This document shows, piece by piece, positions 1 to 64,000 of a stretch of DNA of 64,000 nt. The notes below the pieces were generated by a model. It worked only from the letters and a program-made list of their open reading frames with translations. It was not told the origin of the DNA and made no database searches. The DNA lies in the NCBI RefSeq assembly GCF_016865445.1, contig NZ_AP024412.1, forward strand, positions 1,488,001 through 1,552,000. The letters are read 5' to 3'. Made by a program: the position numbers and the translations under genes. Numbering within the stretch: position 1 is the first letter of the stretch; the number at the start of each line of letters is the position of its first letter. The DNA comes from Mariniplasma anaerobium. Lineage in GTDB: Bacteria > Bacillota_I > Bacilli_A > Acholeplasmatales > Acholeplasmataceae.

Positions 1-699
1 TAAATATTTATATTCCGAGTCAACTGCAAATATTTCCATTTCATATGTTGAATCAATACTTGCTTGTAATAAAACTTTTTGTTTTTCTAAATCATCTGCT
101 ATTTTAAATTTTATTTGTTCATTGTGTACAACTACAGCTAATAACATCGTGACTATTGGGAATATAATCAAATAAATTAATGCTGTACTTTTTATTACAT
201 CAAAAGCCTGTGGCCATGGAATTGATAAAAATGATAATAAGGTTACAATATGTACAATAACCCCCATGATATAAAACTCAACATAACTAGGAACTTTAGG
301 TAATATTTTTCGAATATATCTCCAATTTAAACCAATAGCTGCTGATGTAACTATTGTTAATATACCTGCATAAATACCAGATCCACCAATATATAATCTA
401 TAGATAATTGCAACTACAGCTGCGACACTTGTAGGTATAGCTCCAAAAAATAGTCCAGTTACACTTAAAAGTACACTTCTTGTATCAAAAACAAGACCTT
501 CATCAAAAACAAAAGGATCAAGCATAATTAAAAACACTACCCCACCTAGAATTAAACCAATAAAAAATTGATTTCTAATTTTATATTTCTTTTTAGCACT
601 AGCTGTTGCAGCTGCGAATATGAAACCTAATCCAAAAAGCAATATTATATTTTGTACTAAACTATTTAATGTTCCTGTTAATAGTGCTTCATAAATCAT
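1..699 (-). CDS. 5TM-receptor (LytS/5TMR-LYT type) sensor protein, C-terminus outside window
   Basis: The frame is open from an ATG at 699 to the window edge (233 codons), with a good RBS (AAGGGTGAT) just upstream. The N-terminal 180 or so residues are five to six hydrophobic segments typical of the 5TMR-LYT sensor module. After the last membrane segment come a short charged linker and the start of what looks like a PAS domain (EKQKVLLQASIDSTYEMEIF). In this family the missing C-terminus is usually a histidine kinase, a GGDEF diguanylate cyclase or an EAL/HD-GYP output. Which one applies cannot be seen here. Because the window also carries a c-di-GMP riboswitch, a GGDEF output would be notable, but that is inference. 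Confidence 0.7.
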   Translation of the reverse strand, partial: MIYEALLTGTLNSLVQNIILLFGLGFIFAAATASAKKKYKIRNQFFIGLILGGVVFLIMLDPFVFDEGLVFDTRSVLLSVTGLFFGAIPTSVAAVVAIIYRLYIGGSGIYAGILTIVTSAAIGLNWRYIRKILPKVPSYVEFYIMGVIVHIVTLLSFLSIPWPQAFDVIKSTALIYLIIFPIVTMLLAVVVHNEQIKFKIADDLEKQKVLLQASIDSTYEMEIFAVDSEYKYL

Positions 700-745
700 A
701 ATATCACCCTTTTCAATTTAACCTCATTATACCATTATATACTAA

Positions 746-771
746 TAAAAAAGCCAAATTTTTATTTGGCT
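746..771 (-). terminator. Intrinsic terminator after degV-like gene
   Basis: The perfect 8-bp stem AGCCAAAT/ATTTGGCT with a TTTT loop at 752-771 is followed, on the minus strand, by a run of T. It lies just past the stop of the DegV-family gene. Confidence 0.8.
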
Positions 772-788
772 ATATATCTATTAAATTG

Positions 789-1664
789 TTATCTTTGTCT
801 ACCCATGAAAAATACTGCAATAGTCTTTGGTCCAGAATGTGCACCTACAACAGGCCCAACATATCCATATTCTATATGTTTTACACCAATTTGTTCTTGT
901 ATCAATTGTGCAATATATTCTGCATCCTTAAAATCATCACCATGTGAAATAAATATAGTTTGATTTTGAGGTTCAGTAATTGATTCTTTCATTAAATCTA
1001 CAAGGATTTGAAGAGATGTCTTTCTACCTCTAGCCTTTTTTATTGGAACGAGTTTACCTTCATTACTAACGTGCAATACAGGTTTAACTTTTAGTAATGA
1101 TCCTAATAAAGCTTGAGCTCCTGAAAGTCTTCCACCTCTTTTTAAAGTGCCTAAATCATCGACTGTAAACAGATGACATAAATTTAGTTTATGTTCTTCT
1201 ACCCATTTTGCAACATCAAGCATTGATAATCCTTCTTTTTGCTTTTGATAAGCATACCATATAAGTAAGCCTTGTCCCATAGAAGCTGATAGTGAATCAA
1301 CAACTACTATTTTTCTTTCTGGATATTTTTCGTTTAATTCCCCACTTGCAATAACAGAAGATTGATATGAACCAGAAAGCGCTGATGAAAAGGCAATATA
1401 TAAAATATCTTTACCTTCTTTTAATTTTTCTTCAAAGAATTCTAAGTAAGCTCCAACATTAACTAAAGAAGTTGTTGCAACTTTTTTGTCTCTTAATTTA
1501 TCATAAAAATCTTTGACGCTTATTTCTCTTTCATCTGGATAATGTCTATAAATATTGCCATCAATTTCTACTGAAAGTGGAACAACATCAACATTCATTT
1601 CCGTGACCATTTTAAGTGTTAAATCACTACAAGAGTCTGTAACTATTACATAAGAATCATTCAT
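789..1664 (-). CDS. DegV family fatty-acid-binding protein
   Basis: This 291-residue protein is full length for the DegV/FakB family, which binds a fatty acid and presents it to a FakA kinase for phosphorylation and phospholipid synthesis. The N-terminus VIVTDSCSDL is the family's first ligand-binding loop. The central FSSALSGSYQSS and later the GRLSGAQALLGSLLKVKPVL segments are the conserved fatty-acid and phosphate contacts. An RBS (AGGAAGG) precedes the ATG, and a terminator follows. It appears to be monocistronic. Acholeplasmas take up exogenous fatty acids, which suits this role. The fakA partner is not in the window. Confidence 0.9.
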   Translation of the reverse strand: MNDSYVIVTDSCSDLTLKMVTEMNVDVVPLSVEIDGNIYRHYPDEREISVKDFYDKLRDKKVATTSLVNVGAYLEFFEEKLKEGKDILYIAFSSALSGSYQSSVIASGELNEKYPERKIVVVDSLSASMGQGLLIWYAYQKQKEGLSMLDVAKWVEEHKLNLCHLFTVDDLGTLKRGGRLSGAQALLGSLLKVKPVLHVSNEGKLVPIKKARGRKTSLQILVDLMKESITEPQNQTIFISHGDDFKDAEYIAQLIQEQIGVKHIEYGYVGPVVGAHSGPKTIAVFFMGRQR

Positions 1665-1771
1665 ATAATAAACCTTCCTTTTGCTTATTTTTGGATCTAA
1701 AAAGCGTTTTATATAATTTTAAATATTTTATCATACAAATATTATTATTACAATATCAATAGCTTGTATGT

Positions 1772-2971
1772 TTATTCTAATTTTAGAGTTTTAGGAGTTT
1801 CAGATTTTTCTAGTGATCTGAAATATTCTAAACTAGATTTTAAAGTTGCTGCTAATGGTACTGCAAGTAATACTCCAACAAATCCAAAGATTCCTCCAAA
1901 GAATATGAGACTGGATAAAACTAATAGAGGATGCAATTGAACTTTATTTCCAAGAATAAGTGGCGATACAACACTACTTTCTATAGCTTGTTCAACAATT
2001 TGAAGAATTAAAATAATGATAATCGCTACAATATAAATAACTTGACTCTCGTTTGTTTGTGCAACTTCCAAATATTTTGTAAATAAAAATAGAATAGGTA
2101 TGGTTAGTCCTATCCAAGCACCTAAATATGGAATGATATTAAATATTCCCATAAGTAGTCCAAATAAGATTGCCATTTCAACTCCAAAATCTGGAACGAA
2201 AAAGGATAATATACTAAGACTAATCATAAAATAGATAGCAATTAAACCAATCATGATGCCTTGCCCTTTTAAATAGTTTTTAACTGAAGTTTCAGTTCTT
2301 GTTCCTAAAGCTTCAAGATGTGGTTGGATTTTTTTAGGAAAAACACTTTGAATGCCAGTGAATATATATGTTTTTTCTTTAATTAAATAAAATAAGAACA
2401 CTGGAGTTAATATTAAAATCATTAAGGCTTGAAAAATGGATGCTGTAAGATTTGTTATAAATGTCATCATTTGTGCAAATAAATCAAATATTTTATCAAC
2501 TGACAAACCACTTGTCGTAAGTTCATTAATTAAATTTGATATCTCTTGACTATCTAAATATGATTCTAAAAATGTTTTTACAGAATCAATAATTGTTGTA
2601 ATCCAATTGGCATCAAGCAATGATATCAAACTGTCAAATATAGACGTTACTTGTGTAAATAAATTAATAATAACTACTACAAATAATCCAATAATTAAAA
2701 TAAGACCTATAAAGATACTTAAAATAATACTTAAGTTTCTTTTAATGTGAAGTTTATGCTCAATCAGTCTAGCTAGTGGACTGATAATGAAACTTAAGAA
2801 AAAGGCTATAGAAAAAGGAATAACGATTGCTTTAAAAGCATTTGATATGTTTGCCATAGCTTGACCTGCAAGTAATTTTAAAACATATATACCTAAAAGT
2901 GAAAGCACTGTTATAGATACAATAATTAATGCTTTAATAAGTCTTTCTTTTTTTATTTTTTGCGTTGCCAT
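1772..2971 (-). CDS. AI-2E family transporter (PerM/YtvI-like)
   Basis: This 399-residue integral membrane protein has about eight hydrophobic helices, arranged as two or three near the N-terminus, a long soluble middle loop (about residues 115-190) and a C-terminal helical bundle. The C-terminal half carries family-like stretches such as GIFNIIPYLGAWIGLTIP and VVSPLILGNKVQLHPLLVL. Members include AI-2 exporters, YtvI and Na+/H+ antiporters, so the substrate cannot be named. A strong RBS (GGAGGG) lies 6-8 nt before the ATG. It is flanked by degV and a small membrane protein on the same strand, with gaps long enough for separate transcription. Confidence 0.85.
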   Translation of the reverse strand: MATQKIKKERLIKALIIVSITVLSLLGIYVLKLLAGQAMANISNAFKAIVIPFSIAFFLSFIISPLARLIEHKLHIKRNLSIILSIFIGLILIIGLFVVVIINLFTQVTSIFDSLISLLDANWITTIIDSVKTFLESYLDSQEISNLINELTTSGLSVDKIFDLFAQMMTFITNLTASIFQALMILILTPVFLFYLIKEKTYIFTGIQSVFPKKIQPHLEALGTRTETSVKNYLKGQGIMIGLIAIYFMISLSILSFFVPDFGVEMAILFGLLMGIFNIIPYLGAWIGLTIPILFLFTKYLEVAQTNESQVIYIVAIIIILILQIVEQAIESSVVSPLILGNKVQLHPLLVLSSLIFFGGIFGFVGVLLAVPLAATLKSSLEYFRSLEKSETPKTLKLE

Positions 2972-3044
2972 GATAAACCCTCCATTTGGATCACTTAAAC
3001 TCTATACTTAAGTTTAATATATTCTACATTCTATTTTACCATAT

Positions 3045-3067
3045 AAAAAGACTCCAATAGCGGAGTC
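3045..3067 (-). terminator. Intrinsic terminator
   Basis: The hairpin GACTCC-AATAGC-GGAGTC at 3050-3067 is followed by a T run on the minus strand. It ends the transcript of the small membrane protein gene at 3092-3529. Confidence 0.8.
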
Positions 3068-3091
3068 CTTTATTTTTTAATATAAAAATGA

Positions 3092-3529
3092 TTATTCCAT
3101 AAAATACATATCTTTGATAAGTGCTTTATTTGGATAATCTTTTTTGTAACATATTTCTATTTCGTCACCTTTTCTTATAGTTCGAACATACTTCCACGCC
3201 CATAGGGAATTGGTTTTTTTATATTCTATGCCATTAACATTATATGTAAATACAATCATTTTTCTTGATCTCATATACCAAATCAATGATACAGTTGCTT
3301 TTGTAGTCTCTAAATCTACCTTGTTAAAAGATTTAAAACTCATAATAAGGAATAAAACTAATATCACTTCAACTACAATTAACGCAGCCATTAGATATAC
3401 GAACCACATCATTTCAGAATCAAAAATTAAAACACCAATAATAACAAGTGCTGATACAATCATTGCAAAAAACAGTGACATTAAATTACCATTATTTTTA
3501 AAAGCTTTTTTCATACTAAATGTATGCAT
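3092..3529 (-). CDS. Small two-TM membrane protein, DUF3592-like
   Basis: The product has 145 residues, with two hydrophobic helices at about 17-37 and 42-64 followed by a soluble domain. The soluble part contains FTYNVNGIEYKKT and ends with a GDEIEICYKKDYPNKALI motif. That pattern (a Y.vnG..y strand, then GD.v.vyY...nP..a) resembles DUF3592 domains. The first ATG is chosen because AGAGGAAC lies 7 nt upstream. Function is unknown. A paralogue-like architecture is not evident elsewhere in the window. Confidence 0.6.
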   Translation of the reverse strand: MHTFSMKKAFKNNGNLMSLFFAMIVSALVIIGVLIFDSEMMWFVYLMAALIVVEVILVLFLIMSFKSFNKVDLETTKATVSLIWYMRSRKMIVFTYNVNGIEYKKTNSLWAWKYVRTIRKGDEIEICYKKDYPNKALIKDMYFME

Positions 3530-3630
3530 AATGTTCCTCTTTCTTTTACTTATTTTAAAATCTTTGTTTAGATGAGCCTTTGCTTAATTATATCAAATAA
3601 AGATATATACTTCAATATAGGTTTTATATA

Positions 3631-3661
3631 TAAAAAAAGACTTGAGTCAACCTCATGTCTT
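3631..3661 (-). terminator. Terminator-like hairpin at the outer edge of the repeat island
   Basis: The stem AAGACTTGAG/CTCATGTCTT has one mismatch and sits next to a run of seven A, which reads as a T run on the minus strand. It lies directly outside the left repeat unit and downstream of the acyltransferase gene. Confidence 0.55.
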
Positions 3662-3674
3662 ATATTTAATATTT

Positions 3675-3865
3675 GGGTTGTATGACCTATTTTGCTACAA
3701 TTTTACACCCCTTACAGAAATTTTTACACCCCCACCCTAAAAAATTGCACCCCTAAATTATGGCTTAGTTTAGAGGTTTTATTTTACAACTTTTTTTAAC
3801 GTGAAATTCTTTGTGTAAAAATAGGTTATTCCACTATCTGCTTTGTGTTGGGTATCGAACTCCAG
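3675..3865. repeat. Degenerate repeat unit, left type, copy A
   Basis: The unit starts with a 37-bp stretch (about 3675-3711) repeated identically at 6842-6878. It contains the arm CCTATTTTGCTACAATTTTA at 3686-3705 and three TTTACACCCC-like direct repeats. Its far side has an inverted relative of the arm (AAAAATAGGTTATTCC) and a tail GTTGGGTATCGAACTCCAG, matched at 6945-6960 with a few changes. It has no coding capacity. Several short direct repeats close to an end are typical of IS21-like termini, but a miniature element is equally possible. The rest of the 3530-3931 gap shows nothing else. Confidence 0.55.
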
Positions 3866-3931
3866 TTTTGAAAATATATATAAGAAGAAGTAAAAAATAC
3901 AATTGCTCAAAGTATACAACTTTTGCATTTT

Positions 3932-4894
3932 CTATACTTTTGGTATGAATCTGGAAATTTTTGTTTTCGTCACCAATAAGTGTACTACAATTACAACAAT
4001 GAGTCCGATAATCATTGTGCCGATAGGTCCAAATTGATTGGCATTTAAAAACAAAATACTATAGCCAAAAATAATCCATTGCAAGATATATATTTGAGTA
4101 ATATTTTCACTCCACATTGACAAGATTTTTGGATAACCAAACTTTTTAGTAAGCCCATATATTATTAAAAAATAAACAAATACAAAAGCAGTAATCAGAA
4201 AATGCAAATCAAAAGTGTGCTGTGGATAATCAAAAATAGTATGTTGGCCAATAGTTAAAACTCCAATTAGAGTCAGGATGAATGACGCTAGTACCAATTT
4301 AATTATTTTTTTCTTATTTAATGACAAAAGTGTATTAGATAAATACATACCAAGCATTGGATAAATAATCCATGGAAAAACCGGAAAACTTACGAGTTCA
4401 CTCGAACCGATAAATGGGTCTGTTAGATAATTAAAATCATTCCAAAGATATGGTGAAACAAAAGCAATTAGAATCATAATAGTTGGAAATAGAAACTTAT
4501 TACTAGCAATTTTACGTAGTCCAGCAAGAATTATAAAACTTAATCCCGCTAATTGTAATATGTCTATTTCAAATAAAAGTTCAAATGCTTTACTGTCCTT
4601 TGCAATGAGCAATGGAATAGTGAATCTTACAAAGTTCAAAAGATAACCAAGTGCAAGTAATTTTAATCCTCTAAACATTAATACTTTATTAGGCCGCTTG
4701 CTTTGCATTAAAAAGATTCCTAAAACAACCATAAATACAGGGGCTGCTGGCCATGTTCCTAATGCCACAAATATTACAGAAATAATATTGTTTGAGTCTC
4801 CTGCACCCATTTCATGAACCAAAAAAGCGTGTTGCATGATCATAAAAAAAATAGCTAGACCCCTTAGTGTATCTAAATACTCAACTCTTTTCAT
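3932..4894 (-). CDS. Multi-TM acyltransferase-like protein (HGSNAT/DUF1624 type)
   Basis: This 320-residue protein has about nine to ten hydrophobic helices. The N-terminus (YLDTLRGLAIFFMIMQHAFL) has the conserved Arg-Gly and His of DUF1624/HGSNAT-like and acyltransferase-3-like membrane proteins, which move acyl groups onto sugars or lipids. It overlaps the MerR-family regulator upstream by 14 bp, so the two are co-transcribed and probably functionally linked. The RBS GAAGGTG lies 4-5 nt before the ATG. It sits within a repeat-bracketed accessory segment, which suggests acquired cargo. The substrate is unknown. Confidence 0.65.
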   Translation of the reverse strand: MKRVEYLDTLRGLAIFFMIMQHAFLVHEMGAGDSNNIISVIFVALGTWPAAPVFMVVLGIFLMQSKRPNKVLMFRGLKLLALGYLLNFVRFTIPLLIAKDSKAFELLFEIDILQLAGLSFIILAGLRKIASNKFLFPTIMILIAFVSPYLWNDFNYLTDPFIGSSELVSFPVFPWIIYPMLGMYLSNTLLSLNKKKIIKLVLASFILTLIGVLTIGQHTIFDYPQHTFDLHFLITAFVFVYFLIIYGLTKKFGYPKILSMWSENITQIYILQWIIFGYSILFLNANQFGPIGTMIIGLIVVIVVHLLVTKTKISRFIPKV

Positions 4895-5648
4895 TTTTCA
4901 CCTTCATCATTATTTTTATTGTTACTGAATCGCTACTTGTTATTGAAGCTTGATGCAAATCTTGTATCAATAATGGCCCTTCAGTTTCAATAGACATCTT
5001 TTTTATTTGCTTTAAAAATTGTGCAACTTTCTTCTCTGCTTTTTGATAACTATTAACATTTTCCATTTTATAAATATACTTGCCTTGACTCAATGTATAA
5101 TCAAAATTTCTTTCATCTTCTACGCAGACATAATATTTCGATTCATCATATATTTGTACTGTATTTAGCAGATTATAATTACTATATTCTTTGATTATTT
5201 GAAGCATATCTTGTGCATTAATATTGTGATGATGCTCATAGCTATTTAATATCTTAAGTTTTACTTCATTCAACTCAGCATATCTAAAACTTTCGTTGTT
5301 TTCTTTTACTTCATCTAGAACTTGTATTGTTGTTTCAATTGCTTTTTTCAAGTCTTTTAGTTTTACAATATGCTTTTCAATGTCATCTTTTTTCTCAGTT
5401 AATATGGATAAGTAATCTGCTTTCATATTAGTTTTCTTTAATATAGAAATATCTTTAACCGAAATATCTAGTTCTCTAAAAAATAAGATGTGAAGCATTT
5501 CATAGATTTCATTGATCCCATACATCCGATATCCATTTTTTTCAATGAATGCTGGATCAAAGATTCCTTTCTCTTCAAAATATCTAATTTGATGTGTTGA
5601 TATTCCCATTATAGATGCTAATTGACTAATTTTGATATATCCATTCAT
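4881..5648 (-). CDS. MerR family transcriptional regulator
   Basis: The 255-residue product has an N-terminal MerR winged-helix domain: KISQLASIMGISTHQIRYFEEKGIF is the helix-turn-helix and wing, followed by YRMYGINEIYEMLHILFFRELDISVKDI. A coiled coil follows at about 78-115. The C-terminal part (about 130-255) looks like an effector-binding fold of the BmrR/GyrI kind. The RBS GGAGG lies 7 nt upstream of the ATG. It overlaps the acyltransferase gene, its likely target. No metal-binding Cys pattern is visible, so a small organic ligand is more likely than a metal. Confidence 0.85.
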   Translation of the reverse strand: MNGYIKISQLASIMGISTHQIRYFEEKGIFDPAFIEKNGYRMYGINEIYEMLHILFFRELDISVKDISILKKTNMKADYLSILTEKKDDIEKHIVKLKDLKKAIETTIQVLDEVKENNESFRYAELNEVKLKILNSYEHHHNINAQDMLQIIKEYSNYNLLNTVQIYDESKYYVCVEDERNFDYTLSQGKYIYKMENVNSYQKAEKKVAQFLKQIKKMSIETEGPLLIQDLHQASITSSDSVTIKIMMKVKNEKS

Positions 5649-5681
5649 ACGAATCCTCCAATCCTATATAAATATTAAAAT

Positions 5682-6485
5682 TTATCTTTTTGATGGTATG
5701 AAATATATAAACCATGAAAACCAAAGCAAATTTAACAATATAAAATAATTCTCACCATGGATGAATACATTTCTTATATCGTTTATATAAACAAAACCAA
5801 TCAATCCAAGTAAACCTAACCACCAATATCTATTCAATGTTAATTTAGGTCTACTCTCACCGTTAAGATATTTTGACATAAAAAACCATGTTCTTTTCTT
5901 AAAAACCAGTTGCATTAAAAAACTCTTTCTTTTTTTAATCGTCTTAAATCCAATTCTTTCATAGAGTTTAACTGCTCCTTGATTCGTACCAGCTACATAT
6001 AATGTAACTTTATCGATTTCATCTAAACGATTTGCTTCATCAAATACTTTTTCTAACAATTTTGTTCCAATGCCATGCCCTCTTGCTCTCTCTGATACAG
6101 CAATATGCTCTATATAATATTCACCTTTATTCGTAGAGTCTGATAGCAGTATCATAGCAAATCTTAATTTGATTACATTTCTTAGTCCGTACTTTTTTTC
6201 TAAATAGAAAAACGAAGTTTTGTTTGTGTTGTTGACTTTTGCCTTATTGGAATATGTTGCTTTAACAACGCCAACAACTTCATTTTTAATCGTAGCAACA
6301 AAATATCCATCTTGCGGTTGATTATCAAATAATAAAGCATCCATCATATAAGATTTTAAGTTGTTAGTTTCTAAGTTCGTTAGTTTTTTAAATTTACTCT
6401 CAAATGACAATATTAAGATATCGACTACTTGACTATAATCGGCAATTTTATACGGCCTGATTTCAATATTTTCTTTATTTATCAT
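5682..6485 (-). CDS. GNAT N-acetyltransferase with C-terminal membrane segments
   Basis: Residues 1-195 form a GNAT domain. The acetyl-CoA loop is seen as YIEHIAVSERARGHGIGTKLLEKV (motif A, R-x-x-G-x-G), with AGTNQGAVKLYERIGFKTIKK as motif B. Residues 215-260 hold two hydrophobic segments, so the enzyme is probably membrane anchored, which is uncommon for GNATs. The RBS GGAG lies 10 nt before the ATG. It lies upstream of the MerR gene on the same strand with a 33-nt gap, within the first cargo group. The acceptor is unknown. Confidence 0.8.
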   Translation of the reverse strand: MINKENIEIRPYKIADYSQVVDILILSFESKFKKLTNLETNNLKSYMMDALLFDNQPQDGYFVATIKNEVVGVVKATYSNKAKVNNTNKTSFFYLEKKYGLRNVIKLRFAMILLSDSTNKGEYYIEHIAVSERARGHGIGTKLLEKVFDEANRLDEIDKVTLYVAGTNQGAVKLYERIGFKTIKKRKSFLMQLVFKKRTWFFMSKYLNGESRPKLTLNRYWWLGLLGLIGFVYINDIRNVFIHGENYFILLNLLWFSWFIYFIPSKR

Positions 6486-6637
6486 AGCATTATTTCTCCT
6501 TTTAGAATTAAATATAAGTTTTTCTATTATGATATTGTGTTGAAATATATCTTATTATAAACCTTTAGTCTGACCTAATGTCAATGAATTTAACTAAATT
6601 ATAGCATATAAGAATACTATGTTGCTAACGTATCAGT

Positions 6638-6745
6638 AAATCGTGTATATCCATTTTAAATCGTGTATTTCAAAATGTAATCGTGTAGCGGACTTTAAAA
6701 TTCTACTAAAATTGTATCAAAATAGGGTATTATCTACCTATGGAG
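6638..6745. repeat. Degenerate repeat unit, right type, copy 1
   Basis: There are three ATCGTGTA direct repeats spaced about 20-23 bp (6640-6688), then the arm TAAAATTGTATCAAAATAGG at 6707-6726. That arm is the inverted counterpart of CCTATTTTGCTACAATTTTA at 3686-3705, with one mismatch in 20. The triple-repeat block recurs at 8997-9043 with near identity. It sits in a 489-bp non-coding gap after the GNAT gene; the remainder of that gap is featureless AT-rich DNA plus the hairpin and left-type copy B listed next. Confidence 0.55.
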
Positions 6746-6794
6746 TTACCTATTTTAGCACAATACTTAAATATAGAAATGGCTAAATAAAAGC

Positions 6795-6828
6795 ATAAAA
6801 AAGGTTTGATACCGAATGTATCAGACCT
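6795..6828 (-). terminator. Hairpin shared with the tRNA-cluster terminator
   Basis: The stem AGGTTTGATAC/GTATCAGACCT has a 5-nt loop and follows a run of A. The same hairpin, slightly changed, is at 9143-9169. In both places it follows a right-type repeat, so it may be part of the repeat family. As an intrinsic terminator it would act on the minus strand for the genes at 6975-8024. Confidence 0.5.
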
Positions 6829-6841
6829 ATTCTACTCTTAT

Positions 6842-6960
6842 GGGTTGTATGACCTATTTTGCTACAATTTTACACCCCTAGCGGAAATTTTTTAGTGCTA
6901 ATTTCCTTATGTCAAAATAGATTATTCTACTACCTACTTATTGTTGGGTATCAAACTCTA
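6842..6960. repeat. Degenerate repeat unit, left type, copy B
   Basis: This is a shorter version of the unit at 3675-3865. The first 37 bp are identical, including the arm at 6853-6872. The middle is deleted by about 70-90 bp, and the tail (TTGTTGGGTATCAAACTCTA) matches copy A with a few substitutions. It has no coding capacity. Confidence 0.55.
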
Positions 6961-6974
6961 ATTTAGTTATATTA

Positions 6975-7151
6975 TCAATTCTTCTTTGTACTAGTCAAAA
7001 TTCCGAATACGATAACCAGTAAAGCAACGATTATTGACATGATTATTTCTAAAACTAAACTAGAGATATTTGGATAAATATTTTCAAGCAATATCCCGCC
7101 ACTCAACATAACGACAAATACAATTAATGCTAGTAATATAATTTTCTTCAT
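6975..7151 (-). CDS. Small two-TM membrane protein (58 residues)
   Basis: The ORF starts at ATG 7151 with a near-perfect RBS (TAGGAGGA, 5-6 nt upstream) and ends at TGA. It encodes 58 residues beginning MKKIILLALIVF. Two hydrophobic helices (about 3-21 and 30-51) are joined by a short polar loop (ENIYPN). It is the last gene of the second cargo group, 30 bp after the 280-residue membrane protein. Strong RBS, compact ORF and operon position support a real gene. The family is not recognised. Confidence 0.65.
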   Translation of the reverse strand: MKKIILLALIVFVVMLSGGILLENIYPNISSLVLEIIMSIIVALLVIVFGILTSTKKN

Positions 7152-7181
7152 TTTATCCTCCTAAACAATAGATATTCTAAG

Positions 7182-8024
7182 TCAATCAACATTCAATATT
7201 TCTTTTTCTTGTTCTGTCAAAACCCCTTTTACAAGTACTCTGTTTAAATATATCAAAGGATAATTCATTAATATTGGTATGATCATTAATAGAGTGATTG
7301 AGTCTGGTGGCTCTATTGCTTTGATACCTATAGTTGCTAAGAACGAAAGATGTAAAAGAATCTGTCCAATAATATATATTCTTTTTAACCTAAGTCCATC
7401 CATGAGTTGGTGTTTTACTATTCGAACAAATGTTTTTTTGTTTGATACTTGAAATCTTCTATATAGATATATCGCTAGAATAGCTACTAATCCATTTATA
7501 AAAATATCGTGGAACTCCAGTTTCGGTACTTCTAAATAGTGTATACTTCCAATCAAGAACCCTAGAGTAAATATTGATAAACCTGTTTCGTTTCGATATT
7601 TATTTTTCTCTTTAGCTAGGTCAATATCACTCATTACTTGATCCATGCTATTTAAATATAAATCTTTGTATCGAATGACTTGTGTCTTCCCACTTAGTAA
7701 AAAATACTCAACGGTACTTATCGTTAAAACTATACTTCCCAATATTAATAATGCTATAGTCAAGGATACCGATTGCAATAAACCTAATGTAATATATGTT
7801 AGCGCAAATTTAAGTATAAATACTATATAGTGAAGAACTTTGATTATTGCAGAGTCTTTTCGAGTATGGTTTAATTGGGTTGTTAGAAAAACATAATAAA
7901 GCATTGGTAAAAACCAGTATGCTAGGACTGAAATATTGTTTTCATCTTTAATCACCCATGTTGATAATAACAATATAAGTACATAAAATATCAGATTTTG
8001 CATATATACTCGTTTCAGTACCAC
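7182..8024 (-). CDS. Multi-TM membrane protein of unknown function
   Basis: The product has 280 residues and about seven hydrophobic helices in two groups (about 8-120 and 150-265), separated by a charged cytoplasmic stretch around 125-145 (YLNSMDQVMSDIDLAKEKNKYRNET). The start is a GTG at 8024, chosen because GAGGAGGT lies 7-9 nt upstream. No conserved motif is recognised. It is flanked by other small membrane proteins on the same strand in the second repeat-bracketed group. A transporter permease or an immunity-type membrane protein are possibilities, but neither is supported by a motif. Confidence 0.65.
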   Translation of the reverse strand: MVLKRVYMQNLIFYVLILLLSTWVIKDENNISVLAYWFLPMLYYVFLTTQLNHTRKDSAIIKVLHYIVFILKFALTYITLGLLQSVSLTIALLILGSIVLTISTVEYFLLSGKTQVIRYKDLYLNSMDQVMSDIDLAKEKNKYRNETGLSIFTLGFLIGSIHYLEVPKLEFHDIFINGLVAILAIYLYRRFQVSNKKTFVRIVKHQLMDGLRLKRIYIIGQILLHLSFLATIGIKAIEPPDSITLLMIIPILMNYPLIYLNRVLVKGVLTEQEKEILNVD

Positions 8025-8060
8025 TAAAACTACCTCCTCAAAATGGATATTTACTTGTTT

Positions 8061-8393
8061 TTAATCAACTTGAATCACCATAGATAATATAATGAAAATG
8101 GTAAAATCAAATAAAATGAAGCTTGGTAAATTTGCTAACAAGAATACTTTTGATTTATCCATAATACTAATATTTTGTCGCTCATACTTTTTATAGAAAT
8201 AGAATGAAAGTCCTACGCTAATAATTATTCCAGTTGCTAAATATGGTATTAAGTATAGAAAATCTATAAGATTCGCACTGATTGGGTAGGTACTCATTTT
8301 AATCAAGTAAGCAATGAGTGCAATTACTAAATATAAGCCGTTCACAATTAGAATTAGATACAGTATTCCTTTGTTGCTATTATTGTTTTTCAT
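8061..8393 (-). CDS. Small three-TM membrane protein
   Basis: The product has 110 residues with three hydrophobic helices (about 9-31, 42-66 and 85-107). The N-terminus is Asn/Lys-rich and cytoplasmic. The RBS GAGGAG is 8 nt before the ATG. The ATG overlaps the stop of the upstream metalloprotease-like reading frame by 4 bp, which suggests translational coupling to a protein that is now frameshifted. The family is unknown. Confidence 0.6.
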   Translation of the reverse strand: MKNNNSNKGILYLILIVNGLYLVIALIAYLIKMSTYPISANLIDFLYLIPYLATGIIISVGLSFYFYKKYERQNISIMDKSKVFLLANLPSFILFDFTIFIILSMVIQVD

Positions 8394-8889
8394 AACTTAT
8401 CTCCTCTTTTCTTAATATGTTTTATAGTAACTTCATTAGCTATTATATCAGGTAATACAGTCTTCACATTAAAATGTTCTAACATCATCTTATGAGCAAA
8501 TGCTATTGCATCAATCTCAATCTCCTGCTTTAGATATTCTTCTTCTGGAATATCTTTTTTTGTAGGTGAATTGTAATTACTCATTTCATCTGACCATTTT
8601 TTAATCGCGAGTGAATCAACTATTTCAGTTCCATTATATTCACCTGTTATAACTCTCCATTGAAAAACATGTCTGCTTTCATGAAAACAAGTAACCTGGA
8701 TTTCCAATTGATTTGCTTGTTCTATCCAATCTTCATTAAATGCTATGATATATTTATCCTTTAGGAAGATGGAATTGATTCCTTTTTTCGTTAAATCTTT
8801 GTTATAAAAAATTGCACATCAGGAGTTTCTATACCTAGTATATGTGCAGCTAACTTTGTTCCGTTTATCGCAACTTGGTAGTTATCCAT
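8390..8889 (-). pseudogene. Frameshifted HExxH metalloprotease-like gene
   Basis: An ATG at 8889 behind AGGGG opens a frame (MDNYQVAINGTKLAAHILG...) that stops after 32 codons. Adding one base to the A6/T6 run at 8806-8811 joins it to the downstream frame ending at 8390. The joined protein of about 166 residues reads FHESRHVFQW in the middle (HExxH zinc site) and QEIEIDAIAFAHKMM later (a third-ligand Glu with E-x-D-A-x-A-F). This is the layout of small gluzincin-type peptidases. It is either a true frameshift, a phase-variable run, or a base-calling error in the homopolymer. It is upstream of, and overlaps, the three-TM protein gene. Confidence 0.7.
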
Positions 8890-8996
8890 AATGTGGTCCC
8901 CTAAATATCCTCTTGAATAAAATTATAACATATTTTCTTAATTATAAAAATACAAAAAAAGTCGCGGATAGTGTAAAATGGCTTGATTACTGAAAA

Positions 8997-9043
8997 CGTG
9001 TAAATCCATTTTAAATCGTGTATTTCAAAATGTAATCGTGTAG
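8997..9043. repeat. Degenerate repeat unit, right type, copy 2
   Basis: Three CGTGTA repeats with the spacers ATCCATTTTAA and TTTCAAAATGTA are nearly identical to 6640-6688. The following inverted arm (9044-9080) is strongly decayed. It lies in the 290-bp gap between the metalloprotease remnant and the tRNA cluster; apart from this unit and the hairpin at 9143, nothing else is seen there. Confidence 0.5.
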
Positions 9044-9136
9044 AAATTCTATTGAAATGTTCAAAATCTAGTAAAATCAGAGTACTTTTTCGGCTCGACA
9101 AATACTACCAAATGGAGAAACGGCCCTATATAGCGC

Positions 9137-9169
9137 AAAAAAAGGCCTGATACTATTGTATCAAACCTA
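9137..9169 (-). terminator. Terminator of the tRNA cluster
   Basis: On the minus strand, AGGTTTGATAC-AATA-GTATCAGGCCT forms an 11-bp stem (two G-U pairs) followed by seven T. It lies 12 nt after tRNA-Gly. Confidence 0.75.
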
Positions 9170-9180
9170 TGCTTTCAATA

Positions 9181-9254
9181 TGGAGCGGGTGATGAGAATC
9201 GAACTCACGTCAACAGCTTGGAAGGCTGTAGTTTTACCATTAAACTACACCCGC
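9181..9254 (-). tRNA. tRNA-Gly (TCC)
   Basis: This is a 74-nt cloverleaf with encoded CCA. The acceptor is GCGGGTG/CACCCGC, the anticodon loop CTTCCAA reads TCC, and the T loop is TTCGATT. It is the last gene of a four-tRNA transcript Glu-Arg-Pro-Gly. Confidence 0.97.
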
Positions 9255-9269
9255 ATATTAAATTAAAAG

Positions 9270-9346
9270 TGGTCGGGAAGACAGGATTTGAACCTGCGAC
9301 CTCCTGGTCCCAAACCAGGCGCTCTACCAAGCTAAGCTACTTCCCG
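9270..9346 (-). tRNA. tRNA-Pro (TGG)
   Basis: This is a 77-nt cloverleaf with encoded CCA. The acceptor is CGGGAAG/CTTCCCG, the anticodon loop is TTTGGGA with anticodon TGG, and the T arm is TTCAAAT. Confidence 0.97.
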
Positions 9347-9351
9347 AAACG

Positions 9352-9427
9352 TGGCGTACCCAAGAGGACTTGAACCCCCAGCCTTTTGATCCGTAGTCAA
9401 ACGCTCTATCCAATTGAGCTATGGGTA
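9352..9427 (-). tRNA. tRNA-Arg (ACG)
   Basis: This is a 76-nt cloverleaf with encoded CCA. The acceptor begins TACCCAT, and the anticodon loop CTACGGA gives ACG, the family normally edited to ICG by TadA. Confidence 0.97.
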
Positions 9428-9486
9428 CTTATAAGAGTTAAAAATAACTCATATCATAAAACGTACTCCTACGTTTGTTTTATTAT

Positions 9487-9562
9487 TGGTGACCCGTACG
9501 GGGTTCGAACCCGTGAGTGCATGCGTGAAAGGCATGTGAGTTAACCGTTTCTCCAACGGGCC
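9487..9562 (-). tRNA. tRNA-Glu (TTC)
   Basis: This is a 76-nt cloverleaf with encoded CCA. The acceptor is GGCCCGT/ACGGGTC, the anticodon loop CTTTCAC gives TTC, and the T arm is TTCGAAC. It is the first gene of the tRNA transcript. Confidence 0.97.
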
Positions 9563-9582
9563 AATATGTTACAGCACATATA

Positions 9583-9610
9583 ATTATACCAATATTTCTT
9601 GAATTGTCAA
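9583..9610 (-). promoter_or_regulatory. Promoter of the tRNA cluster
   Basis: A consensus -35 TTGACA (9605-9610, minus) and -10 TATAAT (9583-9588) are separated by 16 nt. They stand about 20 nt upstream of tRNA-Glu. Confidence 0.85.
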
Positions 9611-9680
9611 GACTATCGAAGAAGTTTTTTTATATTTTTATTTTTTTCTGCACATATGGCTTTATATCAAGATTATATGT

Positions 9681-10226
9681 CTAAAAAAGTATACTTTTTA
9701 AAAGATTTTCGGCTTTCTCATTATCGTATAAATACTTAACTATTTCATAAGCGAAATCATAGACCGCACCAGCACCACGTCCTGTAATGATTTTATCATC
9801 GCGAAATGCTTTAAAATTAGGTAAATATTCACCTTTTGGCATATCAATTTCTGATCCACTATAGCATGTAAATTTCTTTTTATCTAAAAGTCCAGCTTGA
9901 CCTAAAAATCTAGGACCAGCACAAATTGCTGCAACTAATTTATTTTTTTAATAAAAATAAGTTGCAATATATTTAATATTAATATCGTCATTTACTACTT
10001 TTGCAACATATTTACCACCAGGAATAACAACAAAATCAAATGAATCCAAATCTATTTCATCCATAAAATAATCTGCTTTAACCCTTTGATTAAAGGCGGT
10101 TATTATATCTTTTGTATTTTCAAATGTTAATGCAACCATGTCAATACCTGCTCTAGATAATAATGCTTTAGTAGCAAGTGCTTCTACATCTTCCATATCA
10201 TGGCTAAATACGATGATTCCCTTCAT
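9681..10226 (-). pseudogene. DJ-1/PfpI family protein interrupted by an in-frame stop
   Basis: The frame runs from ATG 10226 (RBS GGAGGTG) through KGIIVFSHDMEDVEALA to codon 92, where TAA stands in frame. It then continues without a shift for another 88 codons: KLVAAICAGPRFLG, then GAGAVYDFAYEIVKYL, to TAG at 9681. The first half holds the conserved FDFVVIPGG strand. The second half holds the nucleophile elbow AICAGP with its catalytic Cys. The stop therefore separates the two halves of a normal 180-residue DJ-1-like chaperone/deglycase. A single base change (for example from AAA, CAA or GAA) explains it. It overlaps the mtnN 3' end by 23 bp, so it was part of that operon. Confidence 0.8.
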
Positions 10227-10818
10227 AAGACACCTCCAAAACGTCTTTAAACACCTTAGCAAGTAAATGTGCTCCTGATGTCTGTTCAAATGCTTTATAG
10301 TGTTTAAAATGGTCTTTCATCCCTATGACATCTGAAATTAGTTTGATGCTTATCATAGGAACATTAAAATAATGTGCAACTTGATAAAAACTTGCACCTT
10401 CCATATCAAAAACTGCTGGTTGTTCAACTGGTGTTGTCATAAAATAATCGCCAGTATATAAAGATCCTTGTTTAGCATAATCAAGTTTTTTATTAATCCT
10501 CTTAAACATATTTTCATCTGATGTAAACACTTCAGGATAACCAGGAACTTGTCCTTTTTTATACCCAAATAATGTTAAATCAAAATCATGATAAACCGCA
10601 TGATTAATAAGTACAACATCATTAACTTCATAGGACATATTTCCTCCAGCAAAGCCAAGATTAATAATTCTATCGACTCTATGATTAGATAAATATTCAG
10701 TCAATTTCATAGCTGCATTCACTTTACCTACACCTGTAACAAGCACATCATGAGTTTCACTTTTTATCTTCAATATTTCAGATACTTCTTCTTTCATAGC
10801 AGCTACAATTAAAATCAT
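10204..10818 (-). CDS. mtnN: 5'-methylthioadenosine/S-adenosylhomocysteine nucleosidase
   Basis: This 204-residue protein hydrolyses MTA and SAH to adenine plus methylthioribose or ribosylhomocysteine, clearing by-products of SAM use. The N-terminal VAAMKEEV carries the catalytic Glu. GVGKVNAA and NLGFAGG form the phosphorylase-fold core. FDMEGASFYQVA contains the ribose-binding Met-Glu, and LISDVIG has the catalytic Asp. It is somewhat shorter than the usual 230 residues. It overlaps udk by 4 bp upstream and the DJ-1 remnant downstream, forming a small nucleoside-metabolism operon. Confidence 0.9.
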   Translation of the reverse strand: MILIVAAMKEEVSEILKIKSETHDVLVTGVGKVNAAMKLTEYLSNHRVDRIINLGFAGGNMSYEVNDVVLINHAVYHDFDLTLFGYKKGQVPGYPEVFTSDENMFKRINKKLDYAKQGSLYTGDYFMTTPVEQPAVFDMEGASFYQVAHYFNVPMISIKLISDVIGMKDHFKHYKAFEQTSGAHLLAKVFKDVLEVSYEGNHRI

Positions 10819-11441
10819 TTTCTTTCCCCTAAAATCTGTTTGATTTTGGCTACAATTAAATCTACAGCGATTGCATGCTTTGTATCATTTGGAATAAGAA
10901 CATCTGCATATCTTTTTGTAGGTTTTATATATTTATGAAACATTGGCTTTACAGTTTTTTGATATTGCAAAACAATATTTTCTAAAGAGCGACCTCTCTC
11001 TTTCATATCTCTTAACATTCTTCTAATAAATCTGGTATCATCATCTAATTCAACAAAAATACTAATATCAGCTAATTCTCTAATTCTTGGATTTTCTAAA
11101 ATCAAAATACCTTCAATAATAATAATTTTTTTAGGTAAAACGTGCTCGATTTTTTCACTTCTTGTAAATTTTTCAAAATCATAAACAGGTTTATCTATGG
11201 GTTCAAAATTTAATAAGGCTTTAATATCCTTATATAATAGTTCATTATCCAACGATCTTGGATGATCATAATTAATAAGATATCGTTTTTCCATAGGTAA
11301 ATCTTTTTGATCTAGATAATAGTCATCATGATTGATGATGATCACATCTTCTAATCCTGCTTTATCTAATATTTCTTGTACAACTGTACTTTTTCCAGAA
11401 GCTGATCCACCAGCAACTAATATAACTAAAGGTTTATCCAT
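10815..11441 (-). CDS. udk: Uridine kinase
   Basis: The 208-residue product is full length for uridine/cytidine kinase, which phosphorylates uridine and cytidine in pyrimidine salvage. The P-loop GGSASGKST is at residues 11-19. HDDYYLDQKDLPMEKR and YDHPRSLDNELL are the nucleoside-binding segments. EGILIL is the Walker B strand, and the lid contains RFIRRMLRDMKERGRSLE. It overlaps mtnN by 4 bp. The GNAT gene lies 21 bp upstream on the same strand, so all are likely co-transcribed. Confidence 0.92.
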   Translation of the reverse strand: MDKPLVILVAGGSASGKSTVVQEILDKAGLEDVIIINHDDYYLDQKDLPMEKRYLINYDHPRSLDNELLYKDIKALLNFEPIDKPVYDFEKFTRSEKIEHVLPKKIIIIEGILILENPRIRELADISIFVELDDDTRFIRRMLRDMKERGRSLENIVLQYQKTVKPMFHKYIKPTKRYADVLIPNDTKHAIAVDLIVAKIKQILGERK

Positions 11442-11451
11442 TATCTTTTAC

Positions 11452-11763
11452 CTAAATTCGACATTCTGGCGAGAGTTCCGCCTGAATTAATTGATCAATT
11501 AAATGATCATATTCTTTATGTTTTTTAAACCATACAATCGAATACGGGCAAGTTGCAACTACTTTATATCCTAGTTTTTCTGCATGTTTACAAACTTCAT
11601 GCATTAATTTGCTTGCTACCCCATGTCCTCTTAAAGTTGGATCAACATAGGTATGATCAACAACAACAGTTTCCTTATTATATAAAGGGAAAGTTGCTTC
11701 TACAATAACTTTATCTTCATTATCTTTAACATATATTTTGTGATTTTCATATATAAACTCCAT
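11452..11763 (-). CDS. Small GNAT-fold acetyltransferase (YjdJ-like)
   Basis: This short GNAT domain of about 103 residues resembles the YjdJ / GCN5-related single-domain family. The acetyl-CoA loop is VDPTLRGHGVASKLMHEVCKHA, followed by YKVVATCPYSIVWFKKH, which contains the Cys-Pro-Tyr typical of this subfamily. The ATG at 11763 is chosen over an upstream TTG because GAGGAG lies 9 nt before it. The substrate is unknown. It is first in the GNAT-udk-mtnN transcript. Confidence 0.8.
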   Translation of the reverse strand: MEFIYENHKIYVKDNEDKVIVEATFPLYNKETVVVDHTYVDPTLRGHGVASKLMHEVCKHAEKLGYKVVATCPYSIVWFKKHKEYDHLIDQLIQAELSPECRI

Positions 11764-11986
11764 ATTAATCAACTCCTCGTAAAAAGTATATCATATTTTG
11801 GCAAAATGACAACCGCAGTACTTTGTATTTTTATATTAAAAATAAATAAATAAAATAAATAGAGTACATATTTATTTCATTTCTAAATAAGGTCCTTTTT
11901 TATAATAAAAGGTGCGTTTATTTATAATTATTTATCATTATTTGATATAATCATAGTATAATTAATATTTACAAGGAGGACAAGTT

Positions 11987-13837
11987 ATGTCAAAAAAACA
12001 ATTAATTATTGAAACAGGTTCAGTAGCTATATCCGTCATTTTTATTATAGCCGCTTTTATTTTGCAATCAATTACTGGTGCCACACCATGGTATGTCATC
12101 GTATTATTTGGTTTATCATTTGCGATTGGTGGTTTTGCAAAAGCTAAAGAAGGTATTTTAGCAACCATTAAAGATAAATCCTTAAATGTTGAAATTCTAA
12201 TGATTCTTGCTGCTTTAGGCGCATTTATTGTTGGTAGTTATTCTGAAGGTGCTATTTTAATTTTAATTTTCTCAATTAGTGGTGTTTTAGAATCTTATGC
12301 AACATCAAAAACCGAAAAAGAATTAACAAGTCTTTTAGAATTAGCTCCAAAAACCGCTATATTATATATAGATGGTAAAGAATCTGAAGTAGAAATTGAA
12401 AATCTTCATATAGGAGACCAAGTTATTGTTAAAGTTGGTCAACAAATGCCAGTTGATGGAAAAATCATCAAAGGCGAAACTTCTCTTGATCAATCACCCA
12501 TCACTGGTGAATTTATTCCGGTATATAAAAAAATAGGTGATGAAGTATTCGCTGGATCAATTAATATCGAGCAAACAGTTATCGTAGAAACTACAAAAGA
12601 TCCTAAAGAATCCGTCGTTCAAAAAATTATTACCTTTGTTCAAGAAGCACAAGAAAATAAAACAGAGTCACAAACATTAATTAATAAGATTGAAAAATAT
12701 TATGTTTACTTTGTTATTTTATTTGCTATTTCATTTATGATTTTCCCTCCATTATTTAATTGGTTACCTGCAAAAGAAGCATTTAGACGAGGTATTGTTG
12801 TTTTAGTTGTTGGATCACCTTGTGCACTAGTCGCTTCTATTACTCCTGCGATGCTATCTAGTTTATCAAATGCCGCAAGAAAACGTATTTTGGTAAAAGG
12901 TGGAAAAACATTAGAAGATATGATTGGTTTAAAAGCTGTTGTATTTGATAAAACAGGAACCATCACAACTGGTACTCCAAAAGTTGTAGATATCATAACT
13001 GCTAAGGATCAAGATCGTGATTATATTTTAAATTTATTATATACTATTGAAAAACAATCAAATCACCCTCTAGCTAATTCAGTTACAGCACATCTAGAAA
13101 AACAAAAAGAAATAGATAATATTAATACTAACGAGATATCAGGTAGAGGTATGACAGCAACTATCGGTGAAGATCATTGGAAAACCGGTAAATTTGAATC
13201 TAAAGTTACAACAAAATGCAATAGAGAATTACAATCTGCAAAAGTAAAAGGTCATAGTATCATATATATTATTAAAAACGATGAAATGATAGGTTTCGTA
13301 GCTTTAACTGATACCATAAGAGATAATGTCCAAGAAGTTACAAAAGCGCTTAAGAACTTAAATATTAAGTCCGTATTGTTAACTGGTGATCACGAAGATA
13401 CTGCAAAAGCTATTGCATTAGAAGCTGGCATAGAAACCTACTTAGCAAACTGTCTTCCTGAAGATAAAGCCGACTATGTTAAAAAGCTACAAAAAGACGT
13501 TGGCAAGGTGTTAATGATTGGTGATGGTATCAATGATGCACCAGCACTTGCAACTGCTGATATAGGTGTTGCTATGGGTGCCGGAACAGATGTTTCACTA
13601 GAAACTGCTGATATTGTCTTTATGAATAATAATATTGAAAACCTTCCAAAAATCATTAATTTATCAAGACGCATGAGACGCATAACAATTCAAAATGTTA
13701 TATTCTCTACAAGTGTCATTGCGTTACTTATGATCACAAACCTTTTTGGTAAAATTGAATTACCACTAGGTGTTGTAGCACATGAAGGTTCAACAATTTT
13801 AGTTATTTTAAATAGTTTAAGACTTTTATTTAAATAA
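11987..13837 (+). CDS. P1B-type heavy-metal-transporting ATPase, SPC/HEGST subtype
   Basis: This 616-residue P-type ATPase exports a transition metal across the membrane. It has no N-terminal metal-binding domain. Order: two to four TM helices; the actuator with TGE (near 167); the TM6 motif SPCALVAS near 277; the phosphorylation site DKTGTITTG near 323; GDGINDAPALA near 510; and HEGST in the last TM. SPC instead of CPC, together with HEGS/GT, marks the P1B-4 group (Co2+, Zn2+ or Fe2+ efflux, as in PfeT or CtpD), not copper. The RBS AAGGAGG lies 8 nt before the ATG, and TATAAT-like -10 boxes lie at about 11944-11960. It is divergent from the udk operon. Confidence 0.88.
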   Translation: MSKKQLIIETGSVAISVIFIIAAFILQSITGATPWYVIVLFGLSFAIGGFAKAKEGILATIKDKSLNVEILMILAALGAFIVGSYSEGAILILIFSISGVLESYATSKTEKELTSLLELAPKTAILYIDGKESEVEIENLHIGDQVIVKVGQQMPVDGKIIKGETSLDQSPITGEFIPVYKKIGDEVFAGSINIEQTVIVETTKDPKESVVQKIITFVQEAQENKTESQTLINKIEKYYVYFVILFAISFMIFPPLFNWLPAKEAFRRGIVVLVVGSPCALVASITPAMLSSLSNAARKRILVKGGKTLEDMIGLKAVVFDKTGTITTGTPKVVDIITAKDQDRDYILNLLYTIEKQSNHPLANSVTAHLEKQKEIDNINTNEISGRGMTATIGEDHWKTGKFESKVTTKCNRELQSAKVKGHSIIYIIKNDEMIGFVALTDTIRDNVQEVTKALKNLNIKSVLLTGDHEDTAKAIALEAGIETYLANCLPEDKADYVKKLQKDVGKVLMIGDGINDAPALATADIGVAMGAGTDVSLETADIVFMNNNIENLPKIINLSRRMRRITIQNVIFSTSVIALLMITNLFGKIELPLGVVAHEGSTILVILNSLRLLFK

Positions 13838-13860
13838 TTTAATCATTTACAAATAAGAAA

Positions 13861-13893
13861 AAGGATATCTAAATTAAAGATATCCTTTTTTTG
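13861..13893 (+). terminator. Terminator of the metal ATPase gene
   Basis: The stem AAGGATATCT/AGATATCCTT at 13861-13887 is followed by a run of T. Confidence 0.9.
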
Positions 13894-13895
13894 CA

Positions 13896-13919
13896 TAAAA
13901 AAAACGGCATTTGCCGTTG
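13896..13919 (-). terminator. Terminator of the rrn-tRNA-Asn transcript
   Basis: AACGGCA/TGCCGTT is followed on the minus strand by eight T, 11 nt after tRNA-Asn. It sits back to back with the ATPase terminator. Confidence 0.88.
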
Positions 13920-13929
13920 ATAGTGTAAG

Positions 13930-14006
13930 TGGCGCCCACACTAGGACTCGAACCTAGGACCCCCTGATTAACAGTCAGGTGCTCTAACCGACTGAGCTAT
14001 GTAGGC
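13930..14006 (-). tRNA. tRNA-Asn (GTT)
   Basis: This is a 77-nt cloverleaf with encoded CCA. The acceptor is GCCTACA/TGTGGGC and the anticodon loop CTGTTAA gives GTT. It lies about 46 bp after 5S rRNA on the same strand and ends the rrn operon. Confidence 0.97.
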
Positions 14007-14051
14007 ATCATAAGGATAGGCGCTACTAAATATTTATAAATAAGTAAGATT

Positions 14052-14162
14052 TGCCTGGCAACGTCCTATCTTCGCTCCTTGGAACTATTTTCGGCGCTGA
14101 AGTGCTTAACTACTGTGTTCGGCATGGGAACAGGTGTGACCACTTCGCTATCGTCACCAGAC
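14052..14162 (-). rRNA. rrf: 5S ribosomal RNA
   Basis: On the minus strand the sequence contains the 5S-typical GTCACACCTGTTCCCATGCC and GAACACAGTAGTTAAG, and the ends TCTGGTGACGATAGC / TTGCCAGGC pair with each other. Length is about 110 nt. The ends are estimated to a few bases. Confidence 0.95.
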
Positions 14163-14212
14163 ATCTCTCAAAACTAGATAAATTCTTTGTAAATGAATGA
14201 AAATATTAATAA

Positions 14213-17052
<2,840 letters not shown>

Positions 17053-17131
17053 TTTTCTTCTTTCATTTACGACAGAATTTATCTACTTTTCAAAGATCTA
17101 TCTTACTGATTAAAAATACTTGAAAGACTAA

Positions 17132-17202
17132 TCTTTCAAAACTGAATATGATGAGTGTATCTTGGAAATTTGTATATGCGTTATTGCATATGCCTTTCTC
17201 CT
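17132..17202 (-). other. 16S-23S spacer with processing-stem arm, no tRNA
   Basis: The spacer between 16S and 23S (about 17053-17202) has no tRNA gene. TCAAAACTGAATATGATG at 17137 onward, continuing to GTGTATC, is the inverted partner of 18802-18834 (GATACACTCATCAT then AATTCAGTTTTCAAAG). The two form the stem that loops out 16S for RNase III cleavage. A second small hairpin (TATGCG/GCATAT) is at 17173-17190. Confidence 0.75.
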
Positions 17203-18727
<1,525 letters not shown>

Positions 18728-18867
18728 TATAGTTTGTTTGTTAATAGCTCTTTTTGTTTTCTAGCTTTGTTTTGTTTCTTTGTTTCTTTGTTTCTTCGTT
18801 TGATACACTCATCATAATTCAGTTTTCAAAGATCAATCCGCACACATCTAATTAGGCGTGCTTTAAT

Positions 18868-18896
18868 ATAATACCAAATGAAACTAAGTTTGTCAA
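18868..18896 (-). promoter_or_regulatory. rrn promoter, proximal
   Basis: -35 TTGACA (18891-18896) and -10 TATTAT (18868-18873) have a 17-nt spacer. It stands about 140 nt upstream of mature 16S. A TTTCTTTG tandem repeat lies in the leader at about 18772-18800. Confidence 0.85.
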
Positions 18897-18970
18897 CTGA
18901 TTTTAAAGATTTTTTACAGTTTAATTTTTCTTAATTTTTTGGCTTGCCACCTGTTTTGGCGACCTGTTAT

Positions 18971-18999
18971 ATTCTATCTTACTTTATACTTAAAGTCAA
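18971..18999 (-). promoter_or_regulatory. rrn promoter, distal
   Basis: -35 TTGACT (18994-18999) and -10 TAGAAT (18971-18976) have a 17-nt spacer, about 100 bp upstream of the proximal promoter. Tandem promoters are usual for rrn operons. Confidence 0.65.
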
Positions 19000-19064
19000 T
19001 AGTTTTGACTATAAAAACAATACTTTTTTCCTAACAATACTTTTTGGCTCTTATTAAGCCATAT

Positions 19065-19097
19065 TTTATAAAAAAGGCGATATTTTTCGCCTTTTTT
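19065..19097 (-). terminator. Terminator of the uppS-cdsA-dxr-rseP operon
   Basis: AAAAAGGCGA/TCGCCTTTTTT lies directly after the rseP stop and is followed by a T-rich tail on the minus strand. Confidence 0.88.
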
Positions 19098-19107
19098 ATG
19101 AACTATT

Positions 19108-20694
19108 TTATAAATTTGCAATCAATCTTAAAATATCTTTATACGTTACGAAAACAAACATAGCTAATAAGAGGATAAACATTACATTATTTATGCTATT
19201 TTCTAGCTTTCTTGGTAGTGGTTTCTTAGTAACTGCTTCAATGCCTAAAAATACTAATCTACCTCCATCAAGTGCTGGTATCGGTAATAAATTTAAAAGT
19301 CCAATATTAATACTTAAAAATCCAGTAAATGCAATGATTGATAATAGACCTTGTTTAGCTGTATTACTCACTAGTGAATAGATTCCAACCGGACCAGATA
19401 AATCTCCAATGCCTAAATTCTCGCTACGATCAAATAATAATCCAAGTGTTGTGAATACTTCTCCCATATCACTTGCTACTCTCTTAGGAGCATATAGTAA
19501 TGTATACCCCCAGTTAAAATCAGATGTTGCAGTGATACCTAATTGAAATAAAATACCTTCGGTCCCAAGTTTGTTTAATGCAGTTTCACTAATTAAATCA
19601 TATGATGCATTAGCTGATACTCCATCTCTTTGATAAACAACTACAACAGCACCACTTGTGTAATTTCGAAATACAGAAACAATATCATTCCAGTTATCAA
19701 CATCATAGCTTGTGCTATCAATTATGATTTGTTGAATAATGTCACCTTTTTTTAACCCACCATCTGATTGAGCACGACCATAGCTTTGTCCAATAATTGG
19801 TTCACTATTATAAATGGTAACTTCATCAGTATCTGGATCAACATATGTGTTGACGATACCTGCCATTTGAATTGCCACACTGACTGCAATATCATTAGCA
19901 ATAAAAACTTGTCCATCTCTATCATATGTAATATCTAATAGGGCATGATCTAGAGTTGCTAGAACACTAGGAATGTCAGTCCATGAATTAACTGGATTAC
20001 CATCGATTGCAAGTATTAAATCTCCAGATTCTATGCCAGCAATATCAGCTGCATAATCAGGTGATACTTCATCAATCATATTAGATTCTAAATTAGGTTT
20101 TTGAACAAAAAATCCTACAATCAAAAATAACAAGAATGCTAAAATGAAATTCATCATAGGTCCTGCAAATATAACTAAAAATCTTTCCCAAAGTGTTTTA
20201 CTTTCAAAACTCTTTTCAGAAGGCGTAATCCACATTTCATGTTTTTCATCTAACTTGTAATTAGCATCTCTTAAAACTGAATATTTTTTAACTTCTTGAT
20301 CTACTTTTAAATCAATAAAAAGTGGATCGAAATCTTTACCATATAAATCAAAGTCCACAACTTGACCATAAACATCTGCACTAACCTTATCAGTTAATAT
20401 GATTTGATAAACTAATCCTTGTTCATTAATCTTTAGTCCAATGGTTTGTTCTTCTTTTATTAATGCATCGCTAATAGCTTCTCCTGCCATAGAAACATAT
20501 CCACCAATTGGGATACCCCTAACAGAATATATAGTTTCACCTTTTCTTTTTTGATAAATTGCTGGTCCCATACCAATAGAAAATTCATGGCATAAAATTC
20601 CAGCTCTTTTTGCAAAATAAAAGTGACCTGCTTCATGGATTAATATAATAACTCCTAAAACTACTACAAATAATAGTATATTAAGTATAAACAT
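19108..20694 (-). CDS. rseP: RIP site-2 zinc metalloprotease RseP/RasP
   Basis: This intramembrane protease cleaves membrane-embedded anti-sigma factors and signal-peptide remnants. HEAGH is at residues 20-24 within the first TM. A PDZ domain follows the second TM (GIESGDLILAIDGNPVNSW), with a further PDZ-like stretch (GLKKGDIIQQI). The second active-site motif is NLLPIPALDGGRL. At 528 residues it is about 100 longer than usual: an insertion of roughly 100 residues lies between the first catalytic helix and ERFLVIFAGPMMNF. It is the last gene of a four-gene operon with dxr 3 bp upstream, an arrangement common in Firmicutes. Confidence 0.93.
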   Translation of the reverse strand: MFILNILLFVVVLGVIILIHEAGHFYFAKRAGILCHEFSIGMGPAIYQKRKGETIYSVRGIPIGGYVSMAGEAISDALIKEEQTIGLKINEQGLVYQIILTDKVSADVYGQVVDFDLYGKDFDPLFIDLKVDQEVKKYSVLRDANYKLDEKHEMWITPSEKSFESKTLWERFLVIFAGPMMNFILAFLLFLIVGFFVQKPNLESNMIDEVSPDYAADIAGIESGDLILAIDGNPVNSWTDIPSVLATLDHALLDITYDRDGQVFIANDIAVSVAIQMAGIVNTYVDPDTDEVTIYNSEPIIGQSYGRAQSDGGLKKGDIIQQIIIDSTSYDVDNWNDIVSVFRNYTSGAVVVVYQRDGVSANASYDLISETALNKLGTEGILFQLGITATSDFNWGYTLLYAPKRVASDMGEVFTTLGLLFDRSENLGIGDLSGPVGIYSLVSNTAKQGLLSIIAFTGFLSINIGLLNLLPIPALDGGRLVFLGIEAVTKKPLPRKLENSINNVMFILLLAMFVFVTYKDILRLIANL

Positions 20695-20697
20695 AAA

Positions 20698-21834
20698 CTA
20701 CCTCTTCTCGTACTTTCTTATAATTTCATCTTGAATGTTTTGATTTACTTCTTTGATTTCTTCTAATGTAGGCATCTTTATGTTTGCTGTCTTAGCTACA
20801 TAATCAAATACGATTGTCTCAATGTCCAAGAAATTTATTTTCTCATCTAAAAATAATTTAACTGCAGCTTCGTTTGCTGCATTCATAACTGTTGGTAAGA
20901 TTCCACCTTTTCTTCCTACTTCATAAGCAAGCTTCAATAAAGGAAATCTTTGATAATCCATAGGCTTAAATGATAAGTTAGTTAATTCTAATTGTTTATC
21001 ATATGATACTCTTTTTGGATAAAAAAGTGCATGTGCAATTGGAATTCTCATATCTGAAACACTTAAACTAGCTTTAATGGTCCCATCTATAAAATAGGTA
21101 AGTCCGTGTACTACACTTTCTTTGTGGAGTATGGTTTCTATGGCATCATAATCTAAGTCAAATAGATGATGTGCTTCAATGACCTCTAATCCTTTGTTCA
21201 TCATTGTTGCACTATCAATAGTTATTTTAGCACCCATTTCCCAATTTGGATGGTTTAGCGCTTGTTTTTTTGTGACGTTTTTAAGCTCTTCTCTAGTGAA
21301 ATCTCTAAATGATCCACCACTCGCAGTTATCACTATTTTTCTAATTGAAAGTTTGTCTTCATGATCAATTGTTTGCCATAATGCAGAGTGTTCACTATCA
21401 ATAGGAAACAATTTGACATTAAATTTATTAAGATATTCTTTAACAATGTCTCCAGCCATGACTAATGTTTCTTTATTAGCTAGTGCAATATCCTTACTTG
21501 TTTTAATTGCTTCAATGGTTGGTATTAAACCAGTCGAACCTGATAATGCATTAATAACCAATCCTTGTTTAGGATATCTAACTAAATCAATTAATCCTTG
21601 ATCACCTGATACAAATGTTATCATTGGAAATTCTTTTTCATATGTTTTTATTTGATTTTCAAATCTTAGACATGCAATTTCTGGCTTAAATGTGCTTAAT
21701 ATATTCTTATTTTTTGACTCATCAGAGCCCAAAGAACACCCAATGAGTTTAAAATCATTCTTGTGTTTTTTTAAAACATCTAAACTTTGCGTTCCAATAG
21801 ATCCTGTTGATCCTAAAAGATAAATATTTTTCAT
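20698..21834 (-). CDS. dxr: 1-deoxy-D-xylulose 5-phosphate reductoisomerase
   Basis: This enzyme converts DXP to MEP with NADPH, the committed step of the non-mevalonate isoprenoid pathway. The NADPH motif GSTGSIG is at residues 8-14. NKETLVMAG, SEHSALWQ and TASGGSFRD are active-site segments, with SATMMNKGLEVIEAHHLF downstream. It has 378 residues, normal for the family. It overlaps cdsA by 4 bp. Its presence with uppS shows that terpenoid synthesis is kept despite the apparent lack of a wall pathway. Confidence 0.96.
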   Translation of the reverse strand: MKNIYLLGSTGSIGTQSLDVLKKHKNDFKLIGCSLGSDESKNKNILSTFKPEIACLRFENQIKTYEKEFPMITFVSGDQGLIDLVRYPKQGLVINALSGSTGLIPTIEAIKTSKDIALANKETLVMAGDIVKEYLNKFNVKLFPIDSEHSALWQTIDHEDKLSIRKIVITASGGSFRDFTREELKNVTKKQALNHPNWEMGAKITIDSATMMNKGLEVIEAHHLFDLDYDAIETILHKESVVHGLTYFIDGTIKASLSVSDMRIPIAHALFYPKRVSYDKQLELTNLSFKPMDYQRFPLLKLAYEVGRKGGILPTVMNAANEAAVKLFLDEKINFLDIETIVFDYVAKTANIKMPTLEEIKEVNQNIQDEIIRKYEKR

Positions 21835-22772
21835 AGGATGACAGCAGGAAATAACCTATAAATAAGTAAGAATATTGAAGTTAAAAATAATGCTACAAAT
21901 AAAACTGAATCAAACCTATCTAATAGTCCACCATGTCCTGGTAAAATATTTCCAAAATCCTTTATATTATATGTACGTTTTAATCTTGATGCAACTAAAT
22001 CTCCAATTTGTGCAAAAATACTTGCAACCATTGTTATAGGAACAATGATGAGTCCTTGTACCCAAACTGGTGTTCTTTCACCAAGTGATGAAAAGTTATC
22101 TAATAAAGTCATTTGTCCACCAGAGTTTAAAAAATCTCCTAAGACAGTACCAACTTGAAAGAATTGACCATAAAATAAAGCAAATGATGATGCAATAATT
22201 GTTGCAAATATTGTTCCTGCAATCGCACCTTCCCATGATTTTTTAGGACTTATATGAGGAGCAAGTTTATGCTTACCATATTTTACTCCAAATAAATATG
22301 CAAAAATATCAGTTGCTGATGTGATTAATAGTAGGTAAACAATAAATCTAACACCTAAAAATCTTAATATAACAATTGATGCAGCACCTAGTCCAACATA
22401 ATTAATAATTGTCAAAGCCTTACCAACATCAAGACCATTAAAATTTTTAAATAATACTAAGAAACTAAAAAGTATTAATGTGATCAAAGGTATGGTAATA
22501 CTTAATAACCCATTAGCTTCTAAAGGATTATGTTCTAAATCTCCCATAACTCCACCAACACTAAAGAACGTTCCTAAGGTTAAAAGAACAATACCTATCT
22601 TTGGTAATAATTGAAATTTCTTTTCTGTTTCATACATTCTAATCATTTCAGTTGTTGCAATCACAACAAATAAAATCATTAAAACTTGAAATATTCCTAA
22701 AAATATTTCGAAACTAACAGTAGGTATTAATACTAATGCAAGTACGGCACCTGTTATCATTCTTTTTTTCAT
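21831..22772 (-). CDS. cdsA: Phosphatidate cytidylyltransferase (CDP-diglyceride synthase)
   Basis: This 313-residue integral membrane enzyme makes CDP-diacylglycerol from phosphatidate and CTP. About eight TM helices are visible. The C-terminal CDS signature is split across YGKHKLAPHISPKKSWEGA and GHGGLLDRFDSVLF. It overlaps uppS upstream and dxr downstream by 4 bp each. Slightly longer than average because of the N-terminal helices. Confidence 0.95.
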   Translation of the reverse strand: MKKRMITGAVLALVLIPTVSFEIFLGIFQVLMILFVVIATTEMIRMYETEKKFQLLPKIGIVLLTLGTFFSVGGVMGDLEHNPLEANGLLSITIPLITLILFSFLVLFKNFNGLDVGKALTIINYVGLGAASIVILRFLGVRFIVYLLLITSATDIFAYLFGVKYGKHKLAPHISPKKSWEGAIAGTIFATIIASSFALFYGQFFQVGTVLGDFLNSGGQMTLLDNFSSLGERTPVWVQGLIIVPITMVASIFAQIGDLVASRLKRTYNIKDFGNILPGHGGLLDRFDSVLFVALFLTSIFLLIYRLFPAVIL

Positions 22773-23443
22773 ATTAAGCCTCCAAAACGACGTTGTCTTT
22801 TTTGATAAGACTTAACCGCTTTTTCAAGTTGTTTTTTGTTAAATGCTGGCCAATGAACTTTTGTGAAATAAAATTCTGCATAAGCAATTTGCCATAATAA
22901 GAAATTTGATATTCTCATCTCTCCACTAGTTCTTATTAATAAGTCTACAGGTTCTTTGACCATAAGCTCAGATTCAAATGTTTCTCTAGTTATAGGTTTA
23001 TCTAATTTATTAACAGCTGTAATGATTTCATCATAACTGCCATAATCAACACAAACGTTTAAAACAAAACCTTGATAATCTTTAGTTAGATTTTCCATTT
23101 CAGTCATAACTTCTAATAATTCTTTACTAAATCTATCTCTTCTTCCAGAAAAGGTAATTTTATAATCTATATTATTAAATTTATCTTTATTTTTATAATA
23201 TAGTTCAATTGGCTTTGTCATAAGATAGTCAACTTCTTCTTGAGGTCTTTTCCAATTTTCCGTGCTAAAAGCATAAACAGATAATTTTTGTATACCCATT
23301 TCTTTTGCATGTTTAGCTACAGAAAACAAATTTCTTCCACCCATATAATGACCAAACGATCTTGACTGTCCTCTTTTTTTTGCCCATCTACCGTTACCAT
23401 CTAAGATGATCGCAACATGATTAGGGACATTTTTATTATTCAC
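22769..23443 (-). CDS. uppS: Isoprenyl transferase (undecaprenyl-diphosphate synthase type)
   Basis: This cis-prenyltransferase makes long-chain polyprenyl diphosphate from IPP and FPP. The catalytic motif is HVAIILDGNGRWAKKRG. YAFSTENWKRP and LLIRTSGEMRISNFLLWQIAYAEFYF are the other conserved regions. It has 224 residues. The start is a GTG at 23443 with GGTGAT 6 nt upstream. In a wall-less cell the lipid carrier may serve surface glycolipid or lipoglycan synthesis; that is inference. It is first in the uppS-cdsA-dxr-rseP operon. Confidence 0.94.
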   Translation of the reverse strand: MNNKNVPNHVAIILDGNGRWAKKRGQSRSFGHYMGGRNLFSVAKHAKEMGIQKLSVYAFSTENWKRPQEEVDYLMTKPIELYYKNKDKFNNIDYKITFSGRRDRFSKELLEVMTEMENLTKDYQGFVLNVCVDYGSYDEIITAVNKLDKPITRETFESELMVKEPVDLLIRTSGEMRISNFLLWQIAYAEFYFTKVHWPAFNKKQLEKAVKSYQKRQRRFGGLI

Positions 23444-23515
23444 TATCTATCACCTTTTTTTATTATAACTCATTTATGAAATAAATGGTATGTTTTAAAC
23501 ATTTTCACATAGTCA

Positions 23516-23537
23516 AAATAAAAAGGCCGAAGCCTTT
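23516..23537 (-). terminator. Terminator of the pyrH-frr transcript
   Basis: AAAAGGC-CGA-GCCTTT overlaps the frr stop codon and is followed on the minus strand by TTTTTATTTT. Confidence 0.75.
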
Positions 23538-24093
23538 ATATTTTCATTAATTCCTCAGTCTTAACTTTTAGTTCTTCTTCAACTTTTTTAACATAAGTAT
23601 CAGTCAATTCTTGAACATCAGCTAAATAACCTTTTTCATCATCTTCGGGTAATCCAAGTTTTTTAATGTGATCATTTCCGTCGCGACGAATATTTCTAAC
23701 GCTTATTTTCGCATGTTCTGCAAGTTTATCAACATCTTTAACTAATTCACGTCTACGCTCTTCAGTTGGTTGAGGTAAAATCAGTCTGATACCAATACCA
23801 TCGTTAATTGGGTTTAATCCTAAATCTGAAGCATAAATAGCTGTTTCAATTGTTTTTAATTGAGATTTATCAAAAGGTTTGATATATAGTTGACTACCTT
23901 CTACAACAGATACATTTGATATTTGTCTAATAGGACTTGGTGCCCCATAGTAATCAACTGTAACATGATCTAATAATGCAGGATTTGCTCTACCAGTTCT
24001 GACTTGAGCGAATTCTTTTATTAAAACATGTAAAGATTTTTCCATATGTTCTTCAGTATCCATTAACACTAAATCAGCTTGTTCGTGATTCAT
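23536..24093 (-). CDS. frr: Ribosome recycling factor
   Basis: This 185-residue two-domain protein splits post-termination ribosomes with EF-G. Conserved segments include VRTGRANPALLDHVTVDYYG, PIRQISN and NIRRDGNDHIKKL. The ATG at 24093 is chosen because GGAGG lies 7 nt upstream inside the end of pyrH and gives the family's standard length. An ATG 15 bp further upstream has no RBS. It is co-transcribed with pyrH, 2 bp away, as in most bacteria. Confidence 0.96.
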   Translation of the reverse strand: MNHEQADLVLMDTEEHMEKSLHVLIKEFAQVRTGRANPALLDHVTVDYYGAPSPIRQISNVSVVEGSQLYIKPFDKSQLKTIETAIYASDLGLNPINDGIGIRLILPQPTEERRRELVKDVDKLAEHAKISVRNIRRDGNDHIKKLGLPEDDEKGYLADVQELTDTYVKKVEEELKVKTEELMKI

Positions 24094-24095
24094 AG

Positions 24096-24809
24096 TTATT
24101 CCTCCCATTTTACAAGTGTTCCAATATTTTCTTGTAAAACAGCTTTTTTCATATTACCTGCTTTATTCATATTGAACACTAAAATATCTATTTTATTTTC
24201 ACCGCACATTGATGCGGCAGTTTGATCCATAACTTCTAATTTTTGTTTTAAAACTTCAAGTTGTGTAATATGATGATACATTTTAGCATCACTAAATTTT
24301 TTAGGGTCTTTATCATATACACCTTCAATACCATTTTTCGCCATCAAGATGATATCAGCATTTAATTCTGCAGCTCTAAGAGCTGCTGCGGTATCTGTTG
24401 AGAAGAATGGTGAACCAGTACCACCAGAAAAGATAAGAACTCTACCTTTTTCAAAATGTCTCATTGCTTTTCTTCTTATATAAGGTTCAGCAACTGCACT
24501 AACAGGTAAAACTGTCATAACTCTTGTTGGTACTTCTAGTGTTTCTAAGGCATCCTGTAAGGCAAGTCCATTCATAATTGTTCCTAGCATACCCATGTAA
24601 TCTGCTTGTGCGCGGTCCATACCTAGTTCTTCACCAGTTTTCCCACGCCATAGATTACCAGCGCCGACAACAATTCCAATTTGTACACCTAATTCGTAAA
24701 TCTCTTTAATTTCTGTAGCAATGTTTTTTACAGTGATTGGATGTATACCATACGTTCCATCACCTTTTAAAGCTTCTCCACTTATCTTTAAGATTACTCT
24801 TTTGTACAT
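24096..24809 (-). CDS. pyrH: Uridylate kinase
   Basis: This 237-residue protein of the amino-acid-kinase fold converts UMP to [13 protein letters not shown] is at the N-terminus, [10 protein letters not shown] forms the phosphate loop, and [17 protein letters not shown] is the nucleotide-binding segment. [17 protein letters not shown] is also conserved. It sits between tsf (23 bp upstream) and frr, the widespread rpsB-tsf-pyrH-frr order. Confidence 0.97.
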
Positions 24810-24832
24810 CGTGCCACACCCCTTTATTTTAT

Positions 24833-25708
24833 TTATTTACGGATTTGTGCTGCTACTTCTGCTGCGAAATCTTCTTCTTTCTTTTCAATACCTTCTCCAA
24901 CTTCTAATCTTACGAAAGATAAAACGTTGTTTTTATTTGATTTTAAATATTGAGCAACAGTTTGGTCAGGATCTTTAACAAATGGTTGGTCAACTAAACA
25001 AATATCTTTTAAATATTTATTTAAACGTCCAACAACCATTTTTTCAACGATATTAGCAGGTTTTCCTTCTAATAATGCTTGTTGAGTTAAAATGTGTTTT
25101 TCATGTTCTAAAGTTTCTTGATCAACTTGAGATCTGTTTAAGTACTTAGGATTTTGAGCAGCAATATGCATTGCCATATCTTTAGAAACTTCTTCATCTT
25201 GATTTTCTAAAACTGCTAATACTGCAATTCTACCACCCATATGTTTGTAAGCGCCAAAGTCTTGTGCATCTTCTTTAACGATTCTTGAAACACGGCGTAG
25301 AGATAATTTTTCACCAATTGTTGCAGTTGCATTAATTAGTAAAGTTTCAACTGTCATACCATCTGCAGAGACAGCTAAAGCTTCTTCAGTGTTAGTTGCT
25401 TTTGAAGCTAATAATACTGATCCTACTTTATCAATTAAGTCTAAAAATTGTTTATTTTTAGATACAAAATCTGTTTCTGAATTTAACTCATATATTACTG
25501 CTTGGTTACCTTCTAAAACTACATTACATAAACCTTCAGCAGCAATTCTTCCTGCTTTTTTAGCAGCGCTTGCCATACCTTTTTCTCTTAAAAAATCTAT
25601 AGATTTTTCGATGTCACCATCATTTTTTTCTAACGCCTTTTTACAATCTAACATTCCAGCGCCAGTTCTTTGTCTTAATTCTTTTACCATTTGTGCTGTT
25701 ACAGCCAT
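24833..25708 (-). CDS. tsf: Elongation factor Ts
   Basis: This 291-residue factor catalyses GDP release from EF-Tu. The N-terminal UBA-like domain reads [25 protein letters not shown] is the EF-Tu contact, and the paired core domains follow. An RBS (GGAGG) lies upstream. The rpsB terminator lies just before it, so partial readthrough or processing probably sets the tsf level. Confidence 0.97.
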
Positions 25709-25759
25709 AATTAATTCCTCCTTGATATTTCAATATATAATATTTTTAGTTTTTTTTAT

Positions 25760-25788
25760 AAAAAATAAGGGGATTTTTATCCCCTTAT
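25760..25788 (-). terminator. Terminator/attenuator between rpsB and tsf
   Basis: The perfect 10-bp stem ATAAGGGGAT/ATCCCCTTAT with a 4-nt loop is followed by five T on the minus strand, immediately after rpsB. Confidence 0.85.
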
Positions 25789-25792
25789 CGCA

Positions 25793-26911
25793 TTATTTTA
25801 GTACATCAATAAGTTCTGCTTTTTTAAGGGTTGAATAACCGGAAATGCCACGATCTTTACATAAAGAACGCAATTGAGCAACAGTCATTGACTCTAATGA
25901 TTCGTTGTTATCTTCTTTAACTGGTTCAGCTTTAACTGCTTCAGTTTTAACTTCTTTGACAGGTTTAACTGCTTCTGCTTTAACTTCTTTGACAGGTTTA
26001 ACTTCTGGTTTAGCTACAGGCTTAACTTCTGCTTTAACTTCTGGTTTAGCATCAGCTACAACTTCAGGCTTAACTTCTGGTTTAACTGCTGGCTTATAAG
26101 CTGGTTTAGCATCTTGACGTGGTCTAGGTTTGTATTCAGGTCTAGGTTTTCTTGAACCTTGACGAGGTGAGTCATCACGATCTCTTCTAGATGCTTCTTG
26201 TACAGTTTCTTCTTCAAATTTTTCAACTGCTCCACCTTGTGCTTCAACAATTGCATTACCCATAACCCAAGCAATAAGTTTTACTGCACGGATTGCGTCA
26301 TCATTTGCTGGGATAATGTAATCAACATCATCAGGATCACAGTTAGTATCTACAATACCGAACACTTTAATTCCTAATTTACGTGCTTCTAAGATTGCAT
26401 TTCTTTCTTTTCTTGGATCAACAATAAAGATAGCTTCTGGAACTTTCTTCATTTCTTTGATACCACCTAAGAATTTTTCAAGCTTAGTACGTTCATTTTT
26501 AAGTGTTAGTACTTCTTTTTTATGTAATTTGTCAAATACACCATCTTCTTCCATTTTATAAAGTTCGTGTAATCTTTTAATCCGACGACGAATCGTCTTG
26601 AAGTTAGTTAATGTTCCACCTAACCATCTTTGGTCAACATAAAATTGACCTGTACGAATTGCTTCTTCTTTTACTGATTCTTGAGCTTGCTTTTTCGTAC
26701 CAATAAATAATACTTTACCACCATCTGCTACGATATCAAACATTGCTTTGTAAGCAATTTCGATTTCTACAGCTGTTCTCTTTAAGTCAATGATATAAAT
26801 ACCATTTCTTGACGTAAAGATGTATGGTGCCATTTTAGGATTCCAGCGACGTGTCGCATGTCCGAAGTGAACACCAGATTCTAATAATTGTTTCATTGAA
26901 ACTACTGCCAT
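25793..26911 (-). CDS. rpsB: 30S ribosomal protein S2 with long C-terminal extension
   Basis: Residues 1-230 or so are ordinary S2 ([45 protein letters not shown], and [17 protein letters not shown]). Residues about 240-335 are an unusual basic then Lys/Pro/Val/Glu-rich low-complexity tail with repeated KPEVK and VKEVK units. The last 36 or so residues ([21 protein letters not shown], then KKAELIDVL) resemble a SAP or Rho-N nucleic-acid-binding motif. S2 is normally about 240-260 residues; this is 372. The RBS GGAGG is 8 nt upstream. The tail keeps frame throughout and ends at a terminator, so it is genuine. Confidence 0.95.
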
Positions 26912-27028
26912 AAAATTATTCCTCCAATTTTTGTTTTTTTCCTCTGCATGACTTTAAAACATCTCACCTAAAACTTTTAGGCACTCGAGCGTTAAACATC
27001 ATACATGTGTATTTTAATAGCCTTACTA

Positions 27029-27057
27029 AATATATCATATTTGTATCGATTTTTCAA
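27029..27057 (-). promoter_or_regulatory. rpsB promoter
   Basis: -35 TTGAAA (27052-27057) and -10 TATATT (27029-27034) have a 17-nt spacer. The leader of about 110 nt contains a CCTAAAA/TTTTAGG hairpin (about 26970-26985) that could be an S2 autoregulatory structure; that last point is speculative. Confidence 0.7.
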
Positions 27058-27058
27058 G

Positions 27059-27523
27059 TTAAAGCTTAATTTTTTCTACTTTTTTATCGCTACTTCCAAA
27101 TCCACCTAATCTTTGCTTATGCTCTGGATCATCATCTATTGTTTTTTGAAAGCCAACAAACACACCTTGAGCTACACGTTCACCCTTTTCGACTGATGCA
27201 TTTTCTTTTGAAAAATTATATAAAGGGACCATAATATGTCCTTCATTATTCTCGTTATTATAATAGTCAGCATCCACGACACCAACTCCATTACTCATCA
27301 TTAAACCTTTTTTTAGTCCTAGTGATGATCTTGGATAAATGAATAATACTTCGTTATCTGGAATAAGTGCTTTTAACCCTGTTGGAATCATTTTGATTTC
27401 ACCTGGTTTTATAACAATATCTTCAACACTTGCTAAATCATATCCTGCACTATGTTTAGTTGCGCGTCTAGGAGCTAGCACATCGTAGTCTTTATACGCT
27501 TGTACAATTTCAAATTTTCTCAT
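27059..27523 (-). CDS. dut: dUTP diphosphatase
   Basis: This 154-residue trimeric-type dUTPase hydrolyses dUTP to dUMP, keeping uracil out of DNA. The five motifs are visible: SAGYDLAS, YPRSSLGLKKGLMMSNGVGVVDADYY (in part), GHIMVPLYNF, GERVAQGVF and the C-terminal RLGGFGSS Phe-clamp. It overlaps the Nudix gene by 4 bp. It pairs functionally with ung, 4 kb away. Confidence 0.95.
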   Translation of the reverse strand: MRKFEIVQAYKDYDVLAPRRATKHSAGYDLASVEDIVIKPGEIKMIPTGLKALIPDNEVLFIYPRSSLGLKKGLMMSNGVGVVDADYYNNENNEGHIMVPLYNFSKENASVEKGERVAQGVFVGFQKTIDDDPEHKQRLGGFGSSDKKVEKIKL

Positions 27524-28044
27524 AAATCCATCTCCTTAATTTTTTCTAGAACAATCTGTTCACGCATCAATACAGTCTTTAATCCATATGCTGTATGGTT
27601 TGTATCATTCATGACACTTTGATTATGTTCTATAACTTCTACAACATTTTTCCATGTAGGTTTAATGCCATGTACTTTTTCTCTATACTCTAGTCTTTGT
27701 TTACCTAATGATTCAATTCTTACTAAATAATATATTGAAGTTTGTAAATATATACTACTTTGATCAAAGAGTCCATATTTAATTTCTTCAATATATCCTA
27801 AGTTTTTAAGAATGGATATTTTTCTTGCTCCAAGTTCTTCTCTTAATTCTCTTTTTAATGCTTTTGTTTTATCTTCATCTTCTTTTAACCCACCACCTGG
27901 AAATGTATAATCATTATAAAGCTTAGAATATACCATTAAAATTTGATGTTTATCATTAACAATAACCGCTCTCACGGTTGTTCTTAATTTATCCGGTTTT
28001 TGTATGATGCCTTCTTCGATAATTATCGGTCCTAATGGTTTCAT
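27520..28044 (-). CDS. NUDIX hydrolase
   Basis: The 174-residue product is a Nudix pyrophosphohydrolase. The Nudix box is GGGLKEDEDKTKALKRELRE followed by ELG, complete with the REL-EE core. The N-terminal VRAVIVNDKHQILMVYS and TFPGGG strands are typical. The substrate is unknown; nucleotide clean-up is plausible beside dut. It overlaps dut downstream and the recombinase upstream by 4 bp each. Confidence 0.88.
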   Translation of the reverse strand: MKPLGPIIIEEGIIQKPDKLRTTVRAVIVNDKHQILMVYSKLYNDYTFPGGGLKEDEDKTKALKRELREELGARKISILKNLGYIEEIKYGLFDQSSIYLQTSIYYLVRIESLGKQRLEYREKVHGIKPTWKNVVEVIEHNQSVMNDTNHTAYGLKTVLMREQIVLEKIKEMDL

Positions 28045-28949
28045 TTTTTTATCATCCTTGGGTGCATGTCTTTGTATTTCTCTTTAATTGTTTCACTGGA
28101 GACATGTGTGTATATTTGTGTTGATTTTAAGTGTTCATGCCCTAATAATTCCTGTACAACTCTTAAATCAGCTCCGTGATTTAAAAGTGTAGTTGCAAAT
28201 GCGTGTCTTAACATATGTGGGTGAATTTTAAATGTCTCACCTGAATTTTTTATGATTTGTTTTAAGATGAGTTGTAGTCCTCTAACTGTTAAATGCCCAC
28301 CTTTGTAATTAATAAATACATATAAAATATGAGTATCTTGACCTTTAGCCAGTAATACTGGTCTTATATATGTTAGATATTGTTTCATATCTTCAACTAA
28401 ATGCTGATGAAGTGGAACATATCTATCTTTTGAACCTTTTCCATGAATTAATATGTGTTCTTGTGCTAAATTAATATCTTTAATCGTCATATTAACAAGT
28501 TCAGATGCTCTTAATCCTGCGCTAAACAGTAGATCAAGCATCAAATAATTACGAAAACCTAATGGAGTCGTTTTATCTATAGATTTAAAAAGCATATCCA
28601 TTTCATCATCATTGATGATTGATGGTAATTTTTTAGGTATTTTAGGGGTTTCAACTGAAGTAAAAATATTTACATCAATTAAATTGCTTTTTATTAAGTA
28701 ATCATAGAAAGTTCTTAATGCAGATATCTTTCTAGAAATTGTTTTTTTGCTTAATCCTTTTTCATCTAAATGCGAGATAAAATGTCTTGCAAGTCTTTCT
28801 CTTGTTGCATCAAGCATATCTGCGGCTAGCTCTTCTTTGGTGATAAACGCATGAAAATCAAGAATATCTTTTTGATACCCTTTTACAGTATTTTCAGAAT
28901 AATGCTTTTGAATTAACATATAATTCAAAAAATCTTCTACATACTCCAA
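28041..28949 (-). CDS. xer: Tyrosine recombinase, XerC/XerD type
   Basis: This 302-residue tyrosine recombinase has an N-terminal SAM-like DNA-binding domain (about 1-85) and a catalytic domain. Catalytic residues are seen in AGLRASELV (Arg), [11 protein letters not shown] (Lys), [14 protein letters not shown] (His and Arg), [10 protein letters not shown] (His) and IYTHV (Tyr). The start is a TTG at 28949 with GGAGG 7 nt before it; it overlaps trmFO by 13 bp. No integrase-style neighbours or att sites are seen, and the operon is housekeeping, so chromosome-dimer resolution is more likely than element integration. Confidence 0.9.
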
Positions 28950-30235
28950 GCGTTTTCCTCCTTAAATTCATCTAACTCTTTTAATGCTCTATTGGCATAA
29001 AGCATTTTTCTCTCTTTTTTCTTATGTTTATATCCCAATTCAGGAAGTAATCCTAAATTAGCGTTCATAGGAACAAATGATCTATTGTATGATGAGATAT
29101 AATGTGCCATCGCACCCATCATTGTATTAACTGGAAGTGGACAAAGTTTATCATATTTAAGTAGTGATACCAATTGGATTGCAGCATTTAATCCAGATGC
29201 TGCTGATTCAACATATCCTTCTACTCCTGAAATTTGTCCTGCAAAAAACAATTTAGGATAGTCTTTAACTTGAAAACTAGCATTTAAAACTTTAGGGCTT
29301 TCAATGTATGTATTTCTATGCATAACTCCATATCTAACAATTTTAGCGTTTTCTAATCCAGGAATTAACTGAATAACTTTCTTTTGTGCTGGCCATGTCA
29401 AATGGGTTTGAAATCCTACTATGTTATACATCGTTTTTTGAAAATCATCTTGTCTAAGTTGAACAACTGCATGAGGTCTGTCTTTGCCTTCTAAACCAAG
29501 ACCTACTGGTTTTAATGGTCCAAATAAAAGTGTTTGTTTCCCTCGTGATGCCATAACTTCTGCTGGCATACATCCTTCAAAAACATTTTTTTCAAAATCT
29601 TTTTGTTCTACAGTATCTGCATTTATTAACGCATCATAAAATTTATCATACTCTTCTTCATTCATCGGACAATTAATATAAGCCGCTTCACCTTTATCAT
29701 ATCTAGATTTTAAATATGCAACATCCATATTTATTGAATCAAAATCTATAATTGGAGCAATTGCATCAAAAAAATGCAAATGCTCTTGATTTAATAATTT
29801 ACTAATAGATTCAAATAAATCATCACTTGCAAGAGGTCCTGCAGCAATAATCGTATACTGATTAATATCAATATCTTTAGCTTCATCTAATATAACTTCT
29901 ATATGTTCATGATTTTTAATCTTTTCTTCAATATATGTTGAAAACATTTCTCGATCAACAGCTAAACTAGAGCCTGCTGGGACTTGTGCATAATATGCAG
30001 CTTGCATAACAAGTGAATTGAAGCTTTGCATCTCACGTTTCAATAAACCAACAGCATTAGCGATATCATTAGATCGCAAAGAGTTTGAACAAACCAATTC
30101 TGCAAAACGACCCGATTGATGTGCTGGGGTCATTTTTTTAGGTCTCATTTCATATAGTTTTACTTTTATGCCTTTATTTGCAAGATAGTATGCAGCCTCT
30201 ACGCCTGCAAGTCCTGCACCAATTATTTTTACCAT
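28937..30235 (-). CDS. trmFO: tRNA (uracil-5-)-methyltransferase, folate-dependent
   Basis: This 432-residue flavoprotein makes T54 in the tRNA T loop using methylene-THF and FADH2. The N-terminal [17 protein letters not shown] is the FAD-binding motif; [10 protein letters not shown] and [11 protein letters not shown] are family signatures, and [19 protein letters not shown] is near the C-terminus. The ATG at 30235 is preferred over one 24 bp upstream because AAGTGGTGATG precedes it. It is first in the trmFO-xer-nudix-dut transcript. Its need for folate fits the folate transporter gene next door. Confidence 0.95.
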
Positions 30236-30274
30236 TTCATCACCACTTCTATTATACATGATTATGTGTCATAT

Positions 30275-30306
30275 TAAAAAAAACAAGCCTATTTTTAGGC
30301 TTGTTT
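30275..30306 (-). terminator. Terminator of the folate transporter gene
   Basis: AAACAAGCCTA/TAGGCTTGTTT with a TTTT loop at 30281-30306 is followed by T on the minus strand. It overlaps the stop codon region. Confidence 0.88.
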
Positions 30307-30856
30307 ATATGCTTTTTGATTCCTTTAGTTCATTTGAATTTTTAATTTGCATATCAACCAATACCGGAAGTAGTTTCTGATAAAGACTTGAGACCAATAA
30401 AGTGATAATAACAACATTAACTGGAATCATCGCTAATCTTATGGTTAAACTTGCAAGTGCGGTTTCTACAGATAAGAATGCTAATAGGCCGATTGTATTT
30501 GCGATCGTCACTAATATATGTGTGATTGCAACTACAATGACTAACTTAACTTTATCAAATTTCTTATATAAAAATAATCCTGGAATAAATCCCCAAAGCA
30601 TTGCACCAAGCGCAAATATGAATGCATAAGCACCATTAGGAAATGCAACAAATCCTACAAGATCAGAAACATATCCCATAATTAAGCCATATAAAGGGCC
30701 TAGAATAATTGATCCATAAATAATTGGAATCGCATAAAATGGCACTCCAAAATTATTAAAACTTAAGATTTGTTTAAAAAACACATCAATCACAATAGAG
30801 ATTGCAACCAAAGATGAAGCTAAAACTAGCTTTTGTAATTCCTTACTTTTCTTCAT
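30305..30856 (-). CDS. folT: ECF transporter S component, folate type
   Basis: The product has 183 residues and about six hydrophobic helices (for example LVLASSLVAISIVIDVFF). IIYGSIILGPLYGLIMGYVSDL is the G-P-x-x-G-x-x-x-G-x-x-x-D stretch typical of energy-coupling-factor S components. Specificity comes from context: a THF riboswitch lies in its leader, so folate is the likely vitamin. It would need the shared EcfA/A'/T module, which is not in the window. The ATG lies only 7 nt after the SD. Confidence 0.85.
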   Translation of the reverse strand: MKKSKELQKLVLASSLVAISIVIDVFFKQILSFNNFGVPFYAIPIIYGSIILGPLYGLIMGYVSDLVGFVAFPNGAYAFIFALGAMLWGFIPGLFLYKKFDKVKLVIVVAITHILVTIANTIGLLAFLSVETALASLTIRLAMIPVNVVIITLLVSSLYQKLLPVLVDMQIKNSNELKESKSI

Positions 30857-30863
30857 GAAAAAA

Positions 30864-30884
30864 GACCTCCTATTTCTTGAGGTC
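30864..30884 (-). terminator. Riboswitch expression platform: SD-sequestering hairpin with U-tract
   Basis: On the minus strand GACCTC-loop-GAGGTC pairs, burying the AGGAGG Shine-Dalgarno in the 3' arm. Six T follow, then CATG of the folT start. The same hairpin could therefore stop transcription, translation, or both when ligand is bound. Confidence 0.7.
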
Positions 30885-30896
30885 CACTATAATCGC

Positions 30897-30992
30897 TTAC
30901 AGCGGACGCATTAGAAAACCGCCACTATCAGTGTTCGTTCTAATCCAACATCCCATGATTAGACACTTAACGCTTTCCAATTACTCTGCACT
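30897..30992 (-). ncRNA. Tetrahydrofolate (THF) riboswitch
   Basis: The minus strand shows the conserved THF-aptamer blocks in order: AGAGTA (30981-30988), GCGTTAAGTGT, GGGATGTTG, AACGAA, GGCGG and TGCGTCCGC. The conserved 3' and 5' segments can pair as in the known pseudoknotted fold. It sits directly before the folT-like S component, the usual location of this riboswitch. Ends are approximate. Confidence 0.85.
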
Positions 30993-31028
30993 TTGATTAT
31001 ACAACATAACTTGATAAATGTATATGGA

Positions 31029-31679
31029 TTAACTTAAATCCCAATTGATTGGTTCATATCCATAAGATTTAAGATATTCATTTGTCTTTGAAAAAGGTTT
31101 AGATCCAAAGAATCCACGTCTTGCTGATAGTGGTGAAGGGTGAACAGATGTTATAATTTTATGCTTAGATGAATCAATATACTTAGAAAAACGAATTGCA
31201 TGATTCCCCCATAAAATGAAAACAACACCATCATTTTTTTTATTAATCTCTTTAATCGCTTCTAAAGTAAATATCTCCCATCCTTTTTTCTGATGAGATA
31301 ATGGTTCATGTGCTCTTACAGTTAAAACAGTATTTAAAAGAAATACACCCTGTTTAGCCCATGATGTTAAATTTCCTGTTTTCGGATAAGAAACTCCTAG
31401 ATCAGAGATTAACTCTTTATAAATATTTTTTAAACTTGGTGGATACTTATCATTTAACACACTAAAAGCAAGTCCATGAGCTTGATGATAATTATGATAT
31501 GGATCTTGACCCAAAATAACGACTTTAATATCTTTGTACGGTGTTAAATTAAAACATGACAATCTATACCCCTTTGGAGGTAGAATGTCATGTGTAAGTT
31601 CTTCACTTTTTATAAAATCCATTAATGATTTATAATATGCTTTATGTGATTCTTGTTCGATAAATAAATCCCAAGTCAT
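31029..31679 (-). CDS. ung: Uracil-DNA glycosylase
   Basis: This 216-residue family-1 UDG removes uracil from DNA. The water-activating loop is LGQDPYHNYHQAHGLAFSV and the minor-groove intercalation loop is HPSPLSARRGFFGSKPF. FILWGNHA is also conserved. Its ATG overlaps the stop of the SipW-like peptidase gene (TAATG), so it is at the tail of the matrix operon by position, though its function is unrelated. Confidence 0.96.
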   Translation of the reverse strand: MTWDLFIEQESHKAYYKSLMDFIKSEELTHDILPPKGYRLSCFNLTPYKDIKVVILGQDPYHNYHQAHGLAFSVLNDKYPPSLKNIYKELISDLGVSYPKTGNLTSWAKQGVFLLNTVLTVRAHEPLSHQKKGWEIFTLEAIKEINKKNDGVVFILWGNHAIRFSKYIDSSKHKIITSVHPSPLSARRGFFGSKPFSKTNEYLKSYGYEPINWDLS

Positions 31680-32302
31680 TACTTAACGCCTTCTTCTATA
31701 ACTTCTTGATCTTCTTCTGAATTTTCAGGATCTTTTTTCTTTAGCAGTTTAACAATAACAACGACTATACCTATATTAACAATTAGAAGTCCAATTAAAA
31801 CCGGATTTCTTAATCCTGTAATAACTGTTCCAACAAATGGAACTCTAAAGACATAACCACCAATAACTTGATCATATGTTAAATCAGTGATATTCCCGTT
31901 TTCATCATAAATTGTATCAATTGCTGTATTGTTATCACCTTGCGTAATATATGCCCCAGTTGTATCATCAATATCAATGATTCTATGGACGATTCTTATT
32001 TTAACCCATACAGTTGCACCATTTTGATCTGTGCCTCTGGCATAATTGAAAAATGATATGATATCGTTCTCTTCAATATCATCTTCTGATATTCTTTTTA
32101 AAACGATAATATCACCTGGCTCTATGTTTGGTCTCATAGATTCGGTAGCTGTGGAAATTGAAGTTACTTGAAATCCAAGAATATCAATAACTTTATCTGG
32201 TAAGAAAAGACTTACTGATACATAAGCTAGTAAAAACAAAGTAACTACATAAAATAAAACTGTTTTTATGATGTGATAAGTTTTATTAGGCTTCTTGTCC
32301 AT
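31679..32302 (-). CDS. sipW: SipW-like signal peptidase I (ER type)
   Basis: This 207-residue protein has an N-terminal TM (about 10-32) and a C-terminal TM (about 165-185). The serine motif is TESMRPNIEPGDIIVLKRI and the general-base region is KIRIVHRIIDID, with His where bacterial SPases have Lys. ITQGDNN is box E. The Ser-His form defines the SipW/ER-type subfamily, which in Bacillus processes TasA and TapA. Its operon carries three proteins with matching signal peptides. It overlaps the upstream membrane protein by 17 bp. Catalysis is inferred from motifs only. Confidence 0.88.
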   Translation of the reverse strand: MDKKPNKTYHIIKTVLFYVVTLFLLAYVSVSLFLPDKVIDILGFQVTSISTATESMRPNIEPGDIIVLKRISEDDIEENDIISFFNYARGTDQNGATVWVKIRIVHRIIDIDDTTGAYITQGDNNTAIDTIYDENGNITDLTYDQVIGGYVFRVPFVGTVITGLRNPVLIGLLIVNIGIVVVIVKLLKKKDPENSEEDQEVIEEGVK

Positions 32303-32930
32303 CTTTTAGTACCTCGTTTTCTTTATCTTTTTTCTTATTTTGAATTAAAATATAATGTGCAACATATACAATTAAAGCATGAAAGAAAATCATAATGATA
32401 AATCCTCTTGGTGTAGATGCTGTGTAATAAAACATACCTACAAGATTAGCTTCATTACCTATTTCACCTTGTATTTCATCAAATGTATATGTGTTTTTAA
32501 TATTACCATCATATGTTGCGCGAAGTGTTTGAGCATTAGAATCAATATCAACGACTTCTACTTGCCAATAATAATCACCAACATCATATAATCCATATAT
32601 TAAAATGTCATCTCCAACTTCTATTTCATTTGGATCAATAGATTCTACTCTAGTGACACTACCTACAAGTTGCCCTGTTGCATCTTGATTTTTCTTAAAA
32701 ACAACTCCATATTCGTAGCCCATAAGAGATGAAGAATTTTCTTTTAAGGCTAATGGTAGACCCATGAACACTAAATGAAGCACTGCTAGAATAACAATGC
32801 TCCAAAATATAAGTTTCTTATTAATTTTAAATTTATTTTTATTTTCAAGCTTTTTATATTCTGCAATAGTTTTCTCTTTGGATTGAACCAAAGATAAAAT
32901 TATTTCATCTGTTGTTAAAAAATTATCCAA
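32286..32930 (-). CDS. Membrane protein, degenerate S26-peptidase-like
   Basis: This 214-residue protein is predicted to have a TM at about 42-62, an external domain (70-170) and a TM at about 177-197 with a charged cytoplasmic tail. The layout matches the two flanking S26-like proteins. In the domain, IDPNEIEVGDDILIYG matches the post-serine strand of S26 peptidases (cf. IEENDIISFF), but there is no Ser-Met-x-Pro, no catalytic His or Lys, and no GDN box. I read it as a catalytically dead relative or an unrelated accessory protein. Its position inside the SipW operon suggests a role in handling the secreted substrates. Confidence 0.6.
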   Translation of the reverse strand: MDNFLTTDEIILSLVQSKEKTIAEYKKLENKNKFKINKKLIFWSIVILAVLHLVFMGLPLALKENSSSLMGYEYGVVFKKNQDATGQLVGSVTRVESIDPNEIEVGDDILIYGLYDVGDYYWQVEVVDIDSNAQTLRATYDGNIKNTYTFDEIQGEIGNEANLVGMFYYTASTPRGFIIMIFFHALIVYVAHYILIQNKKKDKENEVLKDGQEA

Positions 32931-32957
32931 TTCTTACACATCCCAAATATCTTGTTA

Positions 32958-33668
32958 CTATTTCTTAGGCTTTTTTGCCTTTTCTACTTCTTTTACTACT
33001 TTTGGCTCTTGTTTCTTTTCTTTTGGTTCTACTTTTTTTTCTACTTTTACAGGTTCTTCTATTTTTTCAATCTTTTTTGTCTCTTTAACTGTTTCAACTT
33101 CTTCAGTTTCTTCTACTTTTTTAACTTCAGGTTTTTGACCTTGTTTAACAATAATAACAATACCTGAAATGATTAAAATATTAATAACAATTGCACCAAT
33201 ACCAAAAGGTGATTTAACAAATTCAATTACTGGTCCTAAAACTGGTAATTTAAATGCATATCCACCAATAATACGATCTGACGTTATCACACCAAAAGGA
33301 ACGGTCGCTCCTTCAGCAATTACAGTAATTCTATAATAATCTTCATTAGCAACTGGAGCAATACTATCAATATAATAAGTAACCATTTCAGTGTCACCAT
33401 CATAATTGATATCTGCCGTAAATGTTATTAAATCGCCCTCTTCTAGATTCTCAGGCTTAACTTTATTAATAAAGACTAAATTATTCGGTTTGATGGTAGG
33501 TTCCATCGTATCATATTTTGCAATATAAGATTTCACTTGGAAAACATTTAATGTTTGACTTGGAATAATAGCTTCCATTAATATAAATAACAAAATAATT
33601 CCCAATATAACAAACATTGACCAAAAAGATACATTTTTGACTATTGATTTCACTTTATCATTATTCAT
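32958..33668 (-). CDS. Signal-peptidase-like membrane protein lacking catalytic residues, K/E-rich tail
   Basis: The product has 236 residues: a TM at about 14-36, an S26-like external domain, a TM at about 150-172 and then about 60 residues of Lys/Glu/Val/Pro-rich cytoplasmic tail. KYDTMEPTIKPNNLVFINKV aligns with the SipW serine box, but the Ser is Thr. VTYYIDSI replaces the catalytic His region and AEGATV replaces the GDN box, while DRIIGGYAFKLPVLGPVI matches the SipW protein's VIGGYVFRVPFVGTV. It is therefore a paralogue of the SipW-like enzyme that has probably lost activity. RBS AGGGTGG lies 6-7 nt before the ATG. Confidence 0.75.
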   Translation of the reverse strand: MNNDKVKSIVKNVSFWSMFVILGIILLFILMEAIIPSQTLNVFQVKSYIAKYDTMEPTIKPNNLVFINKVKPENLEEGDLITFTADINYDGDTEMVTYYIDSIAPVANEDYYRITVIAEGATVPFGVITSDRIIGGYAFKLPVLGPVIEFVKSPFGIGAIVINILIISGIVIIVKQGQKPEVKKVEETEEVETVKETKKIEKIEEPVKVEKKVEPKEKKQEPKVVKEVEKAKKPKK

Positions 33669-33770
33669 TTTCAGACCACCCTATCTTATAAATATCGATA
33701 TTATTATATCATATATTTTATAATTTTATGGTAAAGGCAAAGTATTATTATATATTTTTTAGATTTACAC

Positions 33771-35078
33771 TTAATTTTGATACAACTCCCAAGCTAAACT
33801 TGAACCTGCTAAATCAGGTTGTTGGTTTGTCGTTTGAGTTAAAGCAATATAAACTGCATCGTCATAATAAACGATATCTCCTGCACTATAAACATTAAAC
33901 CAATAATATTGATAACCACTAATTTGATTCCATGCATTAGCTATAGTTCCGGGTGCATTATTGTTTGCGTTTGTAGCATTTACGACTTGATATACATTTG
34001 AATTATAAACTGTATATTCACCTAATTGATATACATTTAATGCATTATAATTAATTGTTGCCATACCATTCCAACTATTTGTAGTTGTGCCTGGTATATT
34101 AGATGAATTAGTAACATTTGCTAATTCATATACATTTGTTTGATACATAACTAGATCACCATTTACATAGGTGTTATATTGCTGCCACTGTTGTGTGTTG
34201 ATTGCTTGCCATATACCTTTAGATGCTAATGTTCCTGGTTGAATATTTCTTTTTTGCCCATTAATAGCAACTAACGCTTTATAAAATATGCCATTATATA
34301 ATGTATATTTGGTATTATTTGGAACACTACCATTAAATGTTGGAACTGTTAATGCAGTCCATGCAGCATTTGTGCCTGGAACTGATCCTGATGCCCAACC
34401 GCCATTAGTTGTCGTATAATAAGTGCCATTATATAAGGTAAAGTCTCCATTTGCATAAACATAATTTGTTGAATAAGTTAAATTTCCAACTAAAGCCCAA
34501 TCATTTTGTGATCCTGGCTCTGATGTTGTATAGTAACCTTTATAAATCCACAATGCTCCATCAAAAAAGACAATTTCATTAAGATTTGTAGCTTGACCTG
34601 TGACCCAAGATAGAGTATCCGTTACTTGATTTTCCCATGGACCATTAACACCAGTTGTAATCGGATCATTATTGGTCTGTTCCCATTTAGAGAGATAGAT
34701 ATTATCGTTGTAATAAATAAGATCATCTAATCTATAGGTAACAGTTGAATACCAGTTAAGATCATTGTAGATAGTCCAATTGTTTGCTGTTGAAGGTATA
34801 TTATTTAATGAAGTATATCCATGATTTACCCAAATATTACCGTCATACCAAATAATATCTCCATTTGCATAACTTGTTGATTCATCATAATAACTTATTC
34901 CATCTGGTGAATATGGACCAAATGTCCATGAACCTATGGTTACTTCACCATTTGAGTTTGTTTGACTTCCTAAAATAGAGTTTGCCCAAAAGGTATATGT
35001 ATCTTGAGTAGATAATGATAACATGAAAAGAATCATGAGTAAGCATGATGAAAGTATTCTTTTATGTATATTTTTCAT
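33771..35078 (-). CDS. Secreted tandem-repeat protein with SipW-type signal peptide (CBM5/12-like repeats)
   Basis: The product has 435 residues. The signal peptide ends in TYTFWANS (residues 27-34), followed by NSNGEVTIGSW, the same pattern as its two neighbours. The rest is about eight repeats of 40-45 residues of the form Y..GD.vyYn...Y.......N..PG....W, for example YANGDFTLYNGTYYTT and YSAGDIVYYDDAVYIA. This is the look of small carbohydrate-binding modules (ChiC/CBM5-12 or similar), rich in exposed Trp and Tyr. No catalytic domain is seen. RBS GGAGGTGAT. It probably binds surface glycans or carbohydrate; the ligand is unknown. Confidence 0.75.
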   Translation of the reverse strand: MKNIHKRILSSCLLMILFMLSLSTQDTYTFWANSILGSQTNSNGEVTIGSWTFGPYSPDGISYYDESTSYANGDIIWYDGNIWVNHGYTSLNNIPSTANNWTIYNDLNWYSTVTYRLDDLIYYNDNIYLSKWEQTNNDPITTGVNGPWENQVTDTLSWVTGQATNLNEIVFFDGALWIYKGYYTTSEPGSQNDWALVGNLTYSTNYVYANGDFTLYNGTYYTTTNGGWASGSVPGTNAAWTALTVPTFNGSVPNNTKYTLYNGIFYKALVAINGQKRNIQPGTLASKGIWQAINTQQWQQYNTYVNGDLVMYQTNVYELANVTNSSNIPGTTTNSWNGMATINYNALNVYQLGEYTVYNSNVYQVVNATNANNNAPGTIANAWNQISGYQYYWFNVYSAGDIVYYDDAVYIALTQTTNQQPDLAGSSLAWELYQN

Positions 35079-35104
35079 ATTATCACCTCCATATTTTTTG
35101 CTAT

Positions 35105-35132
35105 AAAAGCGACTATAAGAAGTCGCTTTTTT
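35105..35132 (-). terminator. Intra-operon terminator/attenuator
   Basis: The 10-bp perfect stem AAAAGCGACT/AGTCGCTTTT with a 6-nt loop lies between the TasA-like gene and the repeat-protein gene. The T run on the minus strand is short, so partial readthrough is expected, which would give more of the upstream subunits than of the downstream genes. Confidence 0.7.
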
Positions 35133-35170
35133 GCTTAGTCATTTTTATTGTAAATAATTTTTACAATTAA

Positions 35171-35755
35171 TTAAGGTGTTACTGTAAATGTTACGGTGAA
35201 AACAACATCTTGACCTGTAACATCGTCATAGATTCCTTCTGTAGTTGGTTCAGTCATTTGAACTAGTACATATACTGGAACTGTTGAACCCGCGTCAGCT
35301 GAAATAGCAGTATCTGCTGTGCCAGTTAAAGAATAACTTGAAGCTCCAGTAGTTACTGTAGGAGCAGCTCCACCTATTTGGTAAGAAACTAAAAATAATG
35401 AATTAAATTCAACAGAATTAACTTCTCTATCGCCAATTGCAACACTAAGTGCACCTACTGTACCATCACCTAAGTCATCTGTACTATCCCAAGCAACATC
35501 AAAAGTAAGTAATACATATTCTACAGGTGACCCTGCACTAACACCACTAAGTCCAAAAGGTACTAAAGCACCTGCACTAGTTTCATCTCCAACTGTAACT
35601 GTTGTAGCAACCGTATCACCAGCACCAATTGTAACTGTTCCAGATGCTGTGTCATTATTTCCAGTTACTGAACCTGCCCAAAATGCAAATGTAAATCCAC
35701 TAACTGCTACTGCTAACATAACTAATAAACCTATAACTAATTTTCTTTGTTTCAT
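35171..35755 (-). CDS. TasA/camelysin-like secreted protein, SipW-dependent signal peptide
   Basis: The product has 194 residues. The signal peptide contains a long hydrophobic core and ends FTFAFWAGSVTGNND (residues 21-35), then TASGTVTIGAGD, the SipW-substrate pattern (T/A-F-A-F-W/F ... n..aGt..ig). The mature 165 or so residues are acidic, Thr/Val/Gly-rich and predicted all-beta, with no Cys, like TasA-type fibre subunits. It ends VVFTVTFTVTP; the neighbour at 35810 ends in a related LSFTLSFTVLP strand. The RBS AAGGAGA is strong. By position and codon richness it may be the most abundant product. A fibre role is inferred from family resemblance. Confidence 0.78.
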   Translation of the reverse strand: MKQRKLVIGLLVMLAVAVSGFTFAFWAGSVTGNNDTASGTVTIGAGDTVATTVTVGDETSAGALVPFGLSGVSAGSPVEYVLLTFDVAWDSTDDLGDGTVGALSVAIGDREVNSVEFNSLFLVSYQIGGAAPTVTTGASSYSLTGTADTAISADAGSTVPVYVLVQMTEPTTEGIYDDVTGQDVVFTVTFTVTP

Positions 35756-35809
35756 AATTTTTTTCTCCTTTTAATCTTTCCGATTTTTTATTTTTTCTTT
35801 TTTTTTATT

Positions 35810-36382
35810 TTATTCTTCTGATTCTTTCGGTAAAACAGTAAAGCTTAATGTAAAACTTAAATCTTGTCCATTAATTGCTTCGAATGCGGCTACCGAATCA
35901 TCCACATTGGCAAGTAAGGGATCTTCCACTTCAGTTAAATCAAGTGGTTCTAACAATCTAATCACAACTGTAATTACAACTTCTGAGTTAAATAACTCAT
36001 TTGTATGAATATCTTTAGATCCATTAATTTGGATATCTACAAGATGTGCATACTCTGTTGAATCACCAATCTTGACTTCAATAGCTTCTACAATTAAGTT
36101 CACACTTTTAACCAGTGTTTTATCTATTGAAACAGTATAAACGAACGTTGCTGATTCTTTTTCACCTAGGAAGACTGCTTGTCCTTCAGGAACTAATGTG
36201 CCGGTAAACGAAGTTCCAGTCTCTGTTATCTGTAAATTTGCTTGCTCTCCGCCAAATTCAATAATTACATTTGAATTTGTATTGACATCATTCCAATAAG
36301 CAACTGCGGCAGTTGATGTAAACGCTAGTCCTACAATCAACAAGATGATAATAATAATTTGAATGTGTTTTGCTTTTAGCAC
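35810..36382 (-). CDS. TasA/camelysin-like secreted protein, first gene after c-di-GMP riboswitch
   Basis: The product has 190 residues. The start is a GTG at 36382 with GGGAGGT 6-7 nt upstream; the overlapping ATG one base earlier leads to an immediate stop. The signal peptide core IIIIILLIVGLAF is followed by TAAVAYWNDVNTNSNV (residues 24-39), a SipW-type cleavage region. The mature part is acidic and beta-rich and ends with DLSFTLSFTVLP, echoing the C-terminus of the next gene. It is the first reading frame after the riboswitch and terminator, thus the most directly ligand-controlled. It could be a minor subunit, anchor or initiator (TapA-like); that is inference. Confidence 0.75.
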   Translation of the reverse strand: MLKAKHIQIIIIILLIVGLAFTSTAAVAYWNDVNTNSNVIIEFGGEQANLQITETGTSFTGTLVPEGQAVFLGEKESATFVYTVSIDKTLVKSVNLIVEAIEVKIGDSTEYAHLVDIQINGSKDIHTNELFNSEVVITVVIRLLEPLDLTEVEDPLLANVDDSVAAFEAINGQDLSFTLSFTVLPKESEE

Positions 36383-36414
36383 ATATAATACCTCCCTCTT
36401 CAGGCTATTAAAAA

Positions 36415-36437
36415 AGCCAACGTTAGTACGGTTGACT
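36415..36437 (-). terminator. Riboswitch-associated terminator
   Basis: On the minus strand AGTCAAC/GTTGGCT (one G-U pair) with a 9-nt loop is followed by six T. It stands about 80 nt downstream of the c-di-GMP aptamer and 33 nt before the first start codon, as expected for a transcriptional expression platform. Confidence 0.7.
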
Positions 36438-36514
36438 ATCAGTGCTCTTCTTTATATAAAATAAAAAGGCTCTTGATAATCAGTAAGTCATGTATTATTC
36501 AAATCGAATAATTT

Positions 36515-36588
36515 CAATGACAACTGGCTACCATTAACAGGCCCTGTAGTTTTGCGTCCTTAGATTTCCCTAAGTTTGCCTTTTACAT
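36515..36588 (-). ncRNA. Cyclic di-GMP-I riboswitch (GEMM-I)
   Basis: The minus strand reads AAAAGGCAAACUUAGGGAAA, then UCUAAGGACGCAAAACUACA, then GGGCCUG and GGUAGCCAG. These are the GEMM-I hallmarks in order: GGCAAAC, a stem capped by a GAAA tetraloop, GACGCAAA, then GGGCC and the G-rich second stem with its receptor. It is followed by a terminator and by the SipW/TasA-like operon. Aptamer ends are approximate. Confidence 0.85.
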
Positions 36589-36624
36589 TTTTTTAGAACT
36601 GCTCGATAATAGCAATTCACGTAA

Positions 36625-36652
36625 ATTATATAACAAATATCAAATTTGTCAA
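36625..36652 (-). promoter_or_regulatory. Promoter of the c-di-GMP-controlled operon
   Basis: -35 TTGACA (36647-36652) and -10 TATAAT (36625-36630) have a 16-nt spacer, about 35-40 nt before the aptamer. Confidence 0.85.
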
Positions 36653-36689
36653 TAAATTTGTTTTGTTTTTTTATTTTTTGCTGAATTTT

Positions 36690-36730
36690 TTAGAAAAATA
36701 AACGATTTAGGCATTCTAAATCGTTTATTT
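36690..36730 (-). terminator. Terminator of gapA
   Basis: The perfect 15-bp stem AAATAAACGATTTAG/CTAAATCGTTTATTT with a 5-nt loop is followed by a T-rich tail on the minus strand. Confidence 0.85.
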
Positions 36731-36755
36731 TCTTTATATTTGTGTGTTTTTTTAC

Positions 36756-37769
36756 TTATTTAATTAAACTAGCTAATTTTGAAACAGTTCTTACTAGTTG
36801 AGCAGTATAACTCATTTCGTTATCATACCAAGCCATAACCTTAACTAATTGACGATCATCATAGTTAACGATTTGTGTTGTGTTAGCATCATATAAAGAA
36901 CCAAATCTAGTTCCAATAACATCACTTGATACGATTGGATCAGATACATATGCTAGAGATTCATTTGCAGCAGCTTTAAATGCAGCATCTATTTCTTCTA
37001 GTGTTGTATGTTTTTTAACTTCTACAGTTAAATCAACAATTGAGCCTGTAACTGTTGGTACTCTTAATGCTGTACCATCTAATTTACCTTTTAATTGAGG
37101 TAATACTAGACCGATTGCTTTTGCAGCACCAGTTGATGATGGAATAACACTTTCTGCAGCAGCACGTCCACGTCTTGACATGAAACCTTTTTTATGTGGT
37201 TGATCTTGTAATGATTGATCAGCTGTGTATGCATGAATAGTTGTCATGAAACCACCAGCAATACCAAAGTTATCATCTAATACTTTAGCAATTGGAGCTA
37301 AACAGTTAGTTGTACATGAAGCACCACTAATTACATCTTCGCTACCATCTAAGATATCATCATTTACATTATAAACGATTGTTTTAACATCATTACCAGC
37401 TGGTGCAGATATTACTACTTTCTTAGCGCCTGCTTGAATATGCCATGAAGCTTTTTCTTTACTTGCAAAAAATCCAGTGCATTCTAATACTACATCAACA
37501 CCATATTTTTTCCATGGTAATTCTTTTGGATCTTTAATAGAGTATATAGTGATTTTTTTACCATCTACAACTAATTGATCACCATCTGTAGAAATTGAAT
37601 CTATCTTGAAATTTCTTTGTGCTGTATCATACTTAAGTAAATAAGCAAGAGTTTCTGGATCTGTTAAATCATTAATTGCCACAACATCAAATTTAGGATC
37701 ATCTGCCATAAGTCTATATGCAAGACGTCCGATACGGCCGAAACCGTTAATTGCTACTTTAATAGCCAT
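36756..37769 (-). CDS. gapA: Glyceraldehyde-3-phosphate dehydrogenase, type I
   Basis: This 337-residue glycolytic enzyme oxidises G3P to 1,3-bisphosphoglycerate with [15 protein letters not shown] is the Rossmann motif at the N-terminus. [12 protein letters not shown] holds the catalytic Cys, and HAYTADQ the catalytic His. WYDNEMSYT is the C-terminal NAD contact. RBS AGGAGG. It is monocistronic and divergent from the CYTH gene. A cre-like sequence (TGTAAACGTTTTTC, 37862-37875, 12 of 14 to consensus) lies in the divergent region, consistent with CcpA control. Confidence 0.97.
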
Positions 37770-37950
37770 AATTATATTCCTCCTAATGAATAGTTTTATT
37801 CTTCACTAATATTTTACCATTTTAATTTATAATTACAAACTATTTGAAATAAGGTTTATAATGTAAACGTTTTTCCTTTAATTTAGATAGTGGTTTTGGT
37901 ATAATAAATATGCAATCATAAAGTATAGAACTTTTTAAGAAGGAGCTCCT

Positions 37951-38502
37951 ATGGTTAAAAATATTGAAATTGAATTTAAATCTGCAATTACAAGAGAAAA
38001 GTATCTTGAACTCTTGAAAAAATTTGATTTAGAGAATAATATCTTTACACAAACAAATTATTATTTTGATACAGATGATTACAAATTTAATCAACAAAAG
38101 ATCGTTTTACGCATCAGACAAAAAGGTGAATCTAGATTTAAAGTAACTTTAAAAAGTCAAAGTGAAGAAGGCGCTTTTGAAAATCATGTTTTTTTACAAA
38201 AAGAACAAGCATTAGAAATGATCGAAAAAGGGTTTAACACAAAAGATTTTTTCGAAGATGTTGATGCTTTTGTTACTTATAAAGTGAATTTAAATAATCA
38301 TCGTGTTTCGACACCATATGAAGGCGGAGTTATTTTCTTAGATAAATGTGATTATTGTAATGTGACTGACTATGAAGTTGAATATGAAGCTTCTAGCTAT
38401 AATGAAGGAAAAATCATATTTGAAAACTTCCTGAAATCGCATAACATCGAAATAAAACCGACAAAACGCAAAAGCGAAAGAGCATTTACATGTAAAAGAT
38501 AG
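37951..38502 (+). CDS. CYTH domain protein (triphosphate-tunnel enzyme family)
   Basis: This 183-residue YjbK-like CYTH protein has the signature ExExK at NIEIEFKS, then LRIRQKGESRFKVTLKSQ, FLDKCDYCNVTDYEVEYEA and TKRKSERAF, the alternating charged strands that line the triphosphate tunnel. Members hydrolyse inorganic triphosphate or thiamine triphosphate; which one cannot be told. RBS AAGAAGGAGC lies 7 nt before the ATG. A terminator follows directly. Confidence 0.85.
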   Translation: MVKNIEIEFKSAITREKYLELLKKFDLENNIFTQTNYYFDTDDYKFNQQKIVLRIRQKGESRFKVTLKSQSEEGAFENHVFLQKEQALEMIEKGFNTKDFFEDVDAFVTYKVNLNNHRVSTPYEGGVIFLDKCDYCNVTDYEVEYEASSYNEGKIIFENFLKSHNIEIKPTKRKSERAFTCKR

Positions 38503-38522
38503 CAAAATTGCTATCTTTTTTT
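38494..38522 (+). terminator. Terminator of the CYTH gene
   Basis: AAAGATAGC/GCTATCTTT with an AAAATT loop is followed by a T run, starting at the stop codon. Confidence 0.85.
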
Positions 38523-38593
38523 GATATAACATTGACAAAATGGCTTAATGAAACTATAATAAAAGATAAAGTAATGAGCGATGGAGGATATTA

Positions 38594-38995
38594 ATGAAAG
38601 AAAGAAATTTACTGTATTTTATAACAGCACTTGTTGCTAGTATTTTATTACTGATATCTATATTAGCAAGAACACAAGCCTGGTTTAATATAAATGATTA
38701 TGGACAATTAGCAATTCCAACTATTCATTATCTATTAATACCAGTAGCACTTTTATGGGTTGGATGGTATTTTGAAGTTGATGGGCTACTTTTATCAGCA
38801 GCTGTCATTTTAAGTATTGTCTTTGGATTCCAACTAAACAATTGGGGTTTATTAAACAATGACCCATATATCGTATCAAGATATGCTCCAATGGTAAAAA
38901 CTGTTTATGTTTTAGGGCTAGTATTAAACTTAGGAACTTTTGTTTTAGCATTCTTCACTTATGTTAAATCATCATTGAGTCTTAAACAAGATTAA
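38594..38995 (+). CDS. Four-TM membrane protein of unknown function
   Basis: The product has 133 residues with four hydrophobic helices (about 8-25, 43-60, 66-84 and 104-124). Between helices 1 and 2 is QAWFNINDYGQLAIPTIHY, and between 3 and 4 NNDPYIVSRYAPMVKT. An RBS (GGAGGATATTA) precedes the ATG. It stands alone between two terminators, so it is its own transcript. No family is recognised. Confidence 0.65.
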   Translation: MKERNLLYFITALVASILLLISILARTQAWFNINDYGQLAIPTIHYLLIPVALLWVGWYFEVDGLLLSAAVILSIVFGFQLNNWGLLNNDPYIVSRYAPMVKTVYVLGLVLNLGTFVLAFFTYVKSSLSLKQD

Positions 38996-39010
38996 TTAGT
39001 CAATTATAAA

Positions 39011-39047
39011 AATAAAAGCCGCAATTTAATTGCGGCTCTTTTTTTTA
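39011..39047. terminator. Bidirectional terminator
   Basis: AGCCGCAAT/ATTGCGGCT at 39017-39037 is flanked by an A run on the left and nine T on the right. It separates the convergent membrane-protein and spx genes. Confidence 0.85.
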
Positions 39048-39051
39048 TCAT

Positions 39052-39516
39052 TTAATGATTTCTTTGTTGTTCTTGTTTAATTTCATCGAAATAGCGTCTA
39101 AGAGCACTTTGATAATCACAATGTTCATCGTTTGGACAATCTGTACACATGATTAACTCTCTAAGTCTTTTTGGAATAAACACTCTTATTTCTTCATCAT
39201 TATATCCTACTTGTAATTTTTGTCCATCAATCATGATTGGACGTTTTAATACACTTGGGTTTTCTAAGATAAAGGCTTTAAGTTCACTGATCCGCATATC
39301 TTCTATATCTAAATCTTGTTCTTTAAATACCTTTGATCTTGTTGATATGATATCTTCAAAACCATTTTCAGAATTTTCTAACATGCGATCGATATCTTCT
39401 TCCGTGATGCGTTGATTGAAAAGGTTCTTTTCTTCATAAGCTACCTTATGATCATCAAGCCACTTCTTCGCTTTTCGACATGACGAACAACTTGGTGTAG
39501 TATATATTGTAATCAT
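39052..39516 (-). CDS. spx: Spx/ArsC family transcriptional regulator with extra C-terminal Cys motif
   Basis: Spx binds the RNA polymerase alpha C-terminal domain and switches on thiol-stress genes. CSSC, the redox switch, is at residues 10-13 of a thioredoxin-like fold, and KRPIMIDGQKLQVGY is a family signature. Typical Spx has about 131-135 residues; this one has 154. The extra C-terminal segment contains CTDCPNDEHC, three Cys and a His that could bind a metal or act as a second redox site. RBS GGAGGAAG. It is monocistronic. An ArsC-like arsenate reductase is unlikely given the CxxC and length. Confidence 0.85.
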   Translation of the reverse strand: MITIYTTPSCSSCRKAKKWLDDHKVAYEEKNLFNQRITEEDIDRMLENSENGFEDIISTRSKVFKEQDLDIEDMRISELKAFILENPSVLKRPIMIDGQKLQVGYNDEEIRVFIPKRLRELIMCTDCPNDEHCDYQSALRRYFDEIKQEQQRNH

Positions 39517-39721
39517 TGTCTTCCTCCTTGTGGAGCATAGGTATCAGCCTATAGCACTTTGTGTAGTCTTGCTTACTAATTATATAATTATTTATAATAA
39601 ATATCAAGATTTGAAAACGTTTTATCAAAAGTTTACATAATTTGCCATATACTTATTTTTTTGTTTTTTAATGTCTTATACGTTATAATTAAGTAAATAT
39701 ATTAAGAAAGAGGTATTATAT

Positions 39722-41485
39722 ATGTCAAAATGGGATCTAAGTTTATTTTATCCTAATTTAGAAGCATGGGATGAAGATTTTAAAAAAATGCCGAAACATA
39801 TTGAGTTATTGGCTTCATTTAAAGGTAAACTCAATAACTTCGAAGACTTTTTAGCGTTTCATAAAGCTGAAGAAGATGCAACAAATTTATTATATCGTTT
39901 ATATGGATACATTCACTTAAATAGTGATCTAAATCTAAAAGACAGCATTAAATCATCTAAAAATCAACAAATGATGATCATGCTATCAGAATTAGGTCAA
40001 AAAACAAGTTATGTTTCTCCTGAGATTATTGCAATAGGCGAAGAAAAAGTTATGTCATTTGTCGAAAAAGATAAGTTTTTAAAAACTTATAAGTTTCAAA
40101 TGGAAAAACTTTTCTTGCAACAAAAACATGTTTTATCAGATGATCAAGAACAAATCATGGCTAATTTCGGTTCAGTCAGACAAATTCCTTCATCACTTTA
40201 TCAAGGCATTGCAATTATAGATGCAGTTGATCAAGAAGTTACATTTAAAGATGGAACTAAAAAAACAATTACTTCTTCTAATTATCGTTCCATCCTTCCT
40301 ACTTTAAAAGATCCAGAAGATCGTAAATTAGTTTTTGAAGCAGCATTCAAACGTTATAAAGATAATAAGAGTGCTTTTGCCGCTACTTATAATCTTGTGC
40401 TTCAACAATTAAAAGCAAATTATAAATCAAGAGGTTATAATTCGTCTTTAGAAGCAGCATTATTTAGAAACAACATTCCAGTTGAAGTTTATAAAAACTT
40501 AATGGATGTGGCATCTGAAAACACTGAAGGCATCAAACGCTATCTTGCTTTAAGAAAAAAGCATTTAAAATTAGAAACATATCATACATATGATCGTTTC
40601 CTTACTTTAGTAGAAGATGACACTAAATATTCATTTGAAGAATCAAGAAAGATTTTCTTTGAATCAATTGCACATCTTGATAAAGATTTTATTAAAAATC
40701 AAAAAGATGCAGTAAAAGATGGATTTGTAGATGCTTTCCCTGCTGAGGGTAAACGCACAGGTGCATATTCATCAGGATTTTATGGATTCCATCCATATAT
40801 CTTATTAAATCATGATGAAACACTAGATTCTCTATTTACTTTAGCACATGAGTCAGGTCATTCAGCACACACATTATTCTCAAATCAAAATCAACCGATG
40901 GCATCTGCTGATTATACAATCTTTGTCGCTGAAATCGCATCAACATTTAATGAACATAATCTTTTAGATTATTTAGTTAAAACATCTAAAACTAAAGAAC
41001 AAAAACTTGCTTTACTAGAAAAAGCAATCGATGGTATTATGTCAACATTCTTCCGTCAAACGCTATTTGCAACTTATGAATATAAAGCTAATGAATTAGT
41101 TGAACAAGGTATGCCTATTACAGAACAATCATTATCTAAAATTATGATTGACTTATACAAACACTTCTATGATATTGATATCACAACTGAAAATGGAAAA
41201 GAATATGTCTGGGCATATATCCCTCATCTATTCCACACACCATTTTATGTTTACCAATATGCAACAAGTTTTTCTGCTTCATTAAAGATTTATGATAACG
41301 TTAAAAATAATAAACCACAAGCAATGGAAAACTTTTTAGGTCTACTTAAATCTGGTGGCAGTGACTATCCAGTTAATCAAGCTAAAAAAGCTGGTGCAGA
41401 CTTAACAAATAAAGAAACATTTATGGCAGTTATCAAACGTTTTAATGAACTTGTAGATGAACTAGAAAAAACACTTGAACAATAA
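39722..41485 (+). CDS. pepF: Oligoendopeptidase F
   Basis: This 587-residue M3 zinc metallopeptidase cleaves 7-17-residue peptides in the cytoplasm. The zinc site is LAHESGHSAHT (HExxH) near residue 378, with the third ligand in VAEIASTFNEH. RQTLFATYE and YATSFSASL are further M3B signatures. The RBS AGAAAGAGG is 8 nt before the ATG. A cre-like sequence (TGAAAACGTTTTAT, 39612-39625) lies about 100 bp upstream. No operon partner: the trpS T-box with its own promoter follows. Confidence 0.95.
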   Translation: MSKWDLSLFYPNLEAWDEDFKKMPKHIELLASFKGKLNNFEDFLAFHKAEEDATNLLYRLYGYIHLNSDLNLKDSIKSSKNQQMMIMLSELGQKTSYVSPEIIAIGEEKVMSFVEKDKFLKTYKFQMEKLFLQQKHVLSDDQEQIMANFGSVRQIPSSLYQGIAIIDAVDQEVTFKDGTKKTITSSNYRSILPTLKDPEDRKLVFEAAFKRYKDNKSAFAATYNLVLQQLKANYKSRGYNSSLEAALFRNNIPVEVYKNLMDVASENTEGIKRYLALRKKHLKLETYHTYDRFLTLVEDDTKYSFEESRKIFFESIAHLDKDFIKNQKDAVKDGFVDAFPAEGKRTGAYSSGFYGFHPYILLNHDETLDSLFTLAHESGHSAHTLFSNQNQPMASADYTIFVAEIASTFNEHNLLDYLVKTSKTKEQKLALLEKAIDGIMSTFFRQTLFATYEYKANELVEQGMPITEQSLSKIMIDLYKHFYDIDITTENGKEYVWAYIPHLFHTPFYVYQYATSFSASLKIYDNVKNNKPQAMENFLGLLKSGGSDYPVNQAKKAGADLTNKETFMAVIKRFNELVDELEKTLEQ

Positions 41486-41504
41486 TTTTAATTCGTGATA
41501 TAAT
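41475..41504 (+). promoter_or_regulatory. Promoter of the trpS T-box transcript
   Basis: -35 TTGAAC (41475-41480) and -10 TATAAT (41499-41504) have an 18-nt spacer. It overlaps the last codons of pepF. Confidence 0.75.
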
Positions 41505-41511
41505 ATAAATG

Positions 41512-41718
41512 CAATGATAAGGAATAAGTAGTTTAAAAATATTTACTTTTTTAAGAGAGTTAGAGATGGTGAGAATCTAACAGTAAATTTTTAAATGAAT
41601 GGGCCCTTGGAGCAAAAAGTCTGATCAAACTATACTGATTACAAGGGCTAGGGAAACCTAGAACTAAGGTGGCACCGCGTCTATCAGACGTCCTTAGATT
41701 TCTAAGGACGTCTATTTT
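41512..41718 (+). ncRNA. T-box riboswitch, Trp specifier
   Basis: Stem I has the distal GGTGAGAATCTAAC segment. The specifier TGG (Trp) is at 41600-41602 in GAATGGGCC. The antiterminator bulge AAGGTGGCACCGCG is at 41666-41679. The terminator GACGTCCTTAGA/TCTAAGGACGTC plus T run is at 41687-41718. Uncharged tRNA-Trp would favour trpS expression. Confidence 0.93.
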
Positions 41719-41745
41719 TATATTAAAATCGAAAGGAATGATTTG

Positions 41746-42744
41746 ATGAAAAGATTAGTTTCAGGCATTAAGCCAACTGGACAATTAACACTAGGCAATT
41801 ACATAGGAGCATTAAAACAATTTGTAAAACTGCAAGACGAATTAGAGGATACCGAATTCTTTATTTTTATTGCTGATCTTCATGCAATTACTACACCCCA
41901 AGAAAAACTAGCCTTAAAAAGAAATATAAAAAGTATAGCAGCTTTATATATTGCATGTGGACTTGACCCAGAGAAGATTAACTTATTTGTTCAATCAGAA
42001 GTTTTGGAACATGCAACACTTGGCTACATCATGGAATCTACTTCTTATATTGGCGAAATGGAGCGCATGACTCAATTCAAAGATAAAAAAGGTAAACAAA
42101 CTGAAGGTGTAAGAACATCCTTGTTAACCTATCCAGCACTCATGGCTGCAGATATTTTATTATATGATGCAGATATCGTTCCTATTGGTGATGATCAAAA
42201 ACAACATCTAGAACTTACAAGACATCTAGCACAACGATTTAATAACCTCTATGGGGAAACATTTGTCGTTCCTGAAGGGTTTTTCCCTAAGACAGGTGCC
42301 AGAATCAAGTCTTTAACAGAACCGCTTAAAAAGATGGATAAGTCAAGTGAAAACCCAAAAGCCTACATCCTTTTATTAGATGATTTAAATCAAGTGAAAA
42401 ATAAGATTAGATCTGCAGTGACAGATTCTGATACACATATTAAATTCGATGTTAAAAATAAACCTGGTATATCTAACTTATTAACGATCTACTCATCTTT
42501 AACAGACTTATCTATTAAAGATTTAGAAAAAAAATATGAAGATTCTAACTACAAAGTTTTTAAAGAAGATTTAGCTAACATAGTTGCTGCTACTTTAGAA
42601 CCTATACAAGAAAAATATGATCAAATCATAAGTAGTCCATATCTTGATGAAGTTTTAGATAAAGGTAGAGATAGAGCATCATTAATTGCTAGAAAGAAAA
42701 TCTATAAAGTCTATAAACGTATAGGACTTGGTAGAATTAAATAA
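41746..42744 (+). CDS. trpS: Tryptophanyl-tRNA synthetase
   Basis: This 332-residue class I synthetase charges tRNA-Trp. The N-terminal SGIKPTGQLTLGNYIGAL includes the HIGH-equivalent TLGN. PIGDDQKQHLELTR is the tRNA/Trp region, and KMDKSSEN is the KMSKS loop. The ATG at 41746 is chosen over the TTG just before it, giving the usual N-terminus. It is controlled by the upstream Trp T-box. Its 3' end meets an IS element 7 bp later. Confidence 0.97.
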   Translation: MKRLVSGIKPTGQLTLGNYIGALKQFVKLQDELEDTEFFIFIADLHAITTPQEKLALKRNIKSIAALYIACGLDPEKINLFVQSEVLEHATLGYIMESTSYIGEMERMTQFKDKKGKQTEGVRTSLLTYPALMAADILLYDADIVPIGDDQKQHLELTRHLAQRFNNLYGETFVVPEGFFPKTGARIKSLTEPLKKMDKSSENPKAYILLLDDLNQVKNKIRSAVTDSDTHIKFDVKNKPGISNLLTIYSSLTDLSIKDLEKKYEDSNYKVFKEDLANIVAATLEPIQEKYDQIISSPYLDEVLDKGRDRASLIARKKIYKVYKRIGLGRIK

Positions 42745-42793
42745 AAAAATGGGGCTGTAATGAAATAAAATCATTATAGTCTATAAAACACAA

Positions 42794-42823
42794 AACCACT
42801 CTGGAAAATCCAGAGTGGTTTTT
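42794..42823 (+). terminator. Terminator shielding the transposase gene
   Basis: AACCACTCTGGA/TCCAGAGTGGTT with a 3-nt loop and T run stands between the IS left end and the transposase ATG. It would block readthrough from trpS. A TATAAT-like box follows only 6-7 nt before the ATG. Confidence 0.85.
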
Positions 42824-42837
42824 GATATAATTGAAGT

Positions 42838-44382
42838 ATGACAAGCACCCAATTAAATCAATATTATTTTAACGCAAAACAATTAAAATTACCACTAGAA
42901 ATGAACATTTTAATACCATTTGATAGTGAAGTCAGAACATTTGACGAAGTATTTTCAAAAATCGAGGTTAAAAAATACTTAGTATCCAAATCTCATCAAG
43001 GTAGACTAGGATACAATTCAGTCAATATGTTGAAATTGGTATTGTTTTGCCAGATGGAAAAAATCCATAGTTTAAGAGCAATGGAAAAGGCAGCTAAAAA
43101 TGATATTAGGCTCATGTGGTTGACTAATGAGTTAAAACCAAGCCATAATACCATCAAAGAATTTATTAATACCCACTTAAAAACATCCATCGAAGATATC
43201 TTTTTAGAGATCAATCAATATATCGCAAAAAAAGAACAAATTGATATCAATACCTTATATATAGATGGGACAAAGATAGAGGCAAACGCAAACAAATATA
43301 AATTTGTTTGGAAGAACTCAATTCTTAAGTTTAAACAAAAACTTCAACTCAAAATTACCAAGACTCTGCACAAATTAAATGAAGACTATAAACATTTAGG
43401 CATCTACTTTCTGATCAAAGAAGATTATGAGATATCATATTTAGAAAAGATTAGAGATTTCTTAGTCAATGAAATTGACAAAGAAGGCATTGATTTTGTC
43501 TATGGCAAAGGGAACCACAAAAGTGGATTACAAAGAGATTATGAAGATATCGTAGACTACATAGAAAAACTAACAAGCTATAATCATGATTTAGAGATCA
43601 TAGGTCCATCAAGAAATTCATATGCAAGAACAGATCATGGTGCAACATATATGCGCATGAAAGACGATCATATGAGAAATGGTCAATTAAAGGCTGGATA
43701 CAACATTCAAATTGGCGTGTCAGATGGATATATCATGCATATGGATGTCTATCAGAATCGAAGCGATTATAAAACATTAGAACCATTTCTAGAAGGATTT
43801 AATCATAGCTATGGATTTTATCCTAAATATCCTGTAGCAGATGCTGGATATGGTGGACTTATAAATTATAGATATTTAAAATCCAAAGATATGGAACTCT
43901 ATCAAAAATATCCAATGTATAAAAAAGAAACCAGCAATCAGAACTATATAAATAGTCCTTATCGTGCAGAAAATTTCACTAAAGATAAAAACGGGAATCT
44001 AATTTGTCCAAAAGGACGAAAGATGAATTATCTATTTACAAGACACAATGGTAAAGATGTTTATGAGTCATCTACTTGTTTAAGATGTCCGCTAGCTTCA
44101 AAGTGTAAAAAAGGGAAAGCTCCAAGACGTATTGAAGTCAATGAAGAATTATGGAACTATCAAAAAAAAGCAAGAGATAATCTTCAATCTGATTTAGGTA
44201 TAGAACTTAGGATTCAACGCTCAATTCAAGTTGAAGGCGCATTTGGGGTTTTAAAAGAAGACTTTAAATTTAGAAGATTTAAGCGACGTGGCATCCAAAA
44301 TGTTAAATTAGAGTTTATGTTACTCTCAATTGGGTATAATTTATCAAAATATCATAACAAGCAACAACGATTCGTTCAATAG
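42838..44382 (+). CDS. IS1182 family transposase
   Basis: This 514-residue DDE transposase has an N-terminal DUF772-type domain (LGYNSVNMLKLVLFCQMEKIHSLRAMEKA). Catalytic Asp is in YIDGTKIEAN, the second Asp in PVADAGYGG and the Glu in QVEGAFGVLKEDF. A Cys cluster (CLRCPLASKCKKG) is typical of the family. It is full length without frameshift, so probably active. There is no RBS at a normal distance, and the -10-like TATAAT is very close to the ATG, which may keep expression low. Confidence 0.93.
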   Translation: MTSTQLNQYYFNAKQLKLPLEMNILIPFDSEVRTFDEVFSKIEVKKYLVSKSHQGRLGYNSVNMLKLVLFCQMEKIHSLRAMEKAAKNDIRLMWLTNELKPSHNTIKEFINTHLKTSIEDIFLEINQYIAKKEQIDINTLYIDGTKIEANANKYKFVWKNSILKFKQKLQLKITKTLHKLNEDYKHLGIYFLIKEDYEISYLEKIRDFLVNEIDKEGIDFVYGKGNHKSGLQRDYEDIVDYIEKLTSYNHDLEIIGPSRNSYARTDHGATYMRMKDDHMRNGQLKAGYNIQIGVSDGYIMHMDVYQNRSDYKTLEPFLEGFNHSYGFYPKYPVADAGYGGLINYRYLKSKDMELYQKYPMYKKETSNQNYINSPYRAENFTKDKNGNLICPKGRKMNYLFTRHNGKDVYESSTCLRCPLASKCKKGKAPRRIEVNEELWNYQKKARDNLQSDLGIELRIQRSIQVEGAFGVLKEDFKFRRFKRRGIQNVKLEFMLLSIGYNLSKYHNKQQRFVQ

Positions 44383-44539
44383 TTATCCTGTGGAAAACTA
44401 AAGAATTTTGAAGTTCTCTTTTAAATATGCCTAAAAACAGGTATTTTTTTATGTTTATCCACAAAACAAAAGAAAAAGGGACTGTGTAGTCCATGAAGAT
44501 TAAATATTCTTCATTTCATTACAGCCCCTTCTTTTTTAT

Positions 44540-45376
44540 CTATATATGTGCTTCAAATTTCTTAATTGGATAAACAACATCTCCATCAATTTGAAGATAA
44601 GTATCTTCTTTAAACTCTATTTTTACATGTTCAGCTCTGTAAACTGAGACATATCTTTTAAAGATGACATGCCAACCCAAATAGATTGTTGGAAAAATAA
44701 GAATCAACATCCATTTTGGTATCTTTTTAACGATAACAACATATAATGCTTTTTCGTTTCTACTTGCTTTAGGGGCGATTTTCATCCCTCCACCAAAATA
44801 AGGTGCATGCATGACTGACGCAAACCAGACTTTATTTTCTTCAATGATTTTAGAATCAATGTCTAATTTTGCATAAATTGGTTTAAATTTAACAAATCCT
44901 TCAAAAGCATGACGAAAATAATTACGTTTATTCTTCTTATATTTAGAGTTATTGACTAAATCGCCAATATATCCATCAAGTCCAGCACCAGCACCATTTA
45001 AGAAATGCTTTTTTTGATCCATATACTCAACAACTGGTAAGTCTTTTAAATAGGGTTTAATTAAAACAACTTTTTGTTTTGTCTTTAAACTTCTAATAAA
45101 ATCATTACCTGTTCCTGCTTGATACATAAATAGTTGTTGTGGATAATTAAGATCATAGATGTGATTAGCAAGTCTATTTAATGTGCCATCTCCACCAACT
45201 AGTATAACTCTATCATCGTCATTAAGTGTATCTAAAAATGGTTGAATTTCTTGAACTTCTAAGATATTTACTGTTCTGACTTTATTGCCTTTATCTTCTA
45301 GCTGTTCAACTATATTTTGAATGAAACTTTCTTTCTTCCCATTTCTTGATAATGAGTTATAAAGAATAATATCCAT
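44540..45376 (-). CDS. Diacylglycerol/lipid kinase family protein (DagK/YegS-like)
   Basis: This 278-residue member of the DAGK catalytic family carries ILVGGDGTLNRLANHI, the nucleotide-binding GGDGT motif, with YQAGTGNDFIRSL downstream. NGAGAGLDGYIGD and the C-terminal YLQIDGDVV are conserved. It is likely to phosphorylate diacylglycerol or a related lipid. It is 8 bp downstream of tyrS and co-transcribed, so partly under the Tyr T-box. Its 3' end lies against the IS element, which may have replaced its terminator. Confidence 0.85.
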   Translation of the reverse strand: MDIILYNSLSRNGKKESFIQNIVEQLEDKGNKVRTVNILEVQEIQPFLDTLNDDDRVILVGGDGTLNRLANHIYDLNYPQQLFMYQAGTGNDFIRSLKTKQKVVLIKPYLKDLPVVEYMDQKKHFLNGAGAGLDGYIGDLVNNSKYKKNKRNYFRHAFEGFVKFKPIYAKLDIDSKIIEENKVWFASVMHAPYFGGGMKIAPKASRNEKALYVVIVKKIPKWMLILIFPTIYLGWHVIFKRYVSVYRAEHVKIEFKEDTYLQIDGDVVYPIKKFEAHI

Positions 45377-45384
45377 ATCTTCAC

Positions 45385-46629
45385 CTATTTCATTACGACT
45401 AATGCGTATTTTTTCTTGCCTCTTCTAATCATAACATATTGATTATAATATGAATTATCTTTATTTAATTCATATTCAATATCACTTATTTTTTCTCCAT
45501 TGACACTAACTGCATTACTTGTTACAAATTGTCTAGCTTCTCTTTTTGATTGAGCAAGTTTAGTCTCTACTAATAAATCTATGAGATTTAAATTTTCATC
45601 AACTCTTAACGTATCTAAGGTCTTTGAAATCATCTTAAACTCTGATTCAGTTAAATCACTAAATTCACCACTAAATAGTGCATCTGTAACTCTTAATGCT
45701 TCGTCTATTGCTTTTTGTCCATGGACAAGTTTAACGACTTCATAAGCTAACATCTTTTGTGCAGCTCTTAATTCAGGTGCATGTTTCAGTTTGTCTTCTA
45801 AATCTAGTATGACTTCTTTATCCAATAATGTCAATGTTTTTAAATAAGTAATCACATCTTGATCAGATGCATTAATAAAGTATTGATAAACTTCATAAGG
45901 GCTTGTAAGTTCGCTGTCTAGCCATAATGCACCAGATTCACTTTTCCCAAATTTTTGACCGTCGGCTTTTAATAATAATGGTGAGCTAAGTCCAACTGCA
46001 CTTGCTTTATCACCTTCGATTTTTCTAATAAGTTCTAAGCCTGTCGTAATATTTCCCCATTGGTCAGACCCACCAAATTGAATTTTACAATCATGATTTT
46101 GATACAAATGAAGAAAATCAATAGCTTGAATGAGCATATAAGAAAATTCAGTATAAGAAATACCTACATCTAATCTTTTTTGTACTGTATCTTTTGCAAG
46201 CATATAATTGATTGAAAAATGTTTACCATAATCTCTTAAAAATGAAATCATATCAATATTTTTAATCCAGTCATAGTTATTAACAAAAATTGAATTTTGG
46301 GGATTTAAAAACTGACTTAATTGCATCTTAATTTTATCAGCATTTTGAAGTGACTCTTCTAATGTTAATAATTTTCTTTCACTTGTTTGTCTTGGATCAC
46401 CAATTAATCCAGTTGCTCCACCAATTAAAACAATAGGTGTGTGCCCGTATTTTTCTAATAAAAGCATTCTTACAATTTGGACAAGATGTCCAACCGTAAG
46501 AGATTGTCCTGTTGGATCAAACCCACAGTAAAATTTAACGCTTTCTTCATTTAATAGTTTTTTCGCTTCTTCTTCATTACTAACATCTTTAATCAATCCA
46601 CGCCATAATAAATCTTCGTATAATTTCAT
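45385..46629 (-). CDS. tyrS: Tyrosyl-tRNA synthetase
   Basis: This 414-residue class I synthetase charges tRNA-Tyr. [14 protein letters not shown] includes the HIGH-type motif, [11 protein letters not shown] is the Tyr pocket, KFGKSESG is the KMSKS motif, and a C-terminal S4 domain (about 345-410) is present. The RBS AAGGAG is about 11 nt before the ATG. It is controlled by the T-box in its leader. Followed by the dagK-like gene. Confidence 0.96.
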
Positions 46630-46646
46630 CTTTCTTCACTCCTTAT

Positions 46647-46850
46647 TTAAATAAAAATCGCCCTTAGGTTAAAAACGCTAAGGACGAAAAATTTCGCGGT
46701 ACCACCTTAGTTCCAAAGATTACTCTTTAGCACTTAAAATTTTATAGATCTCCATAAGTGTACTTCAAGTTTTATTTTCTCCTCATGTTCCACCATCATG
46801 AAGTCTCTGTCCTAGGTTTTTAAAACTTTACTATATTTATTTCATCGACC
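46647..46850 (-). ncRNA. T-box riboswitch, Tyr specifier
   Basis: On the minus strand stem I contains ATGATGGTGGAACATGAGGAG. The specifier TAC (Tyr) is at 46760-46762 in GAAGTACAC. The antiterminator AAGGTGGTACCGCG is followed by the terminator CGTCCTTAG/CTAAGGGCG with a T run at 46647-46685. It starts right after the ccpA stop, so its promoter must lie in the ccpA 3' end. Confidence 0.92.
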
Positions 46851-46853
46851 GAT

Positions 46854-47855
46854 TTACTTGTTTCTTGTTGAATCACGTTTTACAATATAATGCGGTAAAC
46901 TGATTCTAATATTATCTACATCTTTAGAGTTCATTAACTTCGTTAATAATCTCATAGATACAGCACCTATATCATACACTGGGACATCGATAGATGTCAA
47001 GTTAGGTCTTGATAATAGTGCGTATTTAGTGTTTTGAAAACCTGCAACTGCTAAATTTTCAGGAACTTTTATGCCATTATCTCTTGCAATATTCATAAAG
47101 CTAACTGCAATTGAATCTCTAACGCCAATAGCTGCATCAATTTTTTTATCTTTAAAAAATGTTGCGAAGTGTTGACGATTCACATGCGTGTCACCACTTG
47201 TTCTAAAAATCTTAGGTTCAAGTCCAGCTTCTAACATTGCTTTTGTATATCCAGCTTCTTTTTTATCATTTACTGAATAACGACGTGCAGTACTTAATAG
47301 ATATATATCTTTACGATTGTCATCTATCATCACTTTAGTAATTTCATAGCCTGCTTTTTCATAATCAATACATACCATAGGTACGCTTGGATCGTCAGAC
47401 ACAACATTAGCTAAAACATATGGAATTTGATTGTCTACAAAAATACGTCTAACTTCCTCGACGCTTTTTTCTGATAGTTCATCATTTAAATATAAAACAC
47501 CGTCTAATTGTTCCGCAACAACATCTTGTAAGATATCATTTACATCCATATCTTCTCTAATTGAAAATAATTTAACTGAGTATTTATAGTTTTGAGCGAT
47601 ATCACCAATACCACCTAACATTTCAGAAACAGAAGCTCTTGTAACGTCAGAAATAACGATACCAACCGTTGTTGTTTTTCTACTTGCTAATCCTCTAGCA
47701 ATCACATTTGGTCTATATCCTAATTCTTTAATGACTTTCAAGACTCTTTGTCTAGTTTCTTCTTTAACTTTTTCTGGATTATTTAATACACGTGAAACTG
47801 TTGCTAGAGAAACACCTGCAGCACCAGCAACGTCATAAATGGTTGTATTACCCAT
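46854..47855 (-). CDS. ccpA: LacI-family catabolite control protein CcpA
   Basis: This 333-residue protein is nearly the same length as Bacillus CcpA. The N-terminal TIYDVAGAAGVSLATVSRVLNN is the LacI helix-turn-helix, with NVIARGLASRKTTTVG as the hinge. The periplasmic-binding-protein-like core follows (for example GYEITKVMIDDNRKDIYLLS). The ATG at 47855 follows AGAGGTG by 8 nt. The HPr-like protein at 57732 keeps the regulatory Ser needed for P-Ser-HPr binding. A cre-like site overlaps its own promoter, suggesting autoregulation. Confidence 0.88.
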   Translation of the reverse strand: MGNTTIYDVAGAAGVSLATVSRVLNNPEKVKEETRQRVLKVIKELGYRPNVIARGLASRKTTTVGIVISDVTRASVSEMLGGIGDIAQNYKYSVKLFSIREDMDVNDILQDVVAEQLDGVLYLNDELSEKSVEEVRRIFVDNQIPYVLANVVSDDPSVPMVCIDYEKAGYEITKVMIDDNRKDIYLLSTARRYSVNDKKEAGYTKAMLEAGLEPKIFRTSGDTHVNRQHFATFFKDKKIDAAIGVRDSIAVSFMNIARDNGIKVPENLAVAGFQNTKYALLSRPNLTSIDVPVYDIGAVSMRLLTKLMNSKDVDNIRISLPHYIVKRDSTRNK

Positions 47856-47892
47856 GATATTCACCTCTTTTTAATATTTGAATTACATGAAC

Positions 47893-47921
47893 ATTATATC
47901 ACGTGATGTAAAGGCTTTCAA
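47893..47921 (-). promoter_or_regulatory. ccpA promoter with overlapping cre-like operator
   Basis: -35 TTGAAA (47916-47921) and -10 TATAAT (47893-47898) have a 17-nt spacer. The 14-mer TGTAAAGGCTTTCA (47907-47920, plus strand) matches the cre consensus at 13 of 14 positions and covers most of the -35. Confidence 0.7.
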
Positions 47922-47950
47922 GCATTTTATGAAAATATTTTCATTCGCTT

Positions 47951-47982
47951 ACAAAAAAAATAAAGAGGCTTGGCCTCTTTAT
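47951..47982 (-). terminator. Terminator of rplS
   Basis: ATAAAGAGGC/GCCTCTTTAT lies just after the rplS stop, with an eight-A run that reads as T on the minus strand. Confidence 0.88.
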
Positions 47983-47988
47983 GAAAAC

Positions 47989-48345
47989 TTATCGTTTTTC
48001 TTTAATTCTAGCTGCCTTAGCAGATAACGTGCGGATGTAATGTAATCTAGCACGTCTTACTTTACCTCTACGTGGTACCTCGATATGATCAATCGCAGGT
48101 GAATGTAGTGGGAAAGTACGTTCTACGCCAATTCCATAAGATACCTTACGGACAGTAAATGTTTCAGATACGCCTCCGCCTTGTCTTTTAATAACAAGAC
48201 CTTCGAATAACTGAATACGTTCACGAGTGCCTTCCTTGATCTTAACAAATACTTTTACAGTATCTCCAGAATCAAATTCAGGTGCTTCTTTGATGTAAGA
48301 ACTTGTGATTGAAGCTATTAAATCTTGCCCTTTTAGTCTAGCCAT
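47989..48345 (-). CDS. rplS: 50S ribosomal protein L19
   Basis: This 118-residue L19 has [37 protein letters not shown] and [16 protein letters not shown] as universal segments. The ATG at 48345 gives the normal N-terminus (MARLKGQDL); the longer upstream frame is leader RNA. The RBS is weak (GAGTGAG). A leader of about 75 nt after its own promoter may hold an L19-type autoregulatory structure. Confidence 0.96.
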
Positions 48346-48421
48346 GTTCGTCTCACTCTCTTTCCTTCCAATGTTCATGCACCTTTTGCAGCGGACCATT
48401 GTGTATAATTTCGGCTTTTTT

Positions 48422-48450
48422 ATTATAACAAAGTTCCTAAGAACTTGCAA
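48422..48450 (-). promoter_or_regulatory. rplS promoter
   Basis: -35 TTGCAA (48445-48450) and -10 TATAAT (48422-48427) have a 17-nt spacer, placing rplS in a transcript separate from trmD although on the same strand. Confidence 0.8.
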
Positions 48451-48472
48451 CAATTTTAATGAATTTTGCTGA

Positions 48473-49198
48473 TTATGAATTGTTTTTAGATTTAAGTTCG
48501 TCTAAAATGTTTTTCTCTTCATCAGTAAGTTTGATTTGGTCTATTAAATCTGACCTTTTCTCATATGTTTTTTTTATGCTTTCTTTTTTGCGCCATGCTT
48601 CTATGTTTTTATGGTGTCCTGATTTTAATATCTCTGGAACATCATATCCTTGATAGCTTTCAGGTTTCGTATATTGTGGATATTTTAACCAACCCTTTTG
48701 TAAACTATCTTCTTCATATGATTCTTGTGCAATTACATTAGGAATTAATCTAACGATTGCATCACTTAGAATCATTGCAGGTATTTCTCCACCAGTTAAT
48801 ACATAATCACCAATAGAAATTTCTTCATCTATAAGTTCTTCTACTCTAGCATCAATACCTTCATAATGTCCACATAATAAAATCAAATGTTTCTTTTGTG
48901 ATAATGTTGTAGCGCTGCTTTGTGTAAATAGTTTACCTTGTGGGGATAATAATATAATATGACTATCCTTTGTTTTCAACTTTTTTATTACTTCATAAAA
49001 TGGAGCAAATTGCATAAGCATTCCTGCTCCTCCACCATATGGAGTATCATCTATCTTTTGATGTTTACGATCTGAATAATCTCTTAATTGATGACAATTA
49101 ATTTCAACTAAATCATCTTCAATTGCTCTTTTAATAATAGATGTTTCTAAAAAAGTAGTGAAAAATTCAGGGAAAATAGTGATGATGTCGATAATCAT
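48473..49198 (-). CDS. trmD: tRNA (guanine-N1)-methyltransferase
   Basis: This 241-residue SPOUT enzyme makes m1G37 to prevent frameshifting. [33 protein letters not shown] and [11 protein letters not shown] form the trefoil-knot SAM site. It overlaps rimM by 4 bp and is the last gene of rpsP-khpA-rimM-trmD. Confidence 0.96.
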
Positions 49199-49683
49199 AA
49201 TAAACCTTCTATCGGTTTAATTACAATTTTTTCATCATCTATATCTCCTATAAATTCTTTAATAAATGGAACCAATGCTTTTTTACCATTAGGTTTTTCG
49301 ATTTCTAATAGATGGCCTTGTGGCACTTCAATAAGTGCACTAGCTATACCGACTTGTTCAAACTTATCAGTTACTACTTTTTTACCAATCACATCATCAT
49401 AGTGATAATCGTTGCTTTCTAATTGTTCAGAAACATCAGCCTCAGAATAAACATATAAACCTTTGTAAGGTAGAATGTCATTAATATCATCAAATTTTAA
49501 AAATTTAACAATTAATACATTCTTGTTTTCTCTAACTCTTTCTATTGTAAATTCATGTTTTTGATCTTTAATCATGACAAAAACCTTATAACCAACTAAA
49601 AAGCGGTCAAAATCACTTAAATTGTAGATTTTAACCTCTCCTCTGATGCCATGTGTACTTGTAATTTTACCAATTCGATACAT
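49195..49683 (-). CDS. rimM: Ribosome maturation factor RimM
   Basis: This 162-residue protein has an N-terminal RimM domain (GKITSTHGIRGEVKIYNL) and a C-terminal PRC-barrel (DVIGKKVVTDKFEQVGIA, then PFIKEFIGDIDDEKIVI). It assists 30S head assembly with S19. It is 11 bp after khpA and 4 bp overlapping trmD. Confidence 0.94.
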   Translation of the reverse strand: MYRIGKITSTHGIRGEVKIYNLSDFDRFLVGYKVFVMIKDQKHEFTIERVRENKNVLIVKFLKFDDINDILPYKGLYVYSEADVSEQLESNDYHYDDVIGKKVVTDKFEQVGIASALIEVPQGHLLEIEKPNGKKALVPFIKEFIGDIDDEKIVIKPIEGLL

Positions 49684-49694
49684 GAATATCTTCC

Positions 49695-49943
49695 TTAAAA
49701 CGCGTCTATATCAATATGTACACGCTTGTTTTCTTTTGATGCCCCTGCATATACTATGGTACGCATTGCGTTAGCAATTTTTCCACCTTTACCAATTACG
49801 CGACCTAAGTCAGCTTCATTGACCATAAGTTGAATTGTTATTGTCGTATCATCTGTTGATAATATTTTGACCATAACATCATCAGGGTTCACGACTAATG
49901 GCAAGATCATATTTTTGATCAATTTTTCAAAATCTACCGCCAT
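49695..49943 (-). CDS. khpA: KH-domain RNA-binding protein KhpA (YlqC)
   Basis: This 82-residue single KH domain has the GxxG loop in LGRVIGKGGKIANAMRTI. VNPDDVMVKILSTDDTTI is the first strand pair. It is an RNA chaperone partner of KhpB in Firmicutes. The position between rpsP and rimM is the conserved Firmicute arrangement. RBS GGGGG-like (AGAGGGGGA). Confidence 0.92.
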   Translation of the reverse strand: MAVDFEKLIKNMILPLVVNPDDVMVKILSTDDTTITIQLMVNEADLGRVIGKGGKIANAMRTIVYAGASKENKRVHIDIDAF

Positions 49944-49961
49944 ACTTCATTCCCCCTCTTA

Positions 49962-50204
49962 TTATTTTTCTAAAACGCTGTACTTTTTAAATAAGCTTCT
50001 AACAGTCTCAGTAGGTAGAGCACCATTATCCATCCATTTTTGTACTTTTTCTGAATCCACTAAAACTTTTCCTAAAAGTGGATCATAAGTTCCTAATATT
50101 TCTAAGAATCTTCCATCTCTTGCTTTTTTTGAATCACTTGCAACAACACGATAGAATGGTCTTTTATTAGAACCAAATCTTTGTAATCTTAATCTAACTG
50201 CCAT
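49962..50204 (-). CDS. rpsP: 30S ribosomal protein S16
   Basis: This 80-residue S16 begins VRLRLQRFGSNKRPFYRVV and continues with RDGRFLEILGTYDPL. It is first gene of the rpsP-khpA-rimM-trmD operon. Promoter immediately upstream. Confidence 0.97.
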   Translation of the reverse strand: MAVRLRLQRFGSNKRPFYRVVASDSKKARDGRFLEILGTYDPLLGKVLVDSEKVQKWMDNGALPTETVRSLFKKYSVLEK

Positions 50205-50240
50205 ATTTGTTTTCTCTCTTTCTATTTTGTATATACTACC

Positions 50241-50268
50241 ATTATAACGATTTTTTTCTAACTGTCAA
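50241..50268 (-). promoter_or_regulatory. rpsP operon promoter
   Basis: -35 TTGACA (50263-50268) and -10 TATAAT (50241-50246) have a 16-nt spacer, about 37 nt before the rpsP start. Confidence 0.85.
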
Positions 50269-50285
50269 GTCTTTTTCCTTAACAG

Positions 50286-50513
50286 TTAAAAATTTAATTC
50301 TTGATCATATGTTTGAGATGGTCCAAAATGTTTTAACCCTTTAACATTTTTCATCTGTTTAATGATCATTTCTTCATTTGATTTATCAAAATATAATACA
50401 GCGTAATGCTGTTTTTCTGAAATATATGATATATCTACTGGAAGGTTTTTTAGCTTGTTTAAAACGTGTTTGCCGTGATAGATGGCTACGTAAGAGATTC
50501 TATTAGTGTACAT
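50286..50513 (-). CDS. ylbG: YlbG family protein (DUF2129)
   Basis: This 75-residue protein of the YlbG/UPF0298 family has YVAIYHGKHVLNKLKNLP and ISYISEKQHYAVLYFD, then LKHFGPSQ. The function is not established in the family. It overlaps ylbF by 11 bp, the conserved Firmicute pairing. Confidence 0.85.
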   Translation of the reverse strand: MYTNRISYVAIYHGKHVLNKLKNLPVDISYISEKQHYAVLYFDKSNEEMIIKQMKNVKGLKHFGPSQTYDQELNF

Positions 50514-50895
50514 GGCAACTGCCTCCTTTTTTAATCATTCCAAACTTATTAGGTGCTGGAATATGATCTGATATTGTTTTTGATATATGATTTAAAAACT
50601 CATTGAGTTTTGCTTCAAATTCTAATTCTAATTCAAGATATTTCTTAACTTCTGGCATTTCATATAATGTCTTTTTTGTTTCGCTTAATACCTTTATGCT
50701 TTGTTTATAATCAGGGTGATAAGTTCCCCCTTCGTTTAAAACAATTTGGTATTTTATTTTAGCATCGCTAAATGCTTTAATTTCATCTTTATACAAAAGA
50801 TCTATATTTTCATTAAGATGCTTAATTTCTTTAATTGATGGATCGCTTAAGATTTCATCTAATACATCATATGTTTTAATGATTATATCGGTCAC
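50503..50895 (-). CDS. ylbF: YlbF/YmcA family regulator (RicF-like)
   Basis: This 130-residue all-helical protein of the YlbF/RicF family, in Bacillus part of the Ric (Y) complex that aids RNA maturation and development. The core is a long amphipathic helical pair (YDVLDEILSDPSIKEIKHLNE and the C-terminal LELEFEAKLNEFLNHI). The C-terminal end GGSCHVH has a Cys and two His that may bind a cofactor. It overlaps the pseudouridine synthase gene by 4 bp and ylbG by 11 bp. Confidence 0.82.
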   Translation of the reverse strand: MTDIIIKTYDVLDEILSDPSIKEIKHLNENIDLLYKDEIKAFSDAKIKYQIVLNEGGTYHPDYKQSIKVLSETKKTLYEMPEVKKYLELELEFEAKLNEFLNHISKTISDHIPAPNKFGMIKKGGSCHVH

Positions 50896-51578
50896 AAAAT
50901 TTCATCCTTTCTTACTTGTATATAGGTTCCTGGAAATAAATCTTTAAGTTTTAGATTCCCTATTTGTATTCTCTTTAAGTATATCACTTCATAGCCCACC
51001 TTTAAAAACATACGTTTAACTTGGTGGAATTTTCCTTCATCAATAACAATGGATACTTCTTTTCCATTGGTTTTTATATCAAGAGCTTTTGCGATAAATG
51101 GTTTTTGATGACCATCAACTATTTCAATTCCATTTAATAATAGATTTGCATCAGTAAATTTTTTATCTAAAACAGCAATATAAGTCTTTGGAAGATGATG
51201 ATTTGGATGTGTAATTTCATGAACAAATTTCCCATCTGTTGAAAGAATCATCAATCCTTCAGTATCTATATCTAGTCTTCCCGCTATTTTAAAATCAAAT
51301 CGATCAAATGGCTTTTTAATTAAATCAATTACACATGGATGCATTTCATCCTTATTAGCTGAAACATAACCTTTTGGCTTATTTAAGGCTAAATAAATAG
51401 TATCTTCATAAAAAATCAATTCATCATCTATACTTATTTTTTCTAAACTTGGTTCAAAACTAAAATCTGCATCAAAAATCTGATGATTATCTATAATGAT
51501 TTTATGAGATTTTATAAATGATTTCGCTTGTTTTCTAGAGCAAAATTTCATTTGACTTAAAAATTTATCTACTCGCAT
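50892..51578 (-). CDS. RsuA/RluB-family pseudouridine synthase
   Basis: This 228-residue protein has an N-terminal S4 domain (MRVDKFLSQMKFCSRKQAKS, about 1-55) and a pseudouridine synthase domain. GRLDIDTEGLMILSTDG contains the catalytic Asp. EGKFHQVKRMF is the family C-terminal motif. It probably modifies rRNA (RsuA-type 16S or RluB-type 23S; not distinguishable). It overlaps ylbF by 4 bp and is divergent from def. Confidence 0.9.
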   Translation of the reverse strand: MRVDKFLSQMKFCSRKQAKSFIKSHKIIIDNHQIFDADFSFEPSLEKISIDDELIFYEDTIYLALNKPKGYVSANKDEMHPCVIDLIKKPFDRFDFKIAGRLDIDTEGLMILSTDGKFVHEITHPNHHLPKTYIAVLDKKFTDANLLLNGIEIVDGHQKPFIAKALDIKTNGKEVSIVIDEGKFHQVKRMFLKVGYEVIYLKRIQIGNLKLKDLFPGTYIQVRKDEIL

Positions 51579-51622
51579 AAAATCTCCTAATTGTGATATA
51601 ATATGGTCGAGAGGTGTATGTT

Positions 51623-52207
51623 ATGATTTTAATGAAAAATATAATTCGTGAAGGCCATAAAACATTAGAAACTGTAGCAAAAGACGTTAAACTGCCTTTA
51701 TCAAGTGCTGATAAGAAGCTCTTAGTAGATTTGCTAACATATGTTAAGAATTCACAAGATAATCAAATGGTAGAAAAATATGGACTACGTCCCGCAGTAG
51801 GTATTGCTGCTCCACAAGTTAATGTTTCAAAAAGAATGTTCGCTTGTCATGTACAGGACTTTGATGGGACACTTTATTCTTATGCTCTAGTTAATCCTGT
51901 AATGACTAAAAAAAGTTTAGAACTAATTTATCTTCCAGGTGGTGAAGGTTGTTTAAGTGTTGATAGAGAAACAGAAGGTATTACACCAAGATATAAATCA
52001 GTAACTTTTGAAGCTCTACATTATGACCAAGCATCTGATCAACTCATTCCAGTTAAATTAGAACTAGAAGGTTATATTGGAATTGTTTTCCAACATGAAT
52101 TCGACCATATAAATGGCATCATGTTTACGACCAAATTATTTGATACAATCCCAAATGCTAAACCTGCATTCGAATTTATAGATGAAGATGAAGAAGATAC
52201 TTTGTAA
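51623..52207 (+). CDS. def: Peptide deformylase
   Basis: This 194-residue type II deformylase removes formyl groups from nascent N-termini. Motif 1 is VGIAAPQVNV, motif 2 EGCLSV (Cys metal ligand) and motif 3 QHEFDHINGIMF (HExxH). The ATG at 51623 follows GAGAGGTG by 6 nt; the GTG 9 bp earlier is inside that RBS. Length and the insert between motifs fit the Gram-positive form. Confidence 0.95.
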   Translation: MILMKNIIREGHKTLETVAKDVKLPLSSADKKLLVDLLTYVKNSQDNQMVEKYGLRPAVGIAAPQVNVSKRMFACHVQDFDGTLYSYALVNPVMTKKSLELIYLPGGEGCLSVDRETEGITPRYKSVTFEALHYDQASDQLIPVKLELEGYIGIVFQHEFDHINGIMFTTKLFDTIPNAKPAFEFIDEDEEDTL

Positions 52208-52211
52208 TCAC

Positions 52212-53120
52212 TTATTTTTTAAATATAACATGTAATACTTTTACTTGATTATCTAAAATGTCATCATAGGTGACATTTTTTGTTTCTTCATTTGGAAATA
52301 TTTTTTTAGATAGCTCATCTTTTTGAGCTTCTTTTTTCTTTTTAGTCTTAGAAAACATCTTCTTGAAAAAACCTTCTTTATGTTCCGGTTCTTCAAAAAC
52401 TGCTTTATAAAATTCATTATCTACAAGTAAGAAGCCTGAAAAACGATCTCTTATTAGTTTTTTAAATAAACTAACAATATCAGTCTTACCATATCCAATC
52501 AGCTTTGGTGTACCTTGATGATCTTGGTCGTGACATGAAAAAGCTTCGATGTTTTTCTTTAATAACCTATATGCTGTTGTTGTTGATTCTTGAATATCCA
52601 TAAAATAGATAGGATCAAATAAAACATACAAGTTGTTAGATTTTAATTTTTTTAACAAATAAGCATACGTATTTGCTTTATAGCCTTGATCTGGCATTAA
52701 TAATATTTTTTTACCTTTTTTATTAGCTACATCAATAAATGAATGTAATCTTGCTTTAATAACATCAAGTTCTTTAATTACATCATTAAAAATAGGTAAT
52801 CTCAAGATTAAATAATTTGTTTTAAATTTATCTGCTAATTTAACCATATATTTAAACTCATCGAGTGCTTCTTTATATTTAGCATCTGAATTCACATCAT
52901 AAGGTTTAATTAAGGTATCTATAATACCAACTTTAAGTCTATGATCTTTTAATAATACCAGCATCTCTTTTACTTCTTTATCATTTATTTCTATTAAAGG
53001 CTTTTGATTATAATATCTTAAAGATATTTGATCAATATTATGTTTATTAGCAAGCTCTAATTGTTGATTAAATTTTAGTTTTCCTTCTTGGTCTAAAAAC
53101 CCAGTAATTGTTTGTTTCAT
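52212..53120 (-). CDS. Sugar phosphate isomerase/epimerase-like TIM barrel protein
   Basis: This 302-residue protein resembles the xylose-isomerase-like / AP endonuclease 2 TIM-barrel family. LRLPIFNDVIKELDVIKARL, KKILLMPDQGY, LYVLFDPIYFM, ACHDQD-type FSCHDQDHQG, and GFLLVDNEFY are the strand ends that usually hold the metal ligands. A lysine-rich insertion (about 262-280) is at the C-terminus. The start at 53120 (ATGA overlap with the methyltransferase stop) is preferred; the ATG 15 bp upstream contains the SD. The substrate is unknown. Confidence 0.7.
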   Translation of the reverse strand: MKQTITGFLDQEGKLKFNQQLELANKHNIDQISLRYYNQKPLIEINDKEVKEMLVLLKDHRLKVGIIDTLIKPYDVNSDAKYKEALDEFKYMVKLADKFKTNYLILRLPIFNDVIKELDVIKARLHSFIDVANKKGKKILLMPDQGYKANTYAYLLKKLKSNNLYVLFDPIYFMDIQESTTTAYRLLKKNIEAFSCHDQDHQGTPKLIGYGKTDIVSLFKKLIRDRFSGFLLVDNEFYKAVFEEPEHKEGFFKKMFSKTKKKKEAQKDELSKKIFPNEETKNVTYDDILDNQVKVLHVIFKK

Positions 53121-53818
53121 ATCATAAATCTCCATTCATGCATTAATATGCCACCTGCTACACTAACATTAAGACTTTCAACTTCATTAGTTTTAATGGT
53201 AACAAACTCATCGCATATATCTTTAATACTATCTGACAATCCATGGCCTTCATTTCCTAAGACCAATGCTAATTTTTTATTTTTTTGAGGCTCTCCTGTT
53301 TCATGTGCATCAGCACCTACAATTTGATAGCCTTGATCTTTTAATTCTGTTAATCTCAATAACAACTGACTTCTTTCAATATAACAATCAAAAATAGCTC
53401 CTTTTGATGCTCTAATAACTTTTTCGTTATATAAATCAGCCGTTTTATGACTCATAATGATATGTTTAAACCCAAAAGCTGCAGCACTTCTAATTAATGC
53501 GCCTACATTATCAGGATCTTGAACATCATCTAAAACTAAAATATTATTAGATTCAAGTTTATCATTTGTTTTCTTACAAACACCAATTAGATCGATATAT
53601 GTTTCTGTTTGTTGCAATTCATCCATTAGTTCGGTTGATACCAATGTCCCTTCAATTTCTAAATTTGAGGTAACAACCTCAATTAATGCGCCTTTATCTC
53701 TTGCTTTATCAACTAAGTGTTTTCCATAAACTAAAAACATATCATGTAAATCTCGATATTTTTTAGTCATTAATTTTTTCCATAATTTAAATTGTTTATT
53801 TTGTTTCGATATGATCAT
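53117..53818 (-). CDS. TrmH/SpoU-family RNA 2'-O-methyltransferase
   Basis: This protein of 233 residues has an N-terminal substrate-binding domain (KYRDLHDMFLVYGKHLVDKA) and a SPOUT domain: NVGALIRSAAAFG, LALVLGNEGHGL and SLNVSVAGGILMHE are SpoU motifs 1-3. The ATG at 53818 gives the family N-terminus; codons further upstream are antisense to sense with thiI coding in another frame. It overlaps thiI by 23 bp. The target RNA (23S rRNA or tRNA) is not determined. Confidence 0.88.
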   Translation of the reverse strand: MIISKQNKQFKLWKKLMTKKYRDLHDMFLVYGKHLVDKARDKGALIEVVTSNLEIEGTLVSTELMDELQQTETYIDLIGVCKKTNDKLESNNILVLDDVQDPDNVGALIRSAAAFGFKHIIMSHKTADLYNEKVIRASKGAIFDCYIERSQLLLRLTELKDQGYQIVGADAHETGEPQKNKKLALVLGNEGHGLSDSIKDICDEFVTIKTNEVESLNVSVAGGILMHEWRFMI

Positions 53819-55076
53819 CAAGCTCATCATCCCTTTGTGATAAATAATTATCATATGCTTCTTTAACTGAAAACCCATAAGATGCAATATCAAAATCAAA
53901 TGTTTCATTAACATCTAATGTAATAACATCTTGAACAGCTTTTTCAACTAAAGGTTCATACTCAAATGTTCTTTCATATTTTCTAGCGTATAAATCCATC
54001 GGTTTTGTAACCGGATTTCTTGGTACATAAATACTACAACAATCATTAAATGGACGAATCGATATATCAAAGGATTCAATCTCTTTTGCGATGTTAATGA
54101 TGTCTTGCTTATCATAAGTAATTAAAGGTCTTAAAACTGGCATTTTAGTGACACCTTCAACGACTTGCATACTGTTTAGCGTTTGACTTGCTACTTGCCC
54201 AACAGACTCTCCATTTAAAAGTGCTAATAACTTATGCTTTTTAGCATAAATTTCTGCTATTCTATACATCATTCTTCTTAAAACTGTAATGATATATGGA
54301 TCAAAAACATTTGCTAGTATTTGTTCATGAATTTCTTTAAATGGTACGATATGTAATTTAATAGTTTGATAAGTCGTATATTTAGCTAAGACTTTAGCTA
54401 AATCAATAACTTTTTGAACACTTTCTAAAGGTGTCATCGGAGTAGATTCAAAGTGGAACAATTCTAATTCTATACCTTGTTTCATCGCAAGATAACTTGC
54501 AACAGGTGAATCAATGCCCCCGCTCATCATCATTAATGCTTTACCACCTGTACCAAACGGAAATCCACCCATACCTTTAATACTTGATAAATAAATATAT
54601 GTCATTTCTTTTCTAAGTTCTACATGCAAAACTTCTTCTGGATGTTTTACGTCTACAATTAATTTTTTGTCTACTTGCGATAAAATCATTGGAGCAATCT
54701 TCATACTAACTTCTAAAGAAGTCATTGGAAAATCTTTATTTGCTCGTTTTGTATCAACTTTAAAAGTTTTATAAAGTCTATCAATTTCTGTATTAATGAC
54801 ATAAATAGATACTCTAACAATATCATCAATATCTAATTTGGCTAAATGCACAATACTAAACGAAAAAATACCTGGAATTTGTTTAAGTCTTCGACAAATT
54901 TCTTTTTCATTTTCATCCATATATTCGATATAAATACGATCATGTTCGAATTTATATTTAACATCTAAATCTTTTAATTTTTCTTTTACATGTACTCTAA
55001 TTCTTTTGAGGAAGAAATTAATGTTTTTACCTTTTAACATTAAGTCCCCAAATCTAATTAATATTTTTTTCTTCAT
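53796..55076 (-). CDS. thiI: tRNA 4-thiouridine synthase ThiI
   Basis: The 426-residue protein makes s4U8 in tRNA. A ferredoxin-like domain and THUMP domain occupy residues 1-165. The PP-loop ATP pyrophosphatase motif is MMSGGIDSPVAS near 185. CCSIYVPRNPVTKP holds a conserved Cys pair. The C-terminal rhodanese domain of the E. coli enzyme is absent, as in most Firmicutes, so sulfur must come directly from a desulfurase. The ATG at 55076 follows AGGTGAT. Confidence 0.93.
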   Translation of the reverse strand: MKKKILIRFGDLMLKGKNINFFLKRIRVHVKEKLKDLDVKYKFEHDRIYIEYMDENEKEICRRLKQIPGIFSFSIVHLAKLDIDDIVRVSIYVINTEIDRLYKTFKVDTKRANKDFPMTSLEVSMKIAPMILSQVDKKLIVDVKHPEEVLHVELRKEMTYIYLSSIKGMGGFPFGTGGKALMMMSGGIDSPVASYLAMKQGIELELFHFESTPMTPLESVQKVIDLAKVLAKYTTYQTIKLHIVPFKEIHEQILANVFDPYIITVLRRMMYRIAEIYAKKHKLLALLNGESVGQVASQTLNSMQVVEGVTKMPVLRPLITYDKQDIINIAKEIESFDISIRPFNDCCSIYVPRNPVTKPMDLYARKYERTFEYEPLVEKAVQDVITLDVNETFDFDIASYGFSVKEAYDNYLSQRDDELDDHIETK

Positions 55077-55131
55077 ATGTATCACCTATCTTATTTTAAC
55101 ATATATGTTATAATAAATGAGGTGATAAAGA

Positions 55132-55581
55132 ATGAAAATAGAAGAATTATTAATTTCCGCAAAAGCATTGCTGGAAACACAACCTAATCAAATAGCATTA
55201 CTATCAAATGCGTCTGCATTTATTTTTGATTCATTTGAAAACTTAAACTGGGCTGGTTTTTATTTACTAAATAAAGATATACTAACCGTAGGTCCTTTTC
55301 AAGGTCATGTTGCCTGTTCTACCATACCTTTAGGAAATGGTGTATGTGGTCAAGCCGCTCAATTTAGAAAAACAATAGTAGTTGATGATGTCTTATCCTA
55401 TGATAATCACATTGCATGTGATTCAAACTCAAGATCAGAAGTTGTTATTCCAATCATCATAAATGATAAAGTTTTTGGCGTCTTAGACGTCGATAGTCCA
55501 ATATACAATCGCTTTGATAAAACGATCGTAGAGTTTCTAGAATCTTTTGTCAAATTACTAACAAAATTGATTGACTTTTAA
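55132..55581 (+). CDS. msrC: Free methionine-(R)-sulfoxide reductase (GAF domain)
   Basis: This 149-residue GAF-domain enzyme reduces free Met-R-sulfoxide. The three conserved Cys are seen in GPFQGHVACSTIPLGNGVCG and HIACDSNSRSEVVIP. NWAGFYLL and DVDSP complete the signature. RBS GAGGTGAT, 6 nt upstream. Divergent from thiI. The rpsD promoter overlaps its 3' end. Confidence 0.92.
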   Translation: MKIEELLISAKALLETQPNQIALLSNASAFIFDSFENLNWAGFYLLNKDILTVGPFQGHVACSTIPLGNGVCGQAAQFRKTIVVDDVLSYDNHIACDSNSRSEVVIPIIINDKVFGVLDVDSPIYNRFDKTIVEFLESFVKLLTKLIDF

Positions 55582-55599
55582 CCCTTAGTAGGGTAAAAT
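55571..55599 (+). promoter_or_regulatory. rpsD promoter
   Basis: -35 TTGACT (55571-55576) and -10 TAAAAT (55594-55599) have a 17-nt spacer. Confidence 0.75.
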
Positions 55600-55605
55600 A
55601 AATAG

Positions 55606-55762
55606 CGTCGGTAAAAAGCAGGCAGTTTTTTGCTGGTAAGCATGATCCCTACCTTTAGGAGCCCTTAGTAACCATTCTGCTTTATGGTGAAAAGAATATC
55701 GGGATATCTTACCATTGAGAACATTGCAATTTTTGCCACCACACAAAAAAATAGGAGGTAAA
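55606..55762 (+). other. Structured rpsD leader, candidate S4 autoregulatory element
   Basis: The leader of about 160 nt before rpsD has several self-complementary segments (for example AAAAAGCAGGC with GCTGG, and GATCCCTACC with repeated GGTA/TTACC elements). S4 represses its own mRNA through a leader in Firmicutes, so this is a reasonable candidate. I cannot fold it with certainty. Confidence 0.4.
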
Positions 55763-55766
55763 AATT

Positions 55767-56366
55767 ATGTCACGTTTCACTGGATCAACATGGAAAATTT
55801 CACGTCGTTTAGGATATTCAATTTCAGAAACTGGAAAAGAATTGAAAAAACGCCCTTATGCACCTGGTCAACATGGTCAACGCCGTACAAAAATAAGCGG
55901 TTATGGCACACAACTTCAAGAAAAACAAAAGGTTAGATTTACTTATGGTGTTTCTGAAAAACAATTTAGAAGAACATTTGATGATGCTGCAAAGATAAAA
56001 GGTATTCATGGTGAAAACTTCTTACGTTTATTAGAATCACGTCTTGATAATGTAGTCTATCGTTTAGGACTTGCAAGAACAAGAGCTCAAGCTCGTCAAC
56101 TTGTAAATCATGGACACTTATTAGTAGATGGTAAAAAAGTAGATATTCCATCATATCGTGTAACACCTGGTCAACAAATTAAGTTAAGAGAAAAATCAAA
56201 AGACTTAAAAGTTGTTAAAGAAGCTTTAGAAGCTCAATACGCAACAGCTGACTTTGTAACATACGATAAAGACACTAATTTAGGTACATTCGCTCGTTAC
56301 CCTGAAAGAAATGAAATTCTTCAAGAAATTAACGAACAACTTATCGTTGAATATTACAACAGATAA
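55767..56366 (+). CDS. rpsD: 30S ribosomal protein S4
   Basis: This 199-residue S4 has the N-terminal [20 protein letters not shown] and the S4 RNA-binding domain ([20 protein letters not shown], then [18 protein letters not shown]). The zinc-Cys motif of some S4 forms is absent (C-minus type). RBS AGGAGG, 8 nt. It is monocistronic with its own promoter, leader and terminator. Confidence 0.97.
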
Positions 56367-56381
56367 TAAACTTACAAACAT

Positions 56382-56415
56382 AAAAAGTGACTTCAAATTG
56401 AAGTCACTTTTTTTC
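56382..56415 (+). terminator. Terminator of rpsD
   Basis: AAAAAGTGACTTCA/TGAAGTCACTTTTT with an AAT loop and extended T run. Confidence 0.9.
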
Positions 56416-56416
56416 T

Positions 56417-56893
56417 TTATTCGATTAGTTTTAAATTATTTGTGTGCACTAAGTAGCTTTGTCCAAATTGATTTTTTATCACACAATAATAATATAGGGA
56501 TATAATAACTATTTCATAAACTTCATTTTCATCAAGTATAGTTAATAATGGTATAACATCAGAATTTAATACCCCATCCTTGTAATACTCTTTTGGGTAA
56601 AACTGCTGTATATTACCTTTCTTATCAACTTCTAAATCAAGTTTATATTCAAGTGAAATAACTTTAGCTTTCATACCTTTTAATGCAGTCTTTTCTTTTT
56701 TCATCATATTTAATAAATAAAAGGCTATACTTGTAGCAAATATAAAATAAATGATAAATATTAAAATAAGTATATTTACATCACTAATAACTGTAACACT
56801 TACAAACATAAATACCATCGGTAAAAAGCCTATTGCAGCAATAATAATTAGTTTATTATTTATATTCTTTTTTCTTATGTCTCCTAATAACAT
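56417..56893 (-). CDS. Two-TM membrane protein of unknown function
   Basis: The product has 158 residues. Two hydrophobic helices (about 18-36 and 41-63) are followed by a soluble domain that is rich in beta strands (KGMKAKVISLEYKLDLEVDKKG). The ATG at 56893 follows AAGGGGTGG by 6 nt. It superficially resembles the small membrane protein at 3092-3529 in layout, but no shared motif is clear. It converges on rpsD. Confidence 0.6.
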   Translation of the reverse strand: MLLGDIRKKNINNKLIIIAAIGFLPMVFMFVSVTVISDVNILILIFIIYFIFATSIAFYLLNMMKKEKTALKGMKAKVISLEYKLDLEVDKKGNIQQFYPKEYYKDGVLNSDVIPLLTILDENEVYEIVIISLYYYCVIKNQFGQSYLVHTNNLKLIE

Positions 56894-56923
56894 AAACAAC
56901 CACCCCTTTAATCATATTATAGC

Positions 56924-56955
56924 ATAAAAAAAATCCATTTTAACAAATGGATTTT
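56924..56955 (-). terminator. Terminator of the pgk-tpiA operon
   Basis: AAATCCATTT/AAATGGATTT with a TAAC loop and an A run that reads as T on the minus strand, directly after tpiA. Confidence 0.88.
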
Positions 56956-56962
56956 TAACTTT

Positions 56963-57730
56963 TTATTGTTTTTTTGAAGCTGCTTTTACTAATGTAAGAA
57001 AAGATTCAGGATCTAGTGATGCGCCTCCAACTAATGCGCCATCAATATCACTTTTCGCTAATAATTCATCAACGTTATTTGGCTTAACTGAACCACCATA
57101 CAGTATTCTAATACTTTCAGATACTTCTGGTCCAAATAATTCTTTTAATACATTTCTAATAGCTTTAATTGTGTCATTTGCTTGATCTGGAGTTGCTGTT
57201 CTACCCGTTCCAATCGCCCAAATAGGTTCATAAGCTACAACTGTTTTTAATGCTTGTTCTTTGCTTACATCTTTATAAGCTTTTACAACTTGAGCTTTTA
57301 CAACTTCATCAGTTGTTCCAGCTTCTCTAATTTCTAGAGATTCTCCTACACATAAAATAGGTGTAAGTTCATTAACAACAGCCTGAATAACTTTTTTATT
57401 TACAGATTCATCTGTTTCATTATAATATGCACGACGTTCACTATGTCCAATAACAACATATTCTACACCGTAAGTCTTAAGCATACCTGCACTGATTTCT
57501 CCAGTATAAGCACCCTCATCTAATTCATGCATTGTTTGTGCGCCGATTCTTAAATCTTCGCCTTCACGCTTAACTAAATCTCTTAAAAATATTGCTGGTG
57601 CACAAATCACCGATTCAACATCTTCTTTATCTGGTACTGCAACATTGACTGCATAGATAAATGCTAGTGCATCATCTTTAGTCTTATACATTTTCCAGTT
57701 TCCTGCAATAATTGGTCTTCTTTTCATCAT
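56963..57730 (-). CDS. tpiA: Triosephosphate isomerase
   Basis: This 255-residue enzyme interconverts DHAP and G3P. AGNWKMYKT (Lys) near residue 11, VVIGHSERR (His) near 95 and AYEPIWAIGTGRTAT (Glu) near 168 are the active-site segments; GGSVKPNN is the phosphate loop. The first two codons are both ATG, so the exact start is uncertain by one codon. It follows the HPr-like gene by 1 bp and ends the pgk operon. Confidence 0.96.
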   Translation of the reverse strand: MMKRRPIIAGNWKMYKTKDDALAFIYAVNVAVPDKEDVESVICAPAIFLRDLVKREGEDLRIGAQTMHELDEGAYTGEISAGMLKTYGVEYVVIGHSERRAYYNETDESVNKKVIQAVVNELTPILCVGESLEIREAGTTDEVVKAQVVKAYKDVSKEQALKTVVAYEPIWAIGTGRTATPDQANDTIKAIRNVLKELFGPEVSESIRILYGGSVKPNNVDELLAKSDIDGALVGGASLDPESFLTLVKAASKKQ

Positions 57731-57731
57731 A

Positions 57732-57977
57732 TTAACCTAAGATTGAAGAAACATCTTTAATAGCTTCTTCTGCTCTAGATCCTCTAGCTACAATTTTAAC
57801 GTTTTGTCCTTGAGGAACCGCTAAACTCATAAGTGCTAGTATTGATTTTAAATCAACTATTTTTTCTCCATAATGTAATTCAATTTCTACTGAATACTTT
57901 GAAGCAGTTTGTACAACCTTTGCAGCTAAGCTAGCATGTAGGCCTGTAGTACTTTTGATCGTAATTTCTTTTTCCAT
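57732..57977 (-). CDS. ptsH: HPr-like phosphocarrier protein lacking the active-site Arg-Pro
   Basis: This 81-residue HPr-fold protein has the active-site region TTGLHASLAAKVVQTASKY: the His (residue 14) is present, but the Arg and Pro that normally follow (LHARPA) are Ser and Leu. The regulatory Ser is kept in DLKSILALMSL (residue 45). That combination suggests a protein tuned for HPr kinase/CcpA signalling (Crh-like) more than PTS phosphotransfer. It sits between a cupin regulator and tpiA in the glycolytic operon. RBS AAAAGGAGAG. Confidence 0.85.
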   Translation of the reverse strand: MEKEITIKSTTGLHASLAAKVVQTASKYSVEIELHYGEKIVDLKSILALMSLAVPQGQNVKIVARGSRAEEAIKDVSSILG

Positions 57978-57992
57978 ATATAATCTCTCCTT

Positions 57993-58535
57993 TTAAAACA
58001 TTGGTGGTGTTGAAATCCATAGCACTTTTGTGTGTTGTTGACTATGGTTCATCAAATAATGTTCTTTATTTGCTAAATAGTAAAATGTTTCACCTTTTCT
58101 AATCACATATCGCTTCTTATTAAGTACTAGCGTTACTTGGCCTTCTAATACATAACCAAATTCTTCACCAGCATGAGGATCATCAATTTCAGATTGTCCT
58201 CCCGGTTCTATGTCGATCATAATCGGTTCCATTTCATATTTTAACGCATTTGGCACAATCCAACTTATCATGTGCTTAAGCGTATCGTTTTCTTTTTCGT
58301 AAAAGTCTTCTTTTTTGAAGACTACCGTTTGTTCTTCTTCTTTACTAAAGAATTCATGGATATCAGTTCCCAATACTTCAAGTATTGAAAATAAGGTTTG
58401 CATCGATGGTGATGTTAAATTATTCTCTAATTGTGAAATATATCCTTTAGTGAGTTCTAAACGGTTTGCGAGTTCTTCTTGAGTTAAGCTATTGCCTAAT
58501 CGAAGTGCTCTTATTTTTTTTCCAATATTCATCAT
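57993..58535 (-). CDS. XRE-family regulator with C-terminal cupin domain
   Basis: This 180-residue protein has an N-terminal HTH-XRE domain (LRLGNSLTQEELANRLELTKG, then YISQLENN, about 8-60). The C-terminal cupin (about 105-178) contains HAGEEFGYVLEGQVTLVL and YYLANKEHYLMNH. This architecture senses small ligands, as in PuuR-like and SutR-like regulators. It overlaps the pgk stop by 1 bp (TAATG type) and precedes the HPr gene, so it may regulate the operon or a sugar response. Ligand unknown. Confidence 0.88.
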   Translation of the reverse strand: MMNIGKKIRALRLGNSLTQEELANRLELTKGYISQLENNLTSPSMQTLFSILEVLGTDIHEFFSKEEEQTVVFKKEDFYEKENDTLKHMISWIVPNALKYEMEPIMIDIEPGGQSEIDDPHAGEEFGYVLEGQVTLVLNKKRYVIRKGETFYYLANKEHYLMNHSQQHTKVLWISTPPMF

Positions 58536-59731
58536 TACTTATTATCTACACACTCAATACCTGGTAATAATTTACCTTCTAGATATTCTAGTGATGCTCC
58601 ACCACCTGTAGAAATATGTGTAAATCCTTGGTCTAGTCCGAATTGAATAACTGCTGCTGCTGAATCGCCACCACCTATAATTGTAGTCGCATGATCTTTA
58701 ATCTCAGTCAATGCTTGTGCTATTGAACGAGTACCTTCAGCAAATCTTGGGAATTCAAATACGCCTAATGGTCCATTCCAAACAACTGTTTTTGCGTCTT
58801 TAATGATAGACTCGAATTTTTCAACAGTTCTTGGTCCAATATCCATTCCCATTTCATCTTCAGGAATGCTATCTATAGAACGCACGTTTTTTTCACTTTC
58901 AGGATCAAAAGCTTTTGCTGTAATTACATCATCGCCAAGTAATATTTTACCTTGAGCAATTTCAAGTAATTCTTTAGCTAAATCAACTTTATCTGCTTCA
59001 AGTAATGAAGTACCAATTTCATATCCCATTGCTTTAAAGAAAGTGTATGCCATACCGCCACCAATTAATACTTTATCAGCGACTTTTAATAAATTTTTAA
59101 TAACTTCAATTTTATCAGAAACTTTAGCGCCACCTAATATAGCGACAAAAGGTCTTTCAGGATTTTCTAATGTTCCACCTATAAAATTAATTTCTTTTTC
59201 AAGTAAGAAACCAGCTACTGTAACTCCAATGTTAGAAGATATCCCTACATTTGATGCATGAGCTCTATGTGCAGTCCCAAACGCATCATTAACGAATACA
59301 TCACCAAGTGATGCCCAATATTTACCTAATTCTGGATCATTCTTGCTTTCTTTCTTACCATTTAAATCTTCAAAACGCGTATTTTCAAACATTAAAATTT
59401 CGCCATCTTTTAAACCATTAATAGCTGATTCTAATTTTGGCCCTCTTGTTTCATTGATAAATAAAACATTTTGTTTTAAATGTTCACTAAGTCTTTTAGC
59501 AACTATTTCTAAACTATTTTTTTCTAGATCTTTTTCTTCTTTAATTCTACCTAGATGTGAAAACAATATTGCTTTACCACCATGTTCTAAAACATAATTA
59601 ATTGTTGGTAATGCAGCAACGATTCTATTTTCATCACTAATTTTTCCATCTTTTAACGGTACATTAAAGTCAACTCTGATCAATACTTTTCTACCTTTAA
59701 GTTCTATATCTCTAATTGTCTTTTTTGCCAT
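58535..59731 (-). CDS. pgk: Phosphoglycerate kinase
   Basis: This 398-residue enzyme makes ATP and 3-phosphoglycerate from 1,3-[18 protein letters not shown] is the N-terminal signature; [22 protein letters not shown] and the C-terminal GGGDSAAAV / [13 protein letters not shown] segments complete the site. RBS AAAGGAGGA. It is first of pgk-regulator-HPr-tpiA. A TGTTATAAT extended -10 lies about 50-60 nt upstream. Confidence 0.97.
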
Positions 59732-59815
59732 TCTTTTTTCCTCCTTTATATTGTTACTGATTTCAGTTATAAGCCGTTCTTATTATAACACTATTTCTAA
59801 ACATTTTCTATAAGA

Positions 59816-60226
59816 TTAGCAATGAAAATGTTTTACTTTTACATCTCTTATAGCATTTAAACGCTCGATTTGCGTTCTAAATGTCTTTATTGATATATTT
59901 GCGACTATTTGTGTGCCATCATAAAAAAAGACTATTAAACCTCCTTCATAGTCCCTATAACTCATAACGTATGCATAATTAATCCATACGTTATCATAGT
60001 CTCTAATGCTTTTAATTGGGATAAGTTGTATATGATCAGTTATATAAAGTGGAATTTTATATTTCAAATTTAAAACTTTTCTACATGCATCAATATATCC
60101 TTGATAAGTAAACAAATGATTCAAACATAACTTTTTAACATAGGTTAGTGTATTCATGTTTTTTTTAATAATTTGATTTTTTTGATATATTTGACATCCA
60201 TTAGATGTGTTAATCATATAATTCAT
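59816..60226 (-). CDS. comK: ComK-like competence regulator
   Basis: The product has 136 residues. It matches the ComK family along its length: CLNHLFTYQGYIDACRKVL, LKYKIPLYITDHIQLIPIKS, then NVWINYAYV, IVFFYDGTQIVANIS and TFRTQIERL correspond to Bacillus ComK's kiPi, ifl-fPt-S, gWI, v-Fs-G and S---f--Q--R segments. It lacks the C-terminal third (proteolysis-control region) of Bacillus ComK. The ATG at 60226 follows GAGGA by 7 nt. Only the ugpC terminator lies upstream, leaving no room for a private promoter after it. Family call is by eye. Confidence 0.72.
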   Translation of the reverse strand: MNYMINTSNGCQIYQKNQIIKKNMNTLTYVKKLCLNHLFTYQGYIDACRKVLNLKYKIPLYITDHIQLIPIKSIRDYDNVWINYAYVMSYRDYEGGLIVFFYDGTQIVANISIKTFRTQIERLNAIRDVKVKHFHC

Positions 60227-60235
60227 ATATTTTTC

Positions 60236-60263
60236 CTCAAAAAAAAAGGCCAATGGCCTTTTT
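60236..60263 (-). terminator. Terminator between ugpC-like gene and comK-like gene
   Basis: AAAAAGGCC-AAT-GGCCTTTTT on both strands. On the minus strand ten T follow, running straight into the comK-like RBS (TTTTTTTTTTGAGG). Confidence 0.85.
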
Positions 60264-60264
60264 A

Positions 60265-61374
60265 TTATTCTTTTGGTTTTAAAACTAATTCAGTTTCAGG
60301 ATTGAAGAAATGTGCTTTATTCATATCAAGTGCTAATTTAATCTTGTCACCAATACTAATATTAGCTCTTGCGTTAACTACAGCACAAATATTTGATTCA
60401 TTAACTACTGTGTAAATATTAGTTTCTGAGCCTAATAATTCTGCAACATCAACTGTAACTTTAATCACTGCTCCTGGATAAGTATTCATTACAACTTCTT
60501 GATCATGAATATCTTCTGGTCTTATACCTAAAACGATTTCTTTTTCTAATAAGCCATTAGCTTTAATCATATCCATTTTATCTTCAGGTACTTGAATTGT
60601 ATGTTCGCCAGCTACAAATAAACCTTTTTTATCAATTTTACCATGTATAAAGTTCATAGGTGGAGTTCCAATAAATCCAGCAACAAACATATTTTCTGGA
60701 TTATCATAAATATCTTTTGGTGCACCAACTTGCATGATATAACCATCTTTCATAACAACAATTCTTGATGCCATTGTCATCGCTTCAATTTGGTCATGGG
60801 TTACATAAACAGTTGTAGTTTCAATCTTATTATGTAATTTAATTAATTCTCCACGCATTTGAACACGGAGTTTAGCATCTAAGTTTGATAATGGTTCATC
60901 CATTAAGAATACTTTAGCATTACGAACGATAGCTCTACCTAAGGCAACACGTTGTCTTTGCCCACCTGATAAGGCTTTAGGTTTACGTTTCAAATAAGGT
61001 GTAAGTCCTAAAACTTCAGCTGCATCTGAAACTTTTTCATTAATAACATCTTTAGGCATTTTTCTTAATTTTAATCCAAAAGCCATGTTATCATAAACAG
61101 TCATATGAGGATAAAGTGCATATGATTGGAATACCATTGCGATATTACGATCTTTAGGTGCTTTATCATTCACCATTTCTTCATCAATATATAATTCACC
61201 TGATGTAATTTCTTCTAATCCTGCAATCATTCTAAGTGTTGTTGATTTACCACAACCAGAAGGTCCTACAAAAACAATAAATTCTTTGTCTTTAATTTTT
61301 AAATTGAAATCAAAAACTGCTTGTACACCATTAGGATATACTTTATTAATATCTTTTAATTGTAAAGTTGCCAT
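60265..61374 (-). CDS. ugpC: Sugar ABC transporter ATP-binding protein (MsmK/UgpC/MalK family)
   Basis: This 369-residue ATPase energises carbohydrate importers. Walker A is VGPSGCGKST, the signature is LSGGQRQRVALGRAIV, Walker B VFLMDEPLSNLD and the switch His is in VTHDQIEA. The C-terminal TOBE/MalK regulatory domain (about 240-369) is present. It stands alone with no permease or binding protein, as do multi-task MsmK-type ATPases that serve several sugar importers; sharing is inference. Confidence 0.92.
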   Translation of the reverse strand: MATLQLKDINKVYPNGVQAVFDFNLKIKDKEFIVFVGPSGCGKSTTLRMIAGLEEITSGELYIDEEMVNDKAPKDRNIAMVFQSYALYPHMTVYDNMAFGLKLRKMPKDVINEKVSDAAEVLGLTPYLKRKPKALSGGQRQRVALGRAIVRNAKVFLMDEPLSNLDAKLRVQMRGELIKLHNKIETTTVYVTHDQIEAMTMASRIVVMKDGYIMQVGAPKDIYDNPENMFVAGFIGTPPMNFIHGKIDKKGLFVAGEHTIQVPEDKMDMIKANGLLEKEIVLGIRPEDIHDQEVVMNTYPGAVIKVTVDVAELLGSETNIYTVVNESNICAVVNARANISIGDKIKLALDMNKAHFFNPETELVLKPKE

Positions 61375-61429
61375 ACCATTTTTCCTTTCATTTACTAACG
61401 TACTTATATTATAACAATTTTATTTCAAT

Positions 61430-61452
61430 AAAAAAATGTGCAAGTTGCACAC
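61430..61452 (-). terminator. Terminator of the PucR-type regulator gene
   Basis: TGTGC-loop-GCACA with six T on the minus strand, overlapping the end of the gene at 61455. Confidence 0.7.
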
Positions 61453-61454
61453 TT

Positions 61455-62036
61455 TTATCTTATTAATAATAGCTGATATATTAAAAATCCATCGATAAAC
61501 TTCTTAACATCAAATCCAGTTGCTTGATAAAACTTATCCAATCGTTGAATAAGTGTGTTTCTATGAATATACAACGACTTAGCTGCAACACTCATATTTT
61601 GGTTGGATTCTAAATATGTTTTTACTGTATCTAACATCACTTGATTGAGATAATATTTTTTTAATATCTGAATTTTGAATGTTTGATCAAGTGTTTTTAT
61701 AAAATGTTTAACAATGATTTGATCATCCATAAATACATATGAATTAAAGCTGATATCTTTAAGTTTCTGTGTTATAAATAATCTATTTTCTTCTAATTTT
61801 TTTAATGAATCATATTTAAATGATTGATATAATCTGAAATCAACAAGTGTATCTTGAGATAAATTTAGAATTACCTCTTTTAAAGATATGTCTAGCTCTT
61901 GTTCATAGTATAACCATATTTGATGATCTAACACTTCAATCTTAGTAAAATTGATAAACTCAGAAAACAACGAAATAATCGTTGTTTGATAAGCATCAAT
62001 ATTTTCTTTACTTTCAATAAGTAAATAACTATACAT
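61455..62036 (-). CDS. PucR/CdaR-type helix-turn-helix regulator
   Basis: This protein of 193 residues has at its C-terminus (about 135-193) a PucR-type HTH_30 domain: TVKTYLESNQNMSVAAKSLY, then IHRNTLIQRLDKFYQATG. The N-terminal 130 residues hold no recognised sensor domain. The ATG at 62036 is chosen because AAGGG is 9 nt upstream, whereas the ATG at 62045 abuts the RBS. CdaR-like proteins often regulate sugar-acid or carbohydrate genes. It is next to the sugar ATPase gene. Confidence 0.8.
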   Translation of the reverse strand: MYSYLLIESKENIDAYQTTIISLFSEFINFTKIEVLDHQIWLYYEQELDISLKEVILNLSQDTLVDFRLYQSFKYDSLKKLEENRLFITQKLKDISFNSYVFMDDQIIVKHFIKTLDQTFKIQILKKYYLNQVMLDTVKTYLESNQNMSVAAKSLYIHRNTLIQRLDKFYQATGFDVKKFIDGFLIYQLLLIR

Positions 62037-62062
62037 TAAACCCATCCCTTATGTGTATTTCT

Positions 62063-62803
62063 TTAAATTGGTAATAATGGTCTGATAAAATCATCTATTG
62101 TATTATAATCTATGATTTGAACATATGTATCTCCATATAAATACTGAATACCAATCATTTCAAGTTTCAAATTAAATATAGGAGCACCATTAGCGTTTTG
62201 TGATGAAGTTACTTCCATATATGAAGTTTCATCTTGATAAAGAAAATAACCTAATTTTTGTATATTTTGTGTTGGAAAACTATCTGAGATCATTAAGACT
62301 AATTCATCTGATAAAGGCAAATATGAAGCAAAATTGATTACCTCATAGTCTTTAGAGTTTCTATCAACTCTTAATATTCCTAATCCTAGAGTTGAATCAG
62401 CTGCAAATATCTCTGCAGGCATTTTTTCTCCATATGCATCTGTTACAAAATAGTGTACACGTCTACTATTTAAATCAATGACTTGAAACGTAGTAAGTAT
62501 ATATAAATAACTAACATCATCAAAAAAGAGTGTTCCTGTTCCATGATATGTAGTCGTTACCCGATTAAAAACATCTAATATATCAGTTTCGATCATAAAG
62601 ACTGATGTAGCAGTGACATTGCTTGCTTCATTCATGAAACTCATAAAGTCATCAAAATTTATGATATCATTCATCACATATTCGTTATATTGATCTGATA
62701 ATTGACGATATTCAAATGTGTTTTCTTCAAAAACTAATAATTGACATCCTTGAATAACTAAAGTTAGCGCAAGAAACATGATTAATAAACTGATTTTTTT
62801 CAT
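62063..62803 (-). CDS. Lipoprotein, degenerate trypsin-like (HtrA-like) paralogue
   Basis: The product has 246 residues. The signal peptide ends LVIQGCQL with the lipobox Cys at residue 20. It aligns with the neighbouring protease over its length: YILTTFQVIDL replaces the His loop LTNHHVV, AADSTLGLGILRV replaces the Asp loop DSHYDLAVLSF, and SSQNANGAPIFNL replaces the GSSGS nucleophile loop. All three catalytic residues are lost. It overlaps the protease gene by 4 bp. It probably forms a complex with, or competes with, the active paralogue at the cell surface. Confidence 0.78.
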   Translation of the reverse strand: MKKISLLIMFLALTLVIQGCQLLVFEENTFEYRQLSDQYNEYVMNDIINFDDFMSFMNEASNVTATSVFMIETDILDVFNRVTTTYHGTGTLFFDDVSYLYILTTFQVIDLNSRRVHYFVTDAYGEKMPAEIFAADSTLGLGILRVDRNSKDYEVINFASYLPLSDELVLMISDSFPTQNIQKLGYFLYQDETSYMEVTSSQNANGAPIFNLKLEMIGIQYLYGDTYVQIIDYNTIDDFIRPLLPI

Positions 62804-63603
62804 GATACCACCTCTTCTTGATAAGGAATATCATTTAAATCAAAAAACTCAAAAATCATAGCTGTAGGTATTGCAAATGAAAATTCTGAAGTTTCATTTG
62901 AATCTATAAAGTTCCCAGCATAAATAATACCAACAACTTCGTAATTTTCATCAAGAACTACACTGCCACTACTTCCCGTTTCTACAGGAACATCCATAAT
63001 TAAAACATCAAAATCCACACCGCTCTCGTCTGTTTCATTTGAAATATTTATTTTATCAAAATCTACCAACTCACCAGTTGTAATAGAATTTATTTGTCCG
63101 TTAGGATAGCCCATGACAATTGCCATATCTTTAAATACTAATGTATGTTCACTAAATGATAAAGGATTTACGTCAAAATTTGTTTTAGAAAATGATAGAA
63201 CAGCCAAATCATAGTGACTATCTAAAGCCAATAATGTTGCTGTATGATCTTTACCTAAATAATCAGTAATTGTAATTGTTGTCGTTTGAGTGGTATCAGT
63301 ATAAACAACATGGTGATTTGTTAATACATAATAGGATTGTAAATCTTCAAAAAATATAAAACCAGACCCTACTGAAGTTATCGAAGAAAGAGAAACCTTT
63401 TTAGTGACTTTTACAACGGATTGTATAGTTGTTGTAGAAAGCTCATCATAAATATCAACATACTTTTGATAGATCGCTTGTCGAGCTTGTATGTCTTGTT
63501 GGTACTCTAAAAGAAGATCATCATAAGTCATTTCCTTAATGCAAGATGATAGTCCAATTGAGAATACGATTAAAATGACAACAATCAAAAGTTTTCTTTT
63601 CAT
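62800..63603 (-). CDS. Surface lipoprotein serine protease, trypsin/HtrA type
   Basis: The product has 267 residues. The signal peptide ends in the lipobox LSSC near residue 21, so it is anchored on the outer face of the membrane. The catalytic triad is visible: His in VLTNHHVVYTD, Asp in DSHYDLAVLSF and Ser in VETGSSGSVVLDENYEVVG. No PDZ domain follows, unlike classical DegP. The ATG at 63603 is preferred over the upstream TTG. Coupled to an inactive paralogue by a 4-bp overlap. The substrate is unknown; quality control or host-protein cleavage are possible. Confidence 0.88.
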   Translation of the reverse strand: MKRKLLIVVILIVFSIGLSSCIKEMTYDDLLLEYQQDIQARQAIYQKYVDIYDELSTTTIQSVVKVTKKVSLSSITSVGSGFIFFEDLQSYYVLTNHHVVYTDTTQTTTITITDYLGKDHTATLLALDSHYDLAVLSFSKTNFDVNPLSFSEHTLVFKDMAIVMGYPNGQINSITTGELVDFDKINISNETDESGVDFDVLIMDVPVETGSSGSVVLDENYEVVGIIYAGNFIDSNETSEFSFAIPTAMIFEFFDLNDIPYQEEVVS

Positions 63604-63671
63604 AATCTTTTCCAATCATTATAATTTCATTAATTATACAATACTTTATTCTATTTTACGCTAAAATGGTG

Positions 63672-63710
63672 ATAAAAAAAAGATATTTGACACATATCAA
63701 ATATCTTTTT
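63672..63710 (-). terminator. Terminator of the suf operon
   Basis: AAAAAGATATTTGA/TCAAATATCTTTTT with a 6-nt loop, 18 nt beyond the sufB stop. Confidence 0.88.
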
Positions 63711-63727
63711 ACATAATTTATGTTATT

Positions 63728-64000
63728 TTATCCAATTGAACCTTCCATCTCAAGTTTAATTAATTGATTTAATTCAATCGCATATTCCATTGGAAGTTCT
63801 TTAGCAAATGGTTCAATAAAACCCATGACAATCATTTCAGTTGCTTCTGCTTCAGTAAGTCCACGACTCATCAAATAAAACAATTGTTCTTCACTTATCT
63901 TAGAAACAGTTGCTTCATGTTCTAAGAAAACATCACTGTTTCTTACAACATTTGTTGGAATCGTATCACTGAATGAGAAATCATCTAATATGATGGTATC
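63728..64000 (-). CDS. sufB: Fe-S cluster assembly protein SufB, C-terminal part
   Basis: The last 90 residues of SufB are visible, the scaffold of the SufBCD iron-sulfur assembly complex. It includes [20 protein letters not shown], then [16 protein letters not shown] and [18 protein letters not shown], the highly conserved SufB/SufD C-terminal signature with the His ligand. The ORF continues past 64000; the rest of the suf genes probably lie there. It ends at TAA 63728, followed by a terminator, so it is the last gene of its operon. Confidence 0.95.

Follow-up and report, generated by a model that had tools for sequence, protein, structure and literature searches.

The locus under study raises the question of whether a wall-less bacterium controls an operon of SipW-type secreted proteins directly by c-di-GMP, and whether the encoded proteins assemble into fibres in the manner of TasA. 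The operon is located on the reverse strand of the analysed window, the whole stretch of 64,000 nucleotides, which belongs to an Acholeplasmataceae genome of 1.9 Mb with a completeness of 99.98%. The open reading frames of the window are intact under translation table 11 with TGA as a stop codon.

Regulatory leader and gene content of the operon

The leader of the operon starts with a sigma-70-type promoter (36625..36652) whose sequence, TTGACA-16-TATAAT, matches at 12 of 12 positions and bears out the consensus promoter of the original prediction; 11-12 of the 12 positions are retained in ten orthologous leaders. The end of the promoter is followed after 34 bases by an aptamer that was detected with the Rfam covariance model RF01051 at 62.8 bits (gathering cut-off 35, E 6.6e-10) over model positions 1-87 of 87. 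The covariance search thus confirmed the anticipated GEMM-I element at full length, with the correction that it occupies positions 36516..36590 instead of 36515-36588. Judged by this match, the RNA is by class a c-di-GMP-I (GEMM-I) riboswitch, and it is predicted to bind its ligand. Position 20 of the alignment, which we take to be the discriminator between c-di-GMP and cGAMP, is a G in the window aptamer, by which cGAMP specificity of this RNA was ruled out. The same position is G in 93, A in five and unclear in five of the 103 aptamers of the regulon set, which comprises 85 sites or clusters. The five aptamers with A20 are those of L020, L092, L093, L109 and L125; in GEMM-I RNAs from elsewhere, an A at this position is associated with a preference for cGAMP. 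Between the aptamer and the first gene, and directly upstream of the latter, lies the expected intrinsic terminator (36410..36437), AGUCAAC...GUUGGCU with a U-tract, the full sequence of which is GUCAACCGUACUAACGUUGGC-UUUUUU.

The first three genes of the operon encode secreted proteins with a candidate SipW-type signal, which are named here after the motif that follows the hydrophobic stretch: the AYW protein (35810..36382; AVAYW), a predicted beta-sandwich, the AFW protein (35171..35755; FAFW), a candidate major subunit, and the TFW protein (33771..35078; YTFW), a candidate adhesin that contains CBM5/12 repeats in four stretches (PF02839, E 8.1e-8). The AFW and AYW proteins are homologues of one another (hhalign 99%). 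All three motifs are present as predicted, but the cut-off of the SipW-dependent signal model TIGR04088 was not reached: the AYW protein of the window scored 15.2 bits against a cut-off of 19, and the AFW and TFW proteins of the window gave no match to this model. Among the AYW orthologues, 14 of 22 match TIGR04088 at E <= 1, the best value being 4.5e-4.

The Ser-His peptidase of the SipW type is encoded at 31679..32302 and was verified as a member of the archaeal/SipW-type signal peptidases of family S26 by TIGR02228 (55.8 bits, cut-off 51.85) and by retention of the catalytic residues Ser (ESMRP) and His (VHRI); the Bacillus SipW equivalog NF046067 was not reached (37.7 bits, threshold 190). 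The peptidase complement turned out to be larger than the single enzyme originally described, in that the operon contains three S26-like membrane proteins. One of the two others (32958..33668) carries exchanges of Ser to Thr and of His to Tyr, and the other (32286..32930) is a distant S26-like membrane protein devoid of the catalytic residues (hhalign 98% against an S26 alignment). From these residues, both proteins are probably inactive and may serve in assembly or anchoring. Ser and His are retained in most orthologues of the 32958..33668 protein from other genera, while both residues are lost in this genus, in L190 and in L175. Processing of the secreted proteins by a SipW-type mechanism is likely. 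The third S26-like gene is followed by udg and then by folT with its THF riboswitch (window 30898-30990), which is kept beside the operon in relatives as well.

A further terminator-like hairpin (35105..35130) is located downstream of the AFW gene; its sequence varies, and a similar hairpin was found in 16 of 21 relatives. It fits a high expression of the AYW and AFW genes and a lower expression of the downstream genes, as is expected for a major subunit. This hairpin, along with an AT-rich gap of 102 bases ahead of the gene starting at 33668, leaves the co-transcription of the peptidase genes unproven, and both features speak for a rather unlikely alternative, in which control by c-di-GMP would be limited to the AYW and AFW genes, the CBM and S26 genes having promoters of their own and the peptidase being constitutively expressed. 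Against this partial control, promoter-like sites are not enriched within the operon (30 versus 28.8 expected), and the order of the genes is conserved across genera. Control of the operon by the riboswitch is very likely, and the claim of a SipW-type operon under direct c-di-GMP control in a mollicute was upheld by the covariance score, the promoter, the design of alternative folds, the conservation of the locus and the GGDEF/EAL proteins of the host, the last three of which are described below.

Possible likeness of the secreted proteins to TasA

The designation of the secreted proteins as TasA-like was examined at the levels of sequence and fold. In searches of Pfam and NCBIfam, none of the orthologues matched TasA or camelysin by sequence, and the host genome is likewise without a match to PF12389. 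A profile comparison with PF12389-type proteins produced an alignment that is confined to the signal region, and membership in the TasA family by sequence was rejected on these grounds. A search of the PDB sequences with the AFW and AYW alignments likewise yielded nothing relevant. The AlphaFold models of the AFW and AYW proteins (pLDDT 80 and 78, respectively) consist of a signal helix and a beta-strand domain. By means of VIA-align, the AFW model was matched to TasA (5OF2) with a Z value of 6.0 over 121 residues and 17% identity, and the AYW model to the TasA fibre (8AUR) with a Z value of 6.5 over 125 residues, in both cases among rows of similar Z. In the Foldseek search with the AYW model, 8AUR was found with a probability of 1.00 and the highest query TM-score among the matches listed, which also include donor-strand pilins; the AFW model gave no Foldseek match with E <0.001, its top rows being unrelated beta-sandwiches. 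The predicted structures thus list TasA, as the name proposed for these proteins would suggest, but only among middling matches (Z <8, no Foldseek E <0.001) mixed with unrelated beta-sandwiches, and the mature sequences do not support the name. Since Z values of this size are common, the likeness to the TasA fold is suggestive only.

The chances that the AYW and AFW proteins form TasA-like filaments are about even in our estimation. An unlikely alternative accepts the export and the riboswitch as described and regards the products as a non-fibrous coat or as adhesins, i.e. as monomeric beta-sandwiches at the membrane. This would agree with the missing sequence match to TasA, with fold matches among which are adhesive beta-sandwich domains, collagen-binding ones included, and with the CBM5/12 repeats of the third protein. 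On the other hand, TasA is listed for both models and donor-strand pilins additionally for that of AYW, and two homologous small subunits that are encoded together with a dedicated peptidase, the second gene being followed by a hairpin, resemble the organization of fibre operons.

Direction of the switch and proposed mechanism

The direction of the switch was deduced from computed alternative pairings within the leader. According to duplex energies and the overlap of pairing segments, a switching strand, AUGACUUACUGAUUAUC (36475..36491), has two alternative partners, namely the aptamer 3' strand and the terminator 5' arm. In the leader of the window, the helix formed with the aptamer 3' strand ends a few bases before a U-tract, and it is the second terminator that carries the switch. 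In all ten orthologous leaders compared, one and the same part of the linker pairs best with the aptamer 3' strand and also with the terminator 5' arm, the two pairing segments overlapping by 6-15 bases and the sequences varying between genera. The same shared-segment design was found in nine further leaders, and in six additional leaders no terminator was detected by the script. As the compared leaders are related, their agreement is not independent. In the leaders of L176, L177 and L184, a second terminator was not found and a hairpin that overlaps the aptamer and is followed by a U-tract is present. Across the 85 sites, the pairing of the aptamer 3' strand with the segment ending at the U-tract has a median energy of -14.5 kcal/mol, compared with -5.9 for shuffled sequences; the corresponding values for units within tandem arrays are -14.6 and -4.7. 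Tandem units accordingly pair as single sites do, and each tandem copy has the appearance of a complete switch.

When the outer aptamer helix was forced in equilibrium folding of the window leader, the probability of the terminator fell from 0.79 to 0.04. A clear drop was obtained in only three of the ten leaders, namely that of the window and two others in which the value fell to about 0.4, and in most of the remaining ones the terminator probability stayed above 0.9, so that the ON reading of the latter rests on the order of folding. Since a ligand-held aptamer frees the strand that breaks the terminator, the computed pairings point to an ON switch, and it is likely that c-di-GMP turns the operon on. 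An OFF switch, by which c-di-GMP would lower the expression of the operon, is improbable: riboswitches whose aptamers closely resemble each other can act in either direction (PMC9262584) and equilibrium folding of several leaders prefers the terminator even when the outer helix of the aptamer is in place, but the strand that breaks the terminator is the one sequestered by the ligand-free aptamer strand, the terminator of L186 is compact and overlaps the aptamer, and the effect computed for the window is large and points to ON.

Under the ON reading, transcription would start at about position 36618, just below the promoter. In the absence of c-di-GMP, the switching strand would pair with the aptamer 3' strand, the terminator would form and transcription would halt. 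With c-di-GMP bound, the aptamer would retain its own 3' strand, and the switching strand thus freed would capture the 5' arm of the terminator, allowing the polymerase to enter the operon. The AYW, AFW and CBM proteins would then be exported, with the Ser-His S26 peptidase of the operon cutting near the aromatic residue. The AFW protein is the likely major subunit and the AYW protein may be a minor or starter subunit; together they would build a filament or matrix that is associated with the membrane and functions as TasA/TapA do, and the CBM protein would act as an adhesin. Processing, polymerization and matrix function are inferred steps of this scheme. Taken as a whole, the explanation of the locus as a c-di-GMP-activated operon for surface proteins that form filaments or a matrix in the way of TasA/TapA appears somewhat more probable than not. 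A bolder extension is quite unlikely, namely that the Acholeplasmataceae possess a c-di-GMP-induced filament matrix or exoskeleton that would be encoded by at least two riboswitch operons, in which tandem switches would make the response sharper and the inactive S26-like proteins would be membrane anchors or assembly factors.

Host background, known systems and distribution of the riboswitch-SipW link

The assignment of the operon to a wall-less mollicute was corroborated by several searches. The PBP transpeptidase (PF00905) is absent from all 37 family genomes, a search of the host genome gave no match to FtsW/RodA (PF01098), and the murC model reached only 26 of 335 bits in it. These profile searches support a host without peptidoglycan synthesis, and the relative Peloplasma was shown by electron microscopy to be devoid of a wall (PMC11122141). 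The host genome encodes 19 GGDEF and six EAL proteins, and the GG(D/E)E motif is present in 11 of 12 GGDEF domains inspected. Similarly, the wall-less Acholeplasma laidlawii has many c-di-GMP enzymes, with 14 GGDEF/EAL proteins, but the respective paper names no output of the signal (PMC2408644). A named c-di-GMP output in wall-less bacteria was not found in the openly licensed literature.

Among the closest known systems are the tapA-sipW-tasA operon of Bacillus subtilis and the sipW-calY operon of B. cereus, which share with the window operon the presence of two subunits and a dedicated SipW-type S26 peptidase adjoining small secreted proteins that are rich in beta-strands and have an aromatic residue where cleavage occurs (PMC9674648, PMC10151520). 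In contrast to these systems, the mature sequences of the window proteins are not recognizably TasA, peptidoglycan is absent, the gene set is extended by a CBM protein and by S26-like proteins that are probably inactive, and the operon is preceded by a riboswitch, which is unreported for Bacillus in these two papers. The sipW-bsaA operon of Clostridium perfringens also combines a SipW-type peptidase with a secreted protein, in that case one that polymerizes outside the cell (PMC7395162); the clostridial system is temperature-controlled, belongs to a walled cell and is described in that paper without a c-di-GMP riboswitch. In Clostridioides difficile, riboswitches including ON switches act directly on surface adhesins and pili, but the genes controlled there are for sortase-dependent proteins and type IV pili of a walled cell, and the adhesin and pilus ON switches belong to class II, compared with class I in the window (PMC6200980). 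In the openly licensed literature, no paper was found in which a c-di-GMP riboswitch is connected to a SipW operon or to Acholeplasma. Riboswitch class and secretion route are known, and the combination and the lineage appear to be new. RNA switches that precede operons for surface proteins represent a likely, direct and testable output of c-di-GMP in wall-less bacteria. If the proposed scheme is true, a biofilm-type programme has outlived the loss of the cell wall, which can be tested in cultured Peloplasma aerotolerans.

The AFW profile detected 25 loci in named genomes, the majority of which carry the label Acholeplasmataceae, Acholeplasma or Tenericutes. The recurrent gene order is gapA - GEMM-I - AYW - AFW - (CBM) - S26 - S26-like - S26 - udg, with the CBM gene often present. 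A GEMM-I element was located upstream of the orthologous operon in 24 of the 25 loci by cmscan; at the remaining locus (L181), the aptamer begins normally and then runs into Ns. GEMM-I elements were found in 35 of 61 related genomes. At 64 of the 85 sites, a SipW-type protein is encoded among the first three open reading frames, and at least two such proteins are encoded at 51. These counts are based on a home-made SipW-motif filter, a looser version with a measured background being used because a strict one missed obvious cases. The filter marked 139 of 218 open reading frames behind riboswitches, compared with eight of 336 background frames from 20 sampled stretches. Among the 21 filter-negative sites, some are located at contig ends, and L110 carries a YGYW motif that the filter overlooked. 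GEMM-I also precedes SipW-type proteins in members of the order that do possess PBPs (G045, G047 and G057). Accordingly, the link is not restricted to wall-less members, and it may predate the loss of the wall.

The host genome contains six GEMM-I sites, one of which heads the window operon. Three tandem elements and one internal element belong to a second operon (L019, G000:C1:1198000-1216500; 1.20-1.215 Mb) that is kept in relatives and encodes five SipW-type proteins, two S26 peptidases, an AAA_5 ATPase with a DUF2357 partner and a protein of more than 2300 amino acids. The sixth element (L020) is located upstream of a PAS-domain gene. The PAS/histidine-kinase gene that follows this GEMM-I element appears to be interrupted by a transposase-like gene encoded on the opposite strand (L020, 7187-8482).
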